NCBI GenBank assembly: GCA_013306675.1
Contig: JABLUY010000062.1
Coordinates: forward strand, 1-64,000
Source: Thraustochytrium sp. TN22
Taxonomy: Eukaryota > Sar > Bigyra > Thraustochytrida > Thraustochytriidae
Reading direction: 5' to 3'
DNA: 64,000 nucleotides
Shown here: one piece after another, positions 1 through 64,000 of the stretch
Numbering within the stretch: the first letter of the stretch is position 1
Layout: each line of letters opens with the position of its first letter
Program-made: the position numbers and the translations under genes
Notes under the pieces: generated by a model
Database searches by the model: none
Told to the model about the DNA's origin: nothing
The model's input: the letters and a program-made list of their open reading frames with translations, nothing else

Positions 1-125
1 GGGCCGTCCAGGACGCCCACTCGTTCAAGGGCGCCTGCGAGCTGCACTATGGTGCCGTGGGCGCGTACAGCACACCCCAGGACGGTCACGCGTCATGCTA
101 CCGCAAGGAGCAGACTCTGTGCTAA
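1..125 (+). CDS. 3' end of a PAN/apple-like secreted protein (partial)
   Basis: Only the last 40 codons are present, reading from position 3 to TAA at 123-125. The peptide carries the pattern KGACELHYG, AYSTP, ASCYRKEQ and a C-terminal cysteine. This is nearly identical to the last 40 residues of the complete gene at 805-1716, so the two are tandem paralogues on the same strand. The complete copy has a signal peptide and two Cys-rich PAN/apple-like modules, so this copy was probably secreted too. Its N-terminal part lies outside the window. What I see is the paralogy; secretion of this copy is inferred. Confidence 0.8.
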   Translation, partial: AVQDAHSFKGACELHYGAVGAYSTPQDGHASCYRKEQTLC

Positions 126-804
126 TCATACTTTGTAACATTTGAGAAGGTGAGCATTTTGCTTGTGGTGGTACCATTGACGCGCCGGCGCAGCCATCCG
201 AGTCCACCTCCACTTCGCGCATCTCTGGCCTGGCAATGGGCACGCCGGCTCATGGCCAACAAGCCGAGAAATAAAATCGAGCCCAGCGTCGCGCCACGCT
301 GCCAGGAGCTGTCGTGAGCCCCAACCTGAACACACACTTGCGCGTTGAGCACCATGTGAAGAGGACTCGGAGTCATAGGCTAGTTCGCGCGATGCCAGTG
401 GGGCTCGTTCTCTCGGTCGAATCAGCTCGCCCCGGCCCTGCCAACGAGGCCGGGCTCGCGCCCGCTGGCAGCTGGCAGGCCAGGCGGCAGTGCCACCAGC
501 CAGCGCGAGCGGGATCTGAGGCTGTATGCGCTGCGATGCGTACGGTCGTAGGGGGTCCCCGCAGGCCCACCGGAGTGGGCAGCTCCTGCACAGGCTGCAA
601 CCTGCTGCCGGCCGGCGGGCCCGACGGTGCCGTGCTGATCTTCGACAAGCAAGATCTTCACCCGGCTCCGTAACTCTGCAAGGTACCCGCTGGCTACCAC
701 CTCGCCGCGGCGCACCGCCCAAGTCGAAATCAAGGATGCACGCAGGCAGATCCGCAACGCAGCAGCAGCAATAGCAAGCGAGCAAGGCACACAGACAAGC
801 CAAC
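126..804. other. spacer between tandem PAN-like paralogues
   Basis: This stretch of about 680 bases lies between the stop of the first PAN-like gene and the start of the second. It has no convincing coding signal; the open frames in it are short and compositionally random. It should hold the 3' UTR of the first copy and the promoter and 5' UTR of the second. An A-rich leader with repeated AGCAA runs directly before the ATG at 805. Confidence 0.6.
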
Positions 805-1716
805 ATGCAGGTCCTTGCGCGCGTCGTAGCGACCGTCGCCGCGCTTGCCGCCTCCGTGCGGCCGTCCGATGCGAGCAGCCTGCGCAGCATGGTGCAGGAG
901 GCCGCGCAGATGCAGAGCAGTGACGTCTGCCCCGAGTTTGTGCTCGTCGGCCATGGCTACTGCCGCGAGCACTACAACGACCACCACGAGCCCGTCGGCA
1001 CGGGCTACTACGATGTCTACGAGGACGTTTCGCTGGACCGCTGCCAGGACCTGTGCCGCGACAGGGGCTTCGACTGCACCGGCATCGAGTACCAGGAGCA
1101 CAAGCGCGTGTGCGAGGTGCACAGCGGCCGCGTCGAAGCGTACAAGGCCAAGGACAACGTAAAGTGCTGGAACGTTTACTGGAGCAGCGACTACTGCGAG
1201 CCGACTCTGCCGGAGCCGCCTGCACCGCCCCTGCCGCCCTTGCCGCCCCTGCCGCCTCAGCCGAGCCCTGAGATCCCGCCCACGTGCATGGTGTGGTTCG
1301 ACGGCTGCAACACGTGCACGCGTCACGCGCCGATGGAGGGCTTCACGTGCACGGACTACTTTTGCACGCTCGGCGGGCCCACCGTGCCTCAGGCGGAGTG
1401 CCTGGAGCACTTCCCCATGCATTGCGAGAAGTTTGAGCTGGTCGGCCACGGTTATTGCCGCGAGCGTTGGACTCACAGCGGCGCGGAGGGCTCGGGCCAT
1501 TACGACCGTATTTGCACGCAGCACTCTCCGTGCTCTCGGTGGCATTGCCAGCGCGCCTGCAAGGCCGAGCATGAGTGCACAGGCTACGAATGGGTCGTGC
1601 AGGACTCGTACTCGAACAAGGGCGCTTGCGAGCTGCACTACGGCGAGGTGGGCGCGTACAGCACCCCCCACAATGGCCAAGCGTCGTGCTACCGCAAGGA
1701 GCAGTACGTCTGCTGA
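805..1716 (+). CDS. Secreted cysteine-rich protein with two PAN/apple-like modules
   Basis: A 303-residue protein with an N-terminal signal peptide (hydrophobic core of Val, Ala and Leu at residues 3-17, then small residues). It has two related Cys-rich modules, at about 42-128 and 206-303. Both begin FxLVGHGYCRE and share the CTGxE and CELHxG patterns of PAN/apple folds. A Pro-rich linker at about 131-157 (repeats of PPLPPL) and a separate cysteine cluster at 158-205 lie between them. No membrane anchor is visible, so secretion or wall association is likely. PAN/apple modules typically bind protein or carbohydrate; the ligand here is unknown. The start is the first ATG before the signal peptide. 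The partial gene at 1-125 is a tandem paralogue. The family name is a judgement from cysteine spacing, not a profile hit. Confidence 0.75.
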   Translation: MQVLARVVATVAALAASVRPSDASSLRSMVQEAAQMQSSDVCPEFVLVGHGYCREHYNDHHEPVGTGYYDVYEDVSLDRCQDLCRDRGFDCTGIEYQEHKRVCEVHSGRVEAYKAKDNVKCWNVYWSSDYCEPTLPEPPAPPLPPLPPLPPQPSPEIPPTCMVWFDGCNTCTRHAPMEGFTCTDYFCTLGGPTVPQAECLEHFPMHCEKFELVGHGYCRERWTHSGAEGSGHYDRICTQHSPCSRWHCQRACKAEHECTGYEWVVQDSYSNKGACELHYGEVGAYSTPHNGQASCYRKEQYVC

Positions 1717-2526
1717 TCATTCATCAGCAAATTTCCCCCAGCTAAGCTTTCAAGCTATCTTTGAGCATGTCAAGAAACTCCTTGGCCGAGCCTTGCAAGA
1801 GGCAGGCTGCCAGAACGACCTATGCTCTCAAGCCCCTCCCCTCCGCAACCTCTGCGAACGGGACATCTTGATCGTCGCCCTCAGCATCCTTGCCGGTCGT
1901 CCCTCGAGCAGTCAGTCCTCCCGATCTTGGCCTTTTCCCCCTCGCTCATCGGGCTTTCGAGCCTCTAGCTGCATACGCACGCCCTTGGTTGCCCCAATCT
2001 CTCCGCGTCCGGGCCTCGTCCCAGGCTCCCGTCACCCGCGCGGAGCACAAGTCCGAGTCGAGTCGAGCTTCAAGTTCTCGGTTCTCCCCGACGAGGCAGT
2101 CGACTCGGACGAACTTGAAGTTGAACGCCGCGTTGAGCACGAACTCGAAGCCCCTGCCCGTGTCCAGGAGGGCTCCGGAAAGCGGCCTAACGACCGCATA
2201 GGGCGCGCGCGGCGGCGCGGCCGGGCAAAGATCGCGAAACTACCAGAGCGGCGACTCGAGGAGGGCGGCGAAAGCAGCTTTTAAAAGCAGCTTGAAAGCG
2301 GGCGAAAGCAGCGCCAAAGCGCGCGAAAGCAGGCGGAAAAGGGGCGGGCGCGGGCGGAAAAGCGGGAAAGGCGGCGCGGAAGCAGGCCGCGAGCGGCAAG
2401 CTGAGGCGGGGCGGCGCGGCCTCGGGCGCGGCAAAGCAGACCCGAGCGCGCGCGGAGCAGGGCGGGCGGCGGCGGCGGCGCGGCGGTCCGCGGCGGCGCG
2501 GCGGCGCGGCGCGGCGCGCGGGCGCG
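1717..2526. other. spacer, GC-rich before the TBC gene
   Basis: No supported gene. The first half is mixed sequence, probably the 3' UTR of the PAN-like gene. From about 2200 it becomes purine-rich on the plus strand with repeated GCGGAAAAG and GCGAAAGCAG runs. It ends in a nearly pure GGC/GCG stretch at about 2465-2525, directly before the ATG of the TBC gene. This looks like a GC-rich promoter or 5' UTR. Confidence 0.5.
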
Positions 2527-3669
2527 ATGGCGGCGGAGAGCGCGGAGTTCCTGGAGCTGGTGGGGCCGGAGATGACGGTGGACCTGGACCGGCTGCGCGA
2601 CGTGGCGTTCTACGGCGTGCCGGACGCGGTGCGCGGCGAGGTGTGGCGCGTGCTGCTGCCGGCGCTGCTGGCGCCCGCCGCGACGTCGGCGAGCCTGGAG
2701 CGCGCGCAGGAGCAGCAGCAGGGCGCCGCCAAGAACAAGGCCAAGGCCGAGGCCGCGGGCGCAGGCGGCAGCCGCGGCCAGAACGCGCACGGCAGCGGCC
2801 AGAACGGCGGCCAGAACGGCGCCGGCGACGCAGGCGCGGGCGCAGGCGCGGCGAGCGCGGGTGCGGGCGCCGGGACGGCGGCGTCCACGACAACGACCAC
2901 GGTCGTGGACGATCTCCGCGACGAGGGCGTGCTGGAGGAGCGGCTGACGTCGGGGCGCGGCTCGGGCGGCAGCGCTGCGGACGGGCTGACGGACTCGGAG
3001 ATCCTGCGCATGCTGCAGAAGGAGATGCGGCGCTTTGAGCAGCGGTGGCGCGGGAAGCGGCTGCCCAAGATCCAGAAGCGCATCTTCAATTTGCTGTTCG
3101 ACCACCTGGAGCGCAGCTCGGAGCCGTGGCACCTCCATCATGCCGCACTCGTCCATGCGGCGGCGCCATTTGCGGTGTCGATGCGCGACATGCGCGAGTC
3201 GGAGGTGATCGTGTGCTTCCAGCACCTGATGCGCGCCCTGGACTCGTACTTTGGCGCGCACAATGGAAGGCTCACCCTGGGCTTTTTTCTCATGCTCTTT
3301 CGCTCGCGGTTGCCGGAGCTCTTCACGCACTTCGAGGAGGAGGACGTGGAGGCGGTGCGTTGGGCATCGTCCTGGCTGCAGTGGCTGTTGTGCCGCGAGC
3401 TGCCGTTTTCGTGCTGCATGCGGCTGTGGGACTCGTACTTTGCGGCGCCAGACGGCCACGGGTTTGAGCTCCACACCTTTGTGTGCCTTGCAATTTTGGA
3501 AAACTGCCAGGCCGACCTGCTTGAGCTGGAGCACGGCGAAATTGTGAGCTTTCTCACGAATCTGCCTGCGCTCGACATGGACCGCGTCATTGTCCAGGCG
3601 CAGTACATGGAGCACGACTTTCGCACGACGGAGTTGCAATCCTTGCAACCGAGTGGCGGTGGGTCATGA
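2527..3669 (+). CDS. TBC-domain (Rab-GAP-like) protein
   Basis: A 380-residue protein. The N-terminus has the TBC opening FYGVPDAVRGEVWRVLL. A low-complexity Ala/Gly/Gln insert follows at about 58-130. The core motif LQKEMRR corresponds to the IxxDxxR arginine-finger helix (Asp replaced by Glu). The C-terminal helices include WLLCRELPF and RLWDSYF, the classic closing part of the TBC fold. TBC proteins stimulate GTP hydrolysis by Rab GTPases on membranes. The second catalytic motif, YxQ, is not recognisable: the aligned stretch LHHAALVHAAAPF has His and Ala where Tyr and Gln are expected. It may be a weak GAP or a non-catalytic scaffold. The gene is convergent with malate synthase. Confidence 0.85.
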   Translation: MAAESAEFLELVGPEMTVDLDRLRDVAFYGVPDAVRGEVWRVLLPALLAPAATSASLERAQEQQQGAAKNKAKAEAAGAGGSRGQNAHGSGQNGGQNGAGDAGAGAGAASAGAGAGTAASTTTTTVVDDLRDEGVLEERLTSGRGSGGSAADGLTDSEILRMLQKEMRRFEQRWRGKRLPKIQKRIFNLLFDHLERSSEPWHLHHAALVHAAAPFAVSMRDMRESEVIVCFQHLMRALDSYFGAHNGRLTLGFFLMLFRSRLPELFTHFEEEDVEAVRWASSWLQWLLCRELPFSCCMRLWDSYFAAPDGHGFELHTFVCLAILENCQADLLELEHGEIVSFLTNLPALDMDRVIVQAQYMEHDFRTTELQSLQPSGGGS

Positions 3670-3850
3670 TGATGTTTCCCAACTGCGATGAACCAACAGA
3701 TGGAAGCGAGCGTCTGTGACCAAGGCTCTCTTTTTTTGTTTTTAGGAAGCATCGTCACGCATTGTGCACACAAAGCGCACGATGCGATTGTGAACTATAA
3801 GTCCATTCTGTCTCTATGTCTGTCTGCCTGTCTGTATGCATGCCTAGCCA

Positions 3851-3888
<38 letters not shown>

Positions 3889-4068
3889 CGTTGGTAAATT
3901 AAAAGGTAAGTTGGTTTCTCTTCGTTTGGCATGGTACCAGAACACTCTTCGAGCTAGGCAATGAAGCGCGGCGCGGCGCAACTTGAGCTCACATCTCATG
4001 TTGTCATCGTTCTCTTTTTGTTGTCAGCGCAGGATGGGGGAAAGGTTGGCGACGCGGTCAAAAGCTAG
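3670..4068. other. convergent 3' spacer with a TC repeat
   Basis: A shared 3' region between the TBC gene (plus) and malate synthase (minus). It is lower in GC than the neighbouring genes and includes T-rich stretches and a TC microsatellite. No coding signal. Confidence 0.6.
3856..3884. repeat. (TC)n microsatellite
   Basis: About 14 uninterrupted TC dinucleotides, preceded by tetranucleotide-like TGTC/TGCC runs, in the 3' UTR side of the TBC gene. Confidence 0.95.
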
Positions 4069-6282
4069 TCACAGCTTGCTGGCCGAGAGGCGAGTCTTCT
4101 CAGCGCGGCGGAACTTGGCGAGGGTGCCCTCGGTGAGGCCGTTGGGGCAGTCGCGCGCGTTGAGGATCATCTCAATGGCGCAGCGGAAGCCGTTGTCGGC
4201 GAAGTCCGGGGACATCTCGATGTAGCCGGCCTGGCCCTTGTTCTGGCGATCGACGATCTTGGCCATCTCCTTGGCGGTGGAGATGAGCTCCTCCTCGGTG
4301 ATGAGGCCAAAGTGGAGCCAGTTGCCGAGCAGCTGGCTGGAGATGCGCAGGGTGGCGCGGTCCTCCATGAGGCCGACGTCGTTGATGTCCGGGACCTTGG
4401 AGCAGCCTACGCCGAGGAAGATCCAGCGCGAGACGTAGCCGAGGATGACCTGGACCATGTCCTTCATCTCGTGCTGGATGACGTCGCGCGAGAGCGTCTC
4501 GCCCTTGGGCACGAGCGGGGGCGTGAGGAGGTCGGCGAGGGTGCCGCGGGGGCCAGAGGCGAGAATCTGCTTCTCGATCTGGGCCTGCACGGCGAAGACG
4601 TCAACCTTGTGGTAGTGGATGGCGTGCAGGGTGCCGGCGGTGGGGCTGGGCACCCAGGCAGTGGTGGCACCCTGCTTGGGCTCGCCGATCTTGGCCTCGA
4701 GCATCTCGGCCATCATGTCGGGCTTGGCCCACATGCCCTTGCCGATCTGCGCCTGGCCGACGAGGCCGGTGGCGATGCCAATGTCGACGTTGCGGTCCTC
4801 GTACGAGAGGCGCCAGGCGGCCTTCTTGATGTCGCCCTTGGGCAGCATGGGGCCGAGGCGGAAGGAGGTGTGGATCTCGTCGCCGGTGCGGTCGAGGAAG
4901 CCGGTGTTGATGAAGATGCAGCGCGACTTGACCTCGCGAATGCACTCCTTCAGGTTGGCCGAGGTGCGGCGCTCCTCGTCCATGACGCCGATCTTGACGG
5001 TGTTGGCCGGGAGGCCGAGCAGCTGCTCGACGCGGTCGAACATGCGGTTGACCATGGCGACCTCCTCGGGGCCGTGCAGCTTGGGGCGCACGATGTTGAT
5101 GGACTTGGCGCGCGAGTTGCGCGGCGCCGAGCCGGTCTTCTTGAGGTCGTGCATGCCGGCGAGAACGGCGACGTAGCAGTCGACAATGTTCTCCGGCACC
5201 GGCTGGTTGGTGTCGGCAAAGGTGACGAAGTCGTTCGTCAGGTGCAGGCCGACGTTGCGCACGAGCAGCACGGCGCGGCCCGGCAGCAGGAGCTGCGAGC
5301 CGTCCGGGCGCGTGTAGGTGCGGTCCGGGTTGAGCTTGCGCGACAAGGTCTTGCCGCCCTTGGAGAACTTGTCCTCCAGGTCGCCGCGCATGAGGCCGCA
5401 CCAGTTCGAGTACACGTGCGCCTTGTCCTCGGCGTCCACGGCGGCGACCGAGTCCTCCATGTCGCAAATGGCGGTGAGGGCCGCCTCGAGCACGACGTCC
5501 TTGACGCCGGCAGCGTGCGTCTTGCCAATCTGCGAGTTGGCATCGATCTCGATGATGACGTGCAGGTTGTTGTTGCGCAGCACCACGTCCGTGAGGCCCG
5601 AGTCCGCCTTGGTGTAGCCCACGAACTTCTCCGGGCTGGCCAGCGCGGCGGCCTTGCCGGACTTGAGCCCGACCTCGAGCGCCGAGCCCTTGAGGCGGAA
5701 CTCCTTGACGTCGCCGTACTTGGCGCCGCCGCTGAGCGGGAAGGTCTCGTCCAGGAAGGCGTGCGTGAGCTCAAAGACCTTGGCGCCGCGGACCGGGTTG
5801 TAGCCCTTGCCCTTCTCGGCGCCGTCCTTCTCGGCCGGGCCGGCGTCCGTGCCGTAGAAGGCGTCCAGGAGCGAGCCCCAGCGAGCGTTGGCCGCGTTCA
5901 GCGCGTAGCGCGCGTTATCCACGGGCACCACGAGCTGGGGGCCGGGCTGGCGCGCGATCTCATCGTCCACGCTGGCGATGTCCACCTTGAAGTCCGGGCC
6001 CTCCTTGACGATGTAGCCGATCGACCCGAGGAACGCCGCGTAGTCGCTCGCGTCCAGGTTGCCGCGGTGCGCCAGGCAGTACGCGTCGATCTGCGCCTGG
6101 ATCGCGTCGCGCTTGCGCAGCAGAGCCTCGTTCTGCGGCGCGAACTCGCGCAGCAGCGCCTCCAGCTGCTCCCACGCCTTGGCCGCCGGCACGCCCGTGC
6201 CCGGCACGATCTGCTCCTCCACCACCTTGCGCAGCGCCGCGTGCACCTTGAGCCCGCCAATGCGGGCGTAGTTCTGCGCCAT
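4069..6282 (-). CDS. Malate synthase, isoform G type, peroxisomal
   Basis: A 737-residue malate synthase, close to the 723 residues of E. coli GlcB and longer than the roughly 550-residue plant and fungal isoform A. It condenses glyoxylate with acetyl-CoA to malate in the glyoxylate cycle. Isoform G landmarks are present: MEDSVAAVDAEDK at about 275-288 (metal and active-site acidic residues), an Arg in LLVRNVGLHLT at about 342, IGVMDEERRTS at about 433, FINTGFLDRTGDE at about 460, and CSKVPDINDVGLMEDRATLR at about 625-645 containing the catalytic Asp. The protein ends in SKL, a peroxisomal PTS1 signal. The start MAQNYARIGG is chosen because homology begins there; the frame stays open far upstream without family similarity. 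A (GA)n tract lies about 90 bp upstream on the sense strand. Confidence 0.95.
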   Translation of the reverse strand: MAQNYARIGGLKVHAALRKVVEEQIVPGTGVPAAKAWEQLEALLREFAPQNEALLRKRDAIQAQIDAYCLAHRGNLDASDYAAFLGSIGYIVKEGPDFKVDIASVDDEIARQPGPQLVVPVDNARYALNAANARWGSLLDAFYGTDAGPAEKDGAEKGKGYNPVRGAKVFELTHAFLDETFPLSGGAKYGDVKEFRLKGSALEVGLKSGKAAALASPEKFVGYTKADSGLTDVVLRNNNLHVIIEIDANSQIGKTHAAGVKDVVLEAALTAICDMEDSVAAVDAEDKAHVYSNWCGLMRGDLEDKFSKGGKTLSRKLNPDRTYTRPDGSQLLLPGRAVLLVRNVGLHLTNDFVTFADTNQPVPENIVDCYVAVLAGMHDLKKTGSAPRNSRAKSINIVRPKLHGPEEVAMVNRMFDRVEQLLGLPANTVKIGVMDEERRTSANLKECIREVKSRCIFINTGFLDRTGDEIHTSFRLGPMLPKGDIKKAAWRLSYEDRNVDIGIATGLVGQAQIGKGMWAKPDMMAEMLEAKIGEPKQGATTAWVPSPTAGTLHAIHYHKVDVFAVQAQIEKQILASGPRGTLADLLTPPLVPKGETLSRDVIQHEMKDMVQVILGYVSRWIFLGVGCSKVPDINDVGLMEDRATLRISSQLLGNWLHFGLITEEELISTAKEMAKIVDRQNKGQAGYIEMSPDFADNGFRCAIEMILNARDCPNGLTEGTLAKFRRAEKTRLSASKL

Positions 6283-6367
6283 CTTCTCCGTCTGCGTCTG
6301 CCTTGCAAGCTTGGGCTGAAGGACTGCACGAGCGCGCTCGAAGCGGGACTGCTTTCTTTCCTGCCTG

Positions 6368-6368
<1 letters not shown>

Positions 6369-6402
<34 letters not shown>
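6369..6402. repeat. (CT)17 microsatellite upstream of malate synthase
   Basis: Uninterrupted CT repeat on the plus strand, read as (GA)n on the malate synthase sense strand, about 90-120 bp before its ATG. It may sit in the 5' UTR or promoter. Confidence 0.95.
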
Positions 6403-6404
<2 letters not shown>

Positions 6405-7310
6405 CCTTCTCTGCCCCTCTGCCTCTCCGCACAGACAGGCGACCGAGCGACTGAGCGACCGAGCAGCCAGCCGCGCGTTCTTGGACTGCGCGCCTCGCCG
6501 CGCTGCCGCCGCCGCCGCCCCGCGCCGCGCCGCACGCACCGCGATTTGAATTTCTGGCGGAGAAGCAGAGCGGGAAATGAAATCTTGGCGCTGTAATGCC
6601 TTGCCTCCGCCCCTTTTCCGCGGCGCCGTGCACCCGCACCGGACCCGGCCGCGCGCCCGCCGTCGCCCGGCTCCGACCAGGCGCCGCGCCGCGCAGACCC
6701 CGGGTCCGCTGCGCGCGCGCCGCCCGGCTCGCGGACGGGCCGCCACCCGCAATGGACCAGACCCCGCCACGACACGGCGCGCCGCGGGTTGACTGATGAG
6801 GACGCTCGCGGCGGCGCTCTGGCAGTGCTGCTGGCACTGCCAGGTGCTGGCAGGCGGGTGCGTGCGGCGGCAGCCACACGGCACGGCACGACGCGAGCGA
6901 GCGCAGGGCGCAGGACAGTGCAGCGCTCGCCGGGATTTTCGAAAAAATCGCCTCGGACGGTGACCTCGAGCTGGCCGGCGACGAGGAGGAGCTGAGCAGC
7001 CACTGACACCTGCCGGACGCGCCGACGAGCGCCCGAGCGCCTCGGTTTCGCTGCGAGGGACTCCGGAGGAAGCCCTGCCTGCCCACCAGATGGCCAAGCC
7101 TGGATGTGCAGGCAGTGCGTGCTGCGCAGCGCTGCGCTGCGCTGCACTGGACAAGACGAGGGACTTGAGGCGGCGACGACTCCGGCGAGGCGTGACGAGC
7201 CGCTGACCAGGCTACTAGCCTACTGGCAGTGGGTCGTGGCGGGCGAGTTAGATAGAAGGTGGGGCTGGCCCAGCTGGGCGTGGTGGCCAGGGCGTGGCGG
7301 CCAGCCAGAC

Positions 7311-7400
7311 GGCCTGCCGGCACCCGGGCACCGTCCAGGCGGCCTGCCGGCACCCGGGCACCGTCCAGGCGGCCTGCCGGGCGGCGCCAGCACCGTCCAA
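7311..7400. repeat. 30-bp tandem repeat, about three copies
   Basis: Two exact 30-bp units (7311-7340 and 7341-7370), beginning GGCCTGCCGGCACCCGGGCA, followed by a degenerate third copy. It is non-coding, between malate synthase and the Rab gene. Confidence 0.9.
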
Positions 7401-8015
7401 GCTTGGGGTGAGCGTGCCCAAGCCGGCGGGACGGGGACGTCTGGCTACAGGCACCGGCTGAGAGCCTGAGACAGTGAGTCTCTGACTGAGAGCGGGACAC
7501 GAGCAGGGCTTGAAGCCGAGGTTCTCCAACGCCGTGGCCGCCGCGCATCAGCCTTTCTTGAGGTGAATTGGCGGAGCTGTCGTTGCCTCACTGGCAGACT
7601 TTGTTGCTTGTTGACAAGCTTGTGACTGACTGTGAGCTAAGTAGTAGAGGGGAGGCAGCAGCCAGCCGGGCCATGAGGGCCACAGCCGTGGCCTGGGTGG
7701 CCGACCATGAATGAGTGTGCCCGAGAGTCACCATCGCGATGGCGAGCGCCATGTGCGCACCCTGCGCACCATCCGAAGCGTCGCTCCACAAGGCGCCGCG
7801 AGGGTTCTCAAATCAATCCAAAGCGCCGGCTCACTCACACGTCAGCACTCGCGAATTCTTGGGCCACCATGAGCCAAAACGAAGGAGGAACTTGTTGATG
7901 TTGTTGGATTGGAATTCCCGTTTACGATATACATGGGACGGCGGCGACGGCGTGGACGCCGACGGTGCGAGGCGGCGAGGACGTTTGATATTGACTTCGC
8001 TCAGCATCTCGTCGG

Positions 8016-8720
8016 TCAGCAGCAGGAATTTGACTTCTCGTTGGCCGCCGCAGTCTCGGCAGACACGTTGAAGGCATCGGCGGCGTCGTCGCCGGCGTCG
8101 GCGGGCGGCGGCAGGTGCGTGGCCACCCAGGTGAACATGGCCTCGACATTCTCGCCGGTCTTGGCAGAGGTCTCAAAGTACTTGAGGTTGTTCTCCTCCA
8201 CAAATGCCTGGACCTCCTCGTCGTTCACGTCGCGGCCCTCGCGGTCGCTCTTGTTGCCGACGAGCACGATAGGCATGTCCGGGTCCGGGCGCTCTTTCCT
8301 GAGGCGCTTCAGCCACTCCTTGCTCTTGAGGAAGGACTCGCCGTACGTGAGGTCGAAGACAATCACGGCCGCCTCGGCGCTGCGGTAGTACAGCGGCGTG
8401 ATGGCCTCGTACCGTTCCTGGCCGGCCGTGTCCCAGATCTCAAAAATGTACTGCTTGCCATCGATCTCCTGCTTCTGGGTCATGTATGCAGCGCCGATCG
8501 TCGGCAGCTGATCCTCGTCGAAGCGCTGCTGTACGTAGCGGATCGTCAGGCACGACTTGCCCACTGTGCGTCGCCCGAGCGAGTCAGACAAGTTAGCCAA
8601 TCAGATCAACGGACGGAGCGAGAGCGAGAGCGAGTGCGAGTTGCAGCGACCATTCGTCGACTTACCGCCCATGGTCCCCAGCACGACCAGCTTGAAGCGC
8701 CGCTCGTTGTCGCCCAGCAT
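8016..8720 (-). CDS. RAB5: Rab5-subfamily small GTPase, two exons
   Basis: Exon 1 is 8666-8720 and exon 2 is 8016-8563; the 102-bp intron splits a Val codon (G|TG). The joined protein has 200 residues. Its P-loop GTMGVGKSC is completed only by splicing. It also has PTIGAAYMTQ (Rab5/21/22-type switch I), WDTAGQERYE (switch II with catalytic Gln), NKSD and ETSAKTGENV for guanine binding, and a C-terminal SNSCC double-cysteine prenylation site. Rab5-type GTPases control early endosome fusion and endocytic traffic. The start MLGDNERRFKLVVLG follows the usual short Rab N-terminus. An in-frame start at 8600 lies in the intron and would destroy the P-loop. Rab21 or Rab22 is the main alternative within the same branch. 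Confidence 0.95.
8564..8665 (-). other. spliceosomal intron of the Rab gene (GT-AG, 102 bp)
   Basis: On the minus strand the donor is GGCG|GTAAGTCG and the acceptor is CGCACAG|TGGGC. Removal restores the P-loop GTMGVGKSC and the reading frame (55 + 548 coding bases = 201 codons with stop). The unspliced frame cannot give a functional GTPase. Confidence 0.95.
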
Positions 8721-9962
8721 GATGAATGAACGAAGACCACGACTTGGTGCCGCCTGCCTGCCTGCCTGCCTGCCGGCCGACTAAGCTAGCTGGCTGGAGA
8801 GCTCGCGCGCAAAAGGAGCGCTCCGCGGAGGGCGTGAGTGTAGAGAAGAACGAGCGCGAGGGCCTGCGCCGCGCCCGGGATGGACGTCGCCCTGCCCCTG
8901 AGAAGAAGAAGCCGCGCGGCAACCGACCGCCGGCAGGTGGCGGCGCGACTTCGGCGCGCGAGCAGCGGCGGCGAGCGGCGCAGAACGCCAGCGGGCGGCC
9001 GGGCGAGGTGGCGGACGCACGCGCGCGCGCGGGCCGGCCAGCGCGGGCGGACGGGAGGCCGAGAGCGTCGCGAGTTTGGCGCCGCGGCCCGGCTGCTTGA
9101 CGAAAAAGCGCGCAGAGGACTCGGAGGAACGGGATGCGCCCGGTCGCGGCGCCGCCGGCCCAAGGAACCGGCCCATATCTGCCGGCCGGACTCGGACGAG
9201 GACGATAAAACTCCAACGAGGACACGAGGAGGAGGACGATCGTCGCGTCTTTGGCGCGACGGAAGATCCCACCCGGACCTAGTACAGCGACAGGACAGCC
9301 ACAAGCTTGCGGAAGAACTCTCGACGGCGCAGCAGCGAAATTTGCAGACGCAGGTGTGAGGTGAGTACGATCTGAGGAACCTGCGCAGTGTAACACGCGT
9401 CAGACAAGGAGCGAGCTGTCGGCAGTTGTATTGGTACGATAGAGGCGACACGAATGACACGGTGAGGGCTGATTTGGCGACGAGGTGTCTCTGGCGGCGG
9501 CGTCACCAGTGCCAGCGCTAACAATCTCAACCGTAATTCTAAAAGACGCCTTGAAGACGCCTTAAAGACGCCTTGAAGATGACTTACAGACGCCTTGAAG
9601 ACGCCTTGAAGACGCCTTGAAGACGCCTTGAAGACGTCAAACCTCTCAGTTGCAGCAAGTCCCTGGGCATTCCCAAGCGCAGCGTCGATTGAGCCCGTCT
9701 CTCTTGATTCCTACCACATGCCAACACCGGTGGCAGTGGTCATGGTGGCTATGAAAATCACACAATCGCCCCACCCCTTTCGCCTCGCCGACTCGAATGC
9801 GCAGAGCGTCCATGTGGTGTCGCATCGCATCCGCTGCTGTGCATGCCAGGCAGCAAGCAGCGGCAAGCAGCAGCAAGCAGCAACAACGAGTGCTGCACAC
9901 GCAGCCACGCACGTGCCAGAGCTTCTTGCAAGGGGCTTCGATCGCACGAGCACGCGGAAAAG
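8721..9962. other. divergent spacer between the Rab and NUDT6-like genes
   Basis: About 1.2 kb between the starts of divergent genes. It has (CCTG)n at about 8755-8772, a GC-rich block to about 9170, mixed sequence, an 11-bp tandem repeat at 9544-9635, and CAGCAA-type runs at about 9848-9885. Open frames here lack any family likeness. It should hold two promoters. Confidence 0.6.
9544..9635. repeat. 11-bp tandem repeat GACGCCTTGAA, eight copies
   Basis: Eight consecutive 11-bp units of consensus GACGCCTTGAA plus a partial ninth. The third base from the end varies in one copy and the fourth unit is more diverged. The 11-bp period is not a multiple of three, so it is not a coding repeat. Confidence 0.95.
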
Positions 9963-10835
9963 ATGCTGGGCATGACGCGGAGCGTGGCGCAGGGCGTGGG
10001 GCGGCGGCGGCGTGCCCTGGCGACGCTGGCGCAGCGCGGATGCGTGCGGTGGCGCGATGCGAGCCACAATGGCGTGCGTGTGGAGCTGGACGGCGCCGTG
10101 GACGCGGCGAGCCTGCGCAGGGACCTGGCGCCGCTGCTGGGCGAGTGGAAACGCCAAGGCCGCAAAGCCGTCTGGCTGCCGCTAAGCCTGGGGAGCATGC
10201 AGCTTGCCGAAGCGGCGTACGACCTCGGGTTCCGCTTTCACAATGCCAAGGGGGCCGGCGCCACCATGTACACGTGGCTGCCGGAGGACGTGCCGGACAA
10301 GGTGCCGCCCTTTGGCTTCCACCAGATTGGTGTGGGAGCCCTGGTGTTGAACCGCAACAAAGAGCTGCTGCTGGTCAAGGAGCGGCACTCGCAATACGAC
10401 CGCTGGAAGATGCCTGGCGGCTTGGTGGACCCAGGCGAGCTGCTGCAGGACGCGGCGCAGCGCGAGGTGCGCGAGGAGACGGGCGTGCACGCCGAGTTTC
10501 GCTCTGTGCTGGCCTTTTGGCAGCGAACAATTACCGAAGACACCTCCGATCTCTACGTGGTGTGCCGGCTCGAGTGCGTGGACGAGGAACACGCGGCGAT
10601 CGCCTTCGATCCGATCGAGATCGGCGCGGCCACATGGATGCCGGCGGCCGAGTACTTGGCGGATCACGACCACCCGATGCTGCGCACTGTACTGGAACGC
10701 AGCTTCCCGGACCCGGCGCAGGTTGCCCCGGACGAGCCTTTGATCCCGTTCTTTGAGCTAGAGCCGGAGGACCTCCAGTTGCACCCGAGTCGGCCGACAA
10801 CGTTCCGCTCCTACTTTGCGACACGGAGGTTGTAG
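9963..10835 (+). CDS. NUDT6: NUDT6-like Nudix hydrolase, probably mitochondrial
   Basis: A 290-residue protein. It carries the NUDT6-type pre-Nudix domain with VWLPLSLGS, GFRFHNAKG and MYTWLPE at about 60-105, then the Nudix fold. The Nudix box spans about residues 152-175, with GGLVDPGEL followed by REVREETG, matching GX5EX7REUXEEXGU. Nudix enzymes hydrolyse nucleoside diphosphates linked to another group; the exact substrate of NUDT6 is unsettled. The start MLGMTRSVAQGVGRRRRA is preferred over an upstream in-frame start because it gives an Arg-rich, acid-free mitochondrial-type presequence. It is divergent from the Rab gene. A (CAG)92 tract begins 136 bp after its stop. Confidence 0.9.
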   Translation: MLGMTRSVAQGVGRRRRALATLAQRGCVRWRDASHNGVRVELDGAVDAASLRRDLAPLLGEWKRQGRKAVWLPLSLGSMQLAEAAYDLGFRFHNAKGAGATMYTWLPEDVPDKVPPFGFHQIGVGALVLNRNKELLLVKERHSQYDRWKMPGGLVDPGELLQDAAQREVREETGVHAEFRSVLAFWQRTITEDTSDLYVVCRLECVDEEHAAIAFDPIEIGAATWMPAAEYLADHDHPMLRTVLERSFPDPAQVAPDEPLIPFFELEPEDLQLHPSRPTTFRSYFATRRL

Positions 10836-11572
<737 letters not shown>

Positions 11573-13021
11573 TCAGTTGGACGCCTGAAGCTCCTGGACG
11601 ATAGCGTCGATCGAGTTGGAGATCTGGCGCTCAAAGGAGATGAGGTCGCCACGAGCACGCTTAAAGACGACGAGGCAAAGAATGGGGTCCTCGGAGGCGA
11701 TCTTGATGGCGACCTTGACGTGGATCTGGCCGTGGCCGATGTCAAAGACGGCGCGCAGCTTGGACTCGTTCTTGTAGGTGGACTGCTCCACGAAGCCTTC
11801 AATGGCCTGGAAGCGCTGCATGATGAAAGCCATGATCTCGTGGGGCTGGCGATTGGAGGCGTAGAGGTGGGTCTTGCGCGAGGCCTTGTCGTCGCCGCTC
11901 TGGAGCATGCGGTTGATGGCGGAGCCGGAGCACATGTTGATGAGGTCGAAGGCATTGACCTTCTTGGGGAAGTCACCTTCCTCCTTCTTGGCGCGCGCGC
12001 GCGGCTGCTGCTCGACGTTCTCATCGACGTCACGAACGACGCCGGGACCGGAGTCCGGCGAGGTGTCCATGTTGCTGGCGGGCGGCTTGGGCGGGGTGAC
12101 GGCGTCGTCGTCGGCGTCATCGTCGTCGGCCTCCATGGGCTCGTTCTCGTCCGAGGTGGGGCCCTCGCTGACGCCGCCGGTGGCATCGACGTCGGAGCAG
12201 TTGGCGTAGGGGCCGTCCTTGCGCCACCAGGGATGCTGCATGATCTGGCGAATGGTCCAGCGCTGCGTGTGGTCGACGACGAGGATCTTGCCGAGCAAGT
12301 CCTTGACCTCGGGCGTGAACCAGGACGGGTAGGAGAAGTCGGCGCGCTGGATCTTGCGGAAGAGCGCGGCCATGGTGGGCTCGTCAAAGGGCAGAAAGCC
12401 GGCGAGGAATACATACAGGATGACGCCGATGCTCCAGGTGTCGGCGAGCGCGCCGTCGTAGCCCTGGTCGGCCAGCACCTCGGGCGCCACGTAGTTGGGC
12501 GTGCCGCAGGTGGTGTGCAGAAGCGACTGGCGGTCCGACTCGGCGTCCTGCTCGTAGAGCGCCGAGAGGCCAAAGTCGCTGATCTTGAGGTTGCCCTGGT
12601 CGTCCAGCAGCAGGTTCTCCGGCTTGAGGTCGCGGTGGCACACGCCCTGGCGATGGCAGTACTCGGTGCCCACGCACAGCTGCTGAAAGTAGAAGCGCGC
12701 CGCCTTCTCCTTGAAGCGGCCCTCCGCCACGATCTTGTCGAAGAGCTCGCCGCCCGTCACGAGCTCCAGCACGATGAAGATCTTGGACCGCGACGCCAGC
12801 ACCTCCTTGAGCTGCACCACGTGCGGGTGCCGCACCAGCTTCATGATGCTGATCTCCTTCTTCACCTGCGACCCCATGTTCTGCCGTTGAATCTTCTCCT
12901 TGTCCAGCACCTTGATGGCCACCCACTCGCCATCCTCCTCCGAGTACGCCTTCTTCACCTTGCCGAAGGTGCCTTCGCCCAGCGTCCGGTGGATCGAGTA
13001 CTTGCCCACCTTCTTCGGCAT
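11573..13021 (-). CDS. CIPK/SnRK3-like Ser/Thr kinase with NAF motif
   Basis: A 482-residue kinase. The catalytic domain (about 7-265) is complete: LGEGTFGKV, VAIKVLDKEKI, HRDLKPENLL, DFGLSAL and a CGTPNYVAPE activation segment. An acidic linker (EADDDDADDD, about 285-300) leads to KKVNAFDLINMCSG at about 350-365. This matches the NAF/FISL motif by which plant CIPKs bind calcineurin-B-like calcium sensors. A KA1-like region (FDIGHGQIHVKVAIKI) and an amphipathic C-terminal helix follow. In plants the CBL-CIPK pair turns calcium signals into ion-transport control. Here the calcium sensor partner is inferred, and none is encoded in this window. The start MPKKVGKYSIHRTLGEG is the ATG at family distance from the Gly loop. 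An AMPK/SNF1-type kinase is the alternative. Confidence 0.9.
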   Translation of the reverse strand: MPKKVGKYSIHRTLGEGTFGKVKKAYSEEDGEWVAIKVLDKEKIQRQNMGSQVKKEISIMKLVRHPHVVQLKEVLASRSKIFIVLELVTGGELFDKIVAEGRFKEKAARFYFQQLCVGTEYCHRQGVCHRDLKPENLLLDDQGNLKISDFGLSALYEQDAESDRQSLLHTTCGTPNYVAPEVLADQGYDGALADTWSIGVILYVFLAGFLPFDEPTMAALFRKIQRADFSYPSWFTPEVKDLLGKILVVDHTQRWTIRQIMQHPWWRKDGPYANCSDVDATGGVSEGPTSDENEPMEADDDDADDDAVTPPKPPASNMDTSPDSGPGVVRDVDENVEQQPRARAKKEEGDFPKKVNAFDLINMCSGSAINRMLQSGDDKASRKTHLYASNRQPHEIMAFIMQRFQAIEGFVEQSTYKNESKLRAVFDIGHGQIHVKVAIKIASEDPILCLVVFKRARGDLISFERQISNSIDAIVQELQASN

Positions 13022-13304
13022 CGTGCCGGCCTCCTGCCTGCTCCTCCCCTTTTGCTCGCGCGCACAGCACACCCCCGCTCGTTGACTGACCTGCCTAGCC
13101 GCCACGCGCCGTCGCCGCCGCCGCCGCCACCGGCCGCGGCGCGAGACGGGCGCGCCGGGGGGGGGCGGGCGCCTGCCGCTGCCGCCGCCGCCGCCGCCGC
13201 GCGCGCCGCCGCGCTCGCGCTCGCGCTCGCTCGCTCCGGCCGCGCTGCCGTCGAGTCGCGAGCGGCGAAGAAAGCGCTTTGCTCGCAGCGGCGCCGCTCT
13301 GACC

Positions 13305-13306
<2 letters not shown>

Positions 13307-13338
<32 letters not shown>
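13307..13338. repeat. (CCTG)n microsatellite
   Basis: About eight consecutive CCTG units in the kinase 5' region. Confidence 0.95.
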
Positions 13339-13377
13339 GCCGGCCAGCGGCTGGTGACAACTTGACCAGCCAGCCAG

Positions 13378-13443
13378 AGAAGAAAGAAAGAAACAAACAA
13401 ACAAACAAACAAACAAAGACAACTTGAACAAACAAACAAACAA
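13378..13443. repeat. (AAAG)/(AAAC)n microsatellite
   Basis: AGAAAGAAAG followed by seven or so AAAC units, a short interruption (GACAACTTG) and four more AAAC units. It is an A-rich island within GC-rich DNA. Confidence 0.95.
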
Positions 13444-13487
13444 GGGCGGGCCAGCTCAGCCGGGCGGCGGGCGGGCTGGCCCGTCGG

Positions 13488-13510
13488 CTGATCTGATCTG
13501 ATCTGATCTG
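13488..13510. repeat. (CTGAT)n pentanucleotide repeat
   Basis: Four to five CTGAT units in the kinase upstream region. Confidence 0.9.
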
Positions 13511-13700
13511 GTCGATCGCTTTGATTCGCTTCCAGGCGCCGCCGCGCGGGCGAGTTGCGGGTCGGCTCGCCAGCTCGCCGGCGGCGGCGGCTTGCGCGCG
13601 AAGGCCTGCTTCAAGTTGCTTGCTTGCTTGCGCCCGGCCTGCCCGGTCGCGGCCGGCTTCGACGACGAGCTAGCGAGACCGTGCGTGGCGCGGGTGCACT

Positions 13701-13720
13701 GCTAGCTAGCTAGCTAGCGA
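13701..13720. repeat. (GCTA)n microsatellite
   Basis: Four to five GCTA units, followed by GCGA-type variants. Confidence 0.9.
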
Positions 13721-15030
13721 GCGAGCTGCTGGCTGGCTAGAAGCCCAACCTCCGTCGGTGGCCAGGGCGGGCGCGAGCGCGCGCCGGTGGCGCTGGGGGC
13801 GGCGGGCGGGAGCGAGCAGGCCCTCGCCGCCGCCAAGCCGGAGCGGAGCGGCCCGGGCGCCGGAGCGCGGCGGCGGGGGCCGGCCGCCCGCGGCGCCGAG
13901 GAGCGGAGCCGAGCCGACGGCTCCCCGGCTGGCCGGCGAACTTGGAAAGGGGCGCGCGCCGAGCGCCAGGCGAGGCGGACAGCGGCGGGCGACGCGCGGC
14001 CGCGGCACCGGCGCGGCCGCAGCGCAGCGCAGCGCTGCACTGCACTGCACTGCGCGCACTGGCAGCGCGGTCCGCCTGCGCTCAGGCTGCCCTGCGCTGC
14101 GCGGCCGGGTTTGAATTTGAGCGTGCCTGACTGTGATCATGAACGGGGCGGGCGCCGCCGCGCTCGTACGAGACGAGACACTGGCAGGCCTCGTCCGTCT
14201 GCGAGGAAGCAGAAGCCTGACTGACTTTGACAGACTCGGTAACCCACCGGGTCACGCAGCGCAGGCGGCGCAGGGGCAGCGGGGACCGGCGGGGGCCGCG
14301 GCCAGTGCGGCCAGCCTGAGCCGAGCGAGCGGACCTCAACTTGAAGTCCATCCATCACTTGGTGGCCGCCTCATTGCCAGCATGACTGGCGAAGATAGAT
14401 GTGCCACGGGCCCGGCACACGCCCACTCCCGCTCCTCCGGGTGAGTGAGCCGAACGGTGCGGCGGCTGCGGCCCGTTGTGCTGCACCGCGCTGCGCCGCG
14501 GCCGGCCCGGGGCTGTGCCGCTGTGACGTGAGCGTGGCATGATCCGAGTCCGAGTCGTCCCTCGCCTGCTCGCTTGCTCGCTTGCTCGCTCGCTCGCTCG
14601 TGCCGCCCGACGACGGAGGGCTTATTCGCCATGAGCGCGTGCTGCAGAGAGGGCCAATGGAATCAATGAGGCCAGTGCCACTTGTAAAGGGATTCAGGTG
14701 AGATTATGGTGCGTACCCCGTACGCGGATCGGGTCACTTGGTTCAGGGCGACACACTGTGCCTGCACATCTGCCAATGCATGTACTGGACAGGAAAGATA
14801 CCACTTGAACGAAGGAAGTGAGCGGCATTCCTGTACGTTCCTGCTCTCCCTGTCAGACTCCGAGTCTCTCGTAGCGCCTCTCAGCGCTTCGCGCAGTACG
14901 GCGTTTCATGCGTAGTGACGAGCAGTCTCGTCGTGACATGCCTCCGCCGGTGCCCTCGCCGCCGCCGTTGCGCAAAAAGCTTGCTCGGCGGGGCGGTGAG
15001 TGGCGCTTACTACTTGGACCGGCCCGCCGG

Positions 15031-15072
15031 CCCGCGCTGGGCCGCGCCGGGCCCGCGCTGGGCCGCGCCGGG
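15031..15072. repeat. 21-bp tandem duplication
   Basis: Two copies of a 21-bp unit, CCCGCGCTGGGCCGCGCCGG plus one G, about 170 bp upstream of the orphan gene at 15243. Confidence 0.85.
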
Positions 15073-15124
15073 CCCGCCCGCCGCCCGTTCTCTTGCTTGG
15101 CGCCACGGGAACCGCAAGCGGTTG

Positions 15125-15173
15125 CACGCGATGCCACGCGATGCCACGCGATGCCACGCGATGCCACGCGATG
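15125..15173. repeat. 10-bp tandem repeat CACGCGATGC, five copies
   Basis: Five consecutive units of CACGCGATGC, about 70-120 bp before the ATG at 15243; the last copy ends GATGG. The period is not a multiple of three, so it is more likely promoter or leader than coding. Confidence 0.9.
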
Positions 15174-15242
15174 GCGCTGCCAGTAGAGGCACGCGAGAGC
15201 AAGCAAAACCTCTTCGTCGTCCTCCACGTCAGAGTCAGCCCG

Positions 15243-16370
15243 ATGAGCTCGCGAGCAGAGCGCGCCGCGGCGCGTGCGGCGGCGCGAGAGCGTGCTCTTG
15301 AAGCTGCAGAGCAAGGCGACTCGAAGGGCGCACAGGAGCAAAAGGACCCAAACCCTGAGAAGCAACTTGAAGAAGAGCTTGCCCTGGACAAGCCCGCGGT
15401 CGCCGACAAGGACAAGGACAGCGACGACGGCAACAACGATGTGGCCATGGAAGTCGCAGAAGACACCGAGCAGAGCGCCGGCCCGAGTCCCGCGGAGGTG
15501 GCTGCGAGATCCGCCCATGCCAAAGGCGAGGCTGGCCCTGTGACCAGGGCCGCCCTCCAGGCGGAAGCGAGCGGCGACCTGGACAAGCCGCTGCAGTTCG
15601 AGGTGCTGGCATACGCGGACAAGCAGGTCACAGCCTTTCTGGCTGTCCTGGATGAAAGCTGCGACGAGGAGCTCGCGGAGCAGTGGCTCACGCAGGACCT
15701 CATCAAGGCGCAGACCGAGCACAGCGTCGACATGGTCATGGCGCGCAAGAAGAAGAATTACACGGAAGTGTTGCCGGGGGGCAGATACTACAGCGCCTTT
15801 CAAGCGTACGCGAACTCTACCAACGTGCGTACTTTTGACCTCCAAGACGCTCTATTGCGGCTCTTGGACGTGAAGAAATACCCGTTTCCGGAGGCCGCCA
15901 TCGGCGACGCCAGCGCGGTGGAGAAGATGAAGTACCACCTGCTGGAAGATGGCCTTGACTGGGAAGTGAGCTCCGTCTTGGAGGAAATCTACCGGCCCAT
16001 CTTCGCGCGACCCAAGCCCACTAATGTCAAGTGGCTCGAATTTAGGCTCCGGAAGATCGACGGCAAGGCACTCGTCCAGGGCCTCAAAAAGGCGCACTCG
16101 CCCTGGGCGCGCGACATGGTGTGCCGCCACCTCGTCGAGCGGACCATGGACAAGAAGCGCCGTCTCGGCTACGAGGAGCTGCCAAATGACCTGGACAAGG
16201 CGCTGGTGCTCATCCACTTCTTTGAGGACAGCCCGCCGCCGCCTGGCCTGGTTCACGACAAGCTTCTCGGCTACCTCAAGGAGGGCCGCCACGACACCTT
16301 TCGTCGCTTTGCCGAAAAGAACTGGCCCGCTTACGCCCAGCTCGCCGCGGGCGAGTCAGAAGCCCTCTAA
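15243..16370 (+). CDS. Orphan protein of unknown function
   Basis: A 375-residue protein that I do not recognise. The N-terminus (1-90) is highly charged and disordered, with Ala/Arg/Glu helix (AERAAARAAARERALEAA) and Asp/Glu/Lys runs. A folded-looking, largely helical part follows at about 100-365, with aromatic motifs such as GGRYYSAFQAYAN, VKWLEFRLRKIDG and FRRFAEKNWPAYAQL. There is no signal peptide or membrane segment. The C-terminal two thirds show natural residue composition, unlike frame shadows, which supports a real gene. The start ATG at 15243 is the first in a plausible context after the leader repeats; the frame is open further upstream in GC-rich repeat sequence. Confidence 0.65.
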   Translation: MSSRAERAAARAAARERALEAAEQGDSKGAQEQKDPNPEKQLEEELALDKPAVADKDKDSDDGNNDVAMEVAEDTEQSAGPSPAEVAARSAHAKGEAGPVTRAALQAEASGDLDKPLQFEVLAYADKQVTAFLAVLDESCDEELAEQWLTQDLIKAQTEHSVDMVMARKKKNYTEVLPGGRYYSAFQAYANSTNVRTFDLQDALLRLLDVKKYPFPEAAIGDASAVEKMKYHLLEDGLDWEVSSVLEEIYRPIFARPKPTNVKWLEFRLRKIDGKALVQGLKKAHSPWARDMVCRHLVERTMDKKRRLGYEELPNDLDKALVLIHFFEDSPPPPGLVHDKLLGYLKEGRHDTFRRFAEKNWPAYAQLAAGESEAL

Positions 16371-17254
16371 CTTCAGCAAAACAAAGACGGAGTCTGGCAA
16401 TTGTGCGCTACAGGACAGGCTACAGACGCGACGACGATTCCCTATCCTTCCTGGATCGCTTTGTCAATCAAGCAAGGAGCCTCGCGTTCAGTGATTGACG
16501 CCTTGGCGGAGCCGGGCGCGCCGCAAGAGGCCCTTCTACCTTCCTTGATCATTCCGAGCTCGGACGTCACTGTACATTGGTTTGCATCCGGAGTCATCAT
16601 CAGACGTGGCTTCCGGCTCAAAGTCGCGAACTTGAAAGCGCACGCGACGGGCGGGTGGCGGTCGAGCCCAACTTGGGCAGTCTCGCTCCCTTCTTGCGAT
16701 GGTCAAAGAAGAGCAAACGGAGAAAGGCATGGTAGTTATTTTGGCCTCACTGTCACAGGCCTCTGCTGCGCGAAGGTCGAAGGAGAGCACCTCAGCTGCA
16801 GCCAGAAAGATAGACCGCTCCCTGTCCTCAAAGAACTCATCGGAGCCCCCTGGCCGCTCGCAAGGCTCAAAGCCCCAAAGCCCAGACCGTCTCTCTGTTC
16901 GCGCCCGCACTCGTGGCCACCAGCGTGCTCGCTCCGCTTGAGCTTGTTCGCAGCGACCGAGAAGCGCCCGAGCCGCGAGCTTGGCGGCGGCGAGGCCCTC
17001 GCCGACTCGCCACCGGAGACCGCGACGGCGTCGCCGTGCCCCGGCCTGACCGTGAGGCTCGACTCGGAGCTGACGAGCAGGTCGCAAAAGCCGCGCAGAA
17101 CTCTTCCTGCCTGCCGCCCGGCGCTCGGCGCGCAGGCTGGCTGGCTGGCGGGCGGGCGCGCGGGCGCGCGGGCGGGCGCGCGGCGGGGAGGAGGGCGGCG
17201 GCAGAAGCGCGCGCTGCGCCCGGCGCCGGGCGCGAGCGAAGCGGCACGGCCGCC
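16371..17254. other. spacer before the FUSC/ALMT-like gene
   Basis: About 880 bases between two plus-strand genes. The first part (to about 16900) is AT-richer and probably holds the 3' UTR and promoter. From about 16960 it is GC-rich, with GGCGGGCGCGCGGGC-type runs near 17140-17190. No supported gene. Confidence 0.5.
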
Positions 17255-19111
17255 ATGCGCGCAGGCGCGACCGCGAGCCGCGGGTGGCGCATGACGCAGC
17301 AGCAGCAGCAGCGGCGCTGCTGGACCCCGACGGCCGCGCGCGCGTACGCAGGGCTGGCGCGGCGGCAGCCAGGCCCGCTGCGCCGCGACGTGGCGCCCGC
17401 GTGGGCGCTACTGCAGGCGCTCGGCGGGCGGCCCGGCGTCTCGGGCCTAGGGGCCCACAAGGCCGCAGCCAGCGCCTCGACCTCGTCCTCGTGTGGCACA
17501 GGCACAGGCACAGCCTTGAGCACGCTGCCTAGGCGCGGCCGGCCCGCGCGCGCGCTCCAGGCCGACCTTCCGCGGGCGGAGGACCGGGACCAGGATCCGC
17601 CGCAACAGCTGCTGCTGCCGCACAGCTACGTGTGGTCGCGCGGCTTCTTGTTCGACAGGAACAGGACCAATGCGACCAAGCCCCCCGCCGGAGGCTCCGG
17701 CAGCGGGAACGGCAGCGGCAGTAGCAACAGTCTGCTCGGCAGCGGCTTGGGGAACGGTAGCAACAGCCTTGTGGCGCATGGCATTGAATTCGTGAGCGAC
17801 TCGTGGAGCCGCTTCCTGCGGCTGTTGACCTGGACGTCCAAGGCGTATGTGCGCAACACCAAGGAGGTTTCGGACGATGAGCACAACTCGCGCGTGTTCG
17901 CAACCAAGGTGGGCTTCACATGCGCCATCTCCGGCGCGCTGCCCTTCATTCTGTCGGCCACCAGCGGGCGCTTCGTGGACTTGGGCTGCGGCATTGCGGC
18001 GCTCGTGACAGTGATCGTCGTCTCAGACCACACGGTGGGCGGCGTGCTGGCGAACGGAGTCTATCGTGTGCGCGCCACGGTGGCCGGCGCCACGATGGCG
18101 CTGGCCGGCGCCGAGCTGGTCCGCTTGGCGCCCGAGTCTCTGCACGAGCCACTAACGGGCACCGCTCTCCTGGCCGGCACCCTACCTATCTTCTACGTCG
18201 CGCAGCGCTGGACCGACCTCAAGCCCGTCATGATTCTTCTCGGGCTCACCTACAGCCTGACGCTGGTCGACATGGTCATGGCGTCGCACGCCGGCCCGAT
18301 GTTGATCCTGCAGCGCGTGGCCGGCGTGGTGCTTGGCCTCGGCGTCGCGCTGCCGCTGCACATCGGCGTCATGCCGCACTACAGCGCCACGCACGCCCTG
18401 CACCTCACCGAGCGCAACGCAGACCTCGTCGCTAGCTTCACCTGGCGCGCCATCCGCGCCTTTGAGCGCGACAAGCGCGCCGAGTACGCCACCTTCATGG
18501 CCGCCGAGAGCTCCGGCCTGGGCCGCGGCGAGACCACCTCGGTGCACGATTGCTTCGCCAAGATTTTGCTTAGCCGCGCCGAGCTCGAGCTGCAGATTAA
18601 GAACGCGCGCTGGGAGACGGCTGTGTCCGGGCTCACCAACGCCGACCTGGACCGCATCGACGCCATCCAGACGGGCCTGCGCCGCGCCGCGGCCATTGGC
18701 GTCAACCTCGATATGCAGGTCGCCAGCGAGTTTTCCGAGGGCGCCAAGCTCGGCGCCCTCGTGCACACCGAGAGCCTGCGCCACGTCGAGCGCAGCATCG
18801 TGCGCGCGCTGCGCGTCATCCGCCCTCTGCTCAGCGGCCCGGTCGAGGACCAGGACCTCACAACGCTCACGGACGCGCGTGCCGGCCTCCGCGTCGCAAT
18901 CCAGGGTCTTGAGCGCGAGAAGATTCGCATTCTTACCAACCTCGTGCGCGACCGCGACGAGCCCGAGACCTGCATGCGCGCCGTGCATTTTTGCTCGCTG
19001 CTCCAGGACCTCGCCACCGAGGTGCAGCTTATCCTGCGCCACCCGGACTACGCGCCTCGCGACATGCCGCGCGTCCCGGTCTGGCGTCATGTCCGTGAGC
19101 TGCGCGCATGA
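17255..19111 (+). CDS. FUSC/ALMT-like six-helix membrane protein
   Basis: A 618-residue protein. The N-terminal 200 residues are low-complexity and include a Gly/Ser/Asn linker. Six hydrophobic segments cluster at about 219-400: VGFTCAISGALPFILSA, GCGIAALVTVIVVSD, GATMALAGAELV, ALLAGTLPIFYVAQ, PVMILLGLTYSLTLV and AGVVLGLGVALPLHIGVM. A long helical cytosolic tail follows (about 410-618). This layout is that of the fusaric-acid-resistance/aromatic-acid-exporter superfamily and plant ALMT anion channels. Organic anion export is therefore likely but unproven. The start at 17255 is the first ATG giving the full N-terminus; a second lies at 17291. The 3' end is duplicated just downstream (19127-19183). 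Confidence 0.7.
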   Translation: MRAGATASRGWRMTQQQQQRRCWTPTAARAYAGLARRQPGPLRRDVAPAWALLQALGGRPGVSGLGAHKAAASASTSSSCGTGTGTALSTLPRRGRPARALQADLPRAEDRDQDPPQQLLLPHSYVWSRGFLFDRNRTNATKPPAGGSGSGNGSGSSNSLLGSGLGNGSNSLVAHGIEFVSDSWSRFLRLLTWTSKAYVRNTKEVSDDEHNSRVFATKVGFTCAISGALPFILSATSGRFVDLGCGIAALVTVIVVSDHTVGGVLANGVYRVRATVAGATMALAGAELVRLAPESLHEPLTGTALLAGTLPIFYVAQRWTDLKPVMILLGLTYSLTLVDMVMASHAGPMLILQRVAGVVLGLGVALPLHIGVMPHYSATHALHLTERNADLVASFTWRAIRAFERDKRAEYATFMAAESSGLGRGETTSVHDCFAKILLSRAELELQIKNARWETAVSGLTNADLDRIDAIQTGLRRAAAIGVNLDMQVASEFSEGAKLGALVHTESLRHVERSIVRALRVIRPLLSGPVEDQDLTTLTDARAGLRVAIQGLEREKIRILTNLVRDRDEPETCMRAVHFCSLLQDLATEVQLILRHPDYAPRDMPRVPVWRHVRELRA

Positions 19112-19183
19112 GCGGGAGCAGGCAGTGCCTCGCGAGATGCCGCGCGTCCCGGACTGGCGTTACGTGAGCTGCGCGCATGAGCC
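19054..19183 (+). repeat. duplicated 3' end of the FUSC/ALMT-like gene
   Basis: Copy A (19054-19113) encodes the last residues of the protein and the stop. Copy B (19127-19183) repeats it with two substitutions and a small deletion at an offset of about 73 bp, including the sequence around the TGA. Copy B lies beyond the stop and is untranslated. Confidence 0.9.
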
Positions 19184-19413
19184 TGAGGCAGCCCCACCCA
19201 CCCTCCCACCCAGAACCCCCCCCCCTTCTCTTGAATCATGAAGAGTTTCCAGTCACGCTTGCCCGCAAATAGAACGCGCGCAAGCCAAGGGTTGGCGCCC
19301 TGCCTTCAGAAACCTGCCTGCCAGAAGACTAGAGTACGGACAGGCTGAGGGCGCCTCCCTTTTTCTTTGATGATACACATAACCTATTGTTGGATCTCTC
19401 GCGCCACCGTCTC
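19112..19413. other. convergent 3' spacer
   Basis: About 300 bases between the FUSC/ALMT-like stop and the methyltransferase stop. They contain copy B of the duplicated 3' end, a C-rich run near 19200-19230 and AT-richer UTR-like sequence. No gene seen. Confidence 0.6.
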
Positions 19414-20628
19414 TCAAATGCATACACTCTCGTCTTGCAAAAGGTCGCGGAAGGCGCCCGCCGTCATCCAGCCCAGCGCCGTCCGCTTGCCGATGAGCTC
19501 GTCCGACCTGTGCAGGTCGCCGAGAATCGAGAAGCACGAGGACTCCAGGCCGAGACCCAGGGCCCGGTGAAAGACCTCCTCCGCGGTCACAGCGTGCTCC
19601 CCCGGGCTCAAAAAGAACACGTAGTTCGGGTCCGTCCCGAAGACGTACACCGAGGCGAACCACTGGCAGACCGCATCCAGCACCCGCTGCAGCGCGCCCC
19701 GCGGGCCGCAGGTGTTCAGCACGATCCAGCCATCCGCCGCCAGCGCGCCGGCCGCGTGCGTGCGGAGGTGCTCCTCGGTCAGGAACGAGAGTGGCGGCAG
19801 GTCCAGCTCGTCGGCCTGCTCTGCGCCAGACTCTTGCGCCACGTCCACAAAGTACAGGTCGTACACGCCGCGCTCGCAGGTGGCTGCGAACTTGAGCCCG
19901 TCCGCGGCAAATGTTCGTACCTTGCCGTCCTCCGCGAGCCCAAAGTGCTCGCGCGCCTGGCTCAACACGTGCTCCGAGAGCTCCACCACGTCCACGGCCA
20001 GCTCGCCGTCTGTGCGCGCAAGCGCCATGGGCAGAGCGCCGCCGCCCGCGCCCACCACGCAGGCACGCTTGGCGCCACCGCCGCCGCCGCCGCCGCCGCC
20101 GCCACACACCAGGGTCAGCCCCAGCATCATGGCTTGGTTGACGTCGAAGACGAGCGCGCGAAAGTCGAACCGTGGGCGCGCCACGGGCCCCGCCTCGCCC
20201 TTGGCATCGTCCTTGTGGTCCTCGTTGTCCTCTTCATCCTCCTGCACCTCGTGGATGGCGATGGCGCTCTGGAAGAGTTCCGGGCTTTGCTGGAACGCGA
20301 GCATGCGCGCGCGGCGCACGGCACCGTCTAAGAAGACGTGGCCGTCTAGCACGCGCACGATGTCATCCGCGAAGACCTCAACGCGCGTGTCGGGCACGAG
20401 CATGGCAGCGCGCCGGATGCCCTCATCCTCGGTCTCATCCTCGTACAGCACCGAGTACGTGCCGGAAGCCTCGTCATAGCCCGTCACCACCGCGCCGTAA
20501 AAGAGCTCGTCCACGTTGCGCGCGCGCACCTCGACGCTGGTGCCCACGAGCACCTCGCCCTCCGCCGTTGGCGGCGGCGCTGCCAACGTCGCCGTGGCCG
20601 TGGCCGTCGTTGCCGCCACGGCCGCCAT
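19414..20628 (-). CDS. METTL13-like methyltransferase with Tudor-like N-terminus
   Basis: A 404-residue protein. An Ala/Thr-rich leader is followed by a Tudor/agenet-like beta segment at about 28-75 (GTSVEVRARN, FYGAVVTGYDE, YSVLYEDETED). A spermidine-synthase-like Rossmann methyltransferase follows at about 150-400: CVVGAGGGALPMALAR (SAM loop), VDVVELSEHVLSQAREHFGL (acidic residue ending beta 2), FAADGLKFAA, YDLYFVDV and GWIVLNTCG. The order and spacing match the C-terminal domain of METTL13/eEF1AKNMT, which methylates the N-terminus of translation factor eEF1A. A run of ten Gly just before the SAM loop is unusual. The METTL13 N-terminal methyltransferase domain is absent; the Tudor-like module takes its place. 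Substrate is inferred only. It is divergent from the MFSD5 gene, 369 bp away. Confidence 0.8.
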   Translation of the reverse strand: MAAVAATTATATATLAAPPPTAEGEVLVGTSVEVRARNVDELFYGAVVTGYDEASGTYSVLYEDETEDEGIRRAAMLVPDTRVEVFADDIVRVLDGHVFLDGAVRRARMLAFQQSPELFQSAIAIHEVQEDEEDNEDHKDDAKGEAGPVARPRFDFRALVFDVNQAMMLGLTLVCGGGGGGGGGGAKRACVVGAGGGALPMALARTDGELAVDVVELSEHVLSQAREHFGLAEDGKVRTFAADGLKFAATCERGVYDLYFVDVAQESGAEQADELDLPPLSFLTEEHLRTHAAGALAADGWIVLNTCGPRGALQRVLDAVCQWFASVYVFGTDPNYVFFLSPGEHAVTAEEVFHRALGLGLESSCFSILGDLHRSDELIGKRTALGWMTAGAFRDLLQDESVCI

Positions 20629-20997
20629 GGCTGCGGCCGTGACGCGGGTCCACCCGCGCGGAGCTCACCGCTGCTGCCGCCGCCGCCGCCGCTGCCGCTG
20701 CCGCCGCCGCCGCCGCCGCCGCCGCCGCAACCACGCAGCGGCTGTCCGGGTATGGAATGGTATGGTGGTGACGATTTGGCCGGCAGGCGCGCGGCAGCAG
20801 AACCCCAGCGCGCGCGCGAGCGGCGTGGCGCGGCGAGGCGGAGGCGCGGCGCTCGCGCGCCCCCCGGCGGGCGCCCAGCGCGGCGCGGCGCGTGGCGCGA
20901 CGACACGGGGCGCAGACTCCTGGCCAGACTCTCGGACTCGCGCGGACGCAGCAAGGCGGGCAGGAGGGACAAGGAGTCGACGCGACGGCCGCCCGCC
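20629..20997. other. divergent promoter spacer, GCC-rich
   Basis: 369 bases between the methyltransferase and MFSD5 starts. They include a CCG/GCC run at about 20675-20730, then mixed GC-rich sequence. This is presumably a shared bidirectional promoter. Confidence 0.6.
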
Positions 20998-22299
20998 ATG
21001 GAGTTGTACCTGGGCACCGTGGTGCTGGAGATGGTGGCATGCGCGGCGCTGCTGAAGCGGCAGCGCGACGCAATGATGGCGCAGCCGACGACATCCGAGT
21101 TTGGCAAGCTGCAGCGCGACTTTCTGGGGGCGCTGCTCCTGGCTTCTTGCGCCGACTGGATCCAGGGACCCTACCTGTACAAGCTTTACGCCTACATGGG
21201 CCTGCGCAAGAACGAGATCGGCCTGCTCTTCGTAGCCGGCTACGCGAGCTCGGCCGTGGTCGGCACGCTTGTGGGCGGTTTGGCGGACCGTTTCGGCCGC
21301 AAGCGCCTCTGCATCCTCTTCTGCATCCTCTACAGCCTCAGCTGCCTCTTCATGCATTCGCACGAGATCGGGATGCTCGTGGCCGGCCGCGTGTTGAGCG
21401 GCGTGTCCACGTCCATCCTCTACTCCGTCTTTGAGGCGTGGATGCTGCACGAGCACAAGCGCGCCGCCTTCCCAGACGAGTGGCTCGTCAATACGCTTTC
21501 GCGCGGCACCTTCCTCTCCAGCGTCGCCGCGGTATCCATGGCCGTGCTGGCCGGCGCCGTCAGCAGCTACGGTGGCTATACGGCACCCTTTGACGTGGCG
21601 GTCGTGTTTCTGATCCTCGCCGCCATTGTCATCGCGCGCACTTGGAAGGAGAACTTCGGCAACGGCAACGTCACGCCCGGCAGCAACTTCGTGGTCGGCT
21701 GGGTCATCATGGCCTCCAATCCGAATATCTGGCTCCTGGGCATTGTGCAGTCCTGCTTCGAGGGCGCCGTCTACGTCTTCGTCTACCTGTGGACACCGGC
21801 GTTGGAGAGCACGGCCAGCGACGAGGAGCTTCCGCACAGCCTGGTCTTTGCAGGCTTCATGGTTGCCATCATGATTGGCAGTAGCCTCTACCAGATTGCG
21901 CTCAAGCGGTTGGCCACGGAGTCCATTCTCATGTACAACGCAATCGTCGCCGCCATCTGCCTCTGTGTGCCCTACATCACTTCGAGCCACACGCTCAACT
22001 TCCTCTCATTCTGCCTCTTCGAGGTCTGCGTTGGCCTCTACCATCCGGCCATGGGCTTCCTGCGCGGCAAGTTCATCCCGGAGGAGGTGCGCGCCACCAT
22101 CGTCAACTTCTTTCGCGTCCCGCTCAACGGCCTGGTGATCTTGGTGCTGCTCCACTCTGGCGACCTCTCGCCCGGTGCCATGGGCCTCTGCAGCGCCGGC
22201 CTGCTTGGCGTCACGGCCGCAGTGCTCTTTACACTCGCCATTCGCGTCGGTGATTCCTCAAATGGCATTCTTCTCAAGTCGCAAGGCGATGAGGTTTGA
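20998..22299 (+). CDS. MFSD5: MFSD5/MOT2-type molybdate-anion transporter
   Basis: A 433-residue, 12-helix major facilitator. The N-terminal helix and LLLASCADWIQGPYLYKLY are typical of the MFSD5/MOT2 family. The MFS loop motif appears as GGLADRFGRKRLC. Other family features are AGRVLSGVSTSILYSVFEAW and PEEVRATIVNFFRVPLNG near the end. Chlamydomonas MOT2 and human MFSD5 import molybdate, needed for molybdenum-cofactor enzymes. The start at 20998 (MELYLGTVVLEM) matches the family N-terminus; the frame is open further upstream without likeness. The cytosolic C-terminus is short. Confidence 0.92.
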   Translation: MELYLGTVVLEMVACAALLKRQRDAMMAQPTTSEFGKLQRDFLGALLLASCADWIQGPYLYKLYAYMGLRKNEIGLLFVAGYASSAVVGTLVGGLADRFGRKRLCILFCILYSLSCLFMHSHEIGMLVAGRVLSGVSTSILYSVFEAWMLHEHKRAAFPDEWLVNTLSRGTFLSSVAAVSMAVLAGAVSSYGGYTAPFDVAVVFLILAAIVIARTWKENFGNGNVTPGSNFVVGWVIMASNPNIWLLGIVQSCFEGAVYVFVYLWTPALESTASDEELPHSLVFAGFMVAIMIGSSLYQIALKRLATESILMYNAIVAAICLCVPYITSSHTLNFLSFCLFEVCVGLYHPAMGFLRGKFIPEEVRATIVNFFRVPLNGLVILVLLHSGDLSPGAMGLCSAGLLGVTAAVLFTLAIRVGDSSNGILLKSQGDEV

Positions 22300-22552
22300 G
22301 TGGCTCACTTGCGTACCCACCCGTACGACACGCATGTCATATCTCTCCTCCTCCTTCTTGCTCTCCTGGCCGGGGCTGGCCTGAAGCGAGCTGCGGCCTG
22401 AAGCAAAGTGATGATTGTACGTCCCAATGGAACAGAGTCTTTGCTATAGATACCTGGTAGCTAAGAGTAGGTAGCACACGCAAAGATGGCATCTTCGTTG
22501 GTTTCTTTTTTTTTTCGTCAGCGAGCACGCGCTCTCGCCCTGCAAAATCACA

Positions 22553-22660
22553 TCACCATGGAGTGCGGGGGAGCTGCTGACCCTGCTGATACTGCTGGTT
22601 GGACTGTTGGGTGTACCGCTGCTGCTGCTGCTGCTGCTGCATGTAGTCTTGCGGCGGCAA

Positions 22661-22694
<34 letters not shown>

Positions 22695-23865
22695 GGCGGC
22701 AGCTGTCCATAGTAGGAAGACTGGCCGTAGCCAGGCTGCGGTTGCTGCTGCTGCTGCTGCGGCGGCGGGTACGGCGAGTGGCCGTTGGAGCCCGGGTGCT
22801 GAATCACGTTGCGGACCTGCGAGGAGATGGAAGAGTTCCACGGGCCGCTGCCGCCGTTCATGTTCCCCATGGGCGAGTAGCCACCCGACTGCTGCTGAGG
22901 CAGCGGCTGCATGCCCTGACCCGAACCTGACGAGTACATGTACGGGGACGACGAACTGGAGGCCGACGAAGAGGCCGAAGGATCCATCGATCGGAGGAAG
23001 TCAGACGCCGACATCGCGTGCCGCTTCACGATATCCTCCGCACGGTAGCTCTGTTGCTGCTGCGGCTGCGGCTGCTGCGGCTGTTGGTACTGCTGCTGCT
23101 GCGGCTGCTGCATGAAGGCTGGCGGCTGGCCATACGCAGAGGGATGGCGCATGCCGTTTGAACCGGGCTGCGGGCCCAGGTTGGGCGAAGGGTACGACCC
23201 ATTGGTCAGGGGAGGCGGCATAAAGAGTGACGGCTGCGACTGAGACGAGCCACCGTTACCCTGCGGCCTCGAATACATGCCCATGGATGGTGACATGTGC
23301 GGAGAGGCGTCCTGGTCCTGGCGGCCGCTGCCGAAACGGAGCTGATTTTCAAAGGCCGAGACCAAATCGTGCGGCTGGTGCTGCTGTTGCTGGCTTTGCT
23401 GCGGGTGCGACTGCTGGCGAGGTACGCCAGGCTGCGACATGAACGAGGGCGGTTCCTGACCCAAATTCGAGAACCGCGCCTGCTCCGGACCTTGCGACGA
23501 GTACTGCGGCTGCTGCGGCTGCTGCGGTTGCTGTGGCATCGGTGCATATGGTTCGCTGCGGGACAGACCTTGTTGTTGCTGCTGATGCTGGTGCTGGTGC
23601 TGGTGCTGGTGCTGTTGTTGCTGCAAACCCAGGAGACGCTCGAACGCCGAAGGCTCCGTGATGCTATCAAAGCCTGGAAGCGAGGTTTGCATGCCAAACT
23701 CATCGCGAGGCGACCCGGCGCGCAGAGCCAAGCCAGGCCCGCTACGGAGCACAATCTCCTCGTCGCCGCCTCCTGAGCCGGCGGGTGAGGTCCCAGCAGC
23801 CATGAGAAAGCTGGGAAGGCTGCCATCCATGGCAGCAGCGGGCGGTCTGGCCGCCACGGGTTGCG

Positions 23866-23903
<38 letters not shown>

Positions 23904-25363
23904 CCCGAGGAGTTGCGCGAGAGACCGCCGGGCCCATAGGCGGACTGCGCGCGCTGAATCTCAGGCTCCTGCTGGAAGTCCGGAATGGCGCTCATAGCGC
24001 GCACGGCAGGCGAGCGGTACCAGAGACGCTCAAAGACGACCTCACCGGCGTGTTCCCTGCGAAAAGAGTTGGAGTACGAAGAGGAGACGCCGATAAGCGT
24101 GGTGCGCAGGCGCGCGGCCTCGGCACGGCGCTTGACGGTGGACCGAAAGGTGCGAAGCGCCGCAAGGCGGTCCGCATGGATCCGCGGCATCTGGTCCGCA
24201 AAGGCAGCTTCGAGCTTGAGCTCGCGCATGTAGCGCAACGCGTGCTCGTGCTGCTTCATGTCAATCATATTCTGAATGAGGCGCTTGGGCGGGAACTCTG
24301 CCTCGAGGCCGTGCGCAAGCACCTTGCGCATGGCCATGTGCAGCTGCGAGCTGGCAACGAGCTGGCGAACCAGGTCGGTGAGAACTCGCGAGGCGCCGGT
24401 GGGCGAGGAGGAGGTCGCCGCAGAGCCCGCCGCGGCTTTGCGATCGAAGCCAAAGGCGGAGATGTAGGTGTCGGCGGCGTCCCAGTCGCGCGCCGCGATC
24501 ATGCGCTCCACGATCTGTTCCTTGGGGAAGTGAGCCCAGAGCGCCGGGACCTCGTTGGCGAAGGAGATGGCGACTTCCCACTGCTGCGCATCGAGCATGC
24601 CGTTCATGAGCTCGAGCGGCGGAAACTCCGGCTCGAGTCCGAAGCGCTTGATATGCTCAAGCGCGTGCTTGAACTGTGAGATGGCCAACATGCGCTGGAT
24701 GAGGTCGTACACCGGAAACTCGTTGCGCAGGTTGAGCTCCGAAATGAACTTGAGAGCCTGGTCAAAGTCCTCCGAGACGACCATCTCCGAGACTAGCGCC
24801 GAGGGCGTCCAGCGCAAAAACTCCGGCAGCTGCGTCTGCGAGCGCATCTCCCACTCCGCCAGCTTGCGCGCCCACTCTACCGCTAGCCGGTACTGCCGCT
24901 TGGTGACGAGAGCCGAGAGGAACCTGTGCAGGAGGTCCACGTCGCAGCGCTCAAGCAAACCAAACATGGAGATGGCCCGCGAGGCCATCTCGAAGCGCCG
25001 CCGCCGCACCATGCCGTCCACGACGGCGCCCAGCTCCAGCGCGTCCAGGTGCTCGTCAGGGCACCGCTCCACGACCACCGATGCCTGCTGCAGCATGTCC
25101 ATGGTGCAAAACAGGGCGATCAGGTCGCGCGCGAGAGACAGCTTGCTCGCGTCCACGGCGAGGCCCTCCGACTCGCGCAGCGCGCCGCGCGATTGCGCCG
25201 CGTTCTGGCCCTGCCGCGTCACCATCACCATGCGCGTCGCCTCCTCGTGCCTGCCTTCGCGCACCAGCCGCGACATGGTGGCACGCTCCGCCGCCAGCTC
25301 CGCCGGCACCATGCCGAAGGAGCTCTTCATCGCGGCCGACCCCGTGCCTGCCGACGACGCCAT
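22553..25363 (-). CDS. Alpha-solenoid protein with long poly-Q/prion-like C-terminus
   Basis: A 936-residue protein of unrecognised family. Residues of about 20-430 form regular paired helices of roughly 35-40 residues with recurring EFPxxxLIxxML and ALxYIxxF patterns (for example FPVYDLIQRMLAISQFKHAL, EFPPLELMNGMLDAQQWEVA). This is a TPR/PPR-like solenoid. Residues of about 470-936 are dominated by Gln, Pro, Ser, Gly and Tyr, with pure Gln runs (QQQQQQQQQQQ) and HQHQHQ repeats, prion-like in make-up. Such pairings are common in RNA-granule or RNA-decay proteins; that role is inference. An EXD3/mut-7-like helical scaffold is a possible relative, but no exonuclease domain is visible. The start at 25363 is the first ATG; codons open upstream lack ATG. 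Confidence 0.75.
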
Positions 25364-26153
25364 GCCCCGCCTTTCGCTGCGTGCGCCCTGAGCTGCTGCA
25401 CCTTGCGCTGCGCCGCGCAAGCGCCGCGGGGGCCGGGCGCTAGCCGGGACCGCGCTGCGCTGCGCTGCGCTGCCCTGCGCTGCCGCCTGCGCCGCGCCAC
25501 CGGCCTCGTCCGCGCCACCGTGCGGCGCCGCCCGGGCCGTTCACGGTCAGGCCAGCCAGGCCGGCCCAGCGCCGGCCCGCCGCCCCCGCGCCGCGCCGCG
25601 CCGCGCCGCGCTCGCGGCTGCGCCTGCCTCGCTCGCCGCCCTCGCGGCCGCCGCCTCGAAGCTGTATCCGTCCAAGCCCTTGCCCTTGCGCGTCTGCGGC
25701 TCTGCCTGCCTGCCTGCCTCTCCCGCCCGCCAACCCGGGCTCGCCGGCGGCCTCGTGCGCGCGCAGCGCAGGCTCGCCGCCGCGCTGCGTCCACCGCCGC
25801 GCCTCGCGCCCTCGCGCGCGCCGCCGCGCCCGCGCGCCGCCCCTCGCGCGCCGCCGCCGCGCGCCGCCGCGCAGCCGCCAGCCACAACCGCCGCCGCGCG
25901 CCGCCGCCGCCGCCGCGCCCGCCGCCGCGCCCGCCGCCGCCGCCGCCGCGCCCGCCCGCGCCGCGCGGCCGCCCGCCGCCCGCGCCGCCGCCGCCGCCGC
26001 CGCCGCCGCTCGCCCGCCCGCCGCCCGCCGCGCCCGCGCTCCGCTCTGCTGCCGCGCCGCCGCGCGCCGCCGCGCCGCGTCGAGCGACGCAGAGACACAA
26101 CGACGGCGACCTGCGCAGCGACCTGGAGGACGAGGACGAGGGCGAGCACGAGG

Positions 26154-26190
26154 ACGAGGGCGAGGGCGAGGGCGAGGGCGAGGGCGAGGG
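26154..26190. repeat. (GAGGGC)n hexanucleotide repeat
   Basis: Six GAGGGC units, flanked by GAGGAC and GAGCAC variants from about 26126. Confidence 0.9.
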
Positions 26191-26849
26191 CGAGGACGGG
26201 ATGCGAGCGGAAAAGGGAAATGGTTTGCAAGGACGACATGCGGAGCCACAACGAGCCGTACTAGCTAGCTAGCTACAAGCTGGCGACGCTTGACAAGGGA
26301 GCACGAGGCTCTCACGGAGCTCTGCGCACGGCATGCGGCAGTCGCTCCAGGATGGCGTAGATTGCGTCGAGGAGGTTTCCGAAGTTCGATCTTGAGAGCA
26401 CGAGCATTGGCGCCAGGATCTGTCCAACTCTCGAGGGCGTGAGCGAGACGAGGGCGCCAATGCCAAGCGAAACTCGTCGCTGGCGTTTTGCTGAACGTGC
26501 AGCACCTTTGGCGAAGTGCTCCGAGCGACGCTCAATCCTTGGAACAGTACTGGTCGCGCCGGGACGAGCGCAAGAACTCGATGCTGGCGTTGACGCAAAC
26601 ATCCAGCACCTTTCGCGGACGTGTAGGGGTGTCTTGTGCTGCGTGACTGCTGCGTATGGCTTGAATTGACGTTGCTCGCTGTAGGACTGGGAGTGCAAGC
26701 AGGGTCGGTCGTCGGGAGGCGCTCGTCGCTGACAAGTCCGGTCTACAGCACAAGTTGGTACCACGAATGACAACGGGCCTCAAGTTCGGATTTGTTGCGA
26801 CCGATGACAATGCTGCGATTGACCCGCTACGCGACGTGGCGGCCTTGCT

Positions 26850-26898
26850 GGCTTGTCACGGCGCATTCAAGCTGGCTTGCTCACGGCGCATTCAAGCT
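26850..26898. repeat. 24/25-bp tandem duplication
   Basis: Two adjacent copies of GGCTTG(C)TCACGGCGCATTCAAGCT, differing by a one-base insertion. Non-coding. Confidence 0.85.
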
Positions 26899-27398
26899 GG
26901 CAAGCCAGCGCCTGCTGCGCGAGCAATGAGTCGGCACCAAGGATGCTTGGGTCACTTTGTCAGAGCGACGGATTGTAGCATGACTTTGCAAATCAGCTCA
27001 GAGTGCGAACGCCCTCGCGAGCCAAGTGCAAAGCAGATCTCGACTTGGGCCACCTGCTGGCGCTGCCATGACCATGCAGCGCCTCTTGAGAGCGACACCC
27101 GAGCTCGAGCTCGGCCGGCACATGCTTCCTGGTCGTCGCTCCTGCCTGCCGTCACACCACGACGACACAGCAGACCTCCGAGTCAGATCACCTCTCACAG
27201 AGACGAAGAACTCGAGCACAGCGGTCGCCGACCACGGCCAGCAGGCCTCGCCGCGTCTCCGGACTCGCCTTTGCCTTCAGGCCTCCTCCTCAGGCTCGAG
27301 TCGACGCCCAGTTCCACCCGCGCCGCGCCGGGGTTCGCCCCGTCCCGGTCCCGTCGCTGCTGACAGTGAGTCCGAGTCGCCGCCGCCGCCAGCGCGCA

Positions 27399-27450
27399 GC
27401 TCGAGCTCGAGCTCGAGGTCGAGGTCGAGGTCGAGGTCGAGGTCGAGCTC
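27399..27450. repeat. (GAGCTC/GAGGTC)n hexanucleotide repeat
   Basis: Consecutive GAGCTC then GAGGTC units, about eight in total, upstream of the carrier gene. Confidence 0.9.
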
Positions 27451-27777
27451 CGCAGTCGCAGTCGAAGAGCACCAGAACCCGAGCGCGGCTGCGCGGCGCG
27501 CGGGCTGGCGCCGGCCGGGCGCACGCCTGCGGCGGCGAGCGGAGCGCGGCGGAGCCGGGGTCGGCGCGCTGGCGGGCAGGAGCGAGCCTCGGCGAGGCTC
27601 TGGAGGCTGAGGCGCAGGAAGGAGCGCGGCGCGGCCCAGGCGCTCAGGCAGGCAGAGCTCCAACGCGACGAGGCGAGGCGGGCGAGCGAGCGCGACAGCG
27701 GCGGCAGAAGCGGGTGAGCAGGTGAGCAGCAGCAGCAGCAGGAGGAGGAGGAGGAGGAGGAAGAGGAGCGAGAGAAG

Positions 27778-28698
27778 ATGGGTTTTCTGGCGGAGTTCCT
27801 GGCGGCTGGGGCGTCGGACGCGGTGGTGAAGACGTGCGTGGCGCCGCTGGACCGCGTCAAGATCGTGCTGCAGACGCAGGATGAGCACCCAGCCGTGCGC
27901 AGCGGCGAGGTGAAGCGCTATGAGGGCGTCATTGGCACGCTGAGCCGTCTGCACCGCGAGAAGGGCTCGGACGCGCTGTGGGCGGGCAACCTGGTGAATG
28001 TGATGGCCTTCGTGCCGGCGCAGGTCTTCTTGCTCGGGTTCCAGACGCTCGTGGCGCCTCAGCTGCCGCAGGCTGCGACGCAGGAGAACATGCCCTTTGT
28101 GCTCATGCTCAACGCGGTGGTGGGCGGCCTGGCTGGGCTCGGCGCGCTCGCGCTCGCCTACCCGCTTGACTACACGCACACGCGCCTTGCGGCGGACGTG
28201 GGCCCCGAGGGCACACAGCAGTTCAAGGACGCCGTAGACTGCATCGAGAAGACCACGCGCAGCCCGAACGGCACGCGCGCGCTCTACCGCGGCTACGGCG
28301 CCGCGCTCCTGGGCGTCGTCCCGTACCGCGTGGCGTACTTTGGCATCTTCGACATGCTGCGCAACCTGAACCCGGAAGCGGCTGCTGGCGTTGCGCCCAA
28401 CACGTACGCCTACCTCTTCGCCAGCTCGCAGATCGCCTCCCTCTGCGCCGCCTACGCCTCGTACCCGTTCGACACGGTGCGCTGCCGCATGCAGATGGAG
28501 GGCGACAAGCCCGTGTCGGAGCGCAAGTACAAGAGCGCCTACGACTGCTTCTGGAGCATCCTTGCTGACGAGGGAATTTCTGGGCTCTACAAGGGCGCCG
28601 GCGCCAATGCCATCAAGACGCTCGCCACCTCGGTCGTGCTGGTGGTCTTTGGCGAGGTCTTCAAGGCCATCTCTCTTCGCGCTGAGTCTTACGCCTAA
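27778..28698 (+). CDS. Mitochondrial carrier, divergent ADP/ATP-carrier paralogue
   Basis: A 306-residue SLC25 carrier with three repeats, each with the Px[DE]xx[KR] signature: APLDRVKIVLQTQ, YPLDYTHTRLAAD and YPFDTVRCRMQM. The overall sequence is closest to ADP/ATP carriers (LAADVG, LYRGYGAALLGVVPYRVAYFG). Several nucleotide-binding residues differ. The RRRMMM signature is RCRMQM, the Arg of NVIRYFPTQ (bovine R79) is Ala in NVMAFVPAQ, and bovine R279 aligns with Lys in NAIKTLATS. The K22- and Y186-equivalents are kept. Transport of a related but different nucleotide or cofactor across the inner mitochondrial (or other organelle) membrane is plausible. It starts at the first ATG after an AGG-rich leader. 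Confidence 0.9.
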   Translation: MGFLAEFLAAGASDAVVKTCVAPLDRVKIVLQTQDEHPAVRSGEVKRYEGVIGTLSRLHREKGSDALWAGNLVNVMAFVPAQVFLLGFQTLVAPQLPQAATQENMPFVLMLNAVVGGLAGLGALALAYPLDYTHTRLAADVGPEGTQQFKDAVDCIEKTTRSPNGTRALYRGYGAALLGVVPYRVAYFGIFDMLRNLNPEAAAGVAPNTYAYLFASSQIASLCAAYASYPFDTVRCRMQMEGDKPVSERKYKSAYDCFWSILADEGISGLYKGAGANAIKTLATSVVLVVFGEVFKAISLRAESYA

Positions 28699-28852
28699 GC
28701 GCGAGCTGGGCAAAGATCTTGCGCGACACCCTGTAGCTAGCTTAGAGATCTGAGGGAGACCGGTCAAGACGCATTTATTCATTGCAAGAGGATGGTAGCA
28801 TTTGTATCTTTTTGCTTGCTTGCTTGCTAGCTGGTTCGTTTTTTGTTCACAG

Positions 28853-30049
28853 TCACCTACTTCCCCGCCCAGTGCCCTCGCCCGTCCCTTCCCGCGAAGA
28901 CGACGCCTGCTCTTGACCCTGAGCGGCGGCGGTGTCTTCCTGTTGCTGCTGCAGTTGTTGTTGTTGTTGTTGTTGTTGTTGTTGCTGTTGTTGCTGTTGC
29001 TGCTGCTGTTGCTGCTGTTGCAATTGTTGTTGCTGGTCCTGGAGTGGTGTCGGTTGCTGCTCAAGCAGCTCGAGATTGCCGCCCGACTCGAAGTTCTTGT
29101 TGATGGTGCTAAGGTCGGTAATACGGAACTGAATGACGCTGAGGAAGTCAGATAGCTGCTCGAGCTGCGAGGCGTGCTTGCCATTGACGTGGCGCACCTT
29201 GGAGCGCGCCGTGGCGACGCATCGGGCGTGGAGGTTCTTTATTGACATGATGACCTGGCCAGACTCCCGCTGCAGATCCTTGGTGATGCGCTCGCTCTGC
29301 TCACGCTCATTGTCAGCCTTCATGGCCAGTGCGCGCATGTCCTCAAGCGTCTTTTGGTTGGCGTGAATCTCGCTGTTGTTGACGAGCAGCTGGTTCTGCG
29401 TATTGCGACGAAGCTGGTTGAGATGCGAGCGGATGGCGTCCATCTCGCTGTCGCCCTCTTCGACGAGCTTCTTGAGATCGCGGTTCGCGCCCTTGAGCGT
29501 CTTGAAGCGGTTCAAAATGTCCGGAATCTCATCGTACTCGCCCTCGGACGCCTCCACGGCGCTCTCCAGGTAGATCTGGTACCGCTTCAGGTGGTCCAGG
29601 TCCAGCTCAAGCTTCTCGCGCACCGCCTGCATCTCACCCACCTTGTCGACGAGTGAGTTGATTTTTTCCTCGTGCTGCACGCGCATCTTAGCCTCGAGCT
29701 TGGCCTTTTGCTCTGCACGCGTCCGTTTCGCGTCATTTTCCTGCACGAACTTCTCGAACCGAAGCACCTGCTCCTTCATCTCTTGCTGCTTGAGCTCGAA
29801 GGTGCGCTGTCGCTCGTCGCAGGCGTCCATGCGCGTCTTGAACTCCTGCTTCATGAAGCTCAGCGCCTCGTCCACCTCGCGCATCTCCTTACGCTTCTTG
29901 AGCAGCAGCGTCGACTGCGACGTCTGCGTCACGCCAAAGACGAGCGCCTCCAGCTCGCCCTTTTCCTCGCGCGACTCCGGCTGCAGCGCCAGCGCGTCAT
30001 GATACGCGGCGGCCGCCTGCGGCTTGTCGTCCTGCGTGATGAACGCCAT
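28853..30049 (-). CDS. CFAP73: CFAP73/CCDC42-family axonemal coiled-coil protein
   Basis: A 398-residue, almost wholly helical protein. The family opening is clear at about residues 48-125: TLLLKKRKEMREVDEAL, FKTRMDACDERQRTFELKQQ and VLRFEKFVQENDAKRTRAEQ. CFAP73/MIA2 and CCDC42 proteins form part of the modifier-of-inner-arms complex that holds I1/f inner dynein arms on axonemal doublets, or act in sperm-tail assembly. The C-terminal tail is a species-specific poly-Gln run (about residues 338-365) encoded by mixed CAA and CAG. The start MAFITQDDKPQ is the first ATG before the conserved part. It implies a motile flagellum in the life cycle. It is divergent from the larC gene. Confidence 0.88.
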   Translation of the reverse strand: MAFITQDDKPQAAAAYHDALALQPESREEKGELEALVFGVTQTSQSTLLLKKRKEMREVDEALSFMKQEFKTRMDACDERQRTFELKQQEMKEQVLRFEKFVQENDAKRTRAEQKAKLEAKMRVQHEEKINSLVDKVGEMQAVREKLELDLDHLKRYQIYLESAVEASEGEYDEIPDILNRFKTLKGANRDLKKLVEEGDSEMDAIRSHLNQLRRNTQNQLLVNNSEIHANQKTLEDMRALAMKADNEREQSERITKDLQRESGQVIMSIKNLHARCVATARSKVRHVNGKHASQLEQLSDFLSVIQFRITDLSTINKNFESGGNLELLEQQPTPLQDQQQQLQQQQQQQQQQQQQQQQQQQQQQLQQQQEDTAAAQGQEQASSSREGTGEGTGRGSR

Positions 30050-30399
30050 CGTGCCCGGGCCAGGCTCTGCGCTCTGCCAATGTCCCTCGCCACGCCGTCC
30101 GTGCGCGGGCACGAGCGCGCGCACGGACCCGCTTTGCCGCCTGCCTGCGAAGCAATGCAAGATGCGATGCAACGCAAATGCAATGCAATGCAGAGTAAAG
30201 TAATGCGGTGAACGCGGTGCGGTGCGGTGCGGTTCTGTGCGGCGTAAGCTTTGAGTGCGAGTGTGTAGTGCAGAAAATGGCTCCTCAACCGCTAGCTCCC
30301 GAAACCGTGCACGATATCTATTCTGGGCGCATCGCAGCGCCAATTCGGATTCCATCGGCGAGCCCAGGCGCCCGGTGAGGTTGCCGCAGCTGTCCTGCA

Positions 30400-30432
<33 letters not shown>

Positions 30433-30496
30433 TGCTGCTGCTGCTATTGCCGAGGCCCGCCCGTCTCCGTCTTGAATCGAACGGATCACCAAAAGC
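30050..30496. other. divergent promoter spacer
   Basis: About 450 bases between the CFAP73-like and LarC starts. They contain AATGC/GCGGT short repeats at about 30160-30235 and a GCC/GCT run at about 30405-30445. No gene seen. Confidence 0.6.
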
Positions 30497-32131
30497 ATGA
30501 CGGTCGCCTACGTGGACTGCTTCGCGGGCGCCGCGGGCGACATGCTGCTGGGCGCGCTCGTGGGCGCTGGCCTGGACCTAGGCGACCTTCAGGCCAGACT
30601 CAAGTCCATGTGCGAGGTAGCGGACCAGTGGGCGCTGCGCGCGGAGCGCGTGCACCGCTCCGCAGGTGCCATCGCGGCGGTCAAGGTGCACGTGGACGTG
30701 CTGCAAGAGCAGCACCAGGAGCGCAATTTGGAGGACATTCGCGTGATCGTCGAATCCGGCGACGCGCTACCGCGTGCTGTCAAAGACAAGGCCATGGCTG
30801 TCTTTGAGCAGCTGGCACGTGCTGAGGCTGCCGTGCATGGCACCACCGTGGACCAAATCCACTTTCATGAGGTCGGTGCCATTGACAGCATTATTGACAC
30901 CGTCGGCGTCGTGCTGGGACTACATATGCTCGACGTTGATCGCGTCTACTGCAGCAGTATTCCCATGGCGCCGGGATGTGTCGGGACTGCGCACGGCATC
31001 CTCCCGGTTCCTGCGCCAGCCACCTTGCAACTGCTGCAAGGTCACTTCGAGCTTCATCAGGCGCCTCGCGTCATGCGCGGCGAGCTTGTCACACCGACCG
31101 CGGCCAGCCTGCTGCGCACGCTCGTGGCCCAAGAGGATAGTGGCAGTTTTCCGCATGCACGTTGGACCATTGATCGCGTCGGTGCCGGCGCGGGCTCACG
31201 AGATCCGGCGGAGTATCCGAATGTGTGCCGCATCATGCTGGGCAGGGTTCACTCCGGCCCGAAGGATAGGCAAGGGCAGAAGAACAATCTTGAGCATGGA
31301 CACAAGCACGGGCATGAGCACCAGGATGACCATGGGCATGAACATGCGCACGACCACGACCACGGACGGAAGCAAGAGCACGAGCAGGGGCATTCACATT
31401 CGCATGGGCATGGGCATGGGCATTCGCATGGGCACGGGCATTCGCACGGGCACGGGTATTCGCATGGGCACGGGCATTCGCTTGGACACGAGCACGAGCC
31501 CGAACATTCGCGCCCGCATCCGCCTGCGCAGAGGCAATTGCACGCCTCTCAATCTTCGCACGCGAGCCAGGGCGAGCCGATATCCGAAAGAGGGTCTTCG
31601 CATGAGGATCTGCTTGCGGCGGCCGGCGCCCCCAGATCCTCGCTTCAGGACGCCTCCTTGATGGAATCCGAGCTGGCGGTGCTCGAGTGCAACATTGACG
31701 ACATGACGGGCGAGTTGGCGGGCCACCTTGTGCCGCTCCTGTTAGGCGCTGGGGCCTTGGATGTTTGGTACACCCAAGTTCTCATGAAGAAGAATCGGCC
31801 TGGGCTGCAGCTTAGCGTGCTTTGCCGTCCAGGGCAGGAGGCCTCGCTGACAGCGTCACTGCTGCGCGAGTCGACGACGCTGGGCGTGCGCCAGCACCGC
31901 GTGCGGCGCGCCGCCTGCGAGCGCAGTTTCGCCACCCTGCGCACCTCGTACGGCGAGGTCCGCGTCAAGCAGGCCTGGGCGCCGGCGCCGGACGGCCGCG
32001 GCCGCGAGCTCGTCTCCGCCAAGCCCGAGTTCGACGACTGCCAGCGCCTCGCCGCGCTGCACGGTGTCCCGCTCAAGGTCGTCCTCGCCGCCGCCCAGCG
32101 CGACCTCCCTCTGGTCGCGCCCACCGTTTGA
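30497..32131 (+). CDS. larC: LarC, nickel-pincer cofactor nickel insertase, with His-rich insert
   Basis: A 544-residue LarC (former DUF111) protein. The N-terminal domain has YVDCFAGAAGDMLLGAL at 5-21, HFHEVGAIDSIIDTVG at about 122-137 and AHGILPVPAPATLQLL at about 163-180. The C-terminal domain has ECNIDDMTGELAGHL, YTQVLMKKNRPG and ESTTLGVRQHRVRR. LarC inserts nickel into the pincer nucleotide cofactor of lactate racemase and related LarA enzymes, using CTP. Some bacteria make it by a programmed frameshift (LarC1/LarC2); here one frame encodes both domains. Between them, residues of about 266-343 are a His/Gly/Asp/Glu-rich insert of HGH, SHGHGHG and HDHDHG repeats that should bind nickel or other metals. 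No LarA, LarB or LarE homologue lies in this window. Confidence 0.93.
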   Translation: MTVAYVDCFAGAAGDMLLGALVGAGLDLGDLQARLKSMCEVADQWALRAERVHRSAGAIAAVKVHVDVLQEQHQERNLEDIRVIVESGDALPRAVKDKAMAVFEQLARAEAAVHGTTVDQIHFHEVGAIDSIIDTVGVVLGLHMLDVDRVYCSSIPMAPGCVGTAHGILPVPAPATLQLLQGHFELHQAPRVMRGELVTPTAASLLRTLVAQEDSGSFPHARWTIDRVGAGAGSRDPAEYPNVCRIMLGRVHSGPKDRQGQKNNLEHGHKHGHEHQDDHGHEHAHDHDHGRKQEHEQGHSHSHGHGHGHSHGHGHSHGHGYSHGHGHSLGHEHEPEHSRPHPPAQRQLHASQSSHASQGEPISERGSSHEDLLAAAGAPRSSLQDASLMESELAVLECNIDDMTGELAGHLVPLLLGAGALDVWYTQVLMKKNRPGLQLSVLCRPGQEASLTASLLRESTTLGVRQHRVRRAACERSFATLRTSYGEVRVKQAWAPAPDGRGRELVSAKPEFDDCQRLAALHGVPLKVVLAAAQRDLPLVAPTV

Positions 32132-33144
32132 GCGCGCCGGGACCGCGTGCCTGCGTCCCCTCCCGCGCCTCCCTCTGTGCCCCCCCCTTTTTCGCGCGAG
32201 TTCCTGCGCCCCGGCGTCGCGCCTCCCGCCTCGCCTCCGGCGCCTTTCCGCTTGGATCGCGCAGGCCGCGCGGCCGGCCTGGCCTGGCGCGCGCCGCGCG
32301 GGTTTCCGGGCAGGAGGCGTTGCGGCGGCCGCGCCAGGCCCTCTCCAGGCCCGCGGCGCGCGCGCGGGCCGCGCCTGGGCCTCCAGGGGGGCATCGCGCA
32401 CGTCCCGCAAAACACAGTCGGGTCCGCCGCGCGCTGCGAGCTCGATGCGAGCTCTCCGCGAGTTCTCCGCGAGCTCCCGCCTCGCGCGGCGCCCGGCTGC
32501 CATCTCCAGCGCTCCGAGCCCCGCCGCCGCGGTTCTCGCGGCCGTCGCGCGCGCCGTCGCCGGCGGCTGCCTGCCCTGCTGGCCGGAGCGATCGATCCTC
32601 CCGCCGAGTCCCGCGCCGGCGGGCGCTGCGCTCACAAATCGTGGTCCAGGTCTCCAAGAACTAACTTAAAACTCGGCCGGCATCGGCAAGAACTTCAACT
32701 CCAGGGACCCTGCTGTCGGGCCGCGCCTGGCCGGCCGGCCTGCCGGCTGCCCTGCTCTGCTTGGCCAGGCTCTTCGAGGTCTTGGAGGTCTTGGAGGTCT
32801 TGGAGGTCTCTGCTCCAGTTCTCCAAAGCAGCCGCTGGCAGGCAGCGCGACGGAGTTCGGACACAGCATAACTTACAGTTGAGCGGCGCCGGTCCCAGGC
32901 TCGCCGCGGGATCCGACCGGGCTGGAGACCCGGCGGGAGCGGGACGCGGCGGCGCGCGCGGGCGAGGCCAGCGGACGTTGGGCAGGCAGGCAGGCAGGCA
33001 GAGCCGGATCGCGCGGCGACGGGCGCGACGCGCGGGCGGGCGAACGCGCGGCGCAACGGCGCGCGGCGGCGAGGGCAGGCAGGCGGGGAGGCAACGCGAA
33101 GGAGGCGGACGCGGAGGGCGGCGCGAAGGCCAGGGCGCGGGAGG
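32132..33144. other. 1-kb spacer between LarC and NAD-GDH
   Basis: GC-rich throughout, with CGCGCG-rich stretches (32140-32620), a GGAGGTCTT direct repeat (about 32775-32812), GGCAG repeats (about 32980-33000) and a purine-rich leader before the NAD-GDH start. Frames here are open on both strands, but the peptides are Arg/Ala/Pro-rich and unlike any family. No gene called. Confidence 0.55.
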
Positions 33145-36100
33145 ATGAAGAGGTCGGCCGTCGCGGCGGCGAGGCGCGCGGCGAGGTGGCGGGGCGTGCG
33201 CGCGCTCGCGTCGTCGACGGAGATCGGAGACCCGAACGAACGGCAGCCGAGGCCGATCCGGCGCGCGGATAGCGAGATGGTCATCATGGAGATGGATGAC
33301 GCGCTGGGGCAGAGCAAGGAGCGCTTCGACGAGCTGGTGGATATGCTGCAGCGCGAGCAGCGCGACGCGGCCAACGTCAAGGTGCCGTGGTTCCTGCAGA
33401 ACCTGCCGGATGCATACTTCAAGCAGGTCAAGCCGGAGCTGAGGCACCAGCACCTGGCGGCGCTGGTGGCGCTGTACGACTTCGGCGCGGTGCCGGAGCT
33501 GACGCTCAAGAGCGACAACGACCACACGCTGACGCTCATCAGCGGCGGGTCGAACTCGCCGCACAAGCTCATGTCGCAGATTGAGCGCATGCCGACGAAC
33601 TCGCCGCTGGAAGGCATGAGCATCTTCAACTCCAAGGACGGCGAGGTGAGCCTTAACATCTTCCGGTTCCTGGACCCGGACGAGCCCGTCATGCACGGCG
33701 CGCCGGCGACCCTGCCGGACGAGCTGCGCGCGTACCTGCGCGACCTGCACGCGGGGCGCTTTGCGGACGACCCGCAGCACCCGCGGCCGGCGGACTTTCT
33801 GCAGGAGGCGGCGCTGGAGGAGTTTGTGCGCGAGCGGTGCCGGCCCGAGTACGTGTCGCGCAGCAGCCCGCGGCGGTTCTGCAAGCAGGTGGCGCTGTAC
33901 CACGAGATCATGAAGGACGGCGACGACCAGGTGGGCATCGACATCGAGCCGAACTGGAACGGGAACCCGGAGAGTACCATGATCACGCTGGCCATCACGA
34001 ACGTGCTGACCATGGCCGCCATGAAGCGCATCACGCGCTACTTCGGGAGCAAGAACTTGAACAACGTGCGCACGCACCTGGACCTGGTGCGCGGCCCCCC
34101 CACCGAGGAGGAGCGCGAAGAGGGCATGACGACCAGCATCGCGCACGGCGACACGCAGGACCTGCTGCGGTCCAACACGGTATCCATGATTCGCATCCTC
34201 GTCGAGCCCCACGAGTCGACCGGCGGCCAGGTTGACATGGACGCGCTCAACCAGCGGCTCGTGGAGGACCTGCCCACAGTCAGCAAGTGGATCGACGACC
34301 GCGCGCTCGGCCTGCTTAGCCGCTACGGGCTTTCGGCGCGCGAGGCGGACATCGTACTGGCGCTGTGCGACCTCGCCCACGCCATTCTGGCACCCAAGGA
34401 CGCCTTCGAGTTCGCGCGATCCAACATCGAAAACGTTGTCATGGAGGAGTCCCGCATCGACTTCACCATGGAGATCCTGGACCTCTTCATGCGCCGCTTC
34501 GACCCGTCGCCCGAGGCCGCGGCCTGGACTGAAAAGGACGACGTCGCCTTCGCGGAGCGCATCGCCGCGGTGCGCGAGCGCATCCGGCAGTCCGGCGAAC
34601 TCGCCATGGCGCAGCAGACCTTTAGCACCATGCTTGACATCGTGCAGGGCACCTACCGCACCAACGCCTTCATTCCAGACCGCTTCGGCCTCGCGCTGCG
34701 CCTAGACCCGCGCGTCTGTGTGGAGCACCTGCTCAACGACACCTCGCGGCCCGAGGTGCCGCATGGCATCTTCTTCGTGCACGGCCGCCGCTTCTCCGGC
34801 TTCCACGTGCGCTTCCGCGACATCTCGCGCGGCGGACTGCGCGTCGTGACGCCGCGCAACAGCGAGGTGCACGCCGTGGAGAGCGCGCGCCAGCTCAAGG
34901 AGTGTTACGACCTCGCCTTCGCACAGCAGCTCAAGAATAAGGACATCGCGGAGGGCGGCTCCAAGGCCGTCTGCCTCGTTGACCTCCACGGCATCGACAA
35001 GGCCGGCAAGGAGCACGTCGTGCGCAAGAGCCTCAAGGCCATGGTCAACTCCGTGCTGGACCTCATCACGCCCGACCCAGGGGACCGCGCCCGCGTTGTC
35101 GACCACATGGGCGGCGTCGAGGAATTCATCTACTTTGGCCCCGACGAGCAGGTCACACCCGAGCACATCAACTGGATCGTCGCGCGCGCCGCGCAGCGCG
35201 GCTACGGCATGCCCAATGCCTTCATGTCCTCCAAGCCGGACGCTGGCATCAACCACAAGGTCTACGGCGTCACCAGCGAGGGCGTCTCCGTCTTTCTGCA
35301 CGAGGCGCTCCTCGCCACCGGCGTTGACACCTCGCGCCCCTTTACGGTCAAGATCACCGGTGGCCCCGACGGCGACGTGGCCGGCAACCTGCTCAAGATT
35401 TTGCACCGCGAGTACGGCGAGAACGCGCGCATTGTTGGCCTCGCCGACGGCACCGCTGGCCTCGAGGACCCAGACGGCATCGATTGGGACGAACTTCTGC
35501 GCATGTTCAACCACGCGCTCCCGCTTGAGGCCTTCTCACAGGACCGTCTCGGCCCCAACGGCAGTTTCTACCTTGCCGACACGCCGGCCGGCATTAACAA
35601 GCGCAACACCATGCACAACCGCGTCAAGGCCGACGCCTTCGTGCCTGCCGGCGGCCGCCCGGCCACCATCAACGACGAGAACTGGGACAAGTTTTTGCTG
35701 CCCGATGGCACCCCGTCCAGCCCGCTCATCGTCGAGGGCGCCAACCTCTTCCTCACCTCCACCGCCCGCCAGAAGCTCTTTGAGAGCGGCTGCATCATCG
35801 TCAAGGACAGCTCCGCCAACAAGTGCGGTGTGATCTGCTCCTCCATGGAGATCATCGCCTCCATGCTCCTCAACAAGGAGGAGTTTCTCGCCCTCAAGGA
35901 GCCTTTCGTCAAGGACGTGCTCGATCTTCTGCGCGCGCGCGCCAAGCGCGAAGCCGAACTCATGTTCCGTGAGTACAAGAGCAACCCGGCGCAGCCCCTG
36001 CCCCGCGTTTCCGAGCGTATCAGCCGCGCCATCAACCGCTCCACGGACGCCATCGCCGCCTCCCTTGAAACGCTCCCGCGCGACCAATTCGAGGAGCTTC

Positions 36101-36435
36101 TTCAGATTGTGCGCGCCTCCCTGCCCAAGACTCTCATGGATGCCGCCTGGGACCGCTTCGGCGACCGCGTGCCCGAGGCCTACACGCGTTTCCAGCTCGC
36201 CTGCCTCCTCGCATCCGAGCTCGTCTACAATGAGGGCCTTCCCTATGTCGAAACCATTAGTGACGACGTCCTGGCCGCCATGGTGGTCGAGTACGCCGAC
36301 CGTCAGCTCAAAGTCGCTCGTCTCGCCGACCGCGTCGATGGTGGTCAACCCCTCGACGAACACGACAAGGCACTCCTCGCGTCCATCCTCAAGGCTGGCG
36401 GCGCGCGCACGATGGTCGACCACCACCTCCGCTAG
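33145..36435 (+). CDS. GDH2: NAD-dependent glutamate dehydrogenase, large (GDH2) type, mitochondrial
   Basis: A 1096-residue enzyme, matching the roughly 1090 residues of yeast GDH2 and similar NAD-GDHs of oomycetes and other stramenopiles. It deaminates glutamate to 2-oxoglutarate and ammonium with NAD. The N-terminus MKRSAVAAARRAARWRGVRA is a mitochondrial-type presequence. The regulatory N-terminal half is followed by the catalytic core: RDISRGGLRVVTPRNSEVHA at about 557-576, LKNKDIAEGGSKAV with the conserved Lys at about 593-606, and the Rossmann loop TGGPDGDVAGNLLKIL at about 739-754. A helical C-terminal domain contains NEGLPYVETISDDVLAAMV. The start is the first ATG of the frame. It has no visible breaks. 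Confidence 0.95.
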   Translation: MKRSAVAAARRAARWRGVRALASSTEIGDPNERQPRPIRRADSEMVIMEMDDALGQSKERFDELVDMLQREQRDAANVKVPWFLQNLPDAYFKQVKPELRHQHLAALVALYDFGAVPELTLKSDNDHTLTLISGGSNSPHKLMSQIERMPTNSPLEGMSIFNSKDGEVSLNIFRFLDPDEPVMHGAPATLPDELRAYLRDLHAGRFADDPQHPRPADFLQEAALEEFVRERCRPEYVSRSSPRRFCKQVALYHEIMKDGDDQVGIDIEPNWNGNPESTMITLAITNVLTMAAMKRITRYFGSKNLNNVRTHLDLVRGPPTEEEREEGMTTSIAHGDTQDLLRSNTVSMIRILVEPHESTGGQVDMDALNQRLVEDLPTVSKWIDDRALGLLSRYGLSAREADIVLALCDLAHAILAPKDAFEFARSNIENVVMEESRIDFTMEILDLFMRRFDPSPEAAAWTEKDDVAFAERIAAVRERIRQSGELAMAQQTFSTMLDIVQGTYRTNAFIPDRFGLALRLDPRVCVEHLLNDTSRPEVPHGIFFVHGRRFSGFHVRFRDISRGGLRVVTPRNSEVHAVESARQLKECYDLAFAQQLKNKDIAEGGSKAVCLVDLHGIDKAGKEHVVRKSLKAMVNSVLDLITPDPGDRARVVDHMGGVEEFIYFGPDEQVTPEHINWIVARAAQRGYGMPNAFMSSKPDAGINHKVYGVTSEGVSVFLHEALLATGVDTSRPFTVKITGGPDGDVAGNLLKILHREYGENARIVGLADGTAGLEDPDGIDWDELLRMFNHALPLEAFSQDRLGPNGSFYLADTPAGINKRNTMHNRVKADAFVPAGGRPATINDENWDKFLLPDGTPSSPLIVEGANLFLTSTARQKLFESGCIIVKDSSANKCGVICSSMEIIASMLLNKEEFLALKEPFVKDVLDLLRARAKREAELMFREYKSNPAQPLPRVSERISRAINRSTDAIAASLETLPRDQFEELLQIVRASLPKTLMDAAWDRFGDRVPEAYTRFQLACLLASELVYNEGLPYVETISDDVLAAMVVEYADRQLKVARLADRVDGGQPLDEHDKALLASILKAGGARTMVDHHLR

Positions 36436-36675
36436 CTAGCTAGTAGCTCAAGCTCATCATGCAAAATTGCTTCATTTATTGGGATCTCGTGCACGCCTCG
36501 GCGGCGCAACGATCGGCAACGCAATGTTCCCCAGTGAGACACAGCGTCTTGCAAAGATCGTTTTGAAGCACGACTTGCTTGTTTACACGGATGCAGCTGG
36601 CGTGCGTCAAGAGCGGGACAATGCATGCGTCAGTAGGTACTTGTAATTTCTGGAAACTTAAGTAGATCCGATCTG

Positions 36676-38415
36676 CTACAAGTTCTGACGGCATACATGG
36701 AGCCATCCTTGGCAGTTCTCCGTCATGGGATGCGTTGTCCCAAACGCCTCCACGCTAATGCTCGCAGCCTCCTCCAGGTACGGGATCGCAGCCGCCCACG
36801 CCTGGCGCCTGGCCAGCATGGCGCCGATGTTCATGAGCGTTGCCGCAACCAGCGGATGTCGTGGCCCAAGGGTTTCTTGCCGAATCGACAAGGTCTCTTC
36901 AAAGCACCGCAAGGCGTCCTCGTTCTGGCCCATGGAGAGGTACACGCCACCCATGTTGTTGAGCGAGAAGGCCGCATCGGGATGGCGCGGCCCGAGGGTC
37001 TCCTGTCGAATGGACAAGGCCTCCTTGTGGCACCGCAGCGCTTCCTCGTGGCGCCCCTGGCTCGCGTACGTCATGCCCATGTTGTTGAGCGTGGTCGCAA
37101 CCGAAGGATGGCGTCCGAGGGCTTCTCGCAATATCGACAGGGCCTCCTCGAGGCACCGCAGCGCCTCGTCGTAGCGCCCTTCGTCTCTGTGCATATCCCC
37201 CATGTTGTTAAGCACACCCGCAACATCTGTATGCCGCGGCCCGAGCCTGTTCCTGAAAATCTCCAGGGCCTCGCGGTAGCACTGCATCGCCTCAGCATAG
37301 CTGGCTTGGCTCGATAGCAGGTACCCGACTTGCGCGAGGAGCTCTGCCATCTCGGGCGTGCCGTCGCCTTGACGCCGAGCCTCATCAACCTTGCCGCGCG
37401 CGATGCCGGTTAGCCAGTCGCGCTGCTGGCCCTGCATCTCCGCGTTGAGCGCCGTGTAGCCGCCCGGAAGCGATTCGTTGACGGCAGCGTCGATCATGGC
37501 CTTGTCCGCGGCCTTCCAGCACTGCGCGTCGCGCGTGTTCATGTTGCGCGCCATTAAAATGGCGATCTGGTCGGCGTCCTCGATGAGCGTCCCCATGAAG
37601 CGCTCCTCCTCACCTGGACCATAGATCACCCTGGGTGGTCGCCCGCTGCGCATGGCGCCGTAAATCTCCCACACGCACCACGCGCGCTGCAGCGGCGCAG
37701 GTTCGTCCCAGCGGTCCAAAAAGATCAGCGCGCTCTCAAAGCGCGTGATGGCCTCGTGCAGGCCATCTGTCAGGATGCGCTCGCGCAGCCTCTGCGTACT
37801 CGGAAGAGGCTGGTCCCGGCTGGTGAGCAACGGCTGGTTGGCGCAGAAGAGGTCGAGCCACACGAAGACCTCGCGCGGGTTCTGGTCGGCAAAGTGCTTC
37901 CCCAGCGCCCCCACGAGGTCCGCGAAGCGGCAGCGCCGCGCCTGGCTCACGAAGGTGCCCTGGAACCGCTCGCCGACGGCCGCGGGCGGGACCGCGTTCA
38001 GGTAGAATGCCTGGTCGCTGTCCATCCGTTGCGCGCGAGGCATGACCACGTGCTCGGCAATGTCCTCGGTGGACCACTCCTCGCGTGGCTTGGAAGCCAC
38101 GTCCTGGCCCATCATCACGAAGAGGTCCTCATCCACGTACGCGGCTCTGACCCTGACGAGGTCATCGCCCAGCTCGGCCACGAGCCGCAGCGTGGCGCCC
38201 TTGTCCACGTTCTCCCCTAGCTCGTTCAGCGCCACGACCAGCACCACGCCCTCGGCGAGCCTGCTGTCCACGACGCCCTTGAGCACCATCTGCAGCGCGC
38301 GCAGGCTGATGCTGCGGTAGTCGATGATGCGGCGTTCCTCCGCCACGTACGCCGCGTCCCTGCCGCGCAGACTCAGCCTGCCCAGGCTCCTACGCACGCG
38401 CGCCGCCAGGCTCAT
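36676..38415 (-). CDS. TIR-like domain plus TPR protein (possible immune or NADase-type sensor)
   Basis: A 579-residue protein. A TIR-superfamily-like region lies at about 150-290: FVSQARRCRFADLVGAL, VFVWLDLFCANQ, LHEAITRFESALIFL and LQRAWCVWEIYGAM. The last matches the TIR helix motif (S/A)xWCxxE that carries the NADase catalytic Glu. From about 357 to 572 come five 42-residue tetratricopeptide repeats of the kinesin-light-chain/TPR_12 type, consensus ALRCxEEALSIRQETLGPRHP. Helical residues of about 1-150 are unassigned. There is no motor-associated region and no NB-ARC ATPase between the halves. The protein could be annotated as kinesin light chain from its TPRs alone, but the N-terminus argues for a TIR-TPR signalling protein. 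The start is the first ATG; codons open further upstream have none. Function is inferred. Confidence 0.75.
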   Translation of the reverse strand: MSLAARVRRSLGRLSLRGRDAAYVAEERRIIDYRSISLRALQMVLKGVVDSRLAEGVVLVVALNELGENVDKGATLRLVAELGDDLVRVRAAYVDEDLFVMMGQDVASKPREEWSTEDIAEHVVMPRAQRMDSDQAFYLNAVPPAAVGERFQGTFVSQARRCRFADLVGALGKHFADQNPREVFVWLDLFCANQPLLTSRDQPLPSTQRLRERILTDGLHEAITRFESALIFLDRWDEPAPLQRAWCVWEIYGAMRSGRPPRVIYGPGEEERFMGTLIEDADQIAILMARNMNTRDAQCWKAADKAMIDAAVNESLPGGYTALNAEMQGQQRDWLTGIARGKVDEARRQGDGTPEMAELLAQVGYLLSSQASYAEAMQCYREALEIFRNRLGPRHTDVAGVLNNMGDMHRDEGRYDEALRCLEEALSILREALGRHPSVATTLNNMGMTYASQGRHEEALRCHKEALSIRQETLGPRHPDAAFSLNNMGGVYLSMGQNEDALRCFEETLSIRQETLGPRHPLVAATLMNIGAMLARRQAWAAAIPYLEEAASISVEAFGTTHPMTENCQGWLHVCRQNL

Positions 38416-39990
38416 CCTGCCGCAGCCGCCCTCGCGCGCCCTTGCGCGGCCGCGCACGCCGTCCAGCTTCCGCCTTTGTTGCGTGGCTGCCGCGCGTACC
38501 GCCGCTCTCCGACACGAGTGGTGGGTGCACCACTAGCATACTTCTACTTCACACACAAGTTCAAGGCGACTGACTCGCAGGCAACTCACGCAAGTCCAAG
38601 GCGGCAATCGCTGATGTCATGTCATGCCATGACCTCATCTCACCGATTTTAGGCTCGGCCTGACGGCCTGAGAGCGCGCGGCGCCAGGCACCTGCGCGCG
38701 CGCGCGAGGGAGAGCTGCAGTGCAGCCCAGCAGAGCGCGCGAGCGCGCTGCTGGTGACGGCAAGGTTTCGGCGTTCACAAAGGGGCATAGGAAGGGCGTA
38801 CTGGCCAGCCTGTTGCCTGCAAAGGACATGGATGGCCTGCTGCTGAGTGAATCATCATTCCGCGAAGGCGGAGAACCGCCAACTAAGAAGAGCGGGCCGA
38901 CGAGAGGGCAAGGCCCCCGGCACTGCCGCGTGTGGGCTAGGTCTGCATGGGACTTTGTCCTGCTCCACCCCAGTTCTGCAGCAGTCGGCAGCCCAGCAAG
39001 TGGCGGCATTAGCAAGCAGCGGTTCGGCTGGGCCAATTGCAAGACGTGGCACGAATAAATTGAAAACGTCCGGTCAACCAAGGCCGACGACGTACGCGAG
39101 CTCGCGCGAGATGGGTGCCTCGGAGGTCGTTTCTAGGCCGGGCCAGTGTGCGTCGGGTCGGATAATTCGCCGAGCTACCACCACCATGCCCAGAGAGCGA
39201 CGCGATCAACGCCATGCTTCAGTCATTTTGCAATCGCCCCTGAGCCTCGCGCTCCTCCTCCTCCTCCTCCTCCTCCTCCTCACCACGCGCGCGCGTATGT
39301 GTTGCCGCGCGCGCGCGCACGCATGCGGGCCGGCCGGCCTGGCCCGACCGTGTATGTCACCTCTCTTGTTGTCGAATCGGTGTGCGCCCGCGTGTCCAAT
39401 CCTGCAGCCCTTCATACCCGAAGCCTGACAATCATGCTCGTAGGGCCCCGTAGGCCCCTTGCGCCTCGGCGCAGCTACGAAGGACTTGAATAGCGCGAGC
39501 TGCGCCACGCTACTACGCTGCGCCACGGCGCTCGGCCCGGACTCGGACTCGAACTGTGCGAAACCAGCGTCGGGGACGGGGTCCTCGAGGTGGTACACAC
39601 CGTTCTAGACCCAGGCCTCGTTCAAGCGCCAGCCACCACAGCACGAGTGGATGCAAGCTGGCAGCTTGGCGCAATGCGAGGGGTCCAGTCGGTGTGCAGG
39701 CCAGGCCAGTGGAAGGACCAGGTGCACGCAAAGCGCGTGTCGGTGGCTCCGGAGGGGCGGGGGGGGGGCGCCTCTGGCTTCCATCCCCCGCTCGTACGTG
39801 CACTCGCCCGATCGCCACATTGGACTCCTGGCCTTCTGGCGCGCGAAGGCTGGCCTTCTGGCGCGGCGCAGCGGTCTGGCAAAGCGGTACGGCAAAGCGA
39901 GAGCGCGGCACGACCCTCACAAGCTGGTGGGCCGGCATGGCGCGCGAGCAAGAGGCGAGCGCGGGGCGCAAGCTGCGAGGCGGCGCAGCC
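38416..39990. other. 1.6-kb divergent spacer
   Basis: Between the TIR-TPR gene start (minus) and the receptor kinase start (plus). Mixed composition with a CTC run at about 39252-39285, CGCGCG runs near 39285-39330 and scattered short direct repeats (GGCCTTCTGGCGCG twice at about 39828-39862). The frames seen here are short and lack natural composition. No gene or RNA gene called. Confidence 0.55.
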
Positions 39991-42963
39991 ATGCGGCTGA
40001 TGGCCCTGGTCTGCGTGCTGCTGGCGCACTGCGCGAGCGTGGAGGCCATGGAACGAAGGGACCTCCTCTGCTTCATCTTCTGCGACCTCATCTTCGGGCC
40101 GTCGCCGACACCGTCGCCGACGCCCTGGCCAACAACACGGAGGCCAACGAGGAACCCAACGCGTAGCCCGACGCGGAACCCCACACGGACGCCGACGAGG
40201 ACGCCGACGCTGCTGCCGACACTGCTGCCGACACTGCTGCCGACACCGATGCCGACACGGACGCCGACACTGCTGCCAAGCGCGGCGCCCACGGAACCAA
40301 CGGTGACGCGGGCGCCTACGGTCGAAACCACTGCGAGACCCACGCAGGAGCCCACGCGGGCGCCGACGAGAGTGCCGACACGCTTTCCAACACAAGAACC
40401 TACGCGGGCGCCGACACGGACGCCCACGACAACAGCGCCCACGACCTCGGCGCCCACAACCTCGGCGCCAACGACAATGTCGCCCGCGACGCCAGCGCCC
40501 ACCGAGGGGAAGCGGGTTATCAGACTGCCCGACTCGTGGATTCTTCCAGAGGTCGTCATCCCGTCCGTGGAGGGCTGGGCGCAGGTGCCGCTCTCGCTGA
40601 CCGGCGCAGATGACTTACACGATTTGCGCGCCTACTTGGGCGCGGTAACGCTTGTCCGCTTCGCCGTCTCCGCGGAGAGCTACATCTGCCCGGAGGAACT
40701 CGAGTTGGCCTCCCCTACCTTTCTTCTCGGGTCTGACCAAGACGCGCTGGCCACCGGCGCTTGCCAGTGGAGCGCGGAGCTCGGTCTGGCGCGGCGTCTG
40801 CAGCTCTCGGCCTGGGACGCGTGGGGCGAATCGTATTACCTGGAGATTGCTACGTTTTCCGACCGCGAATGTAGCGAGAGCGTGCCGGTTGCAGGGAGCG
40901 CCCTGCTCGGACCTTTCCTCGCCAGCTCGGTTGCTGAGGAGGCGACGGTCCTGGATGGCAGCGGGTCAGTCTCCGTCGACAGCCGCGCGCTCGGTCGCTG
41001 CTACACGGACGCGGAAGCGGGAACCGTGCACATCCTTGAGGCGTACGTGCGCATTTTGTACACAGACGAGGCCGCGCTTGTGCCGCCCATGGCGCGCGTG
41101 CGAGGCGCGAGCCCGCAGGATGTCCAGACCTCGGGTTCCTCGCGGCTCCGCCGGCGTACGCAGGAGACCTGCGCGGACGCTGACGAGGCCGCCGCTACGC
41201 TCACAATGGCCCCCGCTTACAATGCGACCGGGCCCTGCCTATCCATGGGAAGCATGGAGAGCGGCGCGCCCGTGTATGCCCGTGTGCAGTGTGTTGGCGC
41301 GGGTGCCAACGGTGCCGGCGACGAGGCCCCCAGCAGCGCGGAGCTCTTTGCGGACGAGGCGTGCTCCTTGCTTCTGATGAGCGTCGGCAACACGTCTTCC
41401 TCGTGCACGCAGCTCGCCTTCTTGAATTCTAGCCTGAGCGTGCAGGCGACCTGCCAGACGATGGTTTCGCCAACTGCCGTGTACGCATCGACCGCGACCA
41501 AGTCACCTACGGCGGCGCCGCACAACGTGATCTCGGTGGACCCAGGCCGCATGGCGCTCATTACCATGGGCGCCCTGGTACCAGCTGTAATGGCTCTGGC
41601 GGGCGCAGTATACATCATCATGATTCGGAAAGAGCGCGGCAAGCGCAAGCACGGACGCGGAAGTAAAAGGAAGGTTCGCATGACCGTCTCCGAGCGGGGC
41701 TCCATCAATCTTTTGGGACTCGCCATGACAATGCTTAAGGTGAGCGACGACAGCGACGCCGAAAGCGACCATAGCGACGACGAGGAAGCGGTTCCATCGG
41801 AAGATCCCGCTGACGACGAGGCGGATAAGGAGGAGGATCACGGCAAAAAGTGGTCACAAGGGTCCGCGGGCGAGTCCGCAGCGGAGTTGGCCTTCAAGGA
41901 GGAGCTCGCCAAACGTGATCCGAGCCTCCTCGTCCGGAACCCGCGCGATATCAAAGTGGGCTCTGTGCTGCGCCGTGGCGCCTTTGGCCGCGTCTACGCG
42001 GGGACATTCCTGGGCTCCGAGGTGGCCATCAAGGACTTCTCGGATAGCCCGCAGCGCCGCGCGGCGCGCGAGACACTTCTTCAGGAGGCGCAGCGCTTGT
42101 ACGCGCTGCAGCACCCCAATATTCTGCGACTTTTCGGCGTCGTTCTCACGCCGAACGACCAGCGCCTCATCCTGGAGCTGGCGATGGGCAGTCTTAAGGA
42201 CTTTGTGAATCGGCGCGGCGAGTTTGCAGTTGGCCTGACGATCGTATCCCTCCTGCAGTGGGCCGAGCAGATCTGCGACGCCGGCGCCTTCATTCACAGC
42301 AACGGCGTGGTTCATCTGGACCTCAAGCCGGCTAACATCCTCTTGGACTCCAGCTGGCACATCAAGGTTGCAGACTTTGGTTCCTCACAGACTGAGACGG
42401 CGCTCCTGCAAGATGAGGCTGCGGCCGCCGCGGCGAGCATGGGCCAGCAACACCGTGCCGGTACGCTCGCCTACATGGCGCCTGAGCGACTGGACGGTGG
42501 CCAAGTCACGCCCGCTGTCGACGTCTACGCCTTTGGCATGGTGCTCTGGCAGCTCCTTCATCGCGAGGACCCAATCCCGAAAAAGTGGGCGGTGCCGATG
42601 GCCATGCAGGAAATCGTGGACGGATACCGGCCCAAGATGGACCAAGCCGTCCCGGAGCCCCTGCAGAGGCTCTTCCAAGGGTGCTGGGAGGCTTACGCGC
42701 ACCGGCGCCCCAAGTTTGGACCTCTCAAGGAGGCGCTCGGCCTCCTTCTTGGCGCGCGCTCGGTCAACGCGAGCGGTAGAGCGAGTGAACCGGGCTTCCA
42801 GCGCGGTCAAGTGGTTGCCATCTGGGACTCCTCCAAGATGTGTTTCACGGGCGCTGGGGAAGTTTTGCAGAAACCGCTCTCTGCCGACTCGCTCTGCCTG
42901 GTGGAGGACCAGAACGGGACCGTGCTCGAATTGCACCCAACAGAGCTCCTAATCATCGGGTAG
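39991..42963 (+). CDS. TKL-type receptor protein kinase with mucin-like stalk
   Basis: A 990-residue type I membrane kinase. A signal peptide (MRLMALVCVLLAHCASVEA) leads to a Thr/Pro/Arg-rich mucin-like stretch at about 34-174 (PTRNPTRSPTRNPT type repeats). A cysteine-containing ectodomain follows to about 515, then one membrane helix (MALITMGALVPAVMALAGAV) and a basic stop-transfer (KERGKRKHGRGSKRK). An acidic juxtamembrane segment precedes the kinase at about 652-922: GAFGRVYAG, VAIKDF, HLDLKPANILLD, DFGSSQ and GTLAYMAPERLDGG. The catalytic loop reads HLD, so it is a non-RD kinase. A small beta-type tail (RGQVVAIWDSSK, CLVEDQNGTVLELHP) resembles a Tudor/KOW/SH3 barrel. An ATG at 39937 would add 18 residues before the signal peptide. 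Confidence 0.88.
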   Translation: MRLMALVCVLLAHCASVEAMERRDLLCFIFCDLIFGPSPTPSPTPWPTTRRPTRNPTRSPTRNPTRTPTRTPTLLPTLLPTLLPTPMPTRTPTLLPSAAPTEPTVTRAPTVETTARPTQEPTRAPTRVPTRFPTQEPTRAPTRTPTTTAPTTSAPTTSAPTTMSPATPAPTEGKRVIRLPDSWILPEVVIPSVEGWAQVPLSLTGADDLHDLRAYLGAVTLVRFAVSAESYICPEELELASPTFLLGSDQDALATGACQWSAELGLARRLQLSAWDAWGESYYLEIATFSDRECSESVPVAGSALLGPFLASSVAEEATVLDGSGSVSVDSRALGRCYTDAEAGTVHILEAYVRILYTDEAALVPPMARVRGASPQDVQTSGSSRLRRRTQETCADADEAAATLTMAPAYNATGPCLSMGSMESGAPVYARVQCVGAGANGAGDEAPSSAELFADEACSLLLMSVGNTSSSCTQLAFLNSSLSVQATCQTMVSPTAVYASTATKSPTAAPHNVISVDPGRMALITMGALVPAVMALAGAVYIIMIRKERGKRKHGRGSKRKVRMTVSERGSINLLGLAMTMLKVSDDSDAESDHSDDEEAVPSEDPADDEADKEEDHGKKWSQGSAGESAAELAFKEELAKRDPSLLVRNPRDIKVGSVLRRGAFGRVYAGTFLGSEVAIKDFSDSPQRRAARETLLQEAQRLYALQHPNILRLFGVVLTPNDQRLILELAMGSLKDFVNRRGEFAVGLTIVSLLQWAEQICDAGAFIHSNGVVHLDLKPANILLDSSWHIKVADFGSSQTETALLQDEAAAAAASMGQQHRAGTLAYMAPERLDGGQVTPAVDVYAFGMVLWQLLHREDPIPKKWAVPMAMQEIVDGYRPKMDQAVPEPLQRLFQGCWEAYAHRRPKFGPLKEALGLLLGARSVNASGRASEPGFQRGQVVAIWDSSKMCFTGAGEVLQKPLSADSLCLVEDQNGTVLELHPTELLIIG

Positions 42964-43235
42964 AACTGCCCTGGCGCTACGTAGCGACATTATTCCATGA
43001 AACCAAAACCCCTACACCGAGAGAACGAACTCCATGAAATTAAAAATCTTCTCTCAGCAGTCATTCGACTCTTTATTCTTGAAGCTGGCTACCACCGGCA
43101 GTACTCACTTGAAGCTGGCCACCACTGGCAGTACTCACTCAGCTCCTTGGCCCGCTGGCAGCCACGGCCAGTAGGCACTGGATCTAGCAACCTAGGCCTA
43201 AGTTAGAGTGACTCACTTTTTTTTGGCCCAGTCGG
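42964..43235. other. convergent 3' spacer
   Basis: 272 bases between the receptor kinase and PH-protein stops. AT-richer UTR-like sequence with a 30-bp tandem duplication. Confidence 0.6.
43079..43138. repeat. 30-bp tandem duplication
   Basis: Two adjacent 30-bp units of TTGAAGCTGGCTACCACCGG plus ten more bases, differing at two positions. Non-coding, between convergent genes. Confidence 0.9.
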
Positions 43236-45977
43236 TCAAGCCGCCTGCATGGAGCGGGCCGGGTCCGCCTTGGTGTCGCAGCCGCTGCCGTTGGAGCCGG
43301 TGCGAACGTGGCCGGCATCCGAAGCGGTCTTGCGCGGGCAGCAGGAGCGAATGGCGGCCACCCACCAGTTGCGCTCCACGACATCATAGGCGCGCAGTGT
43401 GACGAGCTGGCGCTGGTGGTGCTTGTGTGAGACGAAAATGTGCGCCGTGTACGCCGGCTCGATCTTGACACAATTGAGCGAGACGGTCTCGCGCAGACAC
43501 TCTGCATCGTAGTCGTGCAGGTCCAGGCGACCAGGCCGCACGACAGCGTAGCGCTTGATCCACTCGGCGTCCCGCTTGCGCGCCCCGGCCGACTTGATCC
43601 AGATGGAGCCTGCTTCGACCTGGACCGCGTGCGAGTTCTTCGTAAAGGTGTCCACCCAACGCGCGCGCTCCATTTCCGAAGGCAGCGCCAGGTACAGGTG
43701 TGACTTGAAGCGGCGATGGGAGCCCGATGTGGTGAAGGTGGACACGCTGGCGCCCGATGTGGAGCTGCCTGCCTCGGAGGTCAGATCCGAGATGGACGTC
43801 GACGCAAAGCCCGGCTCGTACGAGGGCAGCTCCGCCGCCGGCGTGCTCAGCGCGTGGTGGTCGTGCTCCACGAGGTGAATCTTGAAATTCGCCTTGCCGT
43901 GCCGGCTGCTAGCCGTGCCACTGGCCTCCACAACATCTACGTTGCGCTTGCGTAGCCAAGCCATCATCGAGGAGCGCGCATCCACATCCACGTCGTTGTG
44001 CGCACTAGGACGCCGGATGACGCGAATCTCTGTCTGATCCATGGTCATGACGCGCAGGGGCCGAAACGAGAGCTTCTTGCCGCCACCACCCGTGCTGGAG
44101 CTCGTCGTCGTGCCGGCCTCGCTGACAAGGTCCGACTTTTCTTGCGGGTGCGCGGCCAAGTGCATGGAGTACTTGACGGCGTCCGTCTCGGTCCGGAATA
44201 CGTAAAACGAGTTCTGCACGTAGACGCAGAAGCGCGCCGCCCACTTGTCCGCCTTGCCCTTGGACGGCAGCTTTGCCATCAAGGTCGCCTTGCTGGCGTT
44301 GCGCCACTCAGGGCTGAAGCTAGCATCCTTCTTGCCCCGCTTGGTGCGCGACCTGCGCGACCGCGTGTTGCTGCCGCTGTCGGAACTTGCCTCAGACGTC
44401 TCGCCGTCGCCGCTCGTGGTCGTGGCTGCCGCTGCCTTGGCGGCAGCACGCACTGCAGCGTGGGCTGGGTCCTCTTCAGCCCCGGGCACTCGACCGCCCG
44501 GCCCGTTGCGAAGCATGTCGCGCAGGCTCATGTTGTCCTCCTCGTCCTCGTCCTCGTCCTCGTCCTCCTCGTCCTTCTCGCCGTCTTCGGCTTTGTTGTT
44601 CCCCTCGCTCTTTTTCTTCTCGCTGAGCTCCTCCCGCTCGGCGTCCGGGCCGGGTTGTGGCGACCGGACCGCTGTCGCCGCCAAGCCGCAGACGTTCTGG
44701 TCTTCTTCCTTGCCGCCGCTAGCCCCTGCCCCGGCGTCGCCTTGCGCGGCATCGTCCTTGATATTGGAGGCGCCGAACGACGCGCCAGCGTCGAGCGAGG
44801 TTGTGGACGTGGCCAGGTCGCAAGACATTGGTTTCGTGTGCAGGCTGAGTGCGGCCGGTAGCAGCTTGGGGCGCTCCGGCACGGGGGGCGGCGGGCCGCG
44901 CGGCTTGGGCCTCGCCTCTGCCGCCGCGGTCGCAGGCGATGCGGGGCTCGCGACGGGGCTGCAGAGCGGACCGCTTGCGCGCATGCTCATCTCCACGTCC
45001 TCCAGCATCTCGTCGCGGGCAACTTCGCCGAGGTCTAGTTCAAGCGTCTCGGTAGAGAACTTGGACGTGAAGGACATGTTGCTCATGTCATTGCGTTCCG
45101 CCAGCTCGAAGCTGTCGCCGTCCCCAAGAAGCTGCGCCACGAGGTGCCGGCCCGCGGGCTGGCTCCGGGCAAGAACGCCACTGCCCTTGCGACTGAGCAG
45201 TGGCGGGTGTCCGGCCTGCGCGTGGGCAGGCTGTTGGTTGTGCAGCGGTGGCTGGCTGGCGCCGCTCGTGTGCTGGTGCTGGTGCTGGTGGTGCCGGAAC
45301 GAAGTGCTACCAAAGGAGACGAGAGATGGGCCAATGCTGAGCGGAGTGGCAGTTGACGTCAGCGAGAGCCGTGACCCCTCCTCGAACTGGCCCATTTGCG
45401 AGCGCAGCACCTCGAGCTGCTGCTCCATCCGGTCCATCAGGCGGCGTGTCTCGGTCTCGGACGCGCGCACATACTCCTGCACCTTTTGCTCGTTGATGGC
45501 CTTGAGCGCCTCGATCTCCTTGTCATGCAAACGCTTGAGTTGCGCCAGCTCGCTGCCCTCCTGAAAGCGATCCACCGCATCACGGAGCCGGGCGATCTCC
45601 TCGTTCTTGGTCTCGATGTCCTTTTGGCTCACCGCGTTTGCCATGGCGTGCTCGTACTTGAGCTGGAGGCGCTTCAGCTCGTAGCGCAGCCGCGTGTTAT
45701 CCTCTTCCATCTGCTGCAGCGTGGCACCCAGCTCGCCCCCGCCTTCGCCCTCGCTTTTGAGGCCCGCCACGAGCGACTCCTTCTCTGCATTCACACGCGC
45801 CACCTCGGCTTCCAGCTCGCGGATCCGCGTGTTGGCGCGCTCCAGCTGCTCGCTCTGCTTGGTCTCTTTGCGCACAAGTGCCTGGCCGAGCTGGGCGGCC
45901 AGCTCCAGTTCCTCATCCTTCACCTTGAGCTCGCTCTCCAGCTGCTTTACGCGCGCCTCCAGCGCCGCTTGCGCCAT
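43236..45977 (-). CDS. Coiled-coil protein with two C-terminal PH domains
   Basis: A 913-residue protein. Residues of about 1-215 form a long coiled coil (for example LEARVKQLESELKVKDEELE). A disordered Ser/Pro/Ala-rich middle with an acidic run (EDEDEDEDEEDN) lies at about 215-550. A pleckstrin-homology-like domain at about 552-785 has long inserts (DKWAARFCVYVQNSFYVFRT at its start, ERARWVDTFTKN in its last helix). A second PH domain at about 787-880 has GSIWIKSAG, WIKRYAVVRPGRLDLHDYD and RNWWVAAIRSC. PH domains bind phosphoinositides or proteins, so a membrane-linked scaffold or trafficking adaptor is likely. There is no GEF or GAP domain. The start is the first ATG; the open codons upstream lack ATG. 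Confidence 0.8.
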   Translation of the reverse strand: MAQAALEARVKQLESELKVKDEELELAAQLGQALVRKETKQSEQLERANTRIRELEAEVARVNAEKESLVAGLKSEGEGGGELGATLQQMEEDNTRLRYELKRLQLKYEHAMANAVSQKDIETKNEEIARLRDAVDRFQEGSELAQLKRLHDKEIEALKAINEQKVQEYVRASETETRRLMDRMEQQLEVLRSQMGQFEEGSRLSLTSTATPLSIGPSLVSFGSTSFRHHQHQHQHTSGASQPPLHNQQPAHAQAGHPPLLSRKGSGVLARSQPAGRHLVAQLLGDGDSFELAERNDMSNMSFTSKFSTETLELDLGEVARDEMLEDVEMSMRASGPLCSPVASPASPATAAAEARPKPRGPPPPVPERPKLLPAALSLHTKPMSCDLATSTTSLDAGASFGASNIKDDAAQGDAGAGASGGKEEDQNVCGLAATAVRSPQPGPDAEREELSEKKKSEGNNKAEDGEKDEEDEDEDEDEEDNMSLRDMLRNGPGGRVPGAEEDPAHAAVRAAAKAAAATTTSGDGETSEASSDSGSNTRSRRSRTKRGKKDASFSPEWRNASKATLMAKLPSKGKADKWAARFCVYVQNSFYVFRTETDAVKYSMHLAAHPQEKSDLVSEAGTTTSSSTGGGGKKLSFRPLRVMTMDQTEIRVIRRPSAHNDVDVDARSSMMAWLRKRNVDVVEASGTASSRHGKANFKIHLVEHDHHALSTPAAELPSYEPGFASTSISDLTSEAGSSTSGASVSTFTTSGSHRRFKSHLYLALPSEMERARWVDTFTKNSHAVQVEAGSIWIKSAGARKRDAEWIKRYAVVRPGRLDLHDYDAECLRETVSLNCVKIEPAYTAHIFVSHKHHQRQLVTLRAYDVVERNWWVAAIRSCCPRKTASDAGHVRTGSNGSGCDTKADPARSMQAA

Positions 45978-47797
45978 GATTACGTCACGACGCTCCCGCT
46001 CGTCGTGATTGAGGTCTCGTCGTGTCGCGTCGCTGCTTCCCAACCGCACGTGCGCGTCGGAGCGCCGCACCGCCGCGCCGCACCGCGCCGCGCTGCGCCG
46101 CGCCGCACTGCGCCGCGCCCTTTCGCGCGATCTCTCGCTCGCTCACTCCCTTGCAGGTTGCCTCGCGCACGCGGTTTGATTCAAGGATGGAGTGCTCCGC
46201 ACCAAGGCCGGCCTCGCTCCACGCCGCGCGCGCCGCGTCGCGGACCGCCACCGGGGAGCAATCGCGAGACCGCACGTCGGTCGTCGCGGGACTTGCCTAC
46301 CGCCGTTTCGGGACAGCGGTCTCGCCGACCCTTGCTTAGGCGCCGCGCCTCCGCGCGTGACGGCGCCGGCCGCCGGGGGCGTCTCGGTGCTGCGCCCGCT
46401 GGGCGCCGGCCTGCGCGAGGAGTCTGGCGCGCCGCGCGGCGCCGCGCCGCCTGCCGCCCGCGAGAGCGCGGCGCGATGGCGCAAATGCGCCGCCGGACGT
46501 CACGTCACGGTCACGGTGGTTCGCTTTCGCAATTTCCTTTGAGGCCGTTCTCCAGCATCACTGCTCCGTGGCCCACTTTTTCCCTCTACCAGGCGGACCA
46601 TGGCGCCCGGTCACGCGCCGAGCTGGGCAGGCAGGTGGCGGGCGGGTGGTGGACCATCTCTCTTCCTCTTTCGTCATCCGCCCGTCCAGCCACCTGCTAC
46701 CGGCCAGGACCGCGCAAGCCTCGCGCCGTCCTGGTGCAGATGCAACCAAGTGGAGTGGCTCTGACAAAGCAGCCAAGTTGAGTGACTCTGACCCTCGTTG
46801 CGACATCGCCGCGGGACCTCGCCTTGCTTTTTCGCGAGCTGTGCCGGCGTGCGGGCAGCTCGTGGCCTTGGATGTGAGCGGCTTCCAATGCTGCCGGGAG
46901 CGGACAAGCAGGAGTTCTGTTGGCAGCCGACGTTTCGCTGGCCAGGAGCCGCCTGATAAGGAGCGCTCTTGACTCTCACCTCTGCGCTACAAAGCTGCTG
47001 GACGGCGCCTGGGACTTGCCGATGAGCCAGCAATGCAAGCCTCGCGAGGCACAATACGCAAGGCTGGAGCGCGAATTCGCCCCGCCTGGAATGTGGCCTC
47101 CAACGGGATCGTCGTACCCTGACCGTCCCCCCTAGGCCCATGCCCATGTCCCCGCGCATGTACGCCATTGCAAGCGTGGGTCAGCTTGATGACAGAAGCC
47201 AAGGTGAAGGACCTGCTGGCAAGAGAGCCGAAAAGCCGCTCAAAATTGGGAGGGGATTTAGACTGGCGCCGCCTGCATTCCCAAACGAGTATGCGCTCAG
47301 ACGTTCTGCACTGTCTTGATGAGCCCACCGACAGTGAGAAAGCGCGCAGTATTCATCTTACGAGTCGCGCAGGCAGGCAGGCGGTGCGTCGATGTCCAGA
47401 TATGCAGCCATGTAGAGCGTGGCTCGGTGTTCTCTTTGATCTGCTCCTCTCATTGCGGCACACTGCAAGCAAAGCAGTAATGACGCACACACCATTTACA
47501 GTACGAGTCAGGCAGGCGATCCATCGGCGTCCAGACGTGCAGCCATGTGACTCGATCTGCTCTGCTCTGCTCTGTCGAGCGACCCAGACCATACGGTCGA
47601 GGGTGGCGGGCATGCTCAAGCCGAATAGTCTGATGCATGACCTTGTTTGGGCTTGAATGAGGCACGTCCAGGTCCGTGAGTGTCGCTCGCGCTCTAGCTA
47701 GAGGCCCCACGTGCTACCCGGAGACTGGCGGGCCTTGCCTCACTCTTGAGCGTCTTCACCAAGTGGCCTGCCTGCCTACCCCTCTACGGTTGCGTCC
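45978..47797. other. 1.8-kb divergent spacer with dispersed direct repeats
   Basis: Between the PH-protein and HEATR6 starts. A GC-rich part (46040-46500) with GCGCCGC(A/G)C repeats is followed by AT-richer sequence. A pair of related segments of about 50 bp lies at 47360-47414 and 47503-47550. No convincing coding frame, tRNA or other RNA gene. Confidence 0.55.
47360..47550. repeat. spaced direct repeat, two imperfect copies
   Basis: Copies at 47360-47414 and 47503-47550 share ACGAGTC, GCAGGCAGGCRR, TCGRYGTCCAGA and TGCAGCCATGT in the same order. Each is followed by a related GATCTGCTC stretch. They are about 140 bp apart, upstream of the HEATR6 gene. Confidence 0.75.
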
Positions 47798-50788
47798 ATG
47801 ACCAAGCTCAAGCGAGTTAGCGGCTCGCCAGCCAGACCCAAGCCGAGGCCGCGAGGCAGGCCGCGTGCTTCGCGCGGAATGGCGGCCGGGTCGTGGCGCG
47901 CGAGAGACTGCCCGCCGACACCGCCGCCGCGCTCGGCGGGCACGACGCCCGGGCGGCGCGCGGCGAGCGGCGGCGATGGCGGCGGCGGCATGAACTTGGC
48001 CGGCGGGCCGACGACGCTACGGCCCAAGTTCTCCTTCGCGCGCAGCCTGCGAGCTGGCGGAGGCAACGCGGCGCTGCAACAGGAGCGCGCAAACTTCCGG
48101 TCGTGGCTTCAGGGCGCGCGGGACGGCGAGCTTCGACCGCCGGAGGTCGCCGACAAGGTGCGCGCCGCGCAGCTGCAGCTGCCCAGCTCCGTGGTCTCGC
48201 GCAGGGACTGCGGCGAGCTGGTGCAGGCTGTGGCGGCGCGCGAGGACGCAGCCAGCGGACGCGGCGCCGCGCGCCTGGTCATCTTCTTCGCGCAGCGCAA
48301 GCACCTCGAGCTGACCTCGGCCATGCTGGAGACCGTCGTGCCAGCGCTCCTTCGCCACGTGCGCGAGGGGCTCCTGGACGGGGAAAGCGCCGAGACAGAC
48401 TTTGAGGTCTGCCTGGAGGGCCTGCAAGCGCTTTCCTTCGTCCTCTTCACAGACGGCGCGAGGTGCTCTGCGTTCGAGGGCGACATCATCGACGTGCTCC
48501 TGCGGGAAGCACTTTTGCAGGATGACCCGTGCGCCGCGGCGGCGCTCGGGTGCCTGGGCAACCTTCTGCAGCGCAAGGCGCTGCCGGCAGCTCGCGCCGG
48601 CGCGGTGGTGGCGGCGGCGCTGCGGATAGTGACGGTGATCGCCACGGAACAGGCCGAGGGCGGCTTGGTGCCCAGTGTGGAGCGCATGAAGGTGCTACAG
48701 TCCGGACTGCGCGTACTGCACGGCGTTGTGCTGGCGTTCGGAACGGACCTCTTGCAGGCCAAGCTGGCGTGGCTCGTGGGCGCGCTGGGCCGGCTGGTCT
48801 GCGAGACTCTGCAAATGTGCAAGGAGGAGAAGCGGCAACGCAAGGCAGCCGGCGAGGCGACGGCGTCCGAGTCGGAGCTCTCGGACTCTGACGTGGAGCG
48901 AAAGCCAAGCTCCTCGCGCACGCTTAAGCAGCTGGAGAAGATCCGGCTCACTGCCCTCGAGCTGCTCGAGGCGCTCTCGCAAGCCGACCGCAAGCTGACG
49001 CAGACGCTCTGGGAGCGCCTGCTGCCGCAGCGCGACGGCTGCGCGCGCGACGCGCGCGTCCCGCACCTGCTCACCGTGGTGCTCTACGACGCGCAGCCGC
49101 GAGTGCGCGCCGCAGGCTTCCACCTATTGCAGAGTCTGCTGGAGCGCGGGCCGATACGAGTCTGGCTGTCGCAACCGCGGCCCGCGACGCGGCCGGGCGC
49201 CTTCGTGCCGCTCAGTGTCAAGATGTCCCTCGTTGTGGAGCAGGTGCACCTGGCGCTCGCCGCTGCGCTTGGCGGCGCGGAGCAGAACCCGACCGTGCTC
49301 GAGCACGCGCACCAGTGCGCCGCCGCCATGCTGCGCGCCGTGCCGTACGAGGTGCGCGGCCACGAGGGCCTCCTGCTGGTGCCGCTGCTGCGCGGGTGCG
49401 AGGCTGCCCTGTGCGAGCGTTTGCTTGGGCCTCGCGTGACGGACCGCGTCCGCCTCGCGGCCGCCGCGGCTTGCGCCGCAGTCGTCGCCGGCCCGCGTGG
49501 CCGCTTCGTCTCCGTGACGGCCTTTGTGAGCCTGCACCTCGTGCCGGCGCTCGAGCGCGTGGACCTCGCCGCCAGCGACTGGGCCATGGCCCTGGTCGGC
49601 GCCCTTTGCGAGCAGTACGCGGCCGAGGTGGGCCAGTCCGCGCTCTGGGGCGCGGCGCAGCGCGTCCTGCTCGAGAACTTCGGCTCGCGCCTGCCATCAC
49701 GTCGCAGAGCTGCCGTCGCCCTTGTGGAGCGCATCTTGCGCAGCTCCAGCTCCAGCTCCAGCACCAGCACTACCAACAGCAGCAGCGATGGCAGTGGCGG
49801 CTCGTCTTCGCAAGGCGCGCAGGAAGACCTCGCCGGCTGGGGCGCCATCATCTCCGTGCACCTGCCGCGCGCGCTGCGCGACCCGGATCCGGACGTGCGC
49901 AGCTGCGCCGCGGCCTGCGTCGCAGAGATCCGCGCCGAGGGCTGGGCGCTCGTGTCCGATGCGCAGCGCCGCGACTGCGTGCGCGGCATCGCAGCGGCGT
50001 ACGGTGCCAAGGAGGAGACGCAGCGCGCAACGCTCACGGCTCTGGCCGCCATGGCGCTCACGCCAGCTTTTCGTACGCCGGACTTCATGCGCGAGGCCGC
50101 GCCGCTCCTGCTCGTGGCTTTGGAAGCCCCGAACATGCAAGTGCGCGCGCGCGCCGCCGTCGCGCTCGGCAACCTCGTGTACGACCCGGAAGGCGGAGCG
50201 CTCTTTGGGCTCGAGGACTCGCGTGTCGCGCTCGTCGAGGCCTGCCTCGTGCATACGCAGGATCACGACAAGGTCTCAGCGCCCTGCTTTCGTGCGCTCG
50301 GCCCGCTCGCAGCGCGCGTGCCGGGCGACCCGCTCGATCCCGCGCTCCGCGCGCGTGTCACCGAGGCGCTCCGCCTCGGTGCGCTGGGGCTCGGCGAGAT
50401 CCCGGCAAAGGTGCAGTGGAGCGCCTGCGCGTCCATTGGCCAGCTCCTGGTGGCCGACGCCTCCGATGCGCCGCGCGACCTCGTTGCGGACCTCGCCGAC
50501 CTCGCCGCTCAACACGACAACTTCAAGGTGCGCACGGCTGCGGTTGCGGCGCTCGTGCTCAGCGCCCCTGTTCTGCAGGTCGACTCGCGCGCGCTCGTGC
50601 GCGACACCTTGGGGCCCGCACTGCTCGCACTTACCGCTGAGCGCGCCAGCGTCGACGTGTCGCAGGCGCGCTTCGTCAGCAAGCTTGAGCTCGCGCTCAA
50701 GAACCTGCTCCGCACGCTCTCCGACCACGACTGGCCTGAGCAGGGCGGCGACCTCGCCCATCTCCTAAGAACGACCCAAGTGTTGTAA
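47798..50788 (+). CDS. HEATR6: HEATR6-like HEAT-repeat protein
   Basis: A 996-residue alpha-helical repeat protein. The N-terminal 90 residues are basic, Pro/Gly-rich and disordered. Family-like segments include LKQLEKIRLTALELLEALS, VPHLLTVVLYDAQPRVRAAG and VQVRARAAVALGNLVYD-type repeats (written here as MQVRARAAVALGNLVYD). Near the end IPAKVQWSACASIGQLL corresponds to the KVRWNACYALGNM motif of HEATR6. A Ser-rich loop (SSSSSSSTSTTNSSS) interrupts the repeats at about 648-665. HEAT repeats are protein-binding scaffolds; the role of HEATR6 is poorly defined. The start at 47798 is the first ATG of the frame. It is convergent with the DGQHR gene, only 22 bp between stops. Confidence 0.85.
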   Translation: MTKLKRVSGSPARPKPRPRGRPRASRGMAAGSWRARDCPPTPPPRSAGTTPGRRAASGGDGGGGMNLAGGPTTLRPKFSFARSLRAGGGNAALQQERANFRSWLQGARDGELRPPEVADKVRAAQLQLPSSVVSRRDCGELVQAVAAREDAASGRGAARLVIFFAQRKHLELTSAMLETVVPALLRHVREGLLDGESAETDFEVCLEGLQALSFVLFTDGARCSAFEGDIIDVLLREALLQDDPCAAAALGCLGNLLQRKALPAARAGAVVAAALRIVTVIATEQAEGGLVPSVERMKVLQSGLRVLHGVVLAFGTDLLQAKLAWLVGALGRLVCETLQMCKEEKRQRKAAGEATASESELSDSDVERKPSSSRTLKQLEKIRLTALELLEALSQADRKLTQTLWERLLPQRDGCARDARVPHLLTVVLYDAQPRVRAAGFHLLQSLLERGPIRVWLSQPRPATRPGAFVPLSVKMSLVVEQVHLALAAALGGAEQNPTVLEHAHQCAAAMLRAVPYEVRGHEGLLLVPLLRGCEAALCERLLGPRVTDRVRLAAAAACAAVVAGPRGRFVSVTAFVSLHLVPALERVDLAASDWAMALVGALCEQYAAEVGQSALWGAAQRVLLENFGSRLPSRRRAAVALVERILRSSSSSSSTSTTNSSSDGSGGSSSQGAQEDLAGWGAIISVHLPRALRDPDPDVRSCAAACVAEIRAEGWALVSDAQRRDCVRGIAAAYGAKEETQRATLTALAAMALTPAFRTPDFMREAAPLLLVALEAPNMQVRARAAVALGNLVYDPEGGALFGLEDSRVALVEACLVHTQDHDKVSAPCFRALGPLAARVPGDPLDPALRARVTEALRLGALGLGEIPAKVQWSACASIGQLLVADASDAPRDLVADLADLAAQHDNFKVRTAAVAALVLSAPVLQVDSRALVRDTLGPALLALTAERASVDVSQARFVSKLELALKNLLRTLSDHDWPEQGGDLAHLLRTTQVL

Positions 50789-50810
50789 ATGCCATTGCAT
50801 TCTTATCGTA

Positions 50811-52496
50811 TCAGTTGGTGCCGGCGTCGGTGCCGGCGTCGGTGCCGGCGTCGGTGCCGGCGTCGTTGCCGGCGTCGGTGCCGGCGTCGGTGCCGGCGTC
50901 GGCCACTTTGGCGCCGGCGCCCGTTTTGTCGGCGCCCGCCTCGGCGAGCGGGGTGAGGATGCTCGCAATCCACGCGAGAGACAGACCGAGAAAAAAATTC
51001 TCGCGCTTGCACTTGGCCAGATTCCTGTGCACCGCCTTGGGCCACTCCTTCTTGGGTCGCGCAGCGAGCTTCTCGTTGCAAGTCAAAATGGCAGCCAGGA
51101 GGTCGTCGGCAGTTTGGAACTTGCCGTTGCGCAAGGCGTCCGTGTGGAAGAGGTCGTTGCGCAGCTTGGCCTTGTGCACGTTGGGAGGGCGGCAGCGCTC
51201 GTTGCCGAACATTTCCGGAAACCGCGCCTCCAGGGCATCGCAGGCGCCATCGATCATGTTTTTGAAGGGCGGCGCCAGCTGCTGCGGCAGGTCAATGTCC
51301 TGCACGCTCTCGGACTTGTTGATCTCCAGGAAGAGCGCCTTGATGTCCTCCTGCGTCTTGACCGGGTGAACCTCCACCAAAAGGGGAATGTCGTTCGCGG
51401 CGTCCATTTCGTCGAGCAGCAGCTGCAACGCGAGCACACGGTGCTGGCCGTCGATGATGCCGGACTTTTGCGGCCTGTTCAGGGCCGGCCCCCGGGCGTC
51501 GACAAAGTCGAAGACGGAGATCACGCCGAGAAATTGGTGGCTGCCGCGCTTCGATGCCGCGATCTGCTTCACGCGCTGCTGGTCCGTGGGACGCTGCAGC
51601 GACCAAATCGGCACGTTCTCGCACAGCTGCCGCCCCGACGCATTGAACACCTGCTTGTACCCGTAGTCATGCAGCAGAGTGCCGTACACGGGGTGCTCGA
51701 CGCGCACCGTCGCCGGCGCGGAGGACGCCAGCGAGGGCCGCTCGCTCAGCACCGACTCGAAGGAGTCGCGGGCCACCGAGGCGGCCTCTGCCTCGGCCGC
51801 GTCGTCCTCGTTCTCAAGGTCGTCCCCTTCAATGTCTCCGTCATCGTAAACAGCGGCGACGTCGTCGTCTTGATCCTCGGCAACCTCCGCCTCCTGCTCG
51901 GCCTCGGCAAAAGCCGCGACCTCGGCAGCATTCTTGTCCTCGGCGGCCTTGGCCTCCCGGGCGGCGATGGCGCGCCGCGTCATTTTGCTGCGCTCGTTCA
52001 TCACCTGCATGCTGCGCAGCGCGTCCTCGCGCGCCGGTGTCACGCCCACGCCCAACGGCAGCTTGGCCTTCTCGGCAGTCTTCATCACGCTGCCGTGCGC
52101 CACATTTGTGCTGTCCATAAGCGGGCGCCGCATCATGCGTGCCACCACGCCGCTGCGACCCGAGGACGCGGACCCGCCGCTCCGTGAGGACCGCTCGCTC
52201 AGCGGCGTGTTCTCCTCGTCGCGCCGACGCGGCCGCAGCTGCAGCGACTGCTGCAGCGTCTCCGTCAGCGCGTCGGCTTGCACCTCGCGCAGCTCCGGCT
52301 CCCGGTCCATCGCAAAGGTCACCTGCCGCTTGCCGCCACTACCACGGGCGCCATCGCCATCGCCATCGCCATCGCCGGCGTGGGCGCTGGCGCCGCGCTC
52401 CAGGTCCTCCTGCTCCTGCTGCGCGTCCTGCTCGGCCTCCGCCTCCTGCGCGCCCAGCCCGAACAGGTTCGTCGACAGCGAGAGCCGCCGCAGCAT
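50811..52496 (-). CDS. DGQHR-motif (ParB/DndB-like) protein
   Basis: A 561-residue protein. Residues 1-260 are disordered and acidic (DQDDDVAAVYDDGDIEGDD). From about 265 to 480 there is a single domain: HPVYGTLLHDYGYKQVFN, a strand VPIWSL, then SGIIDGQHRVLALQLLLDEM at about 342-361, IPLLVEVHP and KALFLEINKSESVQDIDLP. The DGQHR signature and the following NxxxxxV-type Asn belong to the ParB/sulfiredoxin-like superfamily that includes bacterial DndB. Activities in that superfamily vary (NTPase, nuclease, DNA binding), so none is assigned. The C-terminus ends in a Thr-Asp-Ala-Gly repeat (about seven TDAG units) encoded by a 12-bp tandem repeat. The start at 52496 is an ATG. A eukaryotic carrier of this domain is unusual. 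Confidence 0.75.
   Translation of the reverse strand: MLRRLSLSTNLFGLGAQEAEAEQDAQQEQEDLERGASAHAGDGDGDGDGARGSGGKRQVTFAMDREPELREVQADALTETLQQSLQLRPRRRDEENTPLSERSSRSGGSASSGRSGVVARMMRRPLMDSTNVAHGSVMKTAEKAKLPLGVGVTPAREDALRSMQVMNERSKMTRRAIAAREAKAAEDKNAAEVAAFAEAEQEAEVAEDQDDDVAAVYDDGDIEGDDLENEDDAAEAEAASVARDSFESVLSERPSLASSAPATVRVEHPVYGTLLHDYGYKQVFNASGRQLCENVPIWSLQRPTDQQRVKQIAASKRGSHQFLGVISVFDFVDARGPALNRPQKSGIIDGQHRVLALQLLLDEMDAANDIPLLVEVHPVKTQEDIKALFLEINKSESVQDIDLPQQLAPPFKNMIDGACDALEARFPEMFGNERCRPPNVHKAKLRNDLFHTDALRNGKFQTADDLLAAILTCNEKLAARPKKEWPKAVHRNLAKCKRENFFLGLSLAWIASILTPLAEAGADKTGAGAKVADAGTDAGTDAGNDAGTDAGTDAGTDAGTN
50820..50903. repeat. 12-bp tandem repeat encoding TDAG, seven copies
   Basis: Seven 12-bp units of GCCGGCGTCGGT (plus strand), with one T change in the fourth unit and a changed last base in the seventh. 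They lie within the 3' end of the DGQHR gene, and the length is in frame. Confidence 0.95.
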
Positions 52497-52951
52497 GCTG
52501 TCGGCCGGCTCGAGCTCCAGCTCAGGGTCGGCTCAGGCCTTCGCTCTCGCGGCCAGGTCCTCGCCGTCGCCAAGCCGCTGCCAGAGCGCGCCGGCCGCGC
52601 CGCTCTCCGTGCGCTCCCTCGTCCTCGCGCGCACGGCCACGCGCAGCGCGCCCTCCTCCAGGGCGCCGCCGTGCCCGGCCCCCCGCGAGCCAAGGAGGGC
52701 GGCGAGGCGGGGCGAGGCGGGGCGAGGCGGGGCGAGGCACCGCGCGCACGACGCGCAGGCCGCTCTGCGCGCGCCGCGCCGCGCAGCGGAGCCCTCGAGG
52801 AGGCGGCCGGCGTGAGCGATGATCCTGCGATGCGTGTCTGCCTAGGCCAGGCGTGTAACGGGCCAGGACATGCGCACCCTGTCCCGGCGGTACGAGCGGG
52901 AGGGCGGCGAGCCCAGGGGCGCGCCGCGGCCCGTCGGGGGGAAGGCGAGGT
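52497..52951. other. spacer between two minus-strand genes
   Basis: 455 GC-rich bases between the DGQHR gene start and the stop of the upstream orphan gene. Includes a 10-bp tandem repeat at 52701-52740. No gene seen. Confidence 0.55.
52701..52740. repeat. 10-bp tandem repeat GGCGAGGCGG, four copies
   Basis: Four adjacent 10-bp units in the DGQHR upstream region; the last ends GGCGAGGCAC. Confidence 0.9.
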
Positions 52952-53806
52952 CTAGGCGCGCGGGGAGGCGTAGGGGCTGGAGGCGGAGGAGGACGAGGCG
53001 CGGCGCAGCTGCGGCGGCTTGACGACCATGGGCACGGCCAGGTGCACGCGGAGCAGGTGGCGAGGCCCGTGCGCAGGGTCCGCCTGCGAGCGGAACTCCT
53101 TGGCGAGACGAAGGAGGAAGTCCCAGCGGCGCTCGTGGCGCTCGTCCTCGTCCTCGCTGCGGAAGCAGGCGCTGGCGCGCTCCACGACGGCGGCGTTGGC
53201 GGGGTCGCCCAGCCAGAGCAGCGTGGCCTCCTTGACGAGTGAGACGCGCACCTTGGAGCTCGGCTCCTCGAGGGATCCGCGCGTGTCGGCGCTCACCGCG
53301 AAGACGTACCAGCAGCCGACCGTGGAGCCCGGGTAGATGTCCTCGGCGATGTGACCAGCCGGCGTCAACGCCGAGATCAGGTTGCGCGCGTTCGTGAGCA
53401 CCTGCAGGCGCTCCGAGCCCGCCAGATGCTGCGTGAGGAAGGGTCGCGCCTCCGAGCAGCGCGCCGCCGCGTTCGAGCACAGCGAGGCCGCCGCGTAGTT
53501 GCCGTGCACGAGCGCCTCCTGCAGCGCACCCTCCAGCAGCACGCGCTTCTCCGCGCGGCCGGACGCCGGAGACCACGCCAGCAGGTCCACCTGCAGCCGC
53601 TGAAAGAACTTGCGCCGTCGCCACCGCAGCAGCTCTACGTAGTGCTGCACGTAGCCGCGCGCCAGCGCCCCCACCGACGCGAGCACCAGCCCTAGCACGC
53701 GAAGCAGCGCCGTGCGCCTCAGCTGCGTCAACAGCATGTAGAGGCCGCGCGACGCCACGGCCGCCGCCACCGCGCGCCGCCACTGTGTTGACAGCCGCAC
53801 TACCAT
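52952..53806 (-). CDS. Orphan protein with one predicted membrane helix
   Basis: A 284-residue protein of unknown family. The N-terminus has a basic, hydrophobic segment, with a likely membrane helix LRVLGLVLASVGALARG at about 40-56 and flanking Arg. Then come RRRKFFQRLQVDLLAWSP and a folded-looking domain with LTPAGHIAEDIYPGSTVGCW, VRVSLVKEATLLWLGDPAN and a Ser/Ala-rich tail. An ATG at 54166 would extend it to 404 residues. The added part is read from AT-richer, UTR-like DNA and lacks natural composition, so the shorter form is chosen. It is divergent from the small gene at 54342. Confidence 0.6.
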   Translation of the reverse strand: MVVRLSTQWRRAVAAAVASRGLYMLLTQLRRTALLRVLGLVLASVGALARGYVQHYVELLRWRRRKFFQRLQVDLLAWSPASGRAEKRVLLEGALQEALVHGNYAAASLCSNAAARCSEARPFLTQHLAGSERLQVLTNARNLISALTPAGHIAEDIYPGSTVGCWYVFAVSADTRGSLEEPSSKVRVSLVKEATLLWLGDPANAAVVERASACFRSEDEDERHERRWDFLLRLAKEFRSQADPAHGPRHLLRVHLAVPMVVKPPQLRRASSSSASSPYASPRA

Positions 53807-54341
53807 CGTCCCCTCCGCCGAGCGCTCAACACGAGCGATCGATTCTGCTGGCCTGGCGTGCCACCTACCTGCCTGCGCTGCCCTCTGTCGCAGCACGAGC
53901 CCCAACATTGCGCGCTTACTCGGTGCGCGGCACCTTAGGTGGACACTCACGTGGGCACTCTCAAGTCTTTTTCCATCACCATTGTCAGTGCACACCTCTC
54001 CGACCACGACCACTACGCATCGACAGATAACGATAGGCCTTGCTACTGCTTCTAGGCCTTGCCCGTCTTCAGCGGGGGCCATTCGAAGATTGCGCGCTCG
54101 TGCGTGCGCTGCATTTATTAAAGGCCGTGCCTGCCTTGGTCTTTGCTCACTTTGTGTGTCGACCATGCGTTGGATGTAAGATGGAGTGTTTCCGTTGACG
54201 CGCTACTGTGCTGTGCCAGCCAAGAGAGCAACGCAGTGCGCGCTGCCTTCTCTCTCGCTCTGATTCGCGCTCTCGACATCATTGAGGCATTTCCTGTGCG
54301 CGAACGCAGTCTCGGGCAAGCGCAGCGACGACGCGGGCGCC
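53807..54341. other. divergent promoter spacer
   Basis: About 535 AT-richer bases between divergent starts. They probably hold both promoters. I see no TATA box of consensus form and no RNA gene. Confidence 0.5.
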
Positions 54342-54923
54342 ATGGCGTTCTTCGGGCTCACGTACCTGGGCGAGCAGGCGTACTTCCGCGACTCCTCCGT
54401 GGTCGGCCTGGACCTCTCGCTCTTCTCTGAGGAAGATTTTTCGCGCGCCGCCGACCTGGCGTACGGCAAGAACGTGGACGCGGTGCCGCTCGACCAGCTT
54501 GAGCGGTATCTGACGAAGCTGTACAAGGGCCCGCAGGTCCCGGCTTGGGACGAGGCGCTCATCCTGGATCAGCTGCGCCAGCTCGATCTACCGGAGGATG
54601 CGACGACGGCCCCACGCGACGTGTTCTTGCGTGCCTGCTACATGGCTCGCGCCGAAACGATGAAGCCGTCCTTCCACGGCGAGGAGTACAAGCCCGTGGA
54701 GTACACGTCCATGTCGGAGCTGCAAGACTCTACCCGGAGGAATGTCCGCGTCAAGCACAACCCGCGCGACAAGTTCCTCAACCCAGTCACCTCAAGCCAG
54801 GCCGTCGGCTGGAATGTGGGCGACCCTGGCTTCGCCGAGCTCGATGCCAAGGCCACCAAGCGCTTCCCGAAGATGTCGAGCGCCGAGTCTGCCTTTGCCG
54901 CAGCCCTTGCGAACTCGCAATAG
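54342..54923 (+). CDS. Small protein, possible axonemal microtubule inner protein
   Basis: A 193-residue protein starting MAFFGLTYLGEQAYF. The mid part has SSVVGLDLSLFSEEDF and YLTKLYKGPQVPAW. A conserved-looking C-terminal stretch reads KHNPRDKFLNPVTSSQAVGW, followed by FPKMSSAESAFAAAL. The pattern of short polar segments with a P(V/L)T(S/T)SQxxGW box recalls small flagellar microtubule inner proteins (CFAP-type). That is a weak resemblance, so the role is tentative. There is no signal peptide, membrane segment or enzyme motif. The first ATG of the frame is at 54342. Confidence 0.65.
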   Translation: MAFFGLTYLGEQAYFRDSSVVGLDLSLFSEEDFSRAADLAYGKNVDAVPLDQLERYLTKLYKGPQVPAWDEALILDQLRQLDLPEDATTAPRDVFLRACYMARAETMKPSFHGEEYKPVEYTSMSELQDSTRRNVRVKHNPRDKFLNPVTSSQAVGWNVGDPGFAELDAKATKRFPKMSSAESAFAAALANSQ

Positions 54924-55398
54924 TGCGGGCCTTGGCCTTGTATGATCAACCTCTGATGTGAACGCAAATGCTTTGCCTCGTCGACGACGCAAGCAAGCGT
55001 CACGCAAGGACTCTGCATTTGTTAAAATGTGATCGAAGTCGCCGCCTAACTGTGTTGTGTCCTTCAGTACCACCATGACCTTGCCGGAGCTCTCCAAATC
55101 CGAGTCCGAGTCCGCCGAGTCCGAGTCCGAGTCCGAGTCCACTGCACTGGCACTGGCACTTCAAAAGCACTTGGTCATGGTTGAAGGGCGTCCCGACGCA
55201 CGGCCGGGTGACTGTGGCAGGCATCATCCCGGCCGTGGCATCGAAGGCAAGGCAACCGCATACCCCGAACACCAAGCGTCGCAGCGGTCAAGCGTGCGCG
55301 CACATCGGCGGCGAGGGCTACGCGGACGTGGCGCGAAGTGCAGCGTGGGCTCCACGCTGCACGGCGCCGTGGACCCGCCCCTCGCACGAGAGGACGCC
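54924..55398. other. spacer before FAM50 with a TCCGAG repeat
   Basis: 475 bases between two plus-strand genes. Contains a TCCGAG hexanucleotide repeat (about 55098-55139). The FAM50 frame is open upstream here, but the peptide is Ser/Glu-repeat and random, with no family likeness. Read as 3' UTR plus promoter. Confidence 0.6.
55098..55139. repeat. (TCCGAG)n repeat
   Basis: About seven TCCGAG units with one TCCGCCGAG variant, upstream of FAM50. Confidence 0.9.
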
Positions 55399-56616
55399 AT
55401 GAGCAAGCCCACGGCGGACGAGAGCGACTCGTCGTCGCGCGTGGCGGCGGCTGCGGCGGCGTCCATCTACACGGCTGAGGGCAACGCAGCGGGCCCGCGC
55501 GCGGCGCAGCTGCAAAAGCAGCGGCAGATTCTGCTGGAGCACGTGCAGCGACAGCGTGACGAACTGACGGTCCGGTCGGCCGTGCCGGACGTGGCGTCGC
55601 TACGCGACGTGGACAGGCGCTTCAAGAAGGAGGTCTTCGTGGACAGCTCGCTGCGGCCAGTGGGCCTACAGACCGCGGAGGAGTTCCGAGAGGCACAGCG
55701 CAAGCTGGAGGAGCTCGAGGCGAACAAGACCGCGGAGCACGGCGACGACCGGCAGGACTCGGCCGCGGCCGACCGGAAGAGGAGTAAACGGGAACGGCGC
55801 AGAGAGCGCGCCTTGCTGTCCTTCGAACCGGACGAGGATGCAGAGGACGATGGCGCGTCCGCTGCGAGTGACTGCAAGAAAGAGAAAAAGGAGAAGGAGA
55901 AGAAGAAGAAGGAGAAGAAGAAGCGTAAGCGCATGCGCGTCGGCGGCGAGGAGGACAAGGGCGACGAGGATTCGAAAGACGCGGCGCCAGGTTTGTCGGG
56001 AGACGAGGAGGATGGGGCCAGGAAGGCCAGCTTTCGCGTCTTCAAAAACCGATCCGTCGACACGAGCTTCTTGCCGGATCGCGAGAGGGACGCCAGGGAG
56101 CGCGCCGAGCAGGAGAGGGCGCGCGCCGCGCGACTTGCCGAGGAGGCAGTGGTCAAGGCGGAGCCCCTCAAGATCACGTACAGCTACTGGACCGGCGAGG
56201 GTCACCGCGACACGGTCGAGATGAAAAAGGGCTCCACAGTGGAGGAATTTCTCGAGACGGTGCGGCGCAAGCTGTCCGGGAAGCTCTTCCCGAACCTTCG
56301 CGTGGTGAGCGCGCAGGACATGCTCTACGTGAAGGAGGATCTCATTATTCCGGGCTTCCTGACTTTTTATGAGCTCATCACCAGTAACGCGCGGGGCCGC
56401 AGCGGACCTTTGAACAAGTTCAACGTCGAGGAGGACGTTCGCCTGGTGGCAGACGTGCGCGAAAAGTCACAAGACTCACACGCGGGCAAGGTCGTTCTGC
56501 GCAGCTGGTATGCGCGGCACCGACACCAGTACCCGGCCAGCTCGTGGGAGGTCTTCGACCCAACTCGTCACCAGGATGAGGCCAATAAGGTGCCGAGCGA
56601 GCAGTGGCAAAGGTGA
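55399..56616 (+). CDS. FAM50: FAM50/XAP5-family nuclear protein
   Basis: A 405-residue protein. The N-terminal half is helical and charged (AAQLQKQRQILLEHVQRQRD, then a Lys/Glu run KKEKKEKEKKKKEKKKRKR that may be a nuclear signal). The C-terminal XAP5 domain at about 255-400 is clear: YSYWTGEGHRDTVEMKKGST, VEEFLETVRRKL, DMLYVKEDLIIPGFLTFYEL, ARGRSGPLNKFNVEEDVRLV and SHAGKVVLRSWYARH. FAM50/XAP5 proteins are nuclear, linked to chromatin and spliceosome function, and in plants to circadian timing. The start MSKPTADESD is the first ATG with natural composition. It is convergent with the kinesin gene, 40 bp between stops. Confidence 0.95.
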   Translation: MSKPTADESDSSSRVAAAAAASIYTAEGNAAGPRAAQLQKQRQILLEHVQRQRDELTVRSAVPDVASLRDVDRRFKKEVFVDSSLRPVGLQTAEEFREAQRKLEELEANKTAEHGDDRQDSAAADRKRSKRERRRERALLSFEPDEDAEDDGASAASDCKKEKKEKEKKKKEKKKRKRMRVGGEEDKGDEDSKDAAPGLSGDEEDGARKASFRVFKNRSVDTSFLPDRERDARERAEQERARAARLAEEAVVKAEPLKITYSYWTGEGHRDTVEMKKGSTVEEFLETVRRKLSGKLFPNLRVVSAQDMLYVKEDLIIPGFLTFYELITSNARGRSGPLNKFNVEEDVRLVADVREKSQDSHAGKVVLRSWYARHRHQYPASSWEVFDPTRHQDEANKVPSEQWQR

Positions 56617-56656
56617 GGAAGAAACGAAAGAAGGAAAGGTGAAAACATTGTCATTG

Positions 56657-59600
56657 TCAGGCCTGCGTCGCCTCCTTCTTGCGCCGGGCACGCTCCTGAA
56701 CCATCTTGTTCCGCAGCAGGGTTTTGGGTGGTGGTTCCTGCGACGTCCTGCTGGCGGCCCCAGGCACCTGCGCCGGGGAGTCCGCGTCGCGGACCTTTTG
56801 CTTGTGAACGCCGGTGAAGGACTTGGGGTCCGCGAGGCGCTCAAAGGCGGGCCTGGCGGCCGCGGCGACCGCGGCAAAGGCCGCGGCGGTGGCCGATGTG
56901 CTCGAGTTTGGGGTGCCGGACGCGGGGGCGCCCTCGTCAGAGGTGTTCTCCTTCTCCGGATTGTCGTCCGAAGCCAAGGCGGAGCGCTTCTGCGCCTCCC
57001 ACGCGAGCTGGCGCGCGCGGCCGTTGCCGTTGTTTCTGTACAGACCGCTGCTCTCAGCCTTGTACGTGCCGCTCTCGTTCTTGATCTCCTTGCTGTTGCT
57101 GCTACCTGCGGATGCTGCGACGGCAGATGAGGATGCCTGGGCCGAGGACGACACTGCGCTTCCCGTGGAGCCGGTCGACTCGCGAGCGCGGCGCGCCTTT
57201 TGATCCTGTGCCCGCCTGTTCGAGTACGACTCGGTCATGCGCGAGAAGGACGGGGAGTGGTTCAGGTCGGACCCGCTGGAGCTGCGCCGCGTGGCGCGCG
57301 GGCTGCCGTTGACAGACCCACCACTGCCGCCGCCCGCCGCGGCGCGCGGGCTGCTGCGGCCGCTGGCGGAGGCCTGGCGCTGAATGTCTGCGAGCGCCGC
57401 TGCGTCGAGCGTCATGCCGTCCACGGTGGACTCGGGAAGGCCGCCGCCAGGGACAAGCTTGAGGCAGTCGACCTCAACCTCAGCGTTCTGGGTGATGGTG
57501 AGCTCGTCGAGCGTCTTCTCGATGCCACCGGCGCCGGTCCGGTTCTGCTGGTCGATCACCTTGCGTTTGGCGATGCCGGTGAAGTTTTCCCGCTTGGACA
57601 GGCGGCTGTACACGTCCTCCGAGGAGGCCTCGTAGGAGTGGCCGAGGAAGGCCGAGGCGACGGCCGTCATGGGCATACCACCGCTCATAGCAACCTCGCT
57701 CGGCAGCGCCGCGGTCTCCTCCGCGAGCATGTCGGCGCGGGCAAGGGCGCGGCGCGAGCCCTCGGACTCGGTGGGCTGCGGCGTGGCCATGGCGAAGCTG
57801 GCACCGAGGCTGGAGCGTCGTGCCGCCGAACTCCTGCCCTTGAAGGCGGAGCTGCCACCCGCCTGCAGCTGGCGCACGTGCTCCTCGAGGGCGCGAACCT
57901 GGGCGCTCACGTTGTCTTGCATGCTCGTTGGCACCTTGATGTTGTGCTCCTTGAGAAGCTCGAGGAGGCGGTGATTTTCTTCGGACAGGGTTTTGCAGAG
58001 GGCGCTGGACTCGCCGAGCTTCTCCTGCAGAGCACGCGTCGCCGCATAGGGTGTCACGGCAGCAGCCATGGGCGAGCCAACGTGGCCGATCGAGTGCCGT
58101 GTCATCCCCGGCGTCGCCAGAATGTTGGGCGAAGGAGAAATGGGGCCGGCGCCACTCTGGGTTGAGGGCATCATCGACTGGCGCCGCTGCTGCAGGTCGC
58201 GACGCGCGCGCGACTCCTCTGCGGTCTTCTCCTGCTTGTACCGGTGCACGGTGCCCTTGAGAGTGGTCAACTTCCTCTTTTGGTCACACACCATGAGCCA
58301 GAGCAGCTTCACAGGGTCTGCCACCTTGGCGAGCTGGGGCGGGAGAAAGCCGTGCGCGCTCGAGGCGGCCTGGCTGCCGGTGCGTGTACGCTGCGGAGCC
58401 CCGTCTGCCTCGGTGTCCTCCTCGATCTCGTCAACGTCGATCTTGGCTGCCGCGTCCTGGGACTGCTTCTCGTGGAAGTAGATTTCGTAGTCGAGCGCCT
58501 CAAGACGGTCATTGATCTCCGCAATGGCTTCGGCGTCATCTGCCGCACTCACGTCGGCCTTGCTGGACGTAGCGCGGCCCGTGCTGCTAGCCAGCGCTGC
58601 GGCTCCCGCGCCAGTAGGCGTCGCCGCGGGAGAGAAGGCAGCCTCGAGCGCGCTTAGGCCGGTCTTGGAGGAAGAGGGGGCGACGTTGCTGGCCGCGTTG
58701 GCGCTTCCCGGGGTCCCGGTCGTGGGCGTGCCACCCTTGTTGTTTGTCACGAAGAAGGAGCGCAGGCTCTGCTTTTCCGCAGGCCCGGCGTTCGAGGCGG
58801 CGGACGGCGGCGCGGCCAGAGCAGGCGTGTCCACTGCTGCTGCTGCCGCCGCTGCCGCGGCCGCAGCCGGGGCCTGGCGGCGCGGCGTGTCAGCAGGGGT
58901 GGCGACGGCCGGGCGGCGCAGACCGCTGGCGCTCGGAGTCGCAGTGCTCTGCGCGCGCTCCTCGGCGGCCTTGGCGCGCTCTTCGGCCTTGCGCTTGCGC
59001 TCCTCGAGCTCGCGGCAAAGCTCCTCCTTGCGTTCGATGGCAGCCTGCTTCTTGGCGAGAGAGCGATGCAGGCGCTCGACCTCCTCGTCGTGCTTGATGC
59101 GCTCGCGGGCCAATTCGTCGAGCATCTTGCGCTGCTTGCGCTCCTTGTCCGTAAGTTGCTTGTTGTGCGAGGTGAGGCGCTGCGCCTGGCGCAACTTGCG
59201 CTGCATGGCGGTGACCTGCTCTGTCTTTTGGCGCAGCAGGCGCTCGTCTCGCGTCTTGCGCATCTGCAGCTTTTGCTTGTCCTGCGCCAGCACGCGGTGC
59301 TCCTTGCGCAGCCGCGCAATCTCCTGCTTGCGCTGTTGCGCATCCTCGCGGTACTTCTTGGCGTTCTCCTCCATTCTGCGCTGGTACTCGACCTTTTGCT
59401 TCTTCATGTGGTCGATCTCGTTCTGGATCTTCTTCTCCTTGAGCTGGAATTGGTTTGCCAGACGTTTCGCTTCTGCCAGCTGCCTGCCCTGCGCCTCCAG
59501 CACCTTGAGCCGGTCATGCTTCTCCTTGAGCTGCGCCCGCAGCTTGCCGATCTGCGCCTTGACCGACTCGCTGGTCGACTTGTTCGACTCGAGGTCCTTG

Positions 59601-61789
59601 ATTTTGGCATCCAGCGCATCGCGCTGCTGCTGCGTCACCTGCACCTCGGCGTTCATCTCCGCCATCTTGGCCTCGTAGTGCGCCTTCATGGCCTCGTGGC
59701 GCTTGCGTTCCTCGACCACCTGCTTCATCATCATCTGCTGCGACCGCAGCGTCACGTCGTAGCTCTGCACCATGTTGCGGTAGGAGTCTTGCGTCTTTTG
59801 GAACTTCTCCTTGAGCTCGCGAGTTGTCGCGTCGTCATCCTCGTTCACCTCCAGCAGGGTCGTGTCCGCGGCCAGATCCTCGAGCGCGGTCGAGGTGGTA
59901 CCCTCACCATCCTCACCCTCGCCGTCCAGGCCATCGTCCTCCTCGTCCACGTCGTCCAAGTCCGTGTCCACCGTGTCGCCGCCGCCGCCGCCACCACCAC
60001 CACCCGCAGGCAGGCCCACCGCGCAAAACGGTCCGCCCAGGCTGCGCCGCAGGCGCGAGTTGCGCACAATCTCCTTCTCCACCTCATCGAGAGACTCGGC
60101 GAAGTCGAACTCATTGTGCAGCAACTTGAGCTCCTTGCGCGCTTGGGACAGCTGTTGATCACTGAGCTCCAGCTGCTGCTGCAGCTCCTCGATCCGCCGC
60201 AGGTAGCCCATATTGCTCTGGATGGCCCTCTCGTCCAGCTCAATGTCCTTGCCCTCGCCTTCGCCGCCGCTCCCGAGCTTGCTCCGGTAAAAGTCCACCT
60301 GCGCGTTCGCCATGATGTACTTCTCCTGGGTCTCGGAGCGCGCCTGCTTCTCGCGGTCCAGCGAGTCGGTAAGCTTGAGTACCTGTGCTTCGGCGGCGTC
60401 TGCGCGCATGCGCATGTCCTCCAGCTCCTTGCGCGACGCGAAGCCGCTGCTAAAGTCCATGCCGCCGTCAGCGGCAGCCGCCATGGCCGCCATGGCCACC
60501 GAGTCGCCCAAAAAGGCGGCGGCGCCGGCACCGGCACCTCCACCCATGGACATTTGCAGCTTGAGCTGCTGGATCTGAGCCTTGAGCAGGGCGATCTGCG
60601 AGGAGTTCGGGTCGCGGTTTACAATCGGTTTGTTCTTGATGTTGCGCGCGCGGTTCGCATAGCGCAGCGCGTTGAGCGTCTCCTCGAAGTTGGCGTCCGC
60701 AGGGGACACGCAGGCGACCATGAGCGTGCGGCTGTTGCCGCCCAGCGAGTCCTGCAGCATGCGCGTCAGCTTCGAGTCACGGTAGGGCACGTACGTGCCC
60801 TTTGGTTTCGTCTCGTCACCCAGCGCCGAGATGACGTTGCCCAGAGCCAGGAGCCCCTTGTTGATGTTGATGCCCTCCTTGAGCCGGGTCCCCGTCGCGC
60901 CCGTGCGCTTGGCGCGCTCCGACCCGGCCAGGTCCACAAAGTGGAACTTTGCCGTGCGGTACTCAACGTCGGACTCCGTGCCCGCGGCCGGGTCGGCCTC
61001 CGCGCCGTCCGAGTCCTCCTTGTCCTCGGTCTCCGTCCCGCTCTCCGACGCGCGCACGCCGTCCTCGCCCGAGGCCTCGCCCTTGTCCGTCGCCGAGGCA
61101 GCCGCCGGCAGGTGCTGCTCCACGATGATGGTGAAGATGGCGTGCGAGCGCGACGAGTGCAAGTTCATTTCCGTGCTGCCCGTTGTGCGGCACATGGACC
61201 CGCGCTCCAGCGCGTCGTACATGGCCTGCGTGGACTTGACGGCCTCCTCGACGGCGCCGACCACCTCGAGCCCCTTGTCGCCCTCACGCACGTTGACGAT
61301 CTTGCCCTCCGAGGACCCGGCCGGGTCCAGCAGGTCCCGGATGTCCTCGCCGTAGATCTCCAGGAACTGCACGCGCAGGTAGAACTCGGCGCCCGGGTTT
61401 GCTGCCTTCTTCTCCTCGATGATCTCGAAGATCTCCGACATGGCGCGCGGGATCACGCCGAGCTTGCTGTCGTCATTGTCCACCAGCGAGTCCGTCGACG
61501 TGCCCATGGTGTACGTCTTGCCGCTGCCCGTCTGTCCGTACGCCAGCACCGTCGCATTGTACCCGTCAAAGAGGCTGCGCACCAGCGCCGACACGTTCTT
61601 CTCGTACAGCTCGGACTGGTGCGAGGACGGCCCGAACACCTGGTCGAAGGTGAACTGCTTCTCCTTGCCCATCATGACCAGCTCGCGCTCGCTGAGCGCC
61701 TTGACGCACTCGCTGCATCGCTCCAGCTTCTCCTTCGACAGCAGCGGCCGGATGCGCACCGCCACGCGGATGTTCGTGCTCTCGCTCAT
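56657..61789 (-). CDS. Kinesin-4 family motor with two p25-alpha-like motifs in the tail
   Basis: A 1710-residue N-terminal motor kinesin. Motor landmarks: IRVAVRIRPLL, GQTGSGKTYTMG (P-loop at about 85-92), NLHSSRSHAIFTI (switch I), FHFVDLAGSERAKRTGATGT (switch II), GININKGLLALGNVISALGD and NKPIVNRDP. These match KIF4/KIF21-type kinesin-4. An acidic insert of about 50 residues precedes switch II. Coiled coils span roughly 400-930, with an acidic/Gly-rich break (about 590-640). The tail is disordered with two related motifs, RLSKRENFTGIAKRKVIDQQ at about 1393-1412 and RLADPKSFTGVHKQKVRDAD near the end. These resemble the RLTDxSKFTGxHKxRFD box of TPPP/p25-alpha microtubule-binding proteins. Kinesin-4 motors act on microtubule ends, spindle midzones and flagellar length. 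Confidence 0.93.
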   Translation of the reverse strand: MSESTNIRVAVRIRPLLSKEKLERCSECVKALSERELVMMGKEKQFTFDQVFGPSSHQSELYEKNVSALVRSLFDGYNATVLAYGQTGSGKTYTMGTSTDSLVDNDDSKLGVIPRAMSEIFEIIEEKKAANPGAEFYLRVQFLEIYGEDIRDLLDPAGSSEGKIVNVREGDKGLEVVGAVEEAVKSTQAMYDALERGSMCRTTGSTEMNLHSSRSHAIFTIIVEQHLPAAASATDKGEASGEDGVRASESGTETEDKEDSDGAEADPAAGTESDVEYRTAKFHFVDLAGSERAKRTGATGTRLKEGININKGLLALGNVISALGDETKPKGTYVPYRDSKLTRMLQDSLGGNSRTLMVACVSPADANFEETLNALRYANRARNIKNKPIVNRDPNSSQIALLKAQIQQLKLQMSMGGGAGAGAAAFLGDSVAMAAMAAAADGGMDFSSGFASRKELEDMRMRADAAEAQVLKLTDSLDREKQARSETQEKYIMANAQVDFYRSKLGSGGEGEGKDIELDERAIQSNMGYLRRIEELQQQLELSDQQLSQARKELKLLHNEFDFAESLDEVEKEIVRNSRLRRSLGGPFCAVGLPAGGGGGGGGGDTVDTDLDDVDEEDDGLDGEGEDGEGTTSTALEDLAADTTLLEVNEDDDATTRELKEKFQKTQDSYRNMVQSYDVTLRSQQMMMKQVVEERKRHEAMKAHYEAKMAEMNAEVQVTQQQRDALDAKIKDLESNKSTSESVKAQIGKLRAQLKEKHDRLKVLEAQGRQLAEAKRLANQFQLKEKKIQNEIDHMKKQKVEYQRRMEENAKKYREDAQQRKQEIARLRKEHRVLAQDKQKLQMRKTRDERLLRQKTEQVTAMQRKLRQAQRLTSHNKQLTDKERKQRKMLDELARERIKHDEEVERLHRSLAKKQAAIERKEELCRELEERKRKAEERAKAAEERAQSTATPSASGLRRPAVATPADTPRRQAPAAAAAAAAAAAVDTPALAAPPSAASNAGPAEKQSLRSFFVTNNKGGTPTTGTPGSANAASNVAPSSSKTGLSALEAAFSPAATPTGAGAAALASSTGRATSSKADVSAADDAEAIAEINDRLEALDYEIYFHEKQSQDAAAKIDVDEIEEDTEADGAPQRTRTGSQAASSAHGFLPPQLAKVADPVKLLWLMVCDQKRKLTTLKGTVHRYKQEKTAEESRARRDLQQRRQSMMPSTQSGAGPISPSPNILATPGMTRHSIGHVGSPMAAAVTPYAATRALQEKLGESSALCKTLSEENHRLLELLKEHNIKVPTSMQDNVSAQVRALEEHVRQLQAGGSSAFKGRSSAARRSSLGASFAMATPQPTESEGSRRALARADMLAEETAALPSEVAMSGGMPMTAVASAFLGHSYEASSEDVYSRLSKRENFTGIAKRKVIDQQNRTGAGGIEKTLDELTITQNAEVEVDCLKLVPGGGLPESTVDGMTLDAAALADIQRQASASGRSSPRAAAGGGSGGSVNGSPRATRRSSSGSDLNHSPSFSRMTESYSNRRAQDQKARRARESTGSTGSAVSSSAQASSSAVAASAGSSNSKEIKNESGTYKAESSGLYRNNGNGRARQLAWEAQKRSALASDDNPEKENTSDEGAPASGTPNSSTSATAAAFAAVAAAARPAFERLADPKSFTGVHKQKVRDADSPAQVPGAASRTSQEPPPKTLLRNKMVQERARRKKEATQA

Positions 61790-62656
61790 CCTCCCCGCGC
61801 GGCGCACCGCCCCGCGCGCGCGCAGCCCTTCCGCGCGCCGTGAAACGGACGAGGTCTGCCGCCCCCCCCAGGCCGCCGCGGCGCTGTTTCGAACTTTTGC
61901 CCCGCCCGCCCCGCGCTCCCCTGCACGGAATGGGCTTTTCCGCCGCGGCCGACCCGCTCAGGCTGCCGCCGCCGCGCCCGCGCCGGGGCAAACTCGCGCG
62001 AATTGCGGCCCGCGCGCCTGACAGAGCCAGGCTCGCGCCAGCCCGCGCAGGGCCGAGCCGAGCCGAGGCGATCGCGCCGAGTCGAGCGCGCTGCTGCTCG
62101 CCAGGCCGAGCCGAGCCGAGCCCAAGCCCCAGCGTCGCAACGGCGCGCGGCGCTGGGGCTCGGATTGGGCCCTCCATGAGGCGCCGCGCAAGTACCACCA
62201 CCTCCACCTCGAGGACGACCTCGTTATCGGCGCGAAAATAACTGACAGTGACTCAGACTAACTGCAGTGACTCAGGGGCAGTCGCGCTCAGAGGCAGGCT
62301 GCGAAGCACCGCTGCCAGCGCTTGCTTGGTTGCTTGGTTGCTTGGCATCCGAGGCATCGGTCGCGAACTGCGCGGGTTGATGGATGCCGTCGTGACCGAG
62401 ATCGGGGTGAGCGCCGGGCAGAGCAAGTGGAGTGGGGCTCGCTGACTCGTTTGCTCGGGCTCAGGCACTTCGGGACCGCGCTTTGGTTCGACGACCTCGT
62501 ATTAGTGGGCTCCTCGAGCACGCCGTCGAGCAGCAGCAGCAGCAGCAGCATCGGGACCGCGCCCTACATCGTGGTACCGCCCTGCTCTTCGGAGGCTAGC
62601 TTGACGGCCTGGGCTGGCACTCAACTTGAAGATGCTGGGGTTAAGCCTTGCCGCTT

Positions 62657-62712
<56 letters not shown>

Positions 62713-62982
62713 TCGCCTTTGCTCTAGCAAAGCTTTCAGTCTTCAGGTCTCGCATCATGATGTATGTCAGACATCAGACTCGAGATGAGGCCTAACGACC
62801 CATTAGGCCGCCAGCGCACCTAACGACCGCTCGCGGCGCAGAGCGCGTAGGAGCAGAGCGCGATCAAAGAGTTTGGATCGATCGGGCGGCGTGGCGGCGG
62901 AGGGAGAGGACAGCGCGCAGGCCACGGGGCGAGCGCGGCGCGGCGCGGCGCTCGAGCGCGGCGCTCGAGAGCGCGGCGCACC
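61790..62982. other. divergent spacer between kinesin-4 and SCC3
   Basis: About 1.2 kb. The GC-rich part near the kinesin start contains GCCGAGCC repeats (about 62050-62130). A GCTTGGTT repeat lies near 62318-62345, a CAG run at about 62529-62548 and a (CT)25 tract at 62658-62708. No supported gene. Confidence 0.6.
62658..62708. repeat. (CT)25 microsatellite
   Basis: An uninterrupted CT tract of 51 bases, 275 bases before the SCC3 start on its sense strand. It is the longest of three TC/CT tracts in the window. Confidence 0.95.
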
Positions 62983-64000
62983 ATGCCGTCGGCGCGGCGG
63001 TCCGAGCGCAAGCGGACCAAGCCGACGCTGTTCCAGGCGGGCCCCTCCAAGCGCGTGTCGCTGGGCGAGCACGAAGACGAGGTGGACGCCAGCAGCGAGG
63101 AGGACGCGGAGGTCCACGATCGTGATGAGGACCCGGGCGAGTCGGACAGCGAGTCCGAATCCGAAACCGAGGCCACGCCGGCGAAGCGGCGCGGGGGCGC
63201 TGGGCGCCAGCGCAACCGGCCGGCGGCCAAGACGCAGAAGAAGACTGGCAAGCCGCGGAAGCAGCCGTCGCCGCGCCAGCAGCCGCAACAGGACCTGGGC
63301 GAGGTGCTCGCGGCGCTGGCAGACGAGGGCGGGTCCACCTTGCAGCTCGTGCGTGACCTGATCGACCCAAGCGAAACGCCGGACTCGCTGTCCACCAAGC
63401 TCGTGGGGATGCTGCTCGAGTGCTGCGGTGTCCCCGCCAAGGCCGCCAAGGAGCTCCTGCTGCAGGACGAGGACGACGAGCCGCTCGAGGACGACATCGT
63501 TGAGGTGGAAGACGACGAGGTGGTCGACCTGGCGCAGGCCATCACGGGCATGGACGACGCCTTCTTCGACAAGTACCCGCTGCAGGCGTGGAAGCGGTTT
63601 CCTGATCGTTTTGCCAAGTTTTGGAAGCTTTTTCTGAGTGAGAGCGACACGCGTCTCGCACTGGTGCCCCAGGACAGCAAGTTCTACGGCATTTTGCCCG
63701 CGCTCGTGCGCTCCGTGGTGGCCATCTCCAAGGCGCCCCTCGTCTCCTTCCGCCACACGGCGGTGGAGACGGCCATGAACATGGCGCGCGGCCTGCTGGA
63801 GCTGCACAAGGCGCAGCTCGTCAAGCTCAGTCAGGGCCTCAAGCAGCTCTACAGTAAGATGCGTCAGGGTGACGCGGAGCGCGCCAAGACGCTCAAGAAG
63901 GCCTTCGAAGCCCTCCTGGCCCCAGCCAAGCACAAGGCGCCCGCCAAGGATCTCTGCACCGCCCTGGCGGGCGTGACGGAGGCGGCCAGCGCCAAAGCCG
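62983..64000 (+). CDS. SCC3: Cohesin subunit SCC3/STAG (N-terminal part, runs off the window)
   Basis: The frame from the ATG at 62983 is open to the window end, giving the first 339 residues. The N-terminus is basic, then acidic and Ser/Glu-rich (SESESETEATPAKRRGG). From about 100 come ALADEGGSTLQLVRDLIDP and LVGMLLECCGVPAKAAKELL. STAG-domain features follow: WKRFPDRFAKFWKLF at about 204-218 and LVSFRHTAVETAMNMARGLL at about 256-275, matching the FRHTxTxAAMKLxTxLV motif. SCC3/STAG binds the SMC1-SMC3-SCC1 ring and holds sister chromatids together. Full-length family members are around 1000-1200 residues, so about two thirds lies beyond the window. No intron is needed to read this part. Confidence 0.88.
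   Translation, partial: MPSARRSERKRTKPTLFQAGPSKRVSLGEHEDEVDASSEEDAEVHDRDEDPGESDSESESETEATPAKRRGGAGRQRNRPAAKTQKKTGKPRKQPSPRQQPQQDLGEVLAALADEGGSTLQLVRDLIDPSETPDSLSTKLVGMLLECCGVPAKAAKELLLQDEDDEPLEDDIVEVEDDEVVDLAQAITGMDDAFFDKYPLQAWKRFPDRFAKFWKLFLSESDTRLALVPQDSKFYGILPALVRSVVAISKAPLVSFRHTAVETAMNMARGLLELHKAQLVKLSQGLKQLYSKMRQGDAERAKTLKKAFEALLAPAKHKAPAKDLCTALAGVTEAASAKA

Follow-up and report, generated by a model that had tools for sequence, protein, structure and literature searches.

Nickel-pincer cofactor genes, complete on paper, in Thraustochytrium sp. TN22 and a LarC with a histidine-rich stretch at its domain junction

Introduction

Nickel enzymes are few in eukaryotes, urease being the familiar one. 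In bacteria, the nickel-pincer nucleotide (NPN) is made from nicotinic acid adenine dinucleotide by LarB, LarE and LarC in succession, the last of them using CTP (PMC9283937). Bacterial LarC, as known from L. plantarum, Moorella thermoacetica and Synechocystis, comprises a LarC1 and a LarC2 domain.

According to the available parts of PMC11770544, some unicellular eukaryotes possess genes for NPN biosynthesis and LarA homologues. All eukaryotic LarA homologues fall into the GntE branch, and the enzyme from Phytophthora nicotianae (LarAH15) is active. LarA homologues, the eukaryotic one included, were assayed there with NPN from purified LarB, LarE and LarC; those parts of the paper contain no assay of a eukaryotic NPN-biosynthesis enzyme. 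The accessible text of PMC12611868 repeats that eukaryotic LarA homologues were reported. In the open-licence literature we found no description of a eukaryotic LarC or of a His-rich LarC linker.

We analyzed larC of the protist Thraustochytrium sp. TN22 in a stretch of 64,000 nucleotides (positions 1 to 64,000 of contig JABLUY010000062.1, "the window"), together with the remaining lar genes of the assembly. The initial annotation of the window had proposed a LarC pathway in a eukaryote. The genes of the pathway are present here, but they are not the first to be noted in unicellular eukaryotes (PMC11770544, as far as available); the assembly adds one more case to a known kind, and all four genes could be located in it. 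With every step of NPN synthesis and a user enzyme encoded in one protist, eukaryotic NPN biosynthesis would become directly testable.

The larC gene and the domains of LarC

The larC gene is an uninterrupted frame of 544 codons from ATG to stop. For coordinates of this and all other features see Table 1. The protein matches Pfam family Ni_insertion (PF01969; cut-off 22.1 bits), NCBIfam LarC1 (TIGR00299, 184.3 bits, cut-off 90) with residues 76–248 and NCBIfam LarC2 (NF052512, 138.1 bits, cut-off 50) with residues 394–516. The domains follow each other in the order that membership of the family requires, LarC1 and then LarC2, and with both scores above the cut-offs the initial reading of two LarC domains in one frame was confirmed. 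The top PDB sequence match is 12bi_D, a nickel insertion protein (E = 5e-82). By homology, the predicted function of the protein is that of LarC, CTP-dependent nickel insertion into P2TMN.

Table 1. Coordinates of the lar features in the window and on three further contigs (C403, C398, C65) of the assembly.
Feature	Position	Strand	Basis
larC CDS, single exon, 544 aa + stop	30497..32131	+	PF01969, 412.8 bits
LarC1 domain, residues 1–255	30497..31261	+	TIGR00299; PDB 12bi_D match to residues 1–257
His-rich linker, residues 256–391	31262..31669	+	33 His in 136 residues; predicted disordered
Densest linker part, residues 267–344, 30 His	31295..31528	+	comparison with shuffles
18-bp in-frame tandem repeat, 4.8 copies, 88% matches	31408..31494	+	Tandem Repeats Finder
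LarC2 domain, residues 392–544	31670..32128	+	NF052512; Foldseek 6bwo_A
LarB open frame	C403:39662-40438	+	265.9 bits (cut-off 175)
LarE, two exons	C398:109612-109151, 109082-108657	-	spliced 168 bits (cut-off 150)
LarA homologue open frame	C65:65350-67491	-	NF052594, 624.9 bits (cut-off 500)

The protist protein shares the conserved residues as well as the two domains with bacterial LarC. It keeps 58 of 60 family columns, i.e. columns with one residue in at least 90% of 89 other rows, a sample that includes the best 80 of at least 591 genome loci and is biased towards similar rows. The two exceptions are an alanine for glycine at position 202 and a serine for alanine at position 204. LarC1 and LarC2 form an in-frame stretch in 71 of these 80 genome loci, and 59 of the 71 entered alignment A2. 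The identity of the protist LarC to these 59 sequences, which were drawn from the best 80 of at least 591 loci, is 36–46%. Whereas the protist gene is one frame, LarC2 lies in another frame or on the other strand in 8 of 91 loci, and 4 of 91 have no LarC2 hit. On a megaplasmid of Niallia taxi (L013, 1036–3155) LarC1 and LarC2 lie in different, overlapping frames, possibly a case of frameshifting.

A structure predicted from the 60-row alignment A2 contains two confident domains; the pLDDT is below 50 for residues 270–276 and 278–385. The LarC2 part of the model superimposes on the solved LarC2 structure 6bwo_A (Foldseek, TMt 0.93, rmsd 1.5). For the LarC1 part, Foldseek yielded no match below E 0.001, the full-length 12bi entries being absent among the hits.

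The His-rich linker

The insert between the domains had initially been described as a His-rich stretch of about 78 residues. Its His-rich character and its position hold; its length does not, as it spans about 136 residues, and 78 fits only its densest part. When the protein was shuffled 2000 times, no 78-residue segment contained more than 19 His, against the 30 found there.

To compare linkers across the family, we measured the stretch between residues 250 and 394 of the window LarC in each row. The comparison set comprised 6 plasmid rows, 3 viral-contig rows and the best 80 of at least 591 genome loci, i.e. 89 of 91 rows, as L018 and L019 (near-copies of L020) were dropped before counting. 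By this measure the protist linker has 143 residues with 34 His, and the median of the 88 other rows, some of which hold LarC1 only, is 11 residues. The longest of these 88 are found in the cyanobacteria Oculatella (58 residues, 6 His) and Symploca (46 residues, 4 His). Among the 88 other LarCs whose linker could be measured, the best 80 of at least 591 genome loci included, not one has a comparable LarC1–LarC2 linker.

Bacterial LarCs can instead carry histidines within LarC1. A loop with six or more His is present in 20 of the 89 other LarCs (again including the best 80 of at least 591 genome loci). The protist protein has no such His-rich loop: at the corresponding site, residues 67–76, it contains a single His. 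In L013 this loop is long, and longer than counted, since alignment trimming shortened the sequence; the membrane gene that follows larC on this megaplasmid appears to resemble a nickel permease. A third location of His enrichment in the LarC family is seen in an uncultured Schlesneria (L034, LarC from 8001), where a run rich in His and Asp lies close to the C-terminus, with 16 His among 40 residues. Judged from the aligned proteins, His enrichment recurs in LarC, and its placement at the junction is unusual in this sample. It is this layout, with the His stretch at the LarC1–LarC2 junction, that looks new.

Part of the linker consists of an 18-bp tandem repeat and hence arose by repeat growth. 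The protein might be a working nickel inserter whose linker, swollen by repeat expansion, merely provides a flexible connection and takes no part in handling nickel. The predicted disorder and the lack of a similar linker in all 88 other measurable LarCs (the best 80 of at least 591 loci included) would fit such a spacer, and we regard it as a real possibility, if a somewhat doubtful one: the repeat covers only 87 of the ~408 linker bases, in the remainder His alternates with spacer residues that vary, the linker uses both His codons (18 CAT, 15 CAC), and His-rich stretches recur elsewhere in LarC.

A nickel store in the linker, initially likened to those of HypB or UreE, is plausible by analogy with HypB and with the His-rich loops of other LarCs. 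The His-rich HypB, a nickel store of hydrogenase maturation, likewise carries a His-rich, low-complexity stretch on a nickel-delivery protein, and the available text of PMC7055735 reports 9 bound Ni(II) ions for a HypB containing 24 His. HypB and the linker are not homologous, and in LarC the His-rich part connects two domains of the very enzyme that inserts nickel; nickel binding is proposed here by analogy. The same source reports that His-rich HypB also binds Zn, Cu, Co, Cd and Mn. The linker could accordingly bind metals mainly as a general buffer or store (zinc, copper, excess nickel) and not feed the active site of LarC. We consider this unlikely, as the linker belongs to LarC and no other enzyme of the pathway needs nickel. 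The linker offers a clean deletion target for studying how a cyclometallase holds and receives nickel.

LarB, LarE and the LarA homologue

The assembly (37,891,866 bases in 453 contigs) contains the lar genes on four contigs, with larC in the window, LarB on C403, LarE on C398 and the LarA homologue on C65. The three latter loci are the best candidates of profile searches, and further lar copies may exist. The open frame of LarB has no ATG, and a first exon was not found. A second match to the LarB profile on C367 was rejected with 37.7 bits against the cut-off of 175; it is probably a PurE domain.

The two exons of larE are separated by a 68-nt GT-AG intron (GTAAGT...TAG). Unspliced, the pieces score 85.5 and 65.4 bits, and LarE passes the cut-off only when spliced, by 18 bits. 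The spliced protein contains the motifs SGGVDS and CYHC and a third cysteine (residues 35, 107 and 190). It is therefore a LarE of the CXXC-C type, which is expected from the motif to hold a [4Fe-4S] cluster. The SGGXDS and CXXC-C motifs are shared with the LarE from Thermotoga maritima, which is of the [4Fe-4S] type (PMC9283937, available parts). Unlike T. maritima LarE, the protist protein, with its predicted cluster, is encoded by a eukaryotic gene with an intron.

The initial annotation had named the absence of LarA, LarB and LarE homologues from the genome as an observation that would refute its inference of a nickel cofactor. All three were found above the curated NCBIfam cut-offs and, since proteins of these families are encoded, this objection falls away. 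With an intact and conserved LarC, and with LarB, LarE and a LarA homologue encoded in the same assembly, the NPN pathway is complete on paper.

Upstream of the likely start of LarA (Met198 of the open frame, L010:4901) short tandem repeats that read as RHGTA units were observed (L010, ~4950–5110, minus strand). RHGTA-like repeats are also present upstream of larE.

The user enzyme

A LarA-type user enzyme had been anticipated. A member of the family is indeed present; it is, however, not a lactate racemase, and it matches the model of a hexonate (gluconate/mannonate-type) epimerase. The LarA homologue exceeds the cut-off of NF052594, "nickel-dependent putative hexonate epimerase" (group 18), and scores 28.2 bits against the Ni_dep_LarA cut-off of 460, by which we rejected lactate racemase as the output.

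The best PDB match is 4nar (E = 4.6e-32). Along this alignment, the residue numbers of 4nar agree with R41, E155, S156 and K164 of Thermotoga GntE2 (PMC7583248, as far as available). The protist protein has equivalents of D72, R75, H108, H174, K184, H200 and K298, and an E-V loop (E352 and V353, following H351). In the accessible parts of PMC7583248, which describe the roles of these residues, the NPN and catalytic positions together with the E-V loop are the signature of groups 18–20. The LarA homologue shares loop and catalytic positions with the LarAH group 18/GntE enzymes, and we classify it by its sequence as a group-18 enzyme close to the D-gluconate/D-mannonate 2-epimerases. It is probably a D-mannonate/D-gluconate (hexonate) 2-epimerase. 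LarAH15 from P. nicotianae, the already known eukaryotic enzyme of the GntE branch (PMC11770544, available parts), is likened to it here by family.

That NPN serves another protein, with the LarA homologue not its main user, appears improbable: the cofactor and catalytic positions checked in the LarA homologue are in place, although for cyanobacteria, most of which have no LarA, a user other than LarA has been proposed (PMC11796402, as far as accessible).

Four plasmid records match the LarA homologue. The two close ones (51.5% and 51.1% identity) come from members of the Alteromonadaceae that had been collected along with algae or algal mud. In Catenovulum the gene order is uxaC, TRAP transporter genes, gluconokinase, LarA homologue, larC, a LarE-like gene and larB. 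In Saccharobesus, gluconokinase and LarA homologue form one open reading frame, followed by a LarE-like gene and larB and, further on, by 6-phosphogluconate dehydrogenase and uxaC. This frame (L102:7419–9188, Saccharobesus litoralis plasmid NZ_CP026605.1), annotated only as gluconokinase, combines a gluconokinase at the N-terminus with a complete LarA homologue of group 18. As a natural fusion of epimerase and kinase it supports hexonate use. Both operons fit a route from mannonate via gluconate to 6-phosphogluconate; for the protist, such a route would be an extrapolation from these gene orders. The order is also consistent with the D-mannonate activity published for the eukaryotic LarAH15 (PMC11770544, accessible parts).

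Both hexonate operons contain a membrane protein adjoining larB (L102:10726–11409 and L103:11697–12383). It is annotated as TauE/SafE or hypothetical, and its HAxDADHV motif seems to resemble that of a nickel permease.

Proposed mechanism

Based on these comparisons we propose the following scheme. By homology, LarB would carboxylate the ring, LarE would insert sulfur, and LarC would insert nickel into the pincer nucleotide in a CTP-dependent step. The disordered His-rich linker may, by analogy, bind several Ni(II) ions and keep them close to the active site, serving as a tethered store. This would be the job that His-rich loops in LarC1 may do in some bacteria. The group-18 LarA homologue would then, as its family suggests, act on a hexonate with this cofactor, and hexonates would be led to 6-phosphogluconate.

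Taken jointly, we regard as likely a nuclear protist LarC in a pathway complete on paper, with a hexonate epimerase as user and the linker as nickel reservoir. The narrow margin of LarE above its cut-off, the LarB frame without ATG, the repeat content of the linker and its lack of counterparts among the 88 other LarCs count against this joint explanation.

Origin and genomic surroundings

The phylogenetic placement of LarC was calculated with 92 rows, 80 of which are the best of at least 591 confirmed genome loci and hence biased towards similar rows. In this sample the protist LarC branches beside Chloroflexota with a support of 88/80, below the starred level, on an end branch of 1.11. A cyanobacterial (plastid-like) sister had a log-likelihood lower by 41.46 and was not rejected (AU p = 0.0754). 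The LarB and LarE trees exclude hits below 120 bits (LarB), below 70 bits (LarE) or below 55% of the query length, as well as L018 and L019. LarB (41 rows) pairs with one row from Armatimonadota (SH-aLRT 86); LarE, in a tree of 24 rows, sits on an end branch of 2.76 and could not be placed. The long branches of LarC, LarB and LarE and their lack of strongly supported sisters speak against a recent transfer.

A common donor for all four genes is not supported, since in the two operons with the close LarA homologue (51%) the identities are lower for LarB (~41%), LarE (26–29%) and LarC1 (31%, in the one stretch with a hit). A viral origin was rejected: the LarC alignment found five loci on viral contigs with 33–40% identity, three of them near-copies. 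A single LarC1 query found no relative on viral contigs, and the LarA homologue no match among phage records.

The genes near larC in the window encode a mitochondrial carrier, a DUF4200 protein, an NAD-glutamate dehydrogenase, protein kinases, a kinesin and STAG. An MFS_5 gene at 20350–22296, 8.2 kb from larC, corresponds to the MFSD5-type transporter that the initial annotation had placed 8 kb away. On C398, larE is flanked by a PUF-repeat gene and a WD40/TPR gene. The latter scores 72.1 bits against the IF140-IFT172 TPR model (cut-off 26.8) and slightly higher, 79.6 bits, against the ELP1 TPR model; we take it for IFT172, so that the organism is probably a flagellate. The LarA gene on C65 lies near an ABC transporter and a lipoyl ligase, larB on C403 near a sulfotransferase and a shikimate kinase domain.

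The LarC family is mainly prokaryotic and larC itself is intronless, as would be expected if the lar genes were bacterial contamination of the assembly. We reject this as extremely improbable. Eukaryotic neighbors are present on all four lar contigs, larE contains an intron, and the identity of LarC to the LarC rows found is at most 48%, the best 80 of at least 591 genome loci included. The GC content of larC is 65.3%, that of the window 66.3%. At third codon positions larC has a GC fraction of 0.76, lower than the 0.82–0.89 of many neighboring frames, but the adjacent DUF4200 gene is at 0.76, too. The initial view of the contig as eukaryotic thus stands.

At slightly worse than even chances, we tentatively suggest that the domain junction of a eukaryotic LarC has become a nickel reservoir and that this LarC forms, with LarB, LarE and the hexonate epimerase, a complete nuclear pathway that was anciently acquired. 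If true, nickel storage and nickel insertion would be joined in one polypeptide.

Some further features of the window were observed. A CCG/CTG-type triplet run (30400–30446) about 50 bases 5' of the larC ATG sits in the gap between larC and the oppositely oriented DUF4200 gene. The large glutamate dehydrogenase at 32872–36432 (plus strand) matches the catalytic domain of bacterial NAD-GDH, and the minus strand encodes a malate synthase with a G-type insertion domain at 4072–7587.
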